From: Candidatus Uhrbacteria bacterium RIFCSPHIGHO2_01_FULL_63_20 | Lineage (GTDB): Bacteria > Patescibacteriota > Patescibacteriia > UBA9934 > GWF2-40-263 | Length of the DNA stretch: 33,847 nt | NCBI GenBank assembly: GCA_001791045.1 | Contig: MGDT01000007.1 | Span: forward strand, 199,445-233,291 | Reading direction: 5' to 3' | Part shown: in pieces, positions 1 through 33,847 of the stretch | Layout of the letters: every line of letters begins with the position of its first letter | How positions within the stretch are numbered: position 1 is the stretch's first letter | Notes under the pieces: model-generated | The model's input: only the letters and a program-made list of their open reading frames with translations | The model's database searches: none | What the model was told of the DNA's origin: nothing | Program-made: the position numbers and the translations under genes

Positions 1-483
1 CGTCTCATCGAACCCGCCGATGGCGTCGTGCACCGATTTGCGCACCAACAGACAGAACCCGGGCGCATGGGGGAATGCGCTCCCCACGATGCGGACGTAT
101 TTGTTGTATGCGGCGTGCATCACATGATCGAGCGTCGCGTCGCTCATGGGGAACACGTCGCAGGTCGCGAGATCGAGTCCACGCTCCTTCATGGAGGCGA
201 TCGCTCGCTCGAGGAACCGCTCATCGTCGAGCTCCACGTCGGCGTCCAAAAACAGCACGAGCTCGGTGTTGGCCTGCGCCGCGCCACGATTGCGCCCCGG
301 ACCGGGCATCCCGCCGTCCACGACGCGCGCACCGAACGACGCCGCGACCTCGCGCGTGCGGTCGGTCGAAAACGCGTCAGCCACGATGATGTCAGTGGGC
401 TGGATGCTCTGGCGCTTGATGGACGCCAACAGCCGCGGCAGCAACGCTTCCTCGTTTTTCGTGGGGATGACGATCGTCAACAC
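1..483 (-). CDS. Family 2 glycosyltransferase (partial, runs off the window start)
   Basis: The translation begins VLTIVIPTKNEEALLPRLLA, the nucleotide-binding start of GT-A fold family 2 glycosyltransferases. It continues with a VADAFSTDRT segment and LFLDADVEL, which carries the metal/nucleotide-sugar DxD-type motif. A PGFCLLVRKSVHDAIGGFDE segment near the window edge matches the acceptor-side part of such enzymes. Members move a sugar from an activated donor to a lipid or polysaccharide acceptor at the inner face of the membrane; the substrate cannot be told. The C-terminal part lies outside the window. The start is taken as GTG at 481-483, since an in-frame TAA lies five codons upstream. 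It begins 12 nt after the stop of the methyltransferase gene and is probably co-transcribed with it. No clear Shine-Dalgarno sequence is visible. Confidence 0.85.
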   Translation of the reverse strand, partial: MLTIVIPTKNEEALLPRLLASIKRQSIQPTDIIVADAFSTDRTREVAASFGARVVDGGMPGPGRNRGAAQANTELVLFLDADVELDDERFLERAIASMKERGLDLATCDVFPMSDATLDHVMHAAYNKYVRIVGSAFPHAPGFCLLVRKSVHDAIGGFDET

Positions 484-495
484 AATGGGCGTAGC

Positions 496-963
496 TTAGC
501 CCATTTTACGGGTCAAGGCAAACAGGGCGATGCCGGTCGCGACCGCGACGTTGAGCGACCGTTTATGGCCCGGAAGCGGGATTTCCACGGTCCCGTCGCA
601 CGCGGCGAGCACCGCGGATGGGATCCCATCGACTTCGTTGCCGAGCACGAGCGCGACGGGAGATTGCTTCGTCGCTCCGCTCCTCGCAATGACAGAGCTG
701 ATATCCACCGCCCCTTCCCTGTTATCGAGCGCCAGCACGTTCACCCCCTGTTTTTTCAGTTCAGAAATGAGCGCCACCGCGTCGTCGCGACGCTCCCACA
801 CCACGCGGTCCTGGCTCCCGAGCGCGGTCTTCGCGATCTCCTTTCGTGGCGGGGTTCCGGTGTATCCGGTAAGGTACAATTTCTCCACGCCGAACGCGTC
901 GGCGCTACGAAAAATGGAGCCCACGTTGTGGAGGCTGCGGATGTCGTGGGCGATTAATACCAC
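496..963 (-). CDS. SpoU/TrmH-family RNA 2'-O-ribose methyltransferase
   Basis: A 155-residue protein with the three SPOUT/SpoU motifs in order: NVGSIFRSADAFG (residues 13-25), LVLGNEVDGI (105-114) and IPLPGHKRSLNVAVATGIAL (128-147). The family transfers a methyl group from S-adenosylmethionine to a ribose 2'-OH in tRNA or rRNA, using a deep trefoil knot. At this length it is the catalytic domain alone, without the N-terminal substrate-binding domain of RlmB or TrmH, so the target nucleotide cannot be assigned. Residues 91-101 (VIARSGATKQS) are encoded by a palindromic repeat at 661-694 that sits in the loop before motif 2. The start is GTG at 961-963. It is divergent from the rlmD-like gene across a 71-nt gap that holds an inverted repeat. 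Confidence 0.88.
   Translation of the reverse strand: MVLIAHDIRSLHNVGSIFRSADAFGVEKLYLTGYTGTPPRKEIAKTALGSQDRVVWERRDDAVALISELKKQGVNVLALDNREGAVDISSVIARSGATKQSPVALVLGNEVDGIPSAVLAACDGTVEIPLPGHKRSLNVAVATGIALFALTRKMG
661..694 (-). repeat. Palindromic repeat family A, copy 1, inside the SpoU methyltransferase gene
   Basis: The minus strand reads GTCATTGCGAGGAG, then a short centre, then CGACGAAGCAATCT. The same two arms occur on the plus strand at 1918-1954 with a centre 4 nt longer. The outer ATTGC/GCAAT parts are inverted. The copy is in frame and encodes ARSGATKQS. The identical arms in two unrelated genes show that this is a dispersed repeat. Confidence 0.85.
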
Positions 964-977
964 AGGGGGTAGGGGGT

Positions 978-1029
978 AGTGCGTAGTGCGTAGGAAAATT
1001 TACGTACTACCAACTACGTACTACGCACT
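978..1029. repeat. Inverted repeat in the divergent promoter region
   Basis: AGTGCGTAGTGCGTAG (978-993) pairs with CTACGTACTACGCACT (1014-1029), with 15 of 16 positions complementary. A further partial copy, TACGTACTAC, lies between them at 1001-1010. It fills almost all of the 71-nt gap between the divergent methyltransferase genes. It could be a dispersed repeat, a regulator site or a cruciform; nothing in the sequence decides which. Confidence 0.7.
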
Positions 1030-1034
1030 CCAAC

Positions 1035-2384
1035 ATGAAACTCTACACTCCGATTACGGGAAAAGTCGAACGTCTCGCGCACGACGGCAGCGGGGTGATT
1101 TCGCGTCCCGAGGGCAAGCCGGTGCTCGTATATAACACCATTCCCGGTGAAACCGTGAAGGCGAGGATGTTCAAACGCTCGAAGGAGGGTCTGCGCGCGG
1201 AACTGGAAGAGGTGGTGGAAGCCTCGAACGATCGCATCGCGCCGCGCTGTCCGTACGCGGGCACTTGCGGCGGGTGCAAATGGCAGCACGCGGGGTACGA
1301 CGCGCAGCTGCGCTTCAAGCTGGATATTCTGAAAACCGATTTCGCCGAAGCGAACGTGCCGTGCCCGATTTCTTCGGTCGAACCGGCCGTTGAGCAATTC
1401 TATTACCGCAACCGCATGGACTTCGTGTTCGGACGTGACGGCGAACTCGGATTGAAACAGCCGAACAAATGGTGGGCCACGCTGGATCTCGAGACCTGTT
1501 TCCTGTTGTCCGAAGAATCCGTCGAGGTGATGAAACGCGTCCGAGAATGGACGCGGGCAAGCGGACTTCCCTTTTGGAACGCGAAAACGCAGCAAGGGTT
1601 CTTCCGGTACCTCGTGATCCGTGAAGGCAAGCGCACCGGAGAGCGGATGGTGATGCTCGTCACGGCTTCCCCGTCACCAGGTGACGGGGAGACCCTTATA
1701 AACCAACTTCCGAAGCTGCTCGGCTCCCTCGCCACGTCCGTCGTCTGGGGCATCAACCCGACGCTCACGGATCTCTCCGTCGCGGACGAAATCATCCCGC
1801 TCAAAGGTGACCCGTGGATCCACGAAGATGTCGGCGGGATCCGCTACAAGATCACGCCCAACGCGTTTTTCCAGACGAACTCGGGAATGGCCGAACGACT
1901 GCAGGCGACCGTCCTCCGTCATTGCGAGGAGGCCGCAAGCCGACGAAGCAATCTCACAGTGCTGGATCTTTACTGCGGTTCCGGTTTCTTTTCCCTTGCG
2001 CTCGCGAAGCGCATGCCAGACGCGAAGCTTATCGGCATCGAGCTTTCGGCCGAAGCGATCGCGTGCGCGAAAGAAAACGCCTCGGCCAACGGCGTCACGG
2101 CGGAATATTTCGCCTCACCGGCCGAGGACTTCGACTGGAAGGGCTACGCGCCGGACGTGGTGATCCTTGATCCCCCGCGGGCTGGGTTGCATCCGAGCGT
2201 TGTTGCAACTTTATTGCAAATGCAACCAAGTTGCATTGTCTACGTCTCCTGCAACTATCGCCGGTTCCTACAGGAATGGAAGGAACTTTCCAAGGTGTAC
2301 ACCCTCGACTCCGCCGCCGCCCTCGACCTGTTCCCCCACACGCCGCACATGGAATGCGTGTTTCGATTGACGAAACGGCCGTAA
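1035..2384 (+). CDS. rlmD: RlmD/RumA-type 23S rRNA (uracil-5-)-methyltransferase
   Basis: A 449-residue protein. Residues 1-60 form a TRAM-like RNA-binding domain. Cysteines 72, 78, 81 and 155 match the four ligands of the [4Fe-4S] cluster of the RumA family. The Rossmann methyltransferase half has FFQTN (278-282), VLDLYCGSGFFSLAL (309-323), VVILDPPRAGLHP (375-387) and the catalytic cysteine in VSCNY (Cys406). The family makes m5U in 23S rRNA by a covalent cysteine adduct, with SAM as methyl donor. RlmD and RlmC/TrmA-like specificity cannot be told apart by eye. Two dispersed repeats are embedded in frame: a REP palindrome at residues 212-219 and repeat family A at about 295-307. Both lie in loops, so the enzyme looks intact. 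Start ATG at 1035, with no Shine-Dalgarno. Era follows after 22 nt. Confidence 0.87.
   Translation: MKLYTPITGKVERLAHDGSGVISRPEGKPVLVYNTIPGETVKARMFKRSKEGLRAELEEVVEASNDRIAPRCPYAGTCGGCKWQHAGYDAQLRFKLDILKTDFAEANVPCPISSVEPAVEQFYYRNRMDFVFGRDGELGLKQPNKWWATLDLETCFLLSEESVEVMKRVREWTRASGLPFWNAKTQQGFFRYLVIREGKRTGERMVMLVTASPSPGDGETLINQLPKLLGSLATSVVWGINPTLTDLSVADEIIPLKGDPWIHEDVGGIRYKITPNAFFQTNSGMAERLQATVLRHCEEAASRRSNLTVLDLYCGSGFFSLALAKRMPDAKLIGIELSAEAIACAKENASANGVTAEYFASPAEDFDWKGYAPDVVILDPPRAGLHPSVVATLLQMQPSCIVYVSCNYRRFLQEWKELSKVYTLDSAAALDLFPHTPHMECVFRLTKRP
1668..1690. repeat. REP palindrome inside rlmD-like gene
   Basis: A perfect palindrome with two 11-nt arms (TCCCCGTCACC and GGTGACGGGGA) around a single A. 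The same arms around a single T occur at 21020-21042 and 21689-21711, next to the RAYT transposase. Here it is read in frame as SPSPGDGE, the same octapeptide that the RAYT gene encodes near its own C-terminus. Confidence 0.93.
1918..1954 (+). repeat. Palindromic repeat family A, copy 2, inside rlmD-like gene
   Basis: GTCATTGCGAGGAG and CGACGAAGCAATCT flank a 9-nt centre. This is the same family as 661-694 (minus strand). It encodes RHCEEAASRRSNL, directly before the SAM-binding motif VLDLYCGSG, where related enzymes have an ordinary linker. Confidence 0.85.
2206..2240. repeat. AT-rich palindromic patch near the end of the rlmD-like gene
   Basis: ATGCAAC-CAA-GTTGCAT (2220-2236) is a perfect 7-3-7 inverted repeat, preceded by GTTGCAACTTTATTGCAA. 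Base use in this stretch is much more AT-rich than in the rest of the gene. It encodes ATLLQMQPSCIV, which keeps the expected family length, so it replaces sequence rather than adding to it. Confidence 0.55.
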
Positions 2385-2406
2385 AGCGATAGGTTAAGCC
2401 ATTGAT

Positions 2407-3276
2407 ATGGCAGAAACGGGCAAGAAATCCGGGTTCGCGGTCATGGTGGGTCGCAGCAACGTGGGCAAATCCACGGTGCTCAATTCGCTTGTGGGCTCCA
2501 AGGTGGCCATCACCTCCCCCAAGCCGCAGACCACGCGGCTGCCGGTCCAGGGGATCGTGACGCGCCCCGAGGGCCAGGTGGTGTTCGTGGACACGCCGGG
2601 CATCATCCAAAAGTCACGCGACACGCTCACGGGCAAGATGGCCGCCGCGGCCAAGGATTCGCTGCGCGACGTGGACGTGGTGCTGCACGTGGTGGATCCC
2701 ACGCGTTCGATCGGCGACGAGGAGAAAGCGGTGATGCGCCTGATGCAGGAGGTGACCAAGCCCAAGATCCTTGTGATCAACAAGACCGATCTTCCGCCGC
2801 GCGAGCTCGAGTTCATCGATTCCTACCGCGACCTCGTCCCGAACTACGACCTTGCGTTAGAAGTATCCGGCCTCACCGGCCGCGGGCTGCCCGAGCTGCT
2901 TGCCGCCATTTTCGAGCGTCTCCCCGAAGGGGAGTTCTATTACCCCGAAGGCCAGCTCACCAACATGCCCAGCGAGACGTGGGTGGCCGAGCTCATCCGC
3001 GAGAAGCTGTTCCTGCGCCTGCGCGAAGAGGTCCCCTACTCCACGCACGTGGAGGTGGAGGAGATGGACCGGCGACCGGACGGCACGATGTACATCAAGG
3101 CGACCGTGTTCACCACCGACGAGCGGTACAAGCGCATGATCATCGGCACGCGCGGCCACGGGATCAAAGAGATCGGACAAAGCACGCGCCATGAGCTCGA
3201 GACCGTGATGCAGACCAAGGTGTTCTTGGACCTCACGGTGGAGACCGATCCGCACTGGGTGGAGCGCATCGAGTAA
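2407..3276 (+). CDS. era: GTPase Era
   Basis: A 289-residue protein of normal Era length. The G domain shows G1 GRSNVGKS (15-22), the G2 threonine in PQTTR (40-44), G3 DTPG (62-65), G4 NKTD (125-128) and G5 near VSG (153-155). The C-terminal KH domain has IIGTRGHGIKEIG (245-257). Era binds the 3' end of 16S rRNA and acts in 30S subunit maturation. The gene follows an rRNA methyltransferase by 22 nt on the same strand, a natural ribosome-assembly pair. Start ATG at 2407, without a Shine-Dalgarno sequence. Transcription ends at the strong hairpin at 3281-3353. Confidence 0.97.
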   Translation: MAETGKKSGFAVMVGRSNVGKSTVLNSLVGSKVAITSPKPQTTRLPVQGIVTRPEGQVVFVDTPGIIQKSRDTLTGKMAAAAKDSLRDVDVVLHVVDPTRSIGDEEKAVMRLMQEVTKPKILVINKTDLPPRELEFIDSYRDLVPNYDLALEVSGLTGRGLPELLAAIFERLPEGEFYYPEGQLTNMPSETWVAELIREKLFLRLREEVPYSTHVEVEEMDRRPDGTMYIKATVFTTDERYKRMIIGTRGHGIKEIGQSTRHELETVMQTKVFLDLTVETDPHWVERIE

Positions 3277-3280
3277 CAGA

Positions 3281-3353
3281 ACGACGATAGCGTTCGCCAC
3301 AGCCGAGCGGTCGGAGACCCCGCGAGGCGAGGACGAATGCTATCGTCGTTTTT
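3281..3353 (+). terminator. Terminator hairpin after era, with the 30-nt constant tip
   Basis: ACGACGATAGC (3281-3291) pairs with GCTATCGTCGT (3339-3349), extended by GTTCG/CGAAT with one G-T pair, and is followed by a T-run. The tip of the hairpin (3301-3330) is a 30-nt sequence repeated exactly at 17855-17884. It lies between convergent era and pilD. Confidence 0.85.
3301..3330 (+). repeat. 30-nt constant hairpin tip, copy 1
   Basis: Identical over 30 nt to 17855-17884. The inner part can fold as GCC-GA-GCGG, a 9-nt loop, then CCGC-GA-GGC, with opposed GA pairs in the stem. Only this tip is shared between the two sites; the outer stems differ. Confidence 0.9.
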
Positions 3354-3355
3354 GT

Positions 3356-4114
3356 TTATGTGACGAAACCGAGGTACCAGCCGATGATCCGCTCTCCCCA
3401 AAACAGCATGAGGAAGGTCGAAGCCGTGAGGAACGTGCCGAACGGGATCTCGGTCTTCCCGTCCGCCTTCTTCGCGACCAAGAGACCGAGCCCGACCAGC
3501 GCCCCGATCACGTAGGCGATCACGAGCGCGCCGAGCGTGGCGGGGAGACCGAGCATGGATCCCATGAGCACGCCCAGCCGGATGTCCCCTCCCCCGATCC
3601 AGCGTCCGCGGGACAGCACGTACTGCAGCAGGAAAAATCCTCCGGCCAATGCCGCACCCATCGACAACTCCGTCGGTCGGCGACCGAGCCAGACGTTCAA
3701 ACCGAACGCGACCGCGATGGCCGGGAGGGTGAACCGATCGGGGAGCAACTTGTACTTGAGGTCGTACGTGAACAGGAGCGCGAGGATGGATACGAACGCG
3801 AGGTCGCGGATGAGTGGCAGGGAAAAATCCAACGGCATCCCGTGGGACCGATAGACGAAGGCGAACAAACATCCCACGGCCGTTTCGACCAACGGGTACT
3901 GGGCGGAAATGGGTTTACGGCAGCCGCGGCAGCGGCCGCGGAGCGCGAGGAAACTCGCGATCGGGACGAGCTCGAGCGGGGTCAGGACGCGTTGGCAGCG
4001 TTGACAACGCGAACGGCCATTCGGCGCCTCGTGTGTGCGCGTCCGGAAGACGAGCACGTTCAGGAAGCTCCCGATGCACGCGCCCACGACGAACGCGAGC
4101 AGCAATCCCGCCAT
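3356..4114 (-). CDS. pilD: Prepilin peptidase / N-methyltransferase
   Basis: A 252-residue polytopic membrane protein of the A24 aspartic peptidase family. The N-terminal methyltransferase part has a zinc site of two CxxC pairs (Cys37/40 in CQRC and Cys62/65 in CRGC) and the typical GSFLNVLVFR start. The peptidase part has TYDLKYKLLPD (Asp118) and GGGDIRLG (Asp177), the two catalytic aspartates. It cuts the leader peptide of type IV prepilins and methylates the new N-terminus at the cytoplasmic membrane. It starts 3 nt after the stop of a prepilin gene, its likely substrate. It is convergent with era. Confidence 0.95.
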   Translation of the reverse strand: MAGLLLAFVVGACIGSFLNVLVFRTRTHEAPNGRSRCQRCQRVLTPLELVPIASFLALRGRCRGCRKPISAQYPLVETAVGCLFAFVYRSHGMPLDFSLPLIRDLAFVSILALLFTYDLKYKLLPDRFTLPAIAVAFGLNVWLGRRPTELSMGAALAGGFFLLQYVLSRGRWIGGGDIRLGVLMGSMLGLPATLGALVIAYVIGALVGLGLLVAKKADGKTEIPFGTFLTASTFLMLFWGERIIGWYLGFVT

Positions 4115-4117
4115 ACG

Positions 4118-4603
4118 CTAGCGGCACGGACCGGAAGAGAGCCCTTCGGGCGACGCGCAGTTGATCCCTTTCCGGAGCCCGGCGTCGGCCCAGTCGCGTT
4201 CAAGCTCGAACTGGATGCGGTAGCCGGAGGCGTCCTGGATGGCCAGGTAGCAGAACGCGTTCGCCGCTGCGCCGCACGACGACAGGCCGTCGAGTCCCTT
4301 GGATTCGGTGGCCGGGACGATCTTCAAATACGTCTTGCCATTGCACGAGGAGGCGAACCCGCTCTCCCCCAGGCACGCCGTCTCGGTCGCTCCCAACGGG
4401 ACGGCCTCGCCGGGCGGATATGCGTTGGTGGCCGTGATGTAGTTCTCGAGCGCCGCTTGGATCTGGCGCACGTTGCTCACGCGCACCGCGTCGCGGGTCC
4501 GTGCGCGGGACGAATTGAGCGCCACGGCGCAGCCGACGCCCACCAGCGCGATCACGCCGATGGCAATCAATAATTCGACCGTGGTGAACCCTCCTTTTTT
4601 CAT
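4118..4603 (-). CDS. Type IV pilin-like protein (pseudopilin)
   Basis: A 161-residue protein with a class III prepilin signal: a short basic leader MKKGG, predicted cleavage before Phe6, then FTTVELLIAIGVIALVGVGC with the conserved Glu at mature position +5. The hydrophobic helix is followed by a soluble domain with several cysteines (such as ETACLGES and SSCGAAANAFC) that could form disulfides. It would be processed by the adjacent prepilin peptidase and assembled into a pilus or pseudopilus. Whether it is the major pilin or a minor one cannot be told. An AAGGGG stretch precedes the ATG as a possible ribosome binding site. Confidence 0.88.
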   Translation of the reverse strand: MKKGGFTTVELLIAIGVIALVGVGCAVALNSSRARTRDAVRVSNVRQIQAALENYITATNAYPPGEAVPLGATETACLGESGFASSCNGKTYLKIVPATESKGLDGLSSCGAAANAFCYLAIQDASGYRIQFELERDWADAGLRKGINCASPEGLSSGPCR

Positions 4604-4641
4604 ACCCCTTATCCCTCTTCCCCTTCTACTCCTTTATCTTA

Positions 4642-5028
4642 TCACGCCCGCGCGTCGGCAACGAGGCGCTCTACCTTTTCACGCACCTCGGTCGGAACGA
4701 AATGGCCCTTGATGAGGTACCCTTCCGCCCCGGCGTCCATCGCCGCTTTCACGCTCTGCCTGTCCCCGAGCGCCGTGAGCGCCACCACCGTGATGCTCGC
4801 GGTGGCCGGGTCCTGCTCGAGCGCGCGGATGAACGCGAGCGCGTCCGGGAGGGTACCCGTGTCCACGAGCACGGCGTCAGGCGCTTTTTTCGCGATGAGC
4901 TTGCGCGCCTCGGCCGCGGTTTCGGCGACGCGCACGCCCCATCTCCCGCTCTCGAACCGCCGCGCGTAAATCCCCGCAAGGAACGCGTCCGGGTCGAGGA
5001 TCAGGATCTGCTTCTTGCGCGCTGGCAC
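4642..5028 (-). CDS. Stand-alone response-regulator receiver domain
   Basis: A 128-residue single receiver domain with no output domain. The acidic pair lies in LDPD (12-14), the phospho-acceptor is Asp56 in VLVDTGTL, and the switch threonine and lysine lie in VVALTAL and YLIKG. It starts with GTG two bases after the TAA of pilM (TAA-T-GTG), so translation is probably coupled. Lone receivers inside pilus operons often act through protein contacts, as PilG and PilH do (known of the family). A direct link to pilus assembly is inferred from position only. No histidine kinase is seen in the window. Confidence 0.9.
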   Translation of the reverse strand: MPARKKQILILDPDAFLAGIYARRFESGRWGVRVAETAAEARKLIAKKAPDAVLVDTGTLPDALAFIRALEQDPATASITVVALTALGDRQSVKAAMDAGAEGYLIKGHFVPTEVREKVERLVADARA

Positions 5029-5029
5029 A

Positions 5030-6142
5030 TTAGTCCATTTCCCGCATCGCGAGCCCGATCGCGACCGCCATGCGCGGGCCGATCTCGTCGAGCACCGGGC
5101 GCAGGTCCTGCGGATACGCCACGCGCGCCCACGGGTCGCCGCGATACACGTTCAGGTTGAGCGCGGAAGACAGGTGTTCGGGGAGCCCGGGCAGGTGCGC
5201 CGAGCCGCCGGTGAGCACCACCTTGTCCACCTTCTTGAACTCGGTGAGCTCCATGCGCGCATAGAGCTGCAGCGCATATTGCACCTCGTGCAGGATCGGC
5301 CCCATGATCGCCTCCACGGCCGGCGGGAGCTTGCCGGACACGAGCGCGGGCTGGTTGCCAAGATCGGTCTTGAGCTGTTCGGCTTCGGCCTCGGACACGT
5401 TCATCTGTTCCATGACCTTCTTGGTGACCAGCGATCCGCCCACGTTGATGGAACGCGTCAGGAACGGGATCCCCTTCTCCACCACGGTGATGTTGGTGCG
5501 CGTGTACCCGATGTCGAGCAGCAGGATGGCGCTCTTGTCCTTGCCCACGAGCGAACGCACCAAGGCGAACGACTCGGTGTCGATCGCCTGCAGTTCGAGC
5601 TTGGCCGCGCGGAAGATGTCGATGTACTTCTGCACGAACGTCTTGGCCGCTCCGGTCACGAGCACGCGCACGTAATCGGACGGTTTGCCTGCCGGAGACG
5701 TCTGTTCTTTTCCTGCGGCCTGCGTGCCTGAGGCCTTCCCCGCCTGCAGGGGATCAATGAACGTGGAGTAGGTGATCATCTCGGCGATGGGCAGCGGGGT
5801 GAGCTTGGCCACCTGCGTGTCGATGAGCGGCTTCATCTCTTTCTCATTCCCGCGGCGCGGCACGGCCACGATGGTCGAGAAAATCGAAGACAGCGGCAGG
5901 GCGGCCATCGCCTTGGCGGTCTTCACCCCGGCACGCGCGCACAGCTGCGCAAGCGTCTCGGCCGTCCCTTTCACGTCATCGAACGGGGAGACCGGCGTTT
6001 CGCCCGGTAGGCGCTCGGAATAGCCGTAGGTGAGGAGCGTGGCTCGCCCCTTCTCGTTGGACAGCTCGACCACTTTCAGGCCGCCGGCGCCGATGTCCAC
6101 GCCAAGGAAACTCTCTTTTTTGGGTCCTCCGAACAGGGCCAT
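5030..6142 (-). CDS. pilM: Type IV pilus assembly protein PilM (actin-like ATPase)
   Basis: A 370-residue protein with the FtsA/actin-like fold signatures: phosphate-1 LGVDIGAGGLKVVEL (13-27), phosphate-2 ILLLDIGYTRTNITVV (206-221) and the adenosine motif VVLTGGSAHLPGL. PilM is a cytoplasmic ATP-binding platform that links the inner-membrane PilN/PilO proteins to the pilus motor; those partners are not in this window. Residues 133-156 form a low-complexity linker rich in G, A, K, T and S. The gene leads a minus-strand cluster with a receiver, a pseudopilin and the prepilin peptidase. A TATACT element lies 10 nt before the ATG, suggesting a leaderless transcript that starts inside the end of rnhA. 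Confidence 0.93.
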   Translation of the reverse strand: MALFGGPKKESFLGVDIGAGGLKVVELSNEKGRATLLTYGYSERLPGETPVSPFDDVKGTAETLAQLCARAGVKTAKAMAALPLSSIFSTIVAVPRRGNEKEMKPLIDTQVAKLTPLPIAEMITYSTFIDPLQAGKASGTQAAGKEQTSPAGKPSDYVRVLVTGAAKTFVQKYIDIFRAAKLELQAIDTESFALVRSLVGKDKSAILLLDIGYTRTNITVVEKGIPFLTRSINVGGSLVTKKVMEQMNVSEAEAEQLKTDLGNQPALVSGKLPPAVEAIMGPILHEVQYALQLYARMELTEFKKVDKVVLTGGSAHLPGLPEHLSSALNLNVYRGDPWARVAYPQDLRPVLDEIGPRMAVAIGLAMREMD

Positions 6143-6152
6143 AGCGAACAGT

Positions 6153-6158
6153 AGTATA
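6153..6158 (-). promoter_or_regulatory. Putative -10 element of pilM
   Basis: TATACT on the minus strand, 10 nt before the pilM ATG. There is no recognisable -35 box. The distance leaves room for only a very short or no leader. Confidence 0.5.
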
Positions 6159-6560
6159 TCACGAGTGCGCGTCCAGGCAGGCGTTCACGGCCGCGTCCGC
6201 TTCCGTGTTCTGTTCCCGCCGCACATGCTTGAACGTGACCTTCTTGAACCCGAGCATCAGGTTGTGCACCTGCATGAACAGCTTCGCGAGGTCGGGATTC
6301 TTCACCTTGTACTCCCCTTTGAGCTGTTTCACAGCGAGTTCGGAGTCCATGCGCATCTCCACTTCGGTCGCGCCATGTCGTTTGGCAGCTTCCAGCGCGA
6401 TGATGATGCCGGTATATTCCGCGACGTTATTGGTGGCCCGACCGATATACTTCGAGACGGCTTCGAGGATCTCCCCGTCCGCCTTCTTCACGACAGCGCC
6501 GCCGCATGCCGGCCCCGGGTTCCCGCGCGATCCCCCGTCGGAATAGGTGATGAGTTTCAT
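6159..6560 (-). CDS. rnhA: Ribonuclease HI family protein
   Basis: A 133-residue protein with the DEDD catalytic set: Asp8 in YSDGGSRGNPGP, Glu48 in NVAEYTG, Asp72 in RMDSELAVKQL and Asp122 in TEADAAVN. RNase HI cuts the RNA strand of RNA-DNA hybrids. This is the short form without a hybrid-binding domain. The ATG at 6558-6560 is chosen because it overlaps the recJ stop in an ATGA and begins directly at the conserved MKLITYSDGGS. It is the last gene of the lepA-recJ-rnhA run, which groups enzymes of nucleic-acid processing. Confidence 0.93.
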   Translation of the reverse strand: MKLITYSDGGSRGNPGPACGGAVVKKADGEILEAVSKYIGRATNNVAEYTGIIIALEAAKRHGATEVEMRMDSELAVKQLKGEYKVKNPDLAKLFMQVHNLMLGFKKVTFKHVRREQNTEADAAVNACLDAHS

Positions 6561-8356
6561 ACTTTGATGTCCACGACCTTCATTTGCAATTCCTTGCGTC
6601 CGTTCCATTCGTTCACGCCCAGTTCGAACGCGAGGTCCACCGCCGTTCCTGGGGCGAGCCACGGCAGGCACTCCCCCAGCCTGAACCCGATGAACTTGGC
6701 CATCTTACCATCCGCCGCGCGCGCCGTAAGCCGCAGGTGCTTGCCCTCGCCCACGGTGTCGCACGCGACCACCGAGACGCCGCGCGCCGCGAACACCGGA
6801 CGCGGGTTCTTTTCGCCGAACGGTTCGAGCTTCGACACCTGCTCGAACAGGGACCATGACAGATCCGAAAGCTGGAGGTCCGCATCAATCTTGAGAGTGG
6901 GTGCCAAATCTTCTTCCTTGATGACGGTTTCCGCGTGTTTTTCTAAAAGTCTGACGGCCTTCGAGAATCTCTCTTCTCCAGTCACAGAAAAACCACAGGC
7001 CTGCGGGTGTCCCCCGAACCGGTCGAGATTCCCGTCGCACCGGTGCAGCGCCGCGGTCACGTCGAATCCGCCGAAGGTGCGGCCCGAGCCCACGAACTTC
7101 TCCCCCTCCTTGCCGACCACGTACACGGGGCGTGAAAAGTCGTTCACCAGTTTCCCCGCAACCAAACCGACGAGTCCGGCGGGCCATCCTTCGTTCCACA
7201 CGACGATCACGTTCTTGGCGGGCTCCCCGATGATCTTCTTCGCCTCCTGATACATCGCCTCCGACGCTTTTTGGCGTTGCGCGTTCGTATCGTTCAACCG
7301 CATCGCGAGCTCGGTGGCGGCCATCTCGTCTTCTTCGAGCAAAAGATACAGCGCCACATTCGCATGATCCATGCGCCCGGCGGCGTTCAACCGCGGGCCG
7401 ATCTGGAATCCGACGGAAAAGGTGCCGTGCGCTCCTTTGCTTCCCGCGACCTCGATCAACTTCTTGAGGCCGACGCGTTTCGTCTTATTGAGCACTTTCA
7501 GCCCGTACGCCTCCAGCACGCGGTTCTCCCCGGTGAGCGGCATCACGTCGGTCACCGTGGCGATGGCCACCAGGTCGAGCAGCCATTTCTCGCAGCCCTT
7601 GGGAAGCGCCACCTGCCTGTCGGCGGGCAGGCGCCGTTGCGCTTCGTGGATGAGCGCGCTGGCGAACTTGAACGCCACTCCCGTGCCGCACAGGTGCTTG
7701 TTCGGGTACGTCTCCCCCGGCACTTGCGGGTGCAGCAGGATGGCCGCGTCGGGCAGCTCCGTCGGCATCGCGTGGTGGTCGCACACGATCGTGTCCACGC
7801 AGAGCTCCTTGCCGCGGTCGATCGCGTCCTTGTTGGAAATGCCGCAATCCACCGTGATAACCAGCTTGGTCCCTTCGGCAGCAAGCTTCTCCATCGTGGC
7901 CACGGACAAGCCGTAGCCTTCCTTCTCGCGGTGCGGGATGTACGAGGATAGTCGGGAGGCATCAAAGGCCCGCGGGCCCGCAGGGGTTTCCTGAACGCCT
8001 GAGGGCCTGAATGCCTGAGGGCCTTTCGTACTTAGTGCCCGACAAATATCCCTCATCGTGCTCATCAACACCGTCGTGCCGCATACGCCGTCGGCATCGT
8101 AATCACCGTGCACTGTTATCCGCTCCCCCGTCTCGAACGCCTTGAACACGCGCACGACGGCCGCGGGCATGTTGCGGAACATCGAGGACGGATAGGCGTC
8201 CCGATCCCAGTCTGGCTCCAGGAACACGTCCATTTCCGCCTGCGTCCTCACTCCCCGGCTCCACAACAATCGCAACGCCACCGGGTGCACGTCCGGAAAT
8301 GCGGTTCGGGCCTTATCTGGCAGTACTGGATCGGTTGTCCACACCCTTTCCTTCAT
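6557..8356 (-). CDS. recJ: Single-stranded-DNA-specific exonuclease RecJ
   Basis: A 599-residue DHH-family exonuclease. Motifs in order: HGDYDADGV (83-91), VDCG (169-172), CDHH (192-195), GFQIGPRLNAAGRM and the DHHA1 motif GSGRTFGGFDVTAAL with GGHPQACGF. A C-terminal OB-like domain follows. RecJ degrades single-stranded DNA 5' to 3' in recombination and repair. Residues 111-131 (KGPQAFRPSG and onward) come from a repeat block at 7964-8026, inserted between the first motif and PHREKEGYGL, where RecJ proteins usually have a short linker. The reading frame and metal ligands are intact. Start ATG at 8356. It lies 50 nt after the deoxyribosyltransferase-like gene. Confidence 0.95.
   Translation of the reverse strand: MKERVWTTDPVLPDKARTAFPDVHPVALRLLWSRGVRTQAEMDVFLEPDWDRDAYPSSMFRNMPAAVVRVFKAFETGERITVHGDYDADGVCGTTVLMSTMRDICRALSTKGPQAFRPSGVQETPAGPRAFDASRLSSYIPHREKEGYGLSVATMEKLAAEGTKLVITVDCGISNKDAIDRGKELCVDTIVCDHHAMPTELPDAAILLHPQVPGETYPNKHLCGTGVAFKFASALIHEAQRRLPADRQVALPKGCEKWLLDLVAIATVTDVMPLTGENRVLEAYGLKVLNKTKRVGLKKLIEVAGSKGAHGTFSVGFQIGPRLNAAGRMDHANVALYLLLEEDEMAATELAMRLNDTNAQRQKASEAMYQEAKKIIGEPAKNVIVVWNEGWPAGLVGLVAGKLVNDFSRPVYVVGKEGEKFVGSGRTFGGFDVTAALHRCDGNLDRFGGHPQACGFSVTGEERFSKAVRLLEKHAETVIKEEDLAPTLKIDADLQLSDLSWSLFEQVSKLEPFGEKNPRPVFAARGVSVVACDTVGEGKHLRLTARAADGKMAKFIGFRLGECLPWLAPGTAVDLAFELGVNEWNGRKELQMKVVDIKV
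7964..8026. repeat. Repeat block inside recJ
   Basis: Two near-identical 16-nt units, CCTGAACGCCTGAGGG (7990-8005) and CCTGAATGCCTGAGGG (8006-8021), lie in tandem. The block is bounded by AAAGGCC (7964-7970) and GGCCTTT (8020-8026) as an inverted pair. It encodes about 21 residues rich in Gly, Pro and Ala. Confidence 0.75.
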
Positions 8357-8406
8357 GGGCGAAAGCGTATCACAAACGGACCCTTGCGGATCCGTTATCC
8401 ACCGTT

Positions 8407-8781
8407 TTAAAAGCCTTTCAATCGATCAATCTCGTCTGGATGTACGAATGCCTTGGCGTACCCGTCCAGCCCCATGTCACCTGTCTTTTCGGAGAAAAAA
8501 ATCGGTTTGCGCATGGCAATGGCATATCCGACCTCCAGCTTACAGCTTGTCCCCATGTACCCCGATGGCACCAAAAAGTAGACCGCCTCCGCCTGTTCGA
8601 TAGCCCGATAATGATTCCATGCGAAACGAATCTTTTCGTCTGTCGTCGCGGCGACGTCGCGATTCTCCACTGTCTGTTCGAGATCGGGAAAAAGCGGATC
8701 GATTCCCGTTTTCCGCATCCGTCGGATGAGTTCGATCGCCTGACTGCGGAATTTCATGCTGCATCCGACCGCTACAAGCAT
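8407..8781 (-). CDS. Nucleoside 2-deoxyribosyltransferase-like protein
   Basis: A 124-residue protein. The segment EQAEAVYFLVPSGYMGTSCKLEVGYAIAMRKPIFF resembles the core of the nucleoside 2-deoxyribosyltransferase fold: a hydrophobic strand ending in a loop, then a Ser near a conserved Glu followed by GYA. Such enzymes cleave or exchange the glycosidic bond of deoxynucleosides, and relatives act in nucleotide salvage or as NAD-cleaving or ligand-binding proteins. The exact activity is unknown. Start ATG at 8781, 3 nt after the lepA stop, so it is co-transcribed with lepA and recJ. Confidence 0.6.
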   Translation of the reverse strand: MLVAVGCSMKFRSQAIELIRRMRKTGIDPLFPDLEQTVENRDVAATTDEKIRFAWNHYRAIEQAEAVYFLVPSGYMGTSCKLEVGYAIAMRKPIFFSEKTGDMGLDGYAKAFVHPDEIDRLKGF

Positions 8782-8784
8782 AAC

Positions 8785-10578
8785 TTACCCCCTCTTGAGC
8801 ACGCTCATGTACGCCTCGCTGGGGATGTCCACGCTGCCCCTGCCGATGGCGGCCATCTTGGCCTTTCCCTTCTTTTGCTTTTCCAACAGCTTGCGCTTAC
8901 GCGTCACGTCTCCCCCGTACAGGCCGGCGGTCACGTCCTTGCGCTGGGCGCTGATGCGCTCGCTTGCCACGATCTTGCCACCGACCGCGGCCTGGAGCTT
9001 GATGACGAACGAGGCGGCATGGATGGACGTCTTAAGGCTCTCGAGCATGCGCCGGCCCACGCGCTCGGCCTCGTCGCGATAGACGAGTGACGCGAACGCT
9101 TCGACGGGCTCTTCTGCGACGAGGATCTCGAGCTTCACCACGTCGGCCACGCGGAAGTCGATCAGCTCGTAGTTGAGCGAAGCATAGCCGCTGCTCACGG
9201 ACTTCAGCTTGTCGTAGAAGTCTACGATCACCATGGCGAGCGGGATCTCGTAGTGCAGGATCACCCGGTTCTCGGACAGGTACTCGGTGTCCTTGTAGAT
9301 GCCTCGGCGGTCGGTGACCAGCTGCATGACCCCGCCGATGTGGTCGGAGGGCGTGACGATGTCCGCTTTCACCCACGGCTCCTCGATGCTTTGGATATGC
9401 GACATGTCCGGCAGCTCGGAGGGCGACTTCACGATGAGCACCTCTCCCGACATCTTGTTCACCTTGTACGCCACCGACGGGACCGTGACGACCAGCTCGA
9501 TGTCGAACTCGCGCGACAGGCGCTCCTTCACGATTTCCATGTGCAGCATGCCGAGCAGCCCGCAGCGGAACCCGTAGCCGAGCGCGGGCGAATGCTCGGG
9601 CTCGTACGTGAGCGACGCGTCGTTCAGCTTCAAACGCTCCATGCCTTCGCGCAACCGGGAGAAATCGAACCCTTCCTTGGGAAACAGCCCGGCGAACACC
9701 ATGGGGCGCACCTCGCGGTATCCGGAGAGCGCCTCGGTGGCCGGCACCTTGAGATTCGTGACCGTGTCGCCCACGCGGCAGGCCGCGATGTCCTTGAACC
9801 CGGTCACGACATAGCCGATCTGCCCGCACTCGAGTTCTGGCATCGCGTCGAAGCGGCCGGGGCGCAGCGCGCCCACGTCGAGCAGTTCGCCGTCGCTGCG
9901 GCTGGCCATCATCAGGATCCTGTCGCCTTTCCTGAACCCGCCGTCCATGACGCGCACGTACGCCACCACGCCCTTGTAGTCGTCGTAGGCCGAGTCGAAC
10001 ACGAGCGCGCGCGCCGGAGCTGCGGGGTTCCCTTCCGGCGCAGGCACGCGCTCCACGATGGCGTCGAGAAGCTCCGGGACCCCCTCCCCGGTTTTCCCGC
10101 TCACGAGCAGCACGTCTTCCGGCTTGCACCCGATCAACTGCACCAGCTCGGCCATGCGCCGGGGAACGTCGGCCGCCGGCATGTCGATCTTGTTGAGCGC
10201 CGGGATGATCACCAGGTCCTCGGCGATCGCGAGATACAGGTTGCCGATCGTCTGCGCCTGCACGCCCTGGGTGGCGTCGACGAGCAGCACGGCCCCTTCG
10301 ACCGCGGCGAGCGAACGCGACACCTCGTAGTTGAAATCCACGTGGCCCGGGGTGTCGATGAGGTTGAGCGTGTGCCCCTTGTGCTCCATGCGCGCCGGAG
10401 CCAGCTTGATCGTGATCCCGCGTTCGCGCTCGAGATCCATGGAGTCGAGCATCTGGTCTTTCATCTGGCGCTTGTCCACCGTGCCCGTGACCTCAAGCAG
10501 CCGGTCGGAAAGCGTGGACTTCCCGTGGTCGATGTGCGCGATGATGCAGAAATTGCGGATCTGGGACTGCGGGACCAT
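8785..10578 (-). CDS. lepA: Elongation factor 4 (LepA)
   Basis: A 597-residue translational GTPase. G motifs: AHIDHGKST near the N-terminus, DTPGHVDF and NKID. Domain II, the EF-G-like domains III and V and the LepA-specific C-terminal domain, which ends in KRKLLEKQKKGKAKM, are present. LepA acts on the ribosome during initiation, assembly or stalled elongation. The ATG at 10576-10578 is chosen: the upstream GTG at 10603-10605 lies in the terminator of the preceding gene, and the family starts close to IRNFCIIAHIDHG. TATACT ends 12 nt before this ATG, so the mRNA may be nearly leaderless. Confidence 0.97.
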   Translation of the reverse strand: MVPQSQIRNFCIIAHIDHGKSTLSDRLLEVTGTVDKRQMKDQMLDSMDLERERGITIKLAPARMEHKGHTLNLIDTPGHVDFNYEVSRSLAAVEGAVLLVDATQGVQAQTIGNLYLAIAEDLVIIPALNKIDMPAADVPRRMAELVQLIGCKPEDVLLVSGKTGEGVPELLDAIVERVPAPEGNPAAPARALVFDSAYDDYKGVVAYVRVMDGGFRKGDRILMMASRSDGELLDVGALRPGRFDAMPELECGQIGYVVTGFKDIAACRVGDTVTNLKVPATEALSGYREVRPMVFAGLFPKEGFDFSRLREGMERLKLNDASLTYEPEHSPALGYGFRCGLLGMLHMEIVKERLSREFDIELVVTVPSVAYKVNKMSGEVLIVKSPSELPDMSHIQSIEEPWVKADIVTPSDHIGGVMQLVTDRRGIYKDTEYLSENRVILHYEIPLAMVIVDFYDKLKSVSSGYASLNYELIDFRVADVVKLEILVAEEPVEAFASLVYRDEAERVGRRMLESLKTSIHAASFVIKLQAAVGGKIVASERISAQRKDVTAGLYGGDVTRKRKLLEKQKKGKAKMAAIGRGSVDIPSEAYMSVLKRG

Positions 10579-10590
10579 ACGTGGGCGTAC

Positions 10591-10596
10591 AGTATA
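10591..10596 (-). promoter_or_regulatory. Putative -10 element of lepA
   Basis: TATACT on the minus strand, 12 nt before the lepA ATG and just after the T-run of the terminator at 10598-10623. No clear -35 box. Confidence 0.5.
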
Positions 10597-10597
10597 G

Positions 10598-10623
10598 AAA
10601 AACACCCTGGAAATCCAGGGTGT
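10598..10623 (-). terminator. Terminator after the 197-residue unknown gene
   Basis: ACACCCTGGA and TCCAGGGTGT form a 10-bp stem, followed on the minus strand by TTTTTC. Confidence 0.85.
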
Positions 10624-10630
10624 CCGCCGT

Positions 10631-11224
10631 TCAGAAAATCGGGGCGAAGTAGCGGTGGCGCGTGGCGTATCCGATGTGCGGCTTCGGGCGGTCCACGTTC
10701 CGGGCGACCAGGAACGTGCGGTTCCCGCGCTTGTCGAACGACGCGACCATGTTCGGCTCGCCCGCGAACGAACCGATGCAGTCCCAACCGTGTTTCGCGA
10801 GCAGGTCCGGGTATTGGACGGCCAGGAACAGCCCTTCGATCACGTTCACGTGCGCCTCATGCTTGTGCAGCCGCATCTCATCAGGGGTCCAGCCAAGCCG
10901 TTCGACGTTCAGCCGGACGAATGCCACGTAGCGCTCGAGTCCGACGGTTTGCGAGGCGGTGCCCGTGACGTGGAAGGCCGAAAGCTCGTCGTACCCCAGG
11001 ATGCCTGACGCATCCATGACCTTTCTTGGATCAGCCCGACGATCGACCAGCACGGGCACGAGGCCGTCGGCGGCATGCGCCGGGTGCGGCACTTCGCCCG
11101 GCCAGATCCGTCGGTACTCGATCTCGCCCGTGTCGCACGCCGCGTGCACGTTCGCCGTGATCAGGCGATCCACGAGGTCCGGCAACGGCTTCGGGACGAG
11201 AAGCCCGGGTTTGATGGCGTTCAC
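10631..11224 (-). CDS. Unknown protein, 197 residues
   Basis: I do not recognise the family. The protein has no signal peptide or membrane segment. It is rich in His, Arg and aromatic residues in its second half, with HKHEAHVNVIEG and a YATRHRYFAP tail. The coding potential is good: it keeps the GC-rich third positions of its neighbours. A Shine-Dalgarno GGAGG lies 4 nt before the GTG start, one of the few clear ones here. It stands alone, ended by its own terminator at 10598-10623, with 55 nt separating it from the RNase upstream. Confidence 0.72.
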   Translation of the reverse strand: MNAIKPGLLVPKPLPDLVDRLITANVHAACDTGEIEYRRIWPGEVPHPAHAADGLVPVLVDRRADPRKVMDASGILGYDELSAFHVTGTASQTVGLERYVAFVRLNVERLGWTPDEMRLHKHEAHVNVIEGLFLAVQYPDLLAKHGWDCIGSFAGEPNMVASFDKRGNRTFLVARNVDRPKPHIGYATRHRYFAPIF

Positions 11225-11279
11225 TGATCCTCCGACGAAAAGGGGGCCGACGGGACGCTAGCCGGAAAAACGGCTCCTG

Positions 11280-12647
11280 TCAAACCTCCACGGTCTCGCC
11301 GAAGCTCGGGGCGTGCACCTCGGTCTTCAATTCATGCCGCAGGTGCGTCTCGAACACGTCCTGCGCCTCGGGGTCTCCGTGCACGAGGAAGATCTTTTTC
11401 GGCACCCCTCCCTCCTCGGGCACGAGCCAGCGCGTCAGCTTGTGCATATCCCCGTGCGCGGAGAACGCGCCGATCGCGGTCACCTTGCAGCGCACGCTTA
11501 CCTCTTCCTTGAACACGCGCACCGTCTTCGCCCCTTCGTAGATGCGGCGCCCGAGCGTGCCGGCGGCCTGATAGCCGATGATGAGCAGCGTGGAGTTGGG
11601 GTCCGGCAGGTGGCGGATGAGGTGGTGCAGGATGCGCCCGCCGCTCATCATGCCCGAGCCCGCGATGACCACGAACGGCGGCTTTGTCTCGTTGATGGCC
11701 TTGGATTCCGGCACCGTGAGCGTCTCACGCAGGTTGGGGAACGAGAAAAAATCGCGGTCCGCCTCGCCCAGGATGGGATGGTCGAACAACAGGTAGTTCT
11801 TGAACTGGCGGTACACCTCGGTCGCGCGGATCGCCATGGGCGAATCGAGGAAGAACGTCATGGACGTCTTCAGATCGCGCAGCATGAGGTTGATGGCGTA
11901 GAGGAGCTCCTGCGTGCGCTCGATGGAGAAGCTCGGGATCATGAGCACGCCGCCTTCGTGCATGATCGCCTCGATGGCCGCGCGCAATTTCCCGACCCGT
12001 TCCTTCGGCGGCTCGTGCACGCGGTGGCCGTAGGTGGATTCGCATACCACGACGTCGGCGCGCGAGATGCGTTCGGTCGCCGGAAGGATCGGCACGTCGT
12101 CGTTGCCGATGTCGCCGGAAAACACCACGCGCTTCCCTTCGGCCTCGACCGAGATGAACGCGCTGCCGAGCACGTGCCCGGCGTCGTGGAACATCACCGT
12201 GAATCCCGGCGCGACGGTCACCTGCTGGTGGTATCCCACCCCTTCGGCGTGTTCGAGCAGCACGTCGAGATCCTCCTTCTGGTACAGCACCGGGTCGCCG
12301 CACCGCTGCGCGTTCTCGGTCATGATGTGGTGCGCGTCCTCGAGCACGATGCGCGTGAGCGCCCGGCACGGCTCGGTGAGGTAGATGCGCCCGCGGAACC
12401 CTTCCTTGATGAGCTTGGGCAGCCGGCCGGTGTGGTCGGCGTGCGGATGCGTCACGAACACCGAATCGATCGTCGTCGGATCGAACCCGAACGGTTTCAT
12501 GTTCTTGCTGCCGCACAGGCGCTCCTCTCCCTGGAACATCCCGCAATCCACCAGGATGCGATGCGTCGCTCCCTGCTCATCCTTCGCCTCGACGAGATGG
12601 CACGAGCCGGTCACTTCGCGCGCGGCGCCGAAAAAGGAGATTTTCAC
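11280..12647 (-). CDS. Beta-CASP metallo-beta-lactamase RNA-processing exonuclease
   Basis: A 455-residue protein. The metal site is THPHADHTGRLPKL (His67, His69, Asp71, His72), with HDAGHVLGSAFI and FSGDIGN as further ligands. The beta-CASP part has GSGMMSGGRILHHL and the C-terminal FLVHGDPEAQDVFE. This layout is that of the CPSF73/YSH1-like group of RNA nucleases (annotated as MBL-fold RNA metallo-hydrolases), which cut or trim RNA in the cytoplasm. It starts with GTG, overlapping the stop of the 81-residue gene by 4 nt (GTGA). Confidence 0.92.
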   Translation of the reverse strand: MKISFFGAAREVTGSCHLVEAKDEQGATHRILVDCGMFQGEERLCGSKNMKPFGFDPTTIDSVFVTHPHADHTGRLPKLIKEGFRGRIYLTEPCRALTRIVLEDAHHIMTENAQRCGDPVLYQKEDLDVLLEHAEGVGYHQQVTVAPGFTVMFHDAGHVLGSAFISVEAEGKRVVFSGDIGNDDVPILPATERISRADVVVCESTYGHRVHEPPKERVGKLRAAIEAIMHEGGVLMIPSFSIERTQELLYAINLMLRDLKTSMTFFLDSPMAIRATEVYRQFKNYLLFDHPILGEADRDFFSFPNLRETLTVPESKAINETKPPFVVIAGSGMMSGGRILHHLIRHLPDPNSTLLIIGYQAAGTLGRRIYEGAKTVRVFKEEVSVRCKVTAIGAFSAHGDMHKLTRWLVPEEGGVPKKIFLVHGDPEAQDVFETHLRHELKTEVHAPSFGETVEV

Positions 12648-12889
12648 AATTGCGGCTGCTCGGCATCCAACCCGAGCGCGGCCCGGTAGTCGGCCCAGCG
12701 GCCGCGCAGCGCCTCGGACAGGCCCACGGTGGAGCTGTCGTCGTGCATCTCGCCCCAGTCGCGGTGGCGCTCCACGGTCTCATCCACCAGGTCGTTGTAC
12801 GCCTCCTGGTCGTTGATCCCCTCGGTGCGGCCGAGTTCGACGATCTCCTGGAACAGCTCTTCGCGGTCGACGATGAGGTTTTCCGTCAT
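12644..12889 (-). CDS. Small acidic unknown protein, 81 residues
   Basis: A soluble, acidic, helix-rich protein beginning MTENLIVDREELFQEIVELG. It has no metal motif or membrane segment, and I do not recognise the family. The gene is real by context: it starts 2 nt after the VKOR stop (TGA-AT-ATG) and overlaps the RNase start by 4 nt, so it is translated as part of the same operon. It may be a partner of the RNase downstream (inference from overlap only). Confidence 0.75.
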   Translation of the reverse strand: MTENLIVDREELFQEIVELGRTEGINDQEAYNDLVDETVERHRDWGEMHDDSSTVGLSEALRGRWADYRAALGLDAEQPQL

Positions 12890-12891
12890 AT

Positions 12892-13365
12892 TCAGGATGG
12901 GGTTGAAGAGGTTGACGGGGGTGAAGGCTCCCGTTCAGCGTGCCACAGGCTGTACGACAACACGAGGATGAGCAGGATGGACACCTGCGAACTGATGCAC
13001 AGCAGGCACCAGACCCGAAGCACGAACGCCTCGATGCCGGTCAGGTACAGGGCGAAAGCGGTCCCGCCGGCGGCGGCCGCGAGCAGGATCCGCGTCAGGT
13101 TCCGGTCCCGCATGTCGCGGCGCTTGAGGAGGGCGGCGGCGAGCAGGAAGAGGTAGCCGAGGATCCCGATGAGAGCCACGGGAATCCCGAACAGGACGGA
13201 GTACGGCCCCTTGTTCACCACGTCGCAATCGAACGACTCGCCGATCGTGCAGAACGAGCCGGACGAAAACCCTCGGTTGTGCAGGAAGGCGTACGTCGAA
13301 ATCGCCAGGCCGAGGACGGCCAGGAGCATCACGAGGTGCAGGACGTGCTTGTCCTTCCCTTCCAT
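12892..13365 (-). CDS. Vitamin K epoxide reductase (VKOR) family protein
   Basis: A 157-residue membrane protein with about four helices. The loop cysteines are Cys39 and Cys47 (FCTIGESFDCDVVNKGPYS), followed by the family signature LFGIPVALIGILGYL. The active-site CLLC motif is at 120-123. Bacterial VKOR homologues replace DsbB: they reoxidise a thioredoxin-like partner and pass electrons to quinone. The ATG at 13363-13365 is chosen because upstream in-frame sequence is only arginine-rich read-through of the previous gene. It starts 1 nt after the stop of the thioredoxin-like gene, its likely partner. Confidence 0.9.
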   Translation of the reverse strand: MEGKDKHVLHLVMLLAVLGLAISTYAFLHNRGFSSGSFCTIGESFDCDVVNKGPYSVLFGIPVALIGILGYLFLLAAALLKRRDMRDRNLTRILLAAAAGGTAFALYLTGIEAFVLRVWCLLCISSQVSILLILVLSYSLWHAEREPSPPSTSSTPS

Positions 13366-13366
13366 A

Positions 13367-13780
13367 CTATTCGGCCGACGGGGTCGGCGACTCGCACCCG
13401 GCCTTGAGCGCGAGCGTCTCGAGCGTCTGCTCGCCGGAGAGCCGCGACGCATCCGGGAACACCCAGGTCGGATATCCCTCGATCCCGTCGTCCTTGCACT
13501 GCTGCGACATGGCCTTGGTGCCGCCAGGCGAGCATTCCACGTAGTTCACCTTCGAGAAGGACGTCCCGAACAGCGTCTTCTGCTTGGTGCAATGCGGGCA
13601 CCACCAGGCGCCGTACATGACGACCCCCTTTTCGGTGAGGCATTGCGCGAGCGCGTCGTGCGGCCCCGGGCCGCTCCCGCGCGAGACCACGAAGCCCACC
13701 AAGCCGATGGCGACGACCGCCGCGGCGCCGATGAGCAAGGTGGAGGAACTCAGCTTGGCCATAATCCCTTGAACGTTCAT
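13367..13780 (-). CDS. Membrane-anchored thioredoxin-like protein, VKOR partner
   Basis: A 137-residue protein with an N-terminal membrane helix (about residues 13-33) and a small thioredoxin fold. The active site is GAWWCPHCTKQKTLFG (CPHC, 61-64) and the cis-proline is in GYPTW (Pro104). The CPHCxxQKxLFG pattern is the one seen in thioredoxin domains fused or paired to VKOR in cyanobacteria and plants. It should accept electrons from folding exported proteins on the outer side of the membrane and be reoxidised by VKOR. A start at 13780 is preferred since TATACT lies 12 nt upstream; ATG at 13762 is the alternative. Confidence 0.88.
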   Translation of the reverse strand: MNVQGIMAKLSSSTLLIGAAAVVAIGLVGFVVSRGSGPGPHDALAQCLTEKGVVMYGAWWCPHCTKQKTLFGTSFSKVNYVECSPGGTKAMSQQCKDDGIEGYPTWVFPDASRLSGEQTLETLALKAGCESPTPSAE

Positions 13781-13792
13781 GACAACGCAGGT

Positions 13793-13798
13793 AGTATA
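13793..13798 (-). promoter_or_regulatory. Putative -10 element of the thioredoxin-like/VKOR operon
   Basis: TATACT on the minus strand, 12 nt before the ATG at 13780. It is part of a GTATAC palindrome that may also serve the divergent dus gene, 17 nt away. Confidence 0.5.
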
Positions 13799-13814
13799 CG
13801 CACGCTTTCCATAC

Positions 13815-14876
13815 ATGAAAAGCCTGGATTGGAAAACCATCCCGCGCCCGATCGTGGCGCTCTCGCCGATGGCCGACATGACCGACTCGGCGTTTTGCCG
13901 TACCGTCCGCTCCATCGCTCAACCACTCAACCACTCAACCACTTCGCCACTCGTCGTGTTCCGCGAGATGGTGTCCTCCGAGGCGGTGGTGCGCGGCAAC
14001 GAGAAGACGCTCGGGATGACCGACATCCACCCCGACGAGCGGCCGCTCGTGCAGCAGCTGTTCGGGAGCGATCCGGACACGATGGCCGAGGCCGCGCGCG
14101 TCATCTACGAGCACCATCGCCCCGAGGCGTTCGACGTGAACATGGGCTGCCCGGTGTACAAGATCGTGCACACCTTCAACGGCGCGGCGCTCATGAAGGA
14201 ACCCGCGCGCGCCACCCAGATCGTGCAGAGGATGAGATCGGTGCTCCCCGCCCACGTCCCCGTGTCCGTGAAGATCCGCGCGGGCTGGAGCGATCCGACC
14301 GAATGCCTTGAATTCGCAAAGGTCCTCGAAGCCGCCGGCGCCGACCTCATCACCGTGCACGGGCGCACCAAGGTGCAGGGCTATGCCGGGAAATCCGATT
14401 GGGCGCGCATCAAGGAGGTGAAGCAGCGCGTGGGGATCCCCGTGCTCGCGAACGGCGACGCGCACACCGCGCCGCTGGTCATGGACGCGCTCAAGGCGAC
14501 CGGCTGCGACGGCGTGCTGGTGGCGCGCGGGGCGCTTGGCAATCCGTGGATCTTCGCGCAATGCGATGACCTGCTCGCCGGGCGGCCGATGAGGCCCGTG
14601 ACGCTTGAGGAGCGCGTTCGCGTGGTGAGGATGCACGCACGGCTCCATGAGGCGCAGTACGGGCCCGGCAGCCTGCGCACCTTCCGCAAGCACCTGTCCT
14701 GGTACTTCAAAGGCCAGCCCGGGGCTAAACATTTCCGCGAGAAACTCCTGCAGGTCTCGACGCTCGGGGAGCTTTCTGCTATCCTCGACGGACTCATGCA
14801 GAAAGGAGGACCTGAATGGGCTTCACTCGTACCATCGGTTACCTCGCCTATCTCCTCGGTTCATTCGTCGTCCTGA
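13815..14876 (+). CDS. dus: tRNA-dihydrouridine synthase
   Basis: A 353-residue FMN-dependent TIM-barrel enzyme that reduces uridine to dihydrouridine in the tRNA D-loop. Visible motifs: LSPMADMTDSAFC near the N-terminus, the catalytic cysteine in NMGCPVYKIV (Cys112), VKIRAGW, TVHGRTKVQGYAG, VLANGDAHT and GVLVARGALGNPWIF for FMN phosphate. Residues 35-43 (QPLNHSTTS) come from three tandem TCAACCAC units and lie before LVVFREM, where relatives have a shorter linker. ATG at 13815 is chosen because the sequence conserved in the family begins there. The last 61 nt overlap a 59-codon ORF that has its own ribosome binding site. Confidence 0.92.
   Translation: MKSLDWKTIPRPIVALSPMADMTDSAFCRTVRSIAQPLNHSTTSPLVVFREMVSSEAVVRGNEKTLGMTDIHPDERPLVQQLFGSDPDTMAEAARVIYEHHRPEAFDVNMGCPVYKIVHTFNGAALMKEPARATQIVQRMRSVLPAHVPVSVKIRAGWSDPTECLEFAKVLEAAGADLITVHGRTKVQGYAGKSDWARIKEVKQRVGIPVLANGDAHTAPLVMDALKATGCDGVLVARGALGNPWIFAQCDDLLAGRPMRPVTLEERVRVVRMHARLHEAQYGPGSLRTFRKHLSWYFKGQPGAKHFREKLLQVSTLGELSAILDGLMQKGGPEWASLVPSVTSPISSVHSSS
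13919..13942 (+). repeat. Three tandem 8-nt units inside dus
   Basis: TCAACCAC occurs three times without a gap (13919-13942). The 24 nt keep the frame and encode QPLNHSTT. Confidence 0.9.
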
Positions 14877-14995
14877 ACGTAGGGCTCGTGATCTATGATC
14901 GCGGGAACACGCCCTGGGGTTGGCTGCTCATCCTCGTCGCAATGACCAATCTCGGGGTCGGTCTGACCCGCGGCGTTCCCGCCCTTCTCTCCTGA
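14816..14995 (+). CDS. Small membrane protein, 59 residues, overlapping the end of dus
   Basis: ATG at 14816 is preceded by a strong Shine-Dalgarno AAAGGAGG with 6 nt spacing, inside the end of dus. The product begins MGFTRTIGYLAYLLGSFVVL and has two predicted membrane helices, joined by a short polar loop with DRGNTPWGW. An intrinsic terminator begins at its stop codon. The ribosome binding site and terminator argue strongly for a real gene. No family is recognised. Confidence 0.7.
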   Translation: MGFTRTIGYLAYLLGSFVVLNVGLVIYDRGNTPWGWLLILVAMTNLGVGLTRGVPALLS

Positions 14996-15015
14996 CGCCC
15001 CTCGCGGGCGTTTTT
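14995..15015 (+). terminator. Terminator after dus and the 59-residue gene
   Basis: ACGCCC and GGGCGT form a 6-bp stem with a 5-nt loop, followed by TTTTT. Confidence 0.85.
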
Positions 15016-15020
15016 GCTTG

Positions 15021-15135
15021 AAAAGGAAAAGACGCTCGGCCCCCACGACCGAACGTCTTTTCATTGAAGAGCGCCGAGAGAGCGGACGCATTGGGGACGG
15101 CACAGACCGCCACCGGGTACGCGCCCGTTTCTGGC
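15021..15135 (-). ncRNA. Candidate small RNA between tRNA-Gln and dus
   Basis: A promoter-like pair on the minus strand, TTGTCC (15165-15170) and TATACT (15142-15147), with exactly 17 nt between, would start RNA near 15135. About 110 nt later there is a strong hairpin with arms AAAAGACG and CGTCTTTT followed by T-rich sequence. The stretch between has no convincing ORF, but GC-rich segments that can form short hairpins. It lies downstream of the tRNA's own terminator. I do not recognise an RNA family; it lacks the SRP RNA tetraloop motifs. Confidence 0.4.
15027..15061. terminator. Bidirectional-looking terminator hairpin
   Basis: AAAAGACG-C-TCGG pairs with CCGA-A-CGTCTTTT. The stem ends in A/T tracts on both sides, so it can act in either direction. 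It would end the candidate small RNA on the minus strand. Confidence 0.7.
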
Positions 15136-15141
15136 CCTACC

Positions 15142-15170
15142 AGTATACCAACCGGTCGACGGCGGGACAA
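15142..15170 (-). promoter_or_regulatory. Promoter of the candidate small RNA
   Basis: -35 TTGTCC and -10 TATACT with 17 nt spacing, on the minus strand. No gene of that strand begins within 100 nt downstream. Confidence 0.5.
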
Positions 15171-15189
15171 GGAGGATATCCAGAAGGGC

Positions 15190-15210
15190 AAAAAGACCGA
15201 CTCGCGTCGG
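15190..15210 (-). terminator. Terminator of tRNA-Gln
   Basis: CCGAC-GCGA-GTCGG on the minus strand, then TCTTTTT. It lies 9 nt after the CCA end of the tRNA. Confidence 0.8.
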
Positions 15211-15218
15211 CCCTCTTG

Positions 15219-15292
15219 TGGTTCCGGGACTTGGATTCGAACCAAGATAAACAGATTCAGAGTCTGTTGTCCTGCCATTAGACGATCCCGGA
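15219..15292 (-). tRNA. tRNA-Gln (anticodon CUG), CCA encoded
   Basis: On the minus strand the acceptor arms TCCGGGA (from 15292) and TCCCGGA pair fully. The D-arm is GTCT/GGAC, the anticodon stem ACAGA/TCTGT with loop CTCTGAA (anticodon CTG) and the T-arm CTTGG-TTCGAAT-CCAAG. The discriminator base is A and the CCA tail is genome-encoded (15219-15221). It reads CAG codons. It has its own terminator at 15190-15210. Confidence 0.96.
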
Positions 15293-15386
15293 ATGTTCGC
15301 CGAAAGACTACCGAATTTATCCACCGTTGACAAGGCATCGGATGTCAGGCAGTATTTCGGTTCCATCGTACGCTTCAGGAGGTCGG

Positions 15387-15581
15387 ATGGACATGAAATG
15401 CCCCACGTGCCCCGGGACGGTCCCTGACGTCCCGGCCGGGACCATTCCCGGCCTGTGCCCGCGATGCGTCGAGGGCTTCAGGATCCAGTACATCAAGCAT
15501 CAGAAGGACCGCAAGCGGCGCGCCAAGCCGCTCGCCGACGTCCTTTCCCGACACCTGCGCCAGGGAACACGCAAGCCCTGA
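15387..15581 (+). CDS. Zinc-ribbon mini-protein, 64 residues
   Basis: The product begins MDMKCPTCPGTVPDVPAG and has two paired cysteine knuckles, CPTC (5-8) and CPRC, 16-20 residues apart, followed by a very basic helix (HQKDRKRRAKPL). This looks like a small zinc ribbon that could bind nucleic acid (inference). ATG at 15387 is chosen for the AGGAGG at 15377-15382, four bases upstream. A consensus -35 TTGACA at 15327-15332 and the terminator at 15596-15620 make it a single-gene unit. No family name can be given. Confidence 0.75.
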   Translation: MDMKCPTCPGTVPDVPAGTIPGLCPRCVEGFRIQYIKHQKDRKRRAKPLADVLSRHLRQGTRKP

Positions 15582-15595
15582 CGTCCCTCGTTCCG

Positions 15596-15620
15596 GCCCT
15601 CGCAACGCGAGGGCTGTTTT
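15596..15620 (+). terminator. Terminator after the zinc-ribbon gene
   Basis: GCCCTCG and CGAGGGC form a 7-bp stem with a CAACG loop, followed by TGTTTT. Confidence 0.8.
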
Positions 15621-15621
15621 C

Positions 15622-17151
15622 TTACGCCGCCGTGCCGCCGAATTCTTCGAGCAGCGCGTCCACCGCGTCGTCGCCATCGCTCGCCGCGTAGGTGCCATGC
15701 ACGTGGATGCGCCGGCCGTACACCTTGTGCAGCACCGGTTCCAGGATGCGGCGGTTGCGGTCGTTGTTCACCGTTTCCGCGTGAAGCGCGTACGCGAAGG
15801 ACAGCTCGATGCGGTTGCCATCCACCCCCTTCACCTCGCCGGTCTTGAGCACCACGGGGAGCGAGGCGTTCGCGGCCTTCACCAATTGGAACACCTCGGG
15901 CCACCTGGATTTCACCTCGTCGAGATCAAGCACGGGGACGTCGCCGAGAGCGGTGGTCTCAATTGCCACGGTTTCGGCCAGGGGAGGACCCGAATCAACC
16001 CCCGGCTGTTCAAAAGGGTGGGCAGGGTTTGCAGGAATGCAACTTTCCACGATCGCGAGCTCGAGCGGCAGTTGCGGGATCGCGTCGCCCTTGGAATGGC
16101 GCTTCGCCTCGAGGAACCGCTCGGTCATGGCCGACAACGCTTTCGGACTCGTCTGACCCAAAAGGGCGGTCAAGCGCTCGGCCGCGGAGCGTTCGAGTTT
16201 CATGGACAACGCCTCGGCGTCTCCCAAGCTCGCGTGCAACATGGCGCGCAACGCGTCCACGAGGTCGGCAGCGAAATGCGGCATGTCCACCCCCTGCTCC
16301 GCGCATCGGTTCACGAGACGCACGGCGGAAGCCGCGTCTTGCTTCACGAGATGCTCCACGAGCTCGGCGGCCGCGAGCGCGTTCGTGGAGGGCAACACGA
16401 GCGCGGCCTCATCGGCCGTGACCTTCTTCCCTCCCACGGCCAGCAGCTGGCCCAGCAGCGACTCCGCGTCGCGCAACCCGCCGTCGGCGTGGCGCGCCAC
16501 TTCGGCGAGCACCGCGTCATCCACCTCCCTCCCCTCTTTCTTGCAGATGTCGCGCAGCGTTTCCACCAGGTCGGCGACGCCGATGCGGCGGAAATCGAAC
16601 CGCTGGCAGCGGCTCACCACGGTCGCAGGCACCTTGTGCACCTCGGTGGTAGCCAGCACGAACACGGCGTGCGCGGGCGGTTCCTCCAAGGTCTTCAGGA
16701 GCGCGTTGAACGACCCGGCGGACAGCATGTGCACCTCGTCGATCACGTACACGCGGTGCTTGAGCCGGTTGGGCGCGAACCGCACGGCCTCGATCACGGT
16801 CTCGCGGATGTTGTCGACACCGGTGTGCGTGGCCGCGTCGAGTTCCACCACGTCGAGGGCGTTCCCCGCGGCGATCGCCTCGCACGCCTCGCACGCGTTG
16901 CACGGCTCCCCGCCCGCCGAAGCTCCCTCAGGAGCGGAGGAGGGGCCCACACCATTCTTCAGGCAATTCACCGCCTTCGCGAGGATGCGCGCGACCGTGG
17001 TCTTCCCCACCCCGCGCGGGCCGGTGAAGAGGTAGCTGTGGGCGATCGTGCCCGAAGCCACCTCGTTCTTGAGGGTGGTCTTCACGTGCTCCTGCCCGAC
17101 CACGTCGGAGAAGGAAACGGGGCGATATTTTCGATACAGGGCTTCGGCCAC
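15622..17151 (-). CDS. dnaX: DNA polymerase III subunit gamma/tau
   Basis: A 509-residue clamp-loader ATPase. Walker A GPRGVGKT (44-51), zinc module Cys63 with CNACEAC (84-90), Walker B VYVIDEVHML (134-143), sensor 1 LATTEVHKVP (166-175) and the SRC motif (180-182) are all present. Domain III and a shorter tau-like C-terminal region follow. DnaX loads the sliding clamp at the replication fork. Residues 69-82 (GPSSAPEGASAGGE) enlarge the zinc module compared with typical DnaX, and the DNA there holds an inverted GCTCC/GGAGC pair. Start is GTG at 17149-17151, 11 nt after the stop of the 205-residue unknown gene. Confidence 0.96.
   Translation of the reverse strand: MAEALYRKYRPVSFSDVVGQEHVKTTLKNEVASGTIAHSYLFTGPRGVGKTTVARILAKAVNCLKNGVGPSSAPEGASAGGEPCNACEACEAIAAGNALDVVELDAATHTGVDNIRETVIEAVRFAPNRLKHRVYVIDEVHMLSAGSFNALLKTLEEPPAHAVFVLATTEVHKVPATVVSRCQRFDFRRIGVADLVETLRDICKKEGREVDDAVLAEVARHADGGLRDAESLLGQLLAVGGKKVTADEAALVLPSTNALAAAELVEHLVKQDAASAVRLVNRCAEQGVDMPHFAADLVDALRAMLHASLGDAEALSMKLERSAAERLTALLGQTSPKALSAMTERFLEAKRHSKGDAIPQLPLELAIVESCIPANPAHPFEQPGVDSGPPLAETVAIETTALGDVPVLDLDEVKSRWPEVFQLVKAANASLPVVLKTGEVKGVDGNRIELSFAYALHAETVNNDRNRRILEPVLHKVYGRRIHVHGTYAASDGDDAVDALLEEFGGTAA
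16920..16950. repeat. Possible repeat-derived patch in the dnaX zinc module
   Basis: GCTCCCTCAGGAGC, an imperfect inverted repeat, followed by a purine-rich GGAGGAGGGG. It coincides with the residues that are extra compared with typical DnaX. No second copy is seen in the window, so its repeat nature is inferred. Confidence 0.35.
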
Positions 17152-17162
17152 AGGTCGTCACC

Positions 17163-17780
17163 CTACACCTTCTTCATCACGTTTTCCACCGCGGCCCACA
17201 CGCAGGTCGAACTCTTGGGGATGAGCACCACGGCCTCGTCGCCCGGAGCCGCCTTATAGAAGGTCATGCTCGCGTGCAACACCTTGTACACGCGCCCTTG
17301 GCAGCTCACCACGAAGGAATCGGTGGAGGGGTCCATCGCCACTTTCCCGACCACGCGCCGGCGTTCCACCGGACCGATCTGCTTGAACACGAAACTGCCG
17401 TCCGTGCGGATGGACAGCTTGAGCACGTCGCCTTCCACGAGGCGCGACTTCGAGGCGTAGTTGGGCGGGACCGGATACGAACGGCCGTCCGCGCCGATCA
17501 TGGCGCAGCCGTCGAACACCCCTTCGACGGACCGCGTCCCGCCTTCGCTCGCGGACGCGCGTTTCGAAGTGACGAGCTCGGCAAGCTTGCGACGGGCTCC
17601 CGGGGCATCCCCGCCCTCAAGCAGCGTGAGCGCGTTCCCGATCGCCTCGTGCACGTGCCGGAGGATGTCGGCCGCAAGCTCGACCTTGCCCACCAACGGC
17701 CTGCTTGTTCCGTCATGCGAAGACGCCTCTTCGGGCTCCGGCTCGAACGCCGGAGATTCGTCGAATTCATCGCGCTGCAT
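17163..17780 (-). CDS. Unknown soluble protein, 205 residues
   Basis: The N-terminus is acidic and probably disordered. A helical part follows (about 30-75), then a beta-rich domain with GVFDGCAMIGADGRSYPVPP, KSRLVEGDVLKLSIRTDGSF, VFKQIGPVERRR and VVLIPKSSTCVWAAVENVMKK. I recall proteins with a KQIGPVERR-type motif as common unknowns in Patescibacteria, but cannot name a function. It precedes dnaX by 11 nt and is probably co-transcribed with it. A long A-rich tract with TACAAA lies just before the ATG (17781-17812), a likely promoter region. Confidence 0.78.
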   Translation of the reverse strand: MQRDEFDESPAFEPEPEEASSHDGTSRPLVGKVELAADILRHVHEAIGNALTLLEGGDAPGARRKLAELVTSKRASASEGGTRSVEGVFDGCAMIGADGRSYPVPPNYASKSRLVEGDVLKLSIRTDGSFVFKQIGPVERRRVVGKVAMDPSTDSFVVSCQGRVYKVLHASMTFYKAAPGDEAVVLIPKSSTCVWAAVENVMKKV

Positions 17781-17827
17781 ACATCTTTTGTATCTTTTTT
17801 TCTTTTTTGAGAAAGCTGGGTGGCGAG

Positions 17828-17911
17828 AGACGAGCTGCAGGGATGTCCGATCGGAGCCGAGCGGTCGGAGACCCCGCGAGGCGACGAGCGGATATCCCTG
17901 CAGCGACGTCT
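17828..17911. terminator. Large hairpin after the TraG-like gene, with the 30-nt constant tip
   Basis: AGACG-A-GCTGCAGGGAT-G-TCCG (17828-17849) pairs with CGG-A-TATCCCTGCAGC and ACGTCT (17889-17911) with one bulge. The tip contains the 30-nt sequence also found at 3301-3330. There is no strong T-run on either side, so a role as terminator is inferred from position after the stop codon. Confidence 0.55.
17855..17884 (+). repeat. 30-nt constant hairpin tip, copy 2
   Basis: Identical to 3301-3330, in the same orientation, but carried by an unrelated outer stem. Confidence 0.9.
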
Positions 17912-20432
17912 ATTTCTCCCCGATCGCCGGCGGTTGCGCGACCCCCGTGCTCGCGACCGCGGTGCGCTCGAGGATGTCGGCCTCCACCAGCGCCTTGTCG
18001 CGACCGTACTTGAGCCGCGACAGCTCCTTCATCGCCGCGGCGAACTCCGGATCGCCCTTGGGCGACGGGATGAAGCTCATGGTGAACGGCTTGGTGCTCG
18101 CGTTATCCACGATCATCTTCACGTACCAGGTGAACCTGTCGCTGTTTTGCAGGTCGTAGCCGGAGAAATCCGGGGCGAACACCTTCTCGAACGTGTCCAC
18201 GTCCTCGGGCCCGATGCGGGCCACCATCATGGTGCCCACGTTCCCGAACACCGCATCGCGGATCTTGGTGTCGCCGTCCTTCACCAATTGTCCGGTGTAC
18301 TGGTGGGCGATGATCAGGTCAAGCCGGTACTTGCGCGCTTCGGACAAGATCGTGGCGATGGAATCCGTGATGAAGTTCTGGAACTCGTCGATGTACAGGT
18401 AGAAATCCCTGCGCTGGCTCTCCGGCATGTCCGCGCGGCCGAGCGCCGCCATCTGGAGCTTGGAGACGATGATGAGGCCGAGCAGTTCGGCGTTCACGTC
18501 GCCGGTGCGGCCCTTCGACAGGTTCACGAGCAGGATCTTGCCCTCATCCATCACCTCGCGGAAATCGAAGCTCGAGCGGCTCTGCCCGATGATGTTGCGC
18601 ATCATCTCGTTCTCCACGAAGCGGCCCACCTTCGACACGAGGTACCCCAGCATCTCGGACTTGTGGAAGTCGCTCGTCTTCGCCATCTCGTTCTCCCAGA
18701 AGCTCCTCACCACCGGATCCTTCACCTTGGCCACCCACTGCTTCTGGAACGCCTCGTCGGTGAACATGCGCGGGATCTCGGCGAGCGTGCCCGGGTTCTC
18801 CTGGTCGCTCATGAGCGTGAGCATCACGTTCCTCATGTTGTGCTCGAACATGGGGCCGATCATCTCGGGCGGGAACAGCTTGTAGAAGATGGCGATCATC
18901 TCCTGCACGGCGAAATCCTTGAGCGCCTCGTCACGCGCCTCGAGCATGTTGAGCCCCATGGGGCGGTCCGTGTCCGCCGGGCAGAAATACACCACGTCGT
19001 CCACGCGTTCCTTGGGGACGTTCGCGAGGATCTGGTCCACCAGGTCGCCGTGCGGATCGATCACGGCCACGCCGCGGCCCGCGACGATGTCCTGGAAGGC
19101 CATCTTCGCGATGAGTTCGGATTTACCGGCGCCGGACTTGCCCATCACGTACATGTGGCGCTGGCGATCCTTCTCCTTGATCCACACCGGCGTCTTCACC
19201 CCGCGGTACACGTTGTACCCGAGCTCCACCTGGCCGCCATCCTCTTGACCGGTCGGCACGCCCGCAGGCACCGCGGCCGCACGCGCCCCGAGCCACTTGA
19301 TGTTGGGCGTCTCGGTCCACGGGGTCGGGAGATGCCAGAGCGACGCCATCTCCTCGGCGTTCAGGACGAGCCGTTGCTTCTCGTCGAACGCGCGGGCGAT
19401 GAACTCGCGGATGAGCTTGGTCTTGGACCTGGGCACCTGCTTCTCGAACGAATTGCCGTACTCGTAGATGTTGTACGGCGCGAACGCGTTCAGCATGTTC
19501 GAAAGCGTCGCTTGCGCCGCGGCCGCGTCGCGCCCGCTCACGACCAGCCGGATGTTCACCTCCATCCCGGCCTTGCTCGCCTTTTCCTCGAGTCCCTTGA
19601 TCGCCTGGTCCTCGGCCGGCGACAATCTACGCTCGCGCGGCGCTTCGCCTTCCTTCGGCTTTTCCTTTTTCTTGCCGCGGATCGCCTCGTCGAGCGTCAT
19701 CCCTTGCTGCATGGCGCCTGCCACGCGCATGCCGAACGCTCGCCACCCGGGCGGGGCCGAGCGGATGACGAACTGGAACGCGGCCCCTTCGTCGTCGGGG
19801 AGCTTGGCAAGCGAGTTGGTGAGCGCCGAGAGCGGGTCCTTGTCCTGCCCGCGATACGTCTTGATCGGGAACGCGCTCTGCCGTTTGAACGCGAGATAGG
19901 CGCCCAGGATGACGCCGCTTGGCGCGAAGATGTTGTAATCCTCCACCTCCTCTATGTGCGCGTCGGGATACGAGGCGGAAAGGGTCTGCTCGACGAACGC
20001 GCGCAGCGTGCGCGGCACGGCCACGTAAAACGTGATGAGCTTCTCATGGCTCACGATCTCGAACGACATCTCGTCGTGCCGGCCGCGGAACCAGGCACCG
20101 ATCCCGCCCTCTGGTTTCAACCCACCGATCGCGGAAAACACGGTTTCCGCCGCCGCGATCGCTTCCTGCACGCCCTCCTTGGTCGCCCCGCGCTCGGATT
20201 CCTCCTCGCGTCGGAATTTTGGGAGCGTCACGAGCAAAACCACATGATCGAACCCGCCGCGTTTCGCTCGCGCGCGACGGCGCATGACGAGCGCGAGGAC
20301 ACCCAAGAACGCGACGAGCGCGATCGCGACCGCCACCAACCAGCCGTAGGTGCCGACGGCGCTTTGGGCTTGCGTGGGAGTGATGAACTCGGGGGCGAGC
20401 GGCGTCTCGATCCCGAACTGGAACAGCGTCAT
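17910..20432 (-). CDS. TraG/VirB4-like conjugative-type ATPase (DUF87/HerA-like)
   Basis: An 840-residue protein with an N-terminal membrane helix (about 29-50) and a large C-terminal ATPase domain. Walker A is MGKSGAGKSELIAKMAF, followed by VAVIDPHGDLVDQIL. The Walker B region is FYLYIDEFQNF, with IIAHQYTGQL as the sensor segment. The layout matches the type IV secretion coupling ATPases that are widespread in Patescibacteria, where they occur without a full conjugation system. It may drive DNA or protein movement across the envelope or energise pili; the substrate is unknown. A charged segment (GKKKEKPKEGEAPRERR) lies mid-protein. The start overlaps the upstream coiled-coil gene by 4 nt (ATGA). 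Confidence 0.88.
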   Translation of the reverse strand: MTLFQFGIETPLAPEFITPTQAQSAVGTYGWLVAVAIALVAFLGVLALVMRRRARAKRGGFDHVVLLVTLPKFRREEESERGATKEGVQEAIAAAETVFSAIGGLKPEGGIGAWFRGRHDEMSFEIVSHEKLITFYVAVPRTLRAFVEQTLSASYPDAHIEEVEDYNIFAPSGVILGAYLAFKRQSAFPIKTYRGQDKDPLSALTNSLAKLPDDEGAAFQFVIRSAPPGWRAFGMRVAGAMQQGMTLDEAIRGKKKEKPKEGEAPRERRLSPAEDQAIKGLEEKASKAGMEVNIRLVVSGRDAAAAQATLSNMLNAFAPYNIYEYGNSFEKQVPRSKTKLIREFIARAFDEKQRLVLNAEEMASLWHLPTPWTETPNIKWLGARAAAVPAGVPTGQEDGGQVELGYNVYRGVKTPVWIKEKDRQRHMYVMGKSGAGKSELIAKMAFQDIVAGRGVAVIDPHGDLVDQILANVPKERVDDVVYFCPADTDRPMGLNMLEARDEALKDFAVQEMIAIFYKLFPPEMIGPMFEHNMRNVMLTLMSDQENPGTLAEIPRMFTDEAFQKQWVAKVKDPVVRSFWENEMAKTSDFHKSEMLGYLVSKVGRFVENEMMRNIIGQSRSSFDFREVMDEGKILLVNLSKGRTGDVNAELLGLIIVSKLQMAALGRADMPESQRRDFYLYIDEFQNFITDSIATILSEARKYRLDLIIAHQYTGQLVKDGDTKIRDAVFGNVGTMMVARIGPEDVDTFEKVFAPDFSGYDLQNSDRFTWYVKMIVDNASTKPFTMSFIPSPKGDPEFAAAMKELSRLKYGRDKALVEADILERTAVASTGVAQPPAIGEK

Positions 20433-20953
20433 GCGACTGCATTTTCCCCCTCGCGGCGCTCCGCCTCGGCAAGCAGGATGAGCTTATCGGTCTTGATCTT
20501 GGCTTCCTGTTCCAGATAGAACTTGTTGGCGCGATCCGAAAGCACCTTGAGCCAATCACTGATCGCGCGCAGCACCTTCACCGCATTGATCTTGGTCTGC
20601 GACAAGAGGTCGCGCAGCGTGCGTGCCGTTTCCTCGCCTTTCGCCTTGAACTTCGTCCGCTCCTCGGGCGACAGCTGCTTGTATAGCTCCTCGAGCCCTT
20701 CGGACAGCACGGACTCGATTTCCTGAACCATGCGATCCTTCGGAGCCGCGATCACGCGCTGCACCGCTTGGACCGCAGTGGGCGACGGAGCTGCCTCGGT
20801 CTGAACCCGCTTTCCCTCAAGCTCCCCAAGCTCCTCAAGTTCGTTCACGACCTCCCGCCCGGCTTCAACCGCCGCCTCCCGGACAGGCGTCTGTTCAACG
20901 CGAATCTCCCCGCCTACCGGGGCAAGCCCTTCCTTTCCCTGCTCCACGGCCAT
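20429..20953 (-). CDS. Coiled-coil partner protein of the TraG-like ATPase
   Basis: A 174-residue protein. The N-terminal 60 residues are Glu/Ala-rich (EAGREVVNELEELGELEGK). Residues 80-170 are helical, with LSEGLEELYKQLSPEERTKFKAKGEE and a hydrophobic helix AVKVLRAISDWLKVL. I do not recognise a named family. The 4-nt overlap with the ATPase start argues for a joint function. ATG at 20953 is chosen over an upstream one because TACAAT, a near-perfect -10, ends 9 nt before it, and the longer reading would be encoded by the REP sequence. Confidence 0.78.
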   Translation of the reverse strand: MAVEQGKEGLAPVGGEIRVEQTPVREAAVEAGREVVNELEELGELEGKRVQTEAAPSPTAVQAVQRVIAAPKDRMVQEIESVLSEGLEELYKQLSPEERTKFKAKGEETARTLRDLLSQTKINAVKVLRAISDWLKVLSDRANKFYLEQEAKIKTDKLILLAEAERREGENAVA

Positions 20954-20962
20954 AACGGAGCT

Positions 20963-20968
20963 ATTGTA
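20963..20968 (-). promoter_or_regulatory. Putative -10 element of the coiled-coil/TraG operon
   Basis: TACAAT on the minus strand, 9 nt before the ATG at 20953. A REP palindrome (20980-20996) starts 11 nt upstream and overlaps the region where a -35 box would lie. Confidence 0.5.
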
Positions 20969-20979
20969 ACACAGTCCAA

Positions 20980-20996
20980 CCGTCACTTGGTGACGG
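20980..20996. repeat. REP palindrome, outer left
   Basis: CCGTCACTTGGTGACGG. It contains the TGA stop codon of the transposase gene and encodes its last residues, VTK. Confidence 0.95.
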
Positions 20997-21684
20997 GTAT
21001 GGCTTGATTCCATTGATCCTCCCCGTCACCTGGTGACGGGGAGAGCTCGAGATAGCGCCGATACACCTCTCCCGTCGGAAACCAGGTTCGGACAATTTTC
21101 TCGTCAACGAGCGGCAGCTCCTGCTCGTCTGTCGAGTAGAAATGGTGGCTGGACCAAGGATATGCATCGAGAACCGCATGGCCGCGTGTCCAGTCGAGCT
21201 TCCCATCGTCGCGCCAGGCGATTTCGGTTCCGTCCAAAGCGTTCATATGGATGTAGCGCGGCAGCCATTGGAAATGCGCCTCTGATTGCGCCGGTTTAGC
21301 ATTGAACTGGCTTTCGAACAGGCTGCCGGTCCGATCGTATTTCAAGTTGAAATATTTGGCGTATCCCATGCCGACCCGATGAAGGAACTTCGATATCCCT
21401 TCTTCGACGCATTGCTGCAACAATAGATGAAAATGATTCCTCATCAGGCAATATGCAACGATACGCACCAATGGTTTCCGATCATCAGACAAGACTTCAT
21501 GTGCCGACAAACGGATGTCCTTTTCTATCGAGTTTCCTCCTGCGTGAAAATAGGTCTGGTCGTTGAACAGGTACATCGACTCATAAAAACGTCGAAAGTC
21601 CTGCTCGCCGCAAAAAATCGTGCGTTTATCGACCCCACGGTTATACACGTGATAATAGGATTCCGTGTCGAACGGTTCTCGCAT
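20983..21684 (-). CDS. REP-associated tyrosine transposase (RAYT, Y1_Tnp family)
   Basis: A 233-residue protein of the IS200/IS605-related Y1 transposase superfamily. It has YYHVYNRGVDKRTIF at the N-terminus, the HUH metal motif in YCLMRNHFHLLL, the catalytic tyrosine region MGYAKYFNLKYDRTGSLFE and PRYIHMNAL. RAYTs cut and join single-stranded REP hairpins (established for the E. coli TnpA-REP protein). The C-terminus LELSPSPGDGEDQW is encoded by the inner left REP, and the last codons and stop by the outer left REP. GGGGAGG from the inner right REP lies just before the ATG and is the likely ribosome binding site. Confidence 0.93.
   Translation of the reverse strand: MREPFDTESYYHVYNRGVDKRTIFCGEQDFRRFYESMYLFNDQTYFHAGGNSIEKDIRLSAHEVLSDDRKPLVRIVAYCLMRNHFHLLLQQCVEEGISKFLHRVGMGYAKYFNLKYDRTGSLFESQFNAKPAQSEAHFQWLPRYIHMNALDGTEIAWRDDGKLDWTRGHAVLDAYPWSSHHFYSTDEQELPLVDEKIVRTWFPTGEVYRRYLELSPSPGDGEDQWNQAIPVTK
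21020..21042. repeat. REP palindrome, inner left
   Basis: Arms TCCCCGTCACC and GGTGACGGGGA around a T. It is read in frame as SPSPGDGE within the transposase gene. Confidence 0.95.
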
Positions 21685-21688
21685 ATCC

Positions 21689-21711
21689 TCCCCGTCACCT
21701 GGTGACGGGGA
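21689..21711. repeat. REP palindrome, inner right
   Basis: The same 23-nt palindrome as 21020-21042. Its left arm forms the GGGGA Shine-Dalgarno of the transposase gene on the minus strand. Confidence 0.95.
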
Positions 21712-21735
21712 AAGGCGCTAATTCATTGGGCGTAC

Positions 21736-21752
21736 CCGTCACTTGGTGACGG
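21736..21752. repeat. REP palindrome, outer right
   Basis: CCGTCACTTGGTGACGG, identical to the outer left copy. Confidence 0.95.
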
Positions 21753-21761
21753 AATGTTCGG

Positions 21762-21860
21762 TCACAAGAGGGCCTCGATGTCCGCCCGGGACGCAAGCTC
21801 TCGCTCCTTTTTATTCCCCATGCCCATATCCTCGGGCGTTGGTCCCGGTCGTTCCGGCAT
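21762..21860 (-). CDS. Putative 32-residue protein after cysS
   Basis: The ORF starts 2 nt after the cysS stop (TGA-AT-ATG), the same junction as between VKOR and the 81-residue gene. The product begins MPERPGPTPEDMGMGNKKER and ends ASRADIEALL. It is polar and charged, with no membrane segment. Tight coupling and sensible composition support it, but there is no homology evidence. It ends 10 nt from the outer right REP of the RAYT element, so it might instead be the remains of a longer gene. Confidence 0.4.
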   Translation of the reverse strand: MPERPGPTPEDMGMGNKKERELASRADIEALL

Positions 21861-21862
21861 AT

Positions 21863-23245
<1,383 letters not shown>

Positions 23246-23255
23246 AACGGCATCC

Positions 23256-23261
23256 AGTATA
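23256..23261 (-). promoter_or_regulatory. Putative -10 element of cysS
   Basis: TATACT on the minus strand, 10 nt before the cysS ATG, between it and the terminator of the sigma/DUF5667/DUF5666 operon. Confidence 0.5.
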
Positions 23262-23273
23262 TCGCGGCGTGAC

Positions 23274-23302
23274 AAAAAAACCACCCCGGAAATCCGGGGT
23301 GG
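23274..23302 (-). terminator. Terminator of the sigma/DUF5667/DUF5666 operon
   Basis: CCACCCCGGA and TCCGGGGTGG form a 10-bp stem, followed on the minus strand by seven T. Confidence 0.9.
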
Positions 23303-23310
23303 CCTCGGGA

Positions 23311-24945
23311 CTAGACGGCCGATCCGTCTTCGTCCTCCTCATCCGCTTCATCCGCGTCTTCCTGCTCGTCGGCGTCTTCCTCGACCGCCTCCTCGTCGTC
23401 GACGTCTTCGGCCTCTTCCTCCGCTTCCACCTCGGCCTCCGCCTCGTCTTCGACCTCCTCCTCGAGTTCCTCTTCCGCCTCGTCTTCCTCCTCCACGGCG
23501 TCTTCCGGTTCCTGCGCTTCGAGGATGTCCTCGACTTCCAGCTTGCCATGCGCATGCTTGATGCGTTCCTGCACGATCTCGCGCAGCGGCCGTTCGCGTT
23601 TGAGCGGGCGGAAGTCCGGCGAGACGGCATGGATGAACTGGGCCGCGACCGTCTTGCTGGTCAGGTTGGCCACGCCCTGCACGCGCACGATGTCGCCCAC
23701 GGCAAGGTCCGTTTCGCTTGCCTCCTTCCCGTCCTTCTTAATCTTGGTGGCATCGCTGTAGGTCACCTTCCACTCGGCGCCGAGGTCGAACCGTTTCTTA
23801 AGCCGCAGCTCGTCCTTCACCCGTTCCTTGACCTCCTCCCGGAGCGCGTCGTCCTCGTCCCCGTCGTCGTTTTGCGCCTGCAGACGGACCTTCGTTTCCG
23901 CGCGCACGTCCGCCTTGCGCACGACCTGCACGGTCAGGACGTTGGCCGCGGTATCAATGGCCGTGATTTTCCCGAGGTGTCGGGGCAGGCCGGCCTTGAC
24001 GATGGAATCGTTCCTGATCAGCCGGGCGATGATGGTCCCATCGTCGTTCACGCGCCCGACGATGAAGAGCCGGTCTCCCGGAGTGAATTCGTCGAGCGAC
24101 GAGGACCCCTTGAAGCGACGCACGATCTTGGTGTGCTCGTCCACGGCGACCGTCAGGATTTCGCCGGGCACTCCCACCAAGTTGTTCACGTCGTCCGGAC
24201 GCAGGTGCTTGTTGGCCGCGAGCTCGACGGTCAGGCTCTTCCCGGCCTCGTCGATCGCCTTCAAGGTACCGGCGAAGGGGCGGGTGCGGGCCTTCAAGAA
24301 GATCTCGTCCCCACGGCGAAGCGCCACGATGATGCGCGCCTCGTTGGCCGTCGCGCCTTTCACCAGGCGCAATCGCACGCGGTCGCCGACCTTGAAGTCG
24401 GAAAGAGCGGCCGGATTCTTGGGCGGGACGACCATCTTGGTGTCGGCCGTCACCTGCACGACGTGCTCGTCGCCCTTCCATTGGACCGTCATCGTGGAAG
24501 CGGCAAGGTCCAGGGCCGTGATCCACCCGTTGAGCCCCTTGTGCCGGAACGGATCGAGCGAGATATTCTGGATGGCGGCGGCCGAGACGACCCCGGTGTT
24601 CTCATTGAGTTCGCCCTTCACCGCCAGGGAGTCGCCGGTGATCCAGTCGGCCATGGTGAATCCATCCGGGAAGATCCGCGCGTCGGCGGGAATCTCCACC
24701 GTGTAATCCTTGAATTCGCCCTCCGGGTCCTTGCGTACCACGATGGTGGTGGGCAGGTCTGTGGAAGACAGCTCGATGAGCTGGCCCTCGAAGGCGATGC
24801 GCGACGTCGTTTCGGACGTGGCTTCGGCTTCGGTCTCGACATCGCTCTGCGCGGCCACCGGCAACGCCGGGGCGAACGCGAGAAGAGCGGACATCGTGAG
24901 GCACGCGGCGGAGATGAGACGTTTGAGCAGGGTGTTCATACGCAT
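23311..24945 (-). CDS. Secreted DUF5666-repeat protein with acidic tail
   Basis: A 544-residue exported protein. A signal peptide ends near ALPVAAQS (about residue 34). Several beta-barrel-like repeats follow, each with a pattern such as GKITAIDTAANVLTVQV, then DFKVGDRVRLRL, typical of DUF5666. The last 80 residues are almost only Glu, Asp, Ala and Val (EEEDEAEEELEEEVEDEAEA). The repeats are probably extracellular; their ligand is unknown, and the tail could bind cations or cell-wall polymers (inference). It is the last gene of the sigma operon, starting 3 nt after the DUF5667 gene. Confidence 0.8.
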   Translation of the reverse strand: MRMNTLLKRLISAACLTMSALLAFAPALPVAAQSDVETEAEATSETTSRIAFEGQLIELSSTDLPTTIVVRKDPEGEFKDYTVEIPADARIFPDGFTMADWITGDSLAVKGELNENTGVVSAAAIQNISLDPFRHKGLNGWITALDLAASTMTVQWKGDEHVVQVTADTKMVVPPKNPAALSDFKVGDRVRLRLVKGATANEARIIVALRRGDEIFLKARTRPFAGTLKAIDEAGKSLTVELAANKHLRPDDVNNLVGVPGEILTVAVDEHTKIVRRFKGSSSLDEFTPGDRLFIVGRVNDDGTIIARLIRNDSIVKAGLPRHLGKITAIDTAANVLTVQVVRKADVRAETKVRLQAQNDDGDEDDALREEVKERVKDELRLKKRFDLGAEWKVTYSDATKIKKDGKEASETDLAVGDIVRVQGVANLTSKTVAAQFIHAVSPDFRPLKRERPLREIVQERIKHAHGKLEVEDILEAQEPEDAVEEEDEAEEELEEEVEDEAEAEVEAEEEAEDVDDEEAVEEDADEQEDADEADEEDEDGSAV

Positions 24946-24948
24946 GGG

Positions 24949-25590
24949 TTAGTGACGATCTTCACGTTGGTTCTTCTCACGCTCGTCGTGACGCGCTTCG
25001 CGGCGCTCCTTGATGAGGCGACGCGCTTCTTCCTTGAACTCACGACGTTTTTCCTCACGCGAATGACCGCTTTCGCGGACCCGTTTGATGATCTCGCCGA
25101 CCTCGGGCTTTACCTTCGCCCGGATCGGCTTATCGGATTGTACACGACTTGCCGCTTCGGAGTAACGCTCCAGTGCATCGGCCGCTTTCTCGATCACCTT
25201 TTCCTCCACCTCCTGCTTCCGTTCGACGTCGGTGTCGATCGTCTCCGCCTCTTCGATGCGCCGTTCCACCATCTTCGCATGGAACGCGGCGGCGCGTTCG
25301 GGGCTGCCGGTCGCGATCGCCGCCTCGGCGCGCTCCAGGCCCGTCTTCATGGGATACAGCGGATGTCCCTCCACCACCTGCGGGCTCTCGTACGCATACG
25401 CCCCGGCCCCTGCGCCGAAGACGAGGAGTACCGAGCAGATCCCCACCGCGGCCGGACGAAGACGGGACATCGGGGACGGCGCGACTCCCGCTTCGGTCGC
25501 GAGGCGGGCGTACAACGCCGAACGGAATGCCCGACGCGGGGAAAGGCGTCGACGGAGGGAGGAGAGTTTTACGCGAGTGATCCAGTCCAT
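24949..25590 (-). CDS. DUF5667-type membrane protein (possible anti-sigma factor)
   Basis: A 213-residue protein with a basic cytosolic N-terminus (MDWITRVKLSSLRRRLSPRR), one membrane helix (about 47-68, AAVGICSVLLVFGAGAGAYA) and an outer helical domain starting ESPQVVEGHPLYPMKTGLERAE. The YPxKxxxE pattern is that of DUF5667. The C-terminus is a long charged coiled coil of Arg, Glu and Lys. It starts 2 nt after the ECF sigma stop, which suggests an anti-sigma role, but no zinc-type anti-sigma motif is present. Confidence 0.78.
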   Translation of the reverse strand: MDWITRVKLSSLRRRLSPRRAFRSALYARLATEAGVAPSPMSRLRPAAVGICSVLLVFGAGAGAYAYESPQVVEGHPLYPMKTGLERAEAAIATGSPERAAAFHAKMVERRIEEAETIDTDVERKQEVEEKVIEKAADALERYSEAASRVQSDKPIRAKVKPEVGEIIKRVRESGHSREEKRREFKEEARRLIKERREARHDEREKNQREDRH

Positions 25591-25592
25591 AA

Positions 25593-26072
25593 TCAGAGGC
25601 GACCGCGGAGTTTCTTGATGGCCCGATAGGTGGCCATTTTCAGGGCCGAAGCCGATTTCCCAAGCAATTCGGCCATGTCTGCGTAGTCATACCCTTCCAG
25701 GTACTTGAGCGTCACGAGCCGTCGCTCGTCCGGATCGAGGACAGAGAGCGCCGCCGCCGCTTCGCGGTGCACGTCGGCCCACCGCTCGAGGTCGCGCCCA
25801 TCGGACCCTTTGATGAGGCCTGCGACGTCGTCGATGTCCACCGTTTCGCGCCGGCCGCGATACCAGTTGGCCAGATGGTTGTGGGCGATGCGGTAGATCC
25901 AGGCCGATCGGGACACGGCCTCGTCGTAGCGATCGAATGCGGCCAACGCCTTCACGAAGATCTCGGAGGTGAGATCCTCGGCCGTGGGCTCGTCGGGGAC
26001 GCGAAACCTGACGTATCGGAAGATCCGTTCGAAATTGGCGCAATAGAAGCGGTCAAAGGATTTGCGATCCAT
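25593..26072 (-). CDS. ECF-type RNA polymerase sigma factor
   Basis: A 159-residue sigma-70 family protein with regions 2 and 4 only. Region 2 has EDLTSEIFVKALAAFDRYD and SAWIYRIAHNHLANWYRGRR; region 4 has LDPDERRLVTLKYLEGYDYA and the helix-turn-helix ELLGKSASALKMATYRAIKKL. It directs RNA polymerase to a small set of promoters, most likely including its own operon with the two envelope proteins downstream. AGGA lies one base before the ATG. The gap upstream (26073-26157) holds short repeats, not a clear ECF promoter. Confidence 0.92.
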   Translation of the reverse strand: MDRKSFDRFYCANFERIFRYVRFRVPDEPTAEDLTSEIFVKALAAFDRYDEAVSRSAWIYRIAHNHLANWYRGRRETVDIDDVAGLIKGSDGRDLERWADVHREAAAALSVLDPDERRLVTLKYLEGYDYADMAELLGKSASALKMATYRAIKKLRGRL

Positions 26073-26157
26073 TCCTAGGCATTAGGCCATAGGGAAGAAG
26101 GCCACAGTCAGGGCATTTTTTCAATCGGCTACTGCCTGTCTCCCTGAGGCCTGTGGC
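26073..26157. other. Intergenic stretch with short repeats
   Basis: It contains CCTAGGCATTAGGCCATAGG and, 60 nt later, GAGGCCTGTGGCCTAC, which are related GGCC-centred words. There is no T-run terminator. It may be another dispersed repeat or part of the regulatory region of the sigma gene. Confidence 0.35.
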
Positions 26158-26715
26158 CTACACGTTTTTCCTGTTGATCGCTCCGAACGCTACCATCGCC
26201 ATGATCGGAAGCAGGGCCCACACGCTCTTGCCCGCGTCGCTCGTGAAGATCTGCCGGGTAAGCGGCGAGAGCCAGGGCGAAGTGTCTGCCGGGAAGAAAG
26301 ACAACGTGACGCTGATCAACAATCCCGCGTGCAGCACCGAGAACACAGCGACCTGCAGGAAGCTCCCCTGCTCGGCCGTCTGGCCGAACGCGCGCAACAG
26401 GGCTGACTGCGACAGGAGGAAGAACAGGATGATGAACGCGCCCAGGAACACGCTCACTTTGAGCGCGAAGGTGTCGTTCACCGAGATGCTCGCCTGGAAC
26501 TCGTTGATGAACGGGACGTACTTCACCACCGCGAGCGCCATGTAGATCGCCACCATCATGACCAGGATGCGGTCGCGGCCGAGGCTGATGCCGTACAGGA
26601 GCGAGGACACGAGGAAGAACAGGATGATGAACACATCCCAGCTGGGCTGCAGCCAGTTGATGCTCGACAGGTACGTCGAGGCCTGGCTCGTGTCGATGAC
26701 GAACGCCGACAGCAT
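26158..26715 (-). CDS. Polytopic membrane protein of unknown function
   Basis: A 185-residue protein with about five membrane helices, for example VFIILFFLVSSLLYGI, ILVMMVAIYMALAVVKYV and FLGAFIILFFLLSQSALL. No catalytic motif is visible and I do not recognise the family. The ATG at 26713-26715 is chosen because GGAGG lies 8 nt upstream. A TATACT element at 26743-26748 precedes that site, so unlike several neighbours this gene has a normal leader. It follows the mraZ-rsmH-ftsL cluster, separated from it by a hairpin, so it is probably a separate transcription unit. Confidence 0.75.
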   Translation of the reverse strand: MLSAFVIDTSQASTYLSSINWLQPSWDVFIILFFLVSSLLYGISLGRDRILVMMVAIYMALAVVKYVPFINEFQASISVNDTFALKVSVFLGAFIILFFLLSQSALLRAFGQTAEQGSFLQVAVFSVLHAGLLISVTLSFFPADTSPWLSPLTRQIFTSDAGKSVWALLPIMAMVAFGAINRKNV

Positions 26716-26742
26716 GTCTTGTTCCTCCATTTCGTTCAGGTA

Positions 26743-26748
26743 AGTATA
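26743..26748 (-). promoter_or_regulatory. Putative -10 element of the 185-residue membrane protein gene
   Basis: TATACT on the minus strand, 27 nt before the start codon, leaving room for a leader with the GGAGG ribosome binding site. Confidence 0.45.
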
Positions 26749-26754
26749 GCACGA

Positions 26755-26779
26755 ATCCCGCCTCACGCGGAGGCGGGAT
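26755..26779. terminator. Hairpin after ftsL
   Basis: ATCCCGCCTC and GAGGCGGGAT pair around a short CGCG-type loop. The T-run is weak, so termination is only likely. Confidence 0.45.
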
Positions 26780-26790
26780 CTTCTCCATCC

Positions 26791-27147
26791 TTATCGCGCC
26801 AAGGCGACGCTCGGGAGCCCGGCCTCCACGTAGTGCGGGGATTGCGACGGCACGAGCCCCAGCATCCTCACGGATTTCTCCAACCCCGACAGCGACTGCG
26901 CCTTGCGCACCGAGATCTCCAGCTTCTCGTTTTCGAGCGACAACTCGTCGATCCGCACCTCCAGCTCGCGCAGCTGGTACCCCGCCGACACGCTCCCGTT
27001 GATCTGCACGATGTAGGTGGCGCACATCGCGAGCACGGCCACGAAGCCGAGCACGTTGAACGCCACCACGTGCCGACCGAAGAACGCCGCCGTGGCGCGG
27101 ACGATGCCGAACGTGGGGTGCGTGATGGTGGGGGAAATCGCGTTCAC
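26791..27147 (-). CDS. ftsL: FtsL-like cell-division protein
   Basis: A 118-residue bitopic protein. A cytosolic N-terminus is followed by one membrane helix (about 29-48, VAFNVLGFVAVLAMCATYIV) and a leucine-rich coiled coil (YQLRELEVRIDELSLENEKLEISVRKAQSL, split over about 57-86). Its position directly after rsmH is the usual place of ftsL in the dcw cluster. FtsL joins FtsB/DivIC and FtsQ at the division septum and activates cell-wall synthesis. Sequence similarity in this family is low, so the call rests on topology and position. Start GTG at 27147, 7 nt after rsmH. Confidence 0.75.
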   Translation of the reverse strand: MNAISPTITHPTFGIVRATAAFFGRHVVAFNVLGFVAVLAMCATYIVQINGSVSAGYQLRELEVRIDELSLENEKLEISVRKAQSLSGLEKSVRMLGLVPSQSPHYVEAGLPSVALAR

Positions 27148-27154
27148 AGGTTCG

Positions 27155-28036
27155 TCATGTCCGTTCCGCGACGCGGAGCTTAGCGCTCCTGGCGCGCGGG
27201 TTCAGTTTCGCCTCCTCGGGGGAGGCGGTGAGCGGTCTTTTGGTGAGGATCTTGAGGGTCTCCCCGTCCTGATCCTTGAAAAACCGTTTCACGAAGCGGT
27301 CTTCGAGGGAGTGGAACGAGATGACGGCGAGCCGGCCGCCGGGCGCGAGCAGGGACACCAATGACGGCAGAGCCCGTTCGAGCTCACCCAACTCGTCGTT
27401 CACCGCGATCCGCAGAGCCTGGAACGTCCGGGTCGCCGGATGCGTCCTCCCCGTCCGTCGGACCACCAACTCCACCACTTCGGCCAAATGGCCGGTCGTC
27501 ACGATGCGTGCCTCGCGCCGCGCGTCCACGATCGCTTCCGCGATGCGCCGGGCGTGGGGCTCCTCGCCGTACAGGCGCAGGAGCTTCGCGAGCTCTTCTT
27601 CCTTCCATCCATTCACGATGACCGCGGCGGTCAACTCCTGCGACGGGTCGTACCGCATGTCGAGCGGGCCGTCCTGTTGGAAGGAAAACCCGCGCGACGC
27701 GTCTTCCACGTGCGCAGACGAAAAACCGAGGTCCAGGAGGATCCCGGCGAATGGTCCAACAAGCGCGTTGCGCGCAACTTCCGCTGCGTCCCTGAAACTG
27801 GCGCGGACGGTCATCACCCGATCCCCGAACGGACTCAGCCGTCGTGCGGCAACCTCCAGGTTGCGCGGGTCACGGTCGATGGCGAGTAAGCGTCCATCGG
27901 GCGCGGTTCTCTTGAGGATGGCTTCGCTGTGTCCACCCTGCCCCACGGTTCCATCCAAGTAGTCTTGCCCGGGTCTTGGGTCCAGGGCCTCCAATACCTC
28001 CTTCAACATCACGGGAACGTGCACGATCTGTGCCAT
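27155..28036 (-). CDS. rsmH: 16S rRNA (cytosine(1402)-N4)-methyltransferase
   Basis: A 293-residue protein with the RsmH/MraW signatures: HVPVMLKEVLEAL at the N-terminus, the SAM site YLDGTVGQGGHSEAIL, AIDRDPRNL, GILLDLGFSSAHVEDASRGFSF with the RGFSF element, PLDMRYDP, TFQALRIAVNDELGEL and VISFHSLEDRFVKRFF. It methylates C1402 in the ribosomal P-site. ATG at 28036 is chosen because the family begins at HVPVML. The 107-nt gap after mraZ holds a hairpin (28068-28100) in the presumed leader. It belongs to the mra/dcw cluster with mraZ and ftsL. Confidence 0.97.
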   Translation of the reverse strand: MAQIVHVPVMLKEVLEALDPRPGQDYLDGTVGQGGHSEAILKRTAPDGRLLAIDRDPRNLEVAARRLSPFGDRVMTVRASFRDAAEVARNALVGPFAGILLDLGFSSAHVEDASRGFSFQQDGPLDMRYDPSQELTAAVIVNGWKEEELAKLLRLYGEEPHARRIAEAIVDARREARIVTTGHLAEVVELVVRRTGRTHPATRTFQALRIAVNDELGELERALPSLVSLLAPGGRLAVISFHSLEDRFVKRFFKDQDGETLKILTKRPLTASPEEAKLNPRARSAKLRVAERT

Positions 28037-28067
28037 ACGGGGCGCTCTGACAGCGCGGTCCCGGCAC

Positions 28068-28100
28068 AGATGCGGGAAAAGGTTCAGTAAACCCGCATCT
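28068..28100 (-). promoter_or_regulatory. Hairpin in the mraZ-rsmH gap
   Basis: AGATGCGGG and CCCGCATCT form a 9-bp perfect stem around a 15-nt loop. There is no T-run, so it is not a classic terminator; it could affect mRNA stability or rsmH translation. Confidence 0.5.
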
Positions 28101-28143
28101 ACACCGGAGCCGCGCCGTCTGAGCGGCCAGGGGCAGACAAGCT

Positions 28144-28575
28144 CTAGACCCCCAGCTCCCCGAGTTTTTCCGCGATGCTGCTCGCGTCCGTTTCCGTTTG
28201 CCTCTTGTACGCTTCCCAGCGCTCGGTATCCCAGAGCTCCAGGCGGGTGTACAGCCCCGCGATCACGACGTTCCTGGACATCCCGGCGTATCGCCGGAGA
28301 TATTCCGGCAACATCACCCGTCCCTGCTTGTCGACCTCCACGTCCATTGCCCCAGCAAGCATGAGCCTGGCGAATGCACGCGAATTGGACTGCCCCAGGG
28401 GCAAGCCCGCCAACTTGGATGCGAGCTTGTCCCACTCCTCCTTGGGGAACAGGAACAGCGAAGCGTCAAGACCCCGCGTGACGACAGCCCCTCCCGCGAG
28501 GTCTTGGCGAAACTTCACCGGGATCGCCAGGCGTCCCTTCTCGTCGATGGTGTGTTTGTACTCACCAATGAACAT
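28144..28575 (-). CDS. mraZ: Transcriptional regulator MraZ
   Basis: A 143-residue protein with the two AbrB-like repeats of MraZ: FIGEYKHTIDEKGRLAIP (DEKGR) at the N-terminus and DVEVDKQGRVMLPEYLR (DKQGR) in the second half. MraZ forms a ring that binds spaced GTGG repeats in front of its own operon and represses it (established for E. coli). ATG at 28575 begins exactly at the conserved MFIGEY. Four GTGG repeats with 10-nt period lie upstream at 28641-28674. It leads the operon mraZ-rsmH-ftsL. Confidence 0.96.
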   Translation of the reverse strand: MFIGEYKHTIDEKGRLAIPVKFRQDLAGGAVVTRGLDASLFLFPKEEWDKLASKLAGLPLGQSNSRAFARLMLAGAMDVEVDKQGRVMLPEYLRRYAGMSRNVVIAGLYTRLELWDTERWEAYKRQTETDASSIAEKLGELGV

Positions 28576-28640
28576 GGGACTGTCGGTAGGGGGACGAATG
28601 CTTAATAAAAAGTGAGCACCGAGCCGAACTGACTCAATCC

Positions 28641-28674
28641 CCACTTCGTTCCACCTGCAGCCACTATATTCCAC
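28641..28674 (-). promoter_or_regulatory. MraZ box: four GTGG repeats with 10-nt period
   Basis: The plus strand has CCAC at exactly 28641, 28651, 28661 and 28671, so the minus strand reads GTGG four times in phase. The spacing matches the MraZ operator in other bacteria. The repeats overlap the promoter at 28663-28691. Confidence 0.85.
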
Positions 28675-28691
28675 TTGAAGACACGGGTCAA
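28663..28691 (-). promoter_or_regulatory. Promoter of the mraZ operon
   Basis: TTGACC (28686-28691) and TATAGT (28663-28668) with 17 nt spacing, on the minus strand. One GTGG repeat lies in the spacer and one touches the -10 box, which fits autorepression. Confidence 0.7.
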
Positions 28692-28776
28692 CACGCTCCC
28701 CCATCGCGGAATCTTGGCTAATCCTGTATCATTTATAAAAATCATCCACGCACTGTGGATAACCGCCACCCCCACT

Positions 28777-29142
28777 ATGTCTCTTTTTTACACCGGGAAC
28801 CTGACGTTCCTTTCGCTCACGGTCGCGGTCATCTTCTTCATCCACGCCATCCCGAAGCTCAACCACCCCGAAGCGATGGCGGCCGGACTCAAGTGGAAGA
28901 CGCACACGGTCCAGGCCCTCGGCGCCATGGAAATGCTGGGCGCCATCATGGTCGGCACCGGACTCGCCTCCCGCCTGGGCGCGCTCGCGCTCGCGACCGT
29001 GATGTGCGGGGCGATCTACATGAAGACGCAAAAATGGAAGATCCCGTTCACGGCCCAGAACAAGGCCGGATGGGAATTCGACCTGCTCCTGCTGGTTTCC
29101 GCCCTCACCATCGCCGGTTCCGGCCGATGGATGATGTACTAG
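28777..29142 (+). CDS. DoxX-family membrane protein
   Basis: A 121-residue protein with four predicted membrane helices. It has LTVAVIFFIHAIPKLNHPEAM in the first half, and ALGAMEMLGAIMVGTGLASRLGALALATVM in the second, typical of small DoxX/MauE-like proteins. A soluble patch, MKTQKWKIPFTAQNKAGWEFDLLLL, lies near the C-terminus. Members take part in redox or quinone-linked processes at the membrane; this one's role is unknown. ATG at 28777 is chosen because the sequence before it is not family-like. It is divergent from mraZ. Confidence 0.8.
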   Translation: MSLFYTGNLTFLSLTVAVIFFIHAIPKLNHPEAMAAGLKWKTHTVQALGAMEMLGAIMVGTGLASRLGALALATVMCGAIYMKTQKWKIPFTAQNKAGWEFDLLLLVSALTIAGSGRWMMY

Positions 29143-29173
29143 AAAAAGAAAAACAGCTCCGCGGGGAGCTGTT
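29143..29173 (-). terminator. Terminator of the vapBC-like operon
   Basis: AACAGCTCC and GGAGCTGTT form a 9-bp stem around GCGG (29152-29173), followed on the minus strand by TTTCTTTTT. It lies between convergent doxX and vapC and may serve both. Confidence 0.8.
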
Positions 29174-29200
29174 CGTTATGGCTTTTCGTCCGCCATTCTC

Positions 29201-29587
29201 TCACGTGGGATTTCCCTTTCTGATGGCGGCACGAAGCGCCGCGTCGAACGTGACGACTTCGAATCCGGCGGAAAGCACCAGTAACGCGACATCGGCGAAC
29301 GAAAGCGCACGCCCGGTCCGTGCCCGATAGGCCGCGACGCACTGTCCGAAAAAATCCTGATCCGTGAGGAGGATCTTCACGTCACGATTGCTCCCGACCC
29401 GATCCAGGAACGTGTCCGCGATCTCCTTGCTCGCGCGTTTCGCGAGGACAGTGCTTGCCTCCAGCACCACGTATTCCGGGAGAACGATGGGGAGTGACGC
29501 TTCCGCGAAGGCCTTTTTCGCTTTCGCGTGTTGGGAATCTTCGATATTAAGAAACGCGATCCAGACGTTGGAATCGAACACGGTCAT
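29201..29587 (-). CDS. vapC: PIN-domain toxin (VapC-like ribonuclease)
   Basis: A 128-residue PIN-domain protein. The acidic residues of the metal site are visible: Asp5 in VFDSNVWIAFL, a Glu in YVVLEASTVLAK, an Asp in LSFADVALLVLS and an Asp in VVTFDAAL. VapC toxins cut tRNA or rRNA when their antitoxin is lost. The start overlaps the stop of the antitoxin-like gene by 4 nt (ATGA), the typical order of antitoxin then toxin. The RNA target cannot be predicted. Confidence 0.88.
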   Translation of the reverse strand: MTVFDSNVWIAFLNIEDSQHAKAKKAFAEASLPIVLPEYVVLEASTVLAKRASKEIADTFLDRVGSNRDVKILLTDQDFFGQCVAAYRARTGRALSFADVALLVLSAGFEVVTFDAALRAAIRKGNPT

Positions 29588-29823
29588 ACCCCATAGGCGT
29601 CCTTGTCCACGAGACGGCTGGCGCGCTTCCCGCCTTTGAACCGCGCGGCGGACAGGTCAGCCAACGTATAGGTGGTGGCGGATTCACCCCGCTGCACCGG
29701 TTCCACGCGGAAAAGCGGCTTCGCGTGTTTCATCACGAGAAAACTCCGCCCGCGCGCGATCTGCTCGGCCACGGCCGGGAGCGTCTCTCGAAACGTGCGG
29801 ATATTGATGTTCAGCGGAGCCAT
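29584..29823 (-). CDS. Antitoxin of the VapBC-like pair
   Basis: A 79-residue protein beginning MAPLNINIRTFRETLPAVAE, with a Phd/YefM-like first half (a short strand, then FRETLPAVAEQIARGRSFLVMKHAKPLFRVEPV split around residues 11-42) and a basic C-terminal tail (FKGGKRASRLVDK) that should wrap around the toxin. ATG at 29823 is chosen because a strong promoter (29843-29870) lies directly upstream and the Phd-like fold begins there. Such antitoxins bind their own promoter; the TTGTTAATCAA sequence between promoter and ATG is a candidate operator. Confidence 0.82.
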   Translation of the reverse strand: MAPLNINIRTFRETLPAVAEQIARGRSFLVMKHAKPLFRVEPVQRGESATTYTLADLSAARFKGGKRASRLVDKDAYGV

Positions 29824-29829
29824 AGGAAT

Positions 29830-29870
29830 ATTGATTAACAAAAGTGTACCACACGGCGTTTCCCTGTCAA
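29830..29870 (-). promoter_or_regulatory. Promoter and candidate operator of the toxin-antitoxin pair
   Basis: A consensus -35 TTGACA (29865-29870) and TACACT (29843-29848) with 16 nt spacing on the minus strand. The AT-rich near-palindrome TTGTTAATCAA (29831-29841) lies just downstream. Confidence 0.7.
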
Positions 29871-29872
29871 TG

Positions 29873-31237
29873 TCACCGGATACCGAGCGACTTCCTTCCC
29901 CGTAGCTCGCGGTGGTAGCGCACGGCGAAGCGATGGGATTCGTCGCGGGCCTTCTGGAACAGCTCCTTGCCGCGGTTCGCGACGCGGGCCAATTCCAAAT
30001 CCCCACGGTCATACACGAGGCGATCCTGCTTGCGGTCGAACCCTTTGGCGATGCCGATGAGCGGTACCTCGACCCCAAGCTCCTCCATGATGTGGCGCAC
30101 CGCGATCACCTGGCCCTCGCCCCCGTCGATCACCATGATTTCGGGGAGCGGCCAGCCGTCGCGACCCCCATTTGCTCCCCCCTTGGTAAGGGGGGAAAAC
30201 CGCTTCAGGCGTCGGCGCAGCACTTCGGCGAGCATGGCGAAGTCATTGCTCCCCTTCACCGTCTTGATCTTGAACTTGCGGTACTTGTCGCGAGCCGGCT
30301 TCCCTTCTTCGAACACCACCATCGAACCGACGGCGCTCGTGCCGGAGATGTTGCTGATGTCATACGCCTCGATGCGGCCGTCCAGGTCGATCATCCCCTC
30401 GGATGGGGTCTTTTCCAACGGCAATTCCACGTCCTCGCGCATGATGAGCGCCACGTCGCGGATGTGTTCGAGCGCGCTCATGTTGTTGCGCAACCGCGCC
30501 GCCTCCTCGAACCGCTCGGCCTTGGCCGCCGCCTTCATTTCCTTCTCCATCTGGCGGATGAGCACGGCCTTCTTCCCTTCGAAGAACAGGATGAGATGGC
30601 GGATGACGCGCTTGTAACTCTTCGCGTCCACGATCCCGGCGCACACGCCCAAACATTTGCCGATGTGCACGTTGAAACACGACCGAGTCCGTCCGGTGAC
30701 TTCGGGCGGGGAGCAATCGCTCCAGGGGATGCTGCGACGGACGAGGTCAAGCGCCTTGCGCAACGACGGTCCGCTCGTATACGGACCGAACACGGAGAGG
30801 TATTTCTTTTTCGCCTTCGCCGACAATTCGCGATCGAACGGATTGATCCCGTCCCGCTCGAGTTCCAACCCGCGCATGAGCAGCGGGCGAGGATATCTCT
30901 CGTTCGTGATGGCCAGATACAGGAACGTCTTGTCGTCGGTCATCAGCACGTTGTAATAGGGCTTTTTCGCCTTGATCTGGTTGGCCTCGAGCACGAGCGC
31001 CTCGATCACGGTGGGGGTCTCGATGAACTCGATGCGCGCAATGCGACCGACCATTTCGGCGATGCGGCCGTCGTGGGCCTTCACGAAATAGGACCCCACC
31101 CGCTTTTTGAGCGACGTGGCCTTCCCCACGTACAGGAGCGTGTCGGCCGCGTCGTAATAGAAATACACCCCGGGGGAATCGGGAAGCGCGCCTCCCTTGA
31201 TTTGTATGCCCGCGGGAATCATAATGGCGATAATCAT
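29873..31237 (-). CDS. uvrC: Excinuclease ABC subunit C, short form
   Basis: A 454-residue UvrC. The GIY-YIG domain has SPGVYFYYDAADTLLYVGKA and SLKKRVGSYF. CFNVHIGKCLGVCAG follows, then a UVR motif (AAKAERFEEAARLRNNMSAL) and the RNase H-like endonuclease domain with YDISNISGTSAVGSMVVFE and MVIDGGEGQ. The protein stops after SHRFAVRYHRELRGRKSLGIR, so the tandem helix-hairpin-helix domain of full-length UvrC (about 600 residues) is missing. UvrC cuts on both sides of DNA damage. Residues near 348-360 (SPLTKGGANGG) are encoded by a palindromic repeat at 30176-30196. ATG at 31222 is an alternative start. Confidence 0.93.
   Translation of the reverse strand: MIIAIMIPAGIQIKGGALPDSPGVYFYYDAADTLLYVGKATSLKKRVGSYFVKAHDGRIAEMVGRIARIEFIETPTVIEALVLEANQIKAKKPYYNVLMTDDKTFLYLAITNERYPRPLLMRGLELERDGINPFDRELSAKAKKKYLSVFGPYTSGPSLRKALDLVRRSIPWSDCSPPEVTGRTRSCFNVHIGKCLGVCAGIVDAKSYKRVIRHLILFFEGKKAVLIRQMEKEMKAAAKAERFEEAARLRNNMSALEHIRDVALIMREDVELPLEKTPSEGMIDLDGRIEAYDISNISGTSAVGSMVVFEEGKPARDKYRKFKIKTVKGSNDFAMLAEVLRRRLKRFSPLTKGGANGGRDGWPLPEIMVIDGGEGQVIAVRHIMEELGVEVPLIGIAKGFDRKQDRLVYDRGDLELARVANRGKELFQKARDESHRFAVRYHRELRGRKSLGIR
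30176..30196. repeat. Palindromic repeat inside uvrC
   Basis: TCCCCCCTT and AAGGGGGGA, a perfect 9-bp inverted repeat around GGT. It encodes FSPLTKGG in frame, in the loop before the WPLPEIMVIDGGEGQ strand. I recall this palindrome as a dispersed repeat in other bacteria; no second copy is seen in the window. Confidence 0.8.
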
Positions 31238-31255
31238 CTTAACCGCAATTTCGGT

Positions 31256-31699
31256 ATGAAGAAAGCGTCACTCCTCCTGTCCGCCCTTGCGCTCATCGGC
31301 GCCGGATGTTCCGCGGCCCCTCCGACTCCGACGGCGGTCACCCCTTCCCCGGAGCCGACGATCGCCGTAGGCGAACCGAATCCCGCTCCCCCCGCGGAGG
31401 AACCGACGCCGGCCCCGACGCCGACCGCTCCCGAGACGCTCAAGGTGAACATGGAGGTCGCGAACTTCTCCTTCGCGCCCAACGCCATCACGGCCAAGGC
31501 CGGGCAGAAGGTGGACGTCACGTTCGCCAAGAACGAAGGGTTCCACACCTTCGTGATCGACGGGGTCACGAAGCTTCCCATCGCCGTGGGGACCACCAAG
31601 TCGTTCATCGCGCCGACCAAGCCCGGGAGCTACCCGTTCTACTGCGACGTGGGCAGCCACCGCTCGATGGGCATGGAAGGGACGCTGATCGTTCAATAA
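31256..31699 (+). CDS. Exported cupredoxin-domain copper protein
   Basis: A 147-residue protein. A signal peptide ends at a lipobox-like ALIGAGC (Cys18), so it is probably a lipoprotein, although the -3 residue is unusual. A long Pro/Ala/Thr linker (about 20-60) leads to a plastocyanin-like domain. The copper ligands are the His in GFHTFVIDG and the Cys, His and Met in YCDVGSHRSMGMEG. Such proteins carry electrons or copper on the outer face of the membrane. The VKOR gene downstream starts after one base (TAA-T-GTG), suggesting a joint redox function. Confidence 0.88.
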   Translation: MKKASLLLSALALIGAGCSAAPPTPTAVTPSPEPTIAVGEPNPAPPAEEPTPAPTPTAPETLKVNMEVANFSFAPNAITAKAGQKVDVTFAKNEGFHTFVIDGVTKLPIAVGTTKSFIAPTKPGSYPFYCDVGSHRSMGMEGTLIVQ

Positions 31700-31700
31700 T

Positions 31701-32099
31701 GTGACGGCCTACGTGATCCTCTTCACCATGGCCGCGTTCGGGATCGCGGAGACGAGCTATCTCATCCGTACCCGCAAGGCCAACAAGCACGCCACCTGCC
31801 CGATCGGCGGCGGGTGCGCCACGGTGCTTGAAAGCAAGTACAACGCGCTGTTCGGCTTTCACAATGACATCCTCGGCCTCGCGTTCTACCTGGCCATGGC
31901 GCTCGTGACCGCGCTCACGGTGATCGGGGTGGAACCGATCGGCGCGTGGACGCGAGCCGCCACGTGGATGGTGGCCGGCGCGCTCGTCATGTCGGCCGCG
32001 TTCACCCTCATCCAATGGCGCATCCTCAAGGCCTGGTGCTTTTGGTGCCTCATGTCCGCCGGTACCGTGCTTGTGATGGCCGTAACGCTCGTCCTATGA
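31701..32099 (+). CDS. Second VKOR-family membrane protein
   Basis: A 132-residue membrane protein with about four helices. The loop cysteines are Cys33 and Cys39 in CPIGGGCATVLESKYNALFG, followed by FHNDILGLAFYL. The active-site CFWC is at 113-116. This is the VKOR core, shorter than the copy at 12892-13365 and unlike it in sequence. It is expected to form or move disulfide electrons at the membrane. It starts with GTG one base after the cupredoxin stop and overlaps the DoxX-like gene by 4 nt (ATGA). No thioredoxin-like partner is next to it. Confidence 0.85.
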   Translation: MTAYVILFTMAAFGIAETSYLIRTRKANKHATCPIGGGCATVLESKYNALFGFHNDILGLAFYLAMALVTALTVIGVEPIGAWTRAATWMVAGALVMSAAFTLIQWRILKAWCFWCLMSAGTVLVMAVTLVL

Positions 32100-32479
32100 C
32101 CAAGCCTTCCGCCTACCACATCATGCGCGTCGCGATGGGGATCACCTTCGCCTGGATCGGGATCCTCATCTTCAAGGAGCCGGAGTTCTGGGGCGGGTTC
32201 GTGCAGCCCTGGGCCGCCGGCCTTTTGCCCGTACCGCTCAAGGAGGCGATGATCGGCACGGCCGTGCTCGACCTGGCCATCGGCCTGCTGCTGCTCGTGG
32301 ACGCGTTCGTGTGGATCGTCGCGCTCGTCGCCACCCTCCACCTCGGGCTGGTCATCACCGTATCCGGCATCGACTCGGTCACCGTGCGCGACATCGGGCT
32401 GTTGGGCGCCGCGATCATGCTGTTTTGGGAAGACGCGCCTGAGTCGCTCAAGGCGAAGTTCCGCCGGTTCCAACACTAA
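32096..32479 (+). CDS. DoxX-like membrane protein in the cupredoxin operon
   Basis: A 127-residue protein with about four helices: RVAMGITFAWIGILIFKEP, MIGTAVLDLAIGLLLLVDAFVWIVALVATLH (in two parts) and DIGLLGAAIMLFW. The pattern of a first helix ending in WIGIL.FKEP and a second with GxxxxxLxxAIGLLLL suits DoxX-type proteins. The ATG overlaps the VKOR stop by 4 nt. The three genes form an operon of likely membrane redox proteins, ended by the hairpin at 32488-32519. The function is inferred from context. Confidence 0.7.
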   Translation: MTKPSAYHIMRVAMGITFAWIGILIFKEPEFWGGFVQPWAAGLLPVPLKEAMIGTAVLDLAIGLLLLVDAFVWIVALVATLHLGLVITVSGIDSVTVRDIGLLGAAIMLFWEDAPESLKAKFRRFQH

Positions 32480-32487
32480 GCGCGGGA

Positions 32488-32519
32488 ACCCGCCGTTGAC
32501 GAGACGGCGGTTTTCGTTT
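32488..32519 (+). terminator. Terminator of the cupredoxin-VKOR-DoxX operon
   Basis: CCGCCGT and ACGGCGG form a 7-bp stem with a 7-nt loop, followed by TTTTCGTTT. Confidence 0.85.
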
Positions 32520-32548
32520 AGAACAGGGGGGCTTACCCCGGAGGAACC

Positions 32549-33022
32549 ATGGGTGAGGATCCCGTGCAGACCGCGCCGGCTGCGGAAAAGCCGAGGGAGT
32601 ACTCCATCGAGGAGTTCGTCCATCACATGCGGCAGATCAAGATCCCGGAGTGGCAGTACGAGGACGTCGTCCGGAAATACGATCCACGGATGCCGCGCGA
32701 TCCCGCGTCACACTACGGCGAAGCGTGGAAGGAAATGGACGGATGGGATGGCGTGCTGGGACGCAAGCCGCGGCCGACGAAGAAGGCCCGCACTCGGAGG
32801 GCGGCGCCGGAGCCCGAAGTCCAGGAACCGGAACCGGTCCCCGCGGATCCGCCTTCGGACGTGTCGATTCCCGACGACATCGCGTCCGTCATTCCGGCGC
32901 AATCCGCGCCGCGCACGCAGATCGGATGGCCGCTGCCGCTTCCGCCCAATGAAGAGCGTCCATCAGAGGCGTTACAGAGGGTCATCCAGTGCTCCATCCC
33001 GAGCACGTGGAACGACGACTGA
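32549..33022 (+). CDS. Unknown protein with a GWDGVLG repeat-like motif
   Basis: A 157-residue protein. Residues 17-78 are folded, with YSIEEFVHHMRQIKIPEWQY and then PRDPASHYGEAWKEMDGWDGVLGRKP. This pattern (Pro-rich approach, Tyr, Trp, then GW and LG) recalls the integrase-repeat-unit motif seen in phage-type integrase fragments and some DNA-binding proteins (inference by eye). The rest is Pro/Glu-rich and probably disordered, with a basic stretch KPRPTKKARTRR. GGAGG lies 4 nt before the ATG, one of the few good ribosome binding sites here. It has its own terminator (33026-33055). No function is assigned. Confidence 0.7.
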   Translation: MGEDPVQTAPAAEKPREYSIEEFVHHMRQIKIPEWQYEDVVRKYDPRMPRDPASHYGEAWKEMDGWDGVLGRKPRPTKKARTRRAAPEPEVQEPEPVPADPPSDVSIPDDIASVIPAQSAPRTQIGWPLPLPPNEERPSEALQRVIQCSIPSTWNDD

Positions 33023-33025
33023 CGC

Positions 33026-33055
33026 AAAACGGACCCGATCTGGGCCCGTTTTTTT
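33026..33055. terminator. Terminator between convergent unknown gene and uvrA
   Basis: ACGGACCC and GGGCCCGT pair with one mismatch around GATCT, followed by seven T on the plus strand and four T on the minus strand, so it may act both ways. Confidence 0.8.
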
Positions 33056-33847
33056 CATCGCTTCAACGTCCGTTTGAGATACGCCCCGGTATGGCTCCTC
33101 GCGTTGCGCGCGATGTCCTCGGGCGTGCCGACGGCGACGATCTCCCCGCCCTTGTCCCCGCCTTCCGGACCCAGGTCGATGATCCAGTCCGCGGTCTTGA
33201 TGACGTCGAGGTTATGCTCGATCACCACCACCGTGTTTCCCTTCTTGACCAGGGTGTGGAGGACCTCGAGCAGCTTCCTGACGTCCGCGAAGTGGAGGCC
33301 CGTCGTCGGCTCGTCGAGCAGGTAGAGCGTCCGTCCCGTCGACCGCTTCGAGAGTTCGGAGGCGAGCTTCACGCGCTGCGCCTCGCCGCCCGAGAGCGTG
33401 GTGGCGCTCTGGCCGATCTTGAGGTAGCCGAGGCCGACTTCGACCAGCGTGTCGAATTTGTCCGCGACCGGCGGGATGTCCTTGAAGAACGCCGCCCCTT
33501 CCTCGACGGTCATTTCCAGCACCTGCCAGATGTTCTTTTCCTTGAACGTCACCTCGAGCGTCTCGCGGTCGAACCGCTTGCCGCGGCACACCTCGCACGC
33601 CACGTGCACGGTGGGGAGGAAGTGCATCTCGATCGCGATGGTGCCGTGGCCCTCGCAGTTCTCGCAGCGGCCGCCCGGCGTGTTGAAGCTGAAGCGCCCC
33701 GGCTTGTAGCCGCGGAACCGCGCCTCTTCGGTGGCCGCGTACAGGTCGCGGATCGGGCCCCAGGCGCCGGTGTAGGTAGCCGGATTAGAGCGCGGCGTGC
33801 GGCCGATGGGCCCTTGGTCTATCAGGATCGCCTTGTCGATGTACTCG
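33055..33847 (-). CDS. uvrA: Excinuclease ABC subunit A (C-terminal part; runs off the window end)
   Basis: The C-terminal ~264 residues of UvrA. Visible: [20 protein letters not shown] and SNPATYTG, the second zinc finger (CENCEGHG and CEVCRGKRF), the ABC signature [15 protein letters not shown], Walker [13 protein letters not shown] and the switch histidine in [12 protein letters not shown]. UvrA scans DNA for damage with UvrB. It reads to the window edge without a stop, so the N-terminal part lies outside. With uvrC 2 kb away, two of the three nucleotide-excision repair genes are close together. Confidence 0.97.

Follow-up and report, generated by a model that had tools for sequence, protein, structure and literature searches.

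A probable REPtron/TIRtron-type element in Candidatus Uhrbacteria: a Y1 transposase gene closely bordered by cognate palindromes

The window (the whole stretch of DNA analysed, 33,847 nucleotides) belongs to a Candidatus Uhrbacteria genome of 0.86 Mb. Between cysS and the promoter of a coiled-coil/TraG operon, it carries a transposase gene framed by short palindromes (Table 1). The palindromes are perfect or near-perfect, two per side, and are arranged as mirror images around the gene. Their common core, CCGTCAC(CAA or CAG)GTGACGG, is found four times at the element (20980-20996, 21023-21039, 21692-21708 and 21736-21752). Ten strand-matches to it were counted in the window (0.41 expected; number reached by none of 100 shuffles). 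The inner copies form an inverted repeat of 24 nt (96% complementary, 644 nt apart) and the outer copies one of 20 nt (85% complementary). The mirror arrangement given in a preliminary description of this DNA is borne out by these coordinates and by this complementarity; the translation of the left inner copy and the stop codon in the left outer copy, also given there, can both be read directly. No promoter for the transposase gene was found between 21684 and 21900.

Table 1. Features of the element, of its surroundings and of one distant palindrome copy in the window.
Feature	Position	Strand	Remarks
Outer palindrome, 5′ side of the gene, CCGTCACCAAGTGACGG	21736..21752	-	
Inner palindrome, 5′ side of the gene, TCCCCGTCACCAGGTGACGGGGA	21689..21711	-	4 nt from ATG
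GGGGAGG, SD-like	21687..21693	-	2 nt before ATG; mostly within the 3′ arm of the inner palindrome
HUH Y1 transposase gene, RAYT/TnpA-REP-like	20983..21684	-	233 aa; HFH 84-86, Y144, N148
Inner palindrome, 3′ side of the gene, CTCCCCGTCACCAGGTGACGGGGAG	21019..21043	-	Translated: SPSPGDGE
Outer palindrome, 3′ side of the gene	20980..20996	-	Holds the TGA stop codon, 20983-20985
Extended -10 of the coiled-coil/TraG operon, TGTTACAAT	20963..20971	-	Hexamer starts 15 nt before the ATG of the operon
32-aa ORF between cysS and the element	21765-21860	-	
Fifth palindrome copy, TCCCCGTCACCAGGTGACGGGGAG	1668..1691 (core 1671-1687)	+	In frame in an rlmD/RumA-like RNA methyltransferase gene, 1035-2384

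The transposase matches the Pfam family Y1_Tnp above the cut-off, and its sole PDB profile match is TnpA-REP (4er8, E 1.8e-4). With the NCBIfam REP transposase model NF047646, it reaches 29 bits (E 7.8e-7), below the cut-off of 80. H84, H86, Y144 and N148 are invariant in a comparison of 32 homologs: the HUH and Y-x-x-x-N motifs are present. In RAYT/TnpA-REP proteins, the catalytic tyrosine lies about 58-67 residues after the HUH motif (PMC6006769); the same spacing, with Y-x-x-x-N, is found here. Residues past about 212 are not conserved in the 32-homolog comparison. Most of the nearest named homologs come from Candidatus Uhrbacteria; the other homologs encoded by the same genome (G000) are 46% and 38% identical to the protein. 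The assignment as a RAYT with REP-like palindromes, already made in the preliminary description, is supported by the Y1_Tnp and 4er8 matches and by the palindromes found beside homologs.

The element is absent from the cysS site in relatives. When this junction was compared, as had been proposed earlier, the coiled-coil gene and its promoter (an extended -10 or a similar one) were found shortly after cysS in G001 (same genus) and other relatives, without any transposase gene. The element would have arrived at this site by transposition. The -10 hexamer of the operon (TACAAT, 20963-20968) is conserved at the empty site of relatives and lies 11 nt from the left outer copy, in agreement with the adjacency noted at the outset. 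The window also contains, beside the element and between cysS and the -10, about 110 nt with a 32-aa ORF; this ORF was rejected as a conserved gene, as no match was found in 39 relatives.

The genome contains six copies of the palindrome, two of which are located away from the transposase gene, one within rlmD and the other in the ftsA-ftsZ interval; neither of these two is mentioned in the preliminary description. Both are single and unpaired. None of the six copies has a GTAG or GTGG tetranucleotide beside its stem. The rlmD copy is also read as SPSPGDGE. The gene that carries it is about as long as its orthologs, with no net change of length; a clean insertion of 24 nt is therefore not supported. 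The sixth copy (L006 1498-1520; G000:C3:18028) stands where relatives carry the terminator stem of ftsA; the T-run and the subsequent -35 are kept, and AATTTTTTT comes after the copy on the gene strand. In G001, the palindrome of the L021 type occurs in two further pairs (G001:C1:113904/114003 and 505842/505941; L201, L209), with exactly the 99-nt spacing seen in the pair that precedes the gene and an unrelated 82-nt interior. An empty site for the paired copy next to L201 was searched for and none was found. A copy in tsaB of G001 adds only about three residues. In three elements of another genome (G039: L046, L049, L050), the spacer between paired copies, CCCTATAAACATTGAT, is common to differing palindromes; ACCCTTATAAACC, after the rlmD copy of the window, resembles it, possibly by chance.

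The survey of homologs includes 100 non-identical genes with enough flanking DNA; they come from relatives as well as the named genome collection. The longest word common to the two flanks of a gene has a median length of 21 nt, against 8 nt for swapped flanks. Palindromes cognate to the gene were found on both sides in 79 of these 100 homologs, and their sequence varies from gene to gene. Palindrome similarity tracks protein identity (Mantel r 0.33; maximum of 2000 permutations, 0.12). CTTAG or CTAAG is present in 28 of these 79 flanking palindromes (4.6 expected from arm shuffles).

Two pairs of orthologous loci were found. L024 and L025 share 76% nucleotide identity over 2.5 kb, and their transposase gene has an RNase H gene on one side and pilM on the other; all palindromes differ in concert and the gene is kept. 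The upstream RNase H gene of both loci receives its end and its stop codon from the 5′ palindrome. L009 (G000) and L021 (G001) are the second pair whose palindromes differ in concert; those of L009 also differ from those of the window element, which belongs to the same genome. The C-terminal tails at orthologous loci differ along with the palindromes and the gene is still open. The repeats differ together while the gene stays, therefore their change is tolerated: the gene is kept and the repeats around it turn over. As to the earlier claim that every REP change affects expression or protein length, the tail did change with the palindromes at these loci, and the gene remained open.

Of the 79 homologs, 30 have a palindrome that reaches into the end of the coding sequence, and in 24 it contains the stop codon. 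Palindrome coverage is 24 at the stop, climbs to 47 at 20 nt past it and then falls (peak 10-30 nt downstream), the stop position being a shoulder of the distribution. Palindrome frames with a stop number 108, against a mean of 100 for arm-shuffled palindromes, i.e. without enrichment. Hence, a selected role of the palindrome as stop codon is unsupported. Because the palindromes peak 10-30 nt past the stop, their overlap with it looks like crowding rather than design, and the C-terminal tail is read here as a probable by-product of tight packing. The supply of a stop codon and a tail by the repeat, as described earlier, is thus real and recurrent in relatives, but without any sign of selection for supplying the stop.

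SD-like motifs were found before the start codon of only four of the 100 homologs. They are palindrome-derived in two: the window gene and L013 (G007), whose GGAG is 5 nt from the ATG. In L011 (G016), GGGAG lies beside the palindrome. Among the window genes, 5 of 27 have such a motif (starts taken from the ORF list). A -10-like hexamer is present near the start of 39 of the 100 homologs, whereas shuffles give about 12; most of these hexamers are at -12 and -13, where leaderless genes would have them. Several window genes of the minus strand (6142, 20953, 23245) have a -10 hexamer 15-16 nt before their ATG and no SD, which suggests, from the sequence, near-leaderless transcripts in the lineage. 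The lineage uses SD motifs rarely and often appears leaderless. Around the start codon of the window gene, the predicted RNA fold reaches -21.9 kcal/mol (51-nt stretch; z -3.3), with GGGGAGG paired in the palindrome. Because only 2 nt separate it from the ATG and a strong hairpin includes it in its 3′ arm, this motif is most likely masked rather than offered as a ribosome-binding site. A general role of the palindrome as ribosome-binding site was rejected on the SD counts. The right inner copy had been proposed to provide the ribosome-binding site: GGGGAGG does lie just before the ATG, but the rarity of SD motifs, the 2-nt spacing and the pairing in a hairpin leave the proposal weak. Relatives with a different ribosome-binding site or none, named beforehand as evidence against it, were found.

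The element is probably of REPtron/TIRtron type: a TnpA-REP-like HUH/Y1 tyrosine transposase whose gene is tightly bordered on both sides by cognate palindromes of its own. The enzyme would most likely act on these palindromes as single-strand hairpins. Owing to the tight packing, those on the 3′ side are read as a non-conserved C-terminal tail and a stop codon, as the reading frame itself displays, and the inner 5′ palindrome would become the mRNA leader. Such a leader would most likely lower translation by an IS200-like masking, by analogy with the leader studied in PMC8450116, the SD-like GGGGAGG being in the 3′ arm of the stem. The small number of copies (six), the missing GTAG/GTGG, the NF047646 score below cut-off and the negative promoter search count against this reading. 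An improbable explanation is that the palindrome is a functional ribosome-binding site and stop signal, substrate and expression signals being one selected sequence. The position of GGGGAGG directly before the ATG, the stop inside the outer palindrome and the motifs of L013 and L011 are in its favour, but it is opposed by the scarcity of SD-like motifs in homologs and window genes, by the many homologs with a -10 at about -12, by the 2-nt spacing and by the peak of the palindromes past the stop.

Even less probable is that the element is an ordinary IS200/IS605 insertion sequence that has subterminal hairpins and moves as one unit. The Y1_Tnp fold, the hairpins at both ends and the site empty in relatives would suit it; however, the genome has no identical copies, its homologs differ strongly from one another, L009 has other palindromes, and tnpB is absent next to the transposase gene. 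The near-identical multiple copies per genome of IS200/IS605 elements are not seen here. The enzyme might also replace hairpins already present by its own palindrome, besides inserting it. This is improbable; it is considered because the ftsA-ftsZ copy occupies the place of a terminator stem, the length of rlmD is unchanged, tsaB gained about three residues and the palindromes at two orthologous loci differ together.

REPtrons (RAYT/TnpA-REP with flanking REPs; Nunvar 2010, PMC2817692; Bertels and Rainey 2011, PMC3116915) likewise have a HUH/Y1 transposase without identical copies and cognate palindromes on both sides, and the G001 pairs, with their fixed spacing and variable interior, follow the REPIN pattern (PMC3116915). 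In contrast to REPtrons, the window element has no GTAG/GTGG tag by the stem, its palindromes are perfect with a centre of 1-3 nt, and its six copies are far fewer than those of classical REP families, without dispersal in many copies. TIRtrons (Di Nocera 2013, PMC3733652) are tyrosine transposase genes (TIRYTs) with inverted repeats on both sides; the repeats are diverse, in part self-complementary and not related to GTAG REPs. For some of them, an overlap with the 5′ or 3′ gene end is indicated, and a genome may have several TIRYTs, each with different repeats. The window transposase is likewise flanked by inverted repeats of non-GTAG type, but TIRtrons were described from complete genomes of other phyla, whereas the present set is from Patescibacteria (Uhrbacteria and others). 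The same work also reported transposase genes flanked by REPs, ORFs that end at a stop codon supplied by a REP and ORFs with a REP in their interior, so the principle of overlap between repeat and gene end is already known. In ISPpu9 and IS200 (PMC8450116 and works cited there), the transposase start region also lies in an mRNA hairpin; theirs is a leader structure and was tested experimentally, whereas here the repeat itself would form it, as predicted from sequence. No earlier description of the patescibacterial set or of concerted palindrome change at orthologous loci was found in a limited literature search.

The homologs constitute a large set of patescibacterial transposases, most of which are paired with a palindrome of their own that varies along with the protein. 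They provide many natural enzyme/substrate pairs for studying hairpin choice by TnpA-REP proteins, including orthologous loci where the substrate changed and the gene stayed. In these compact genomes, repeats commonly overlap the ends of coding sequences, which does not have to make the repeat an expression signal.
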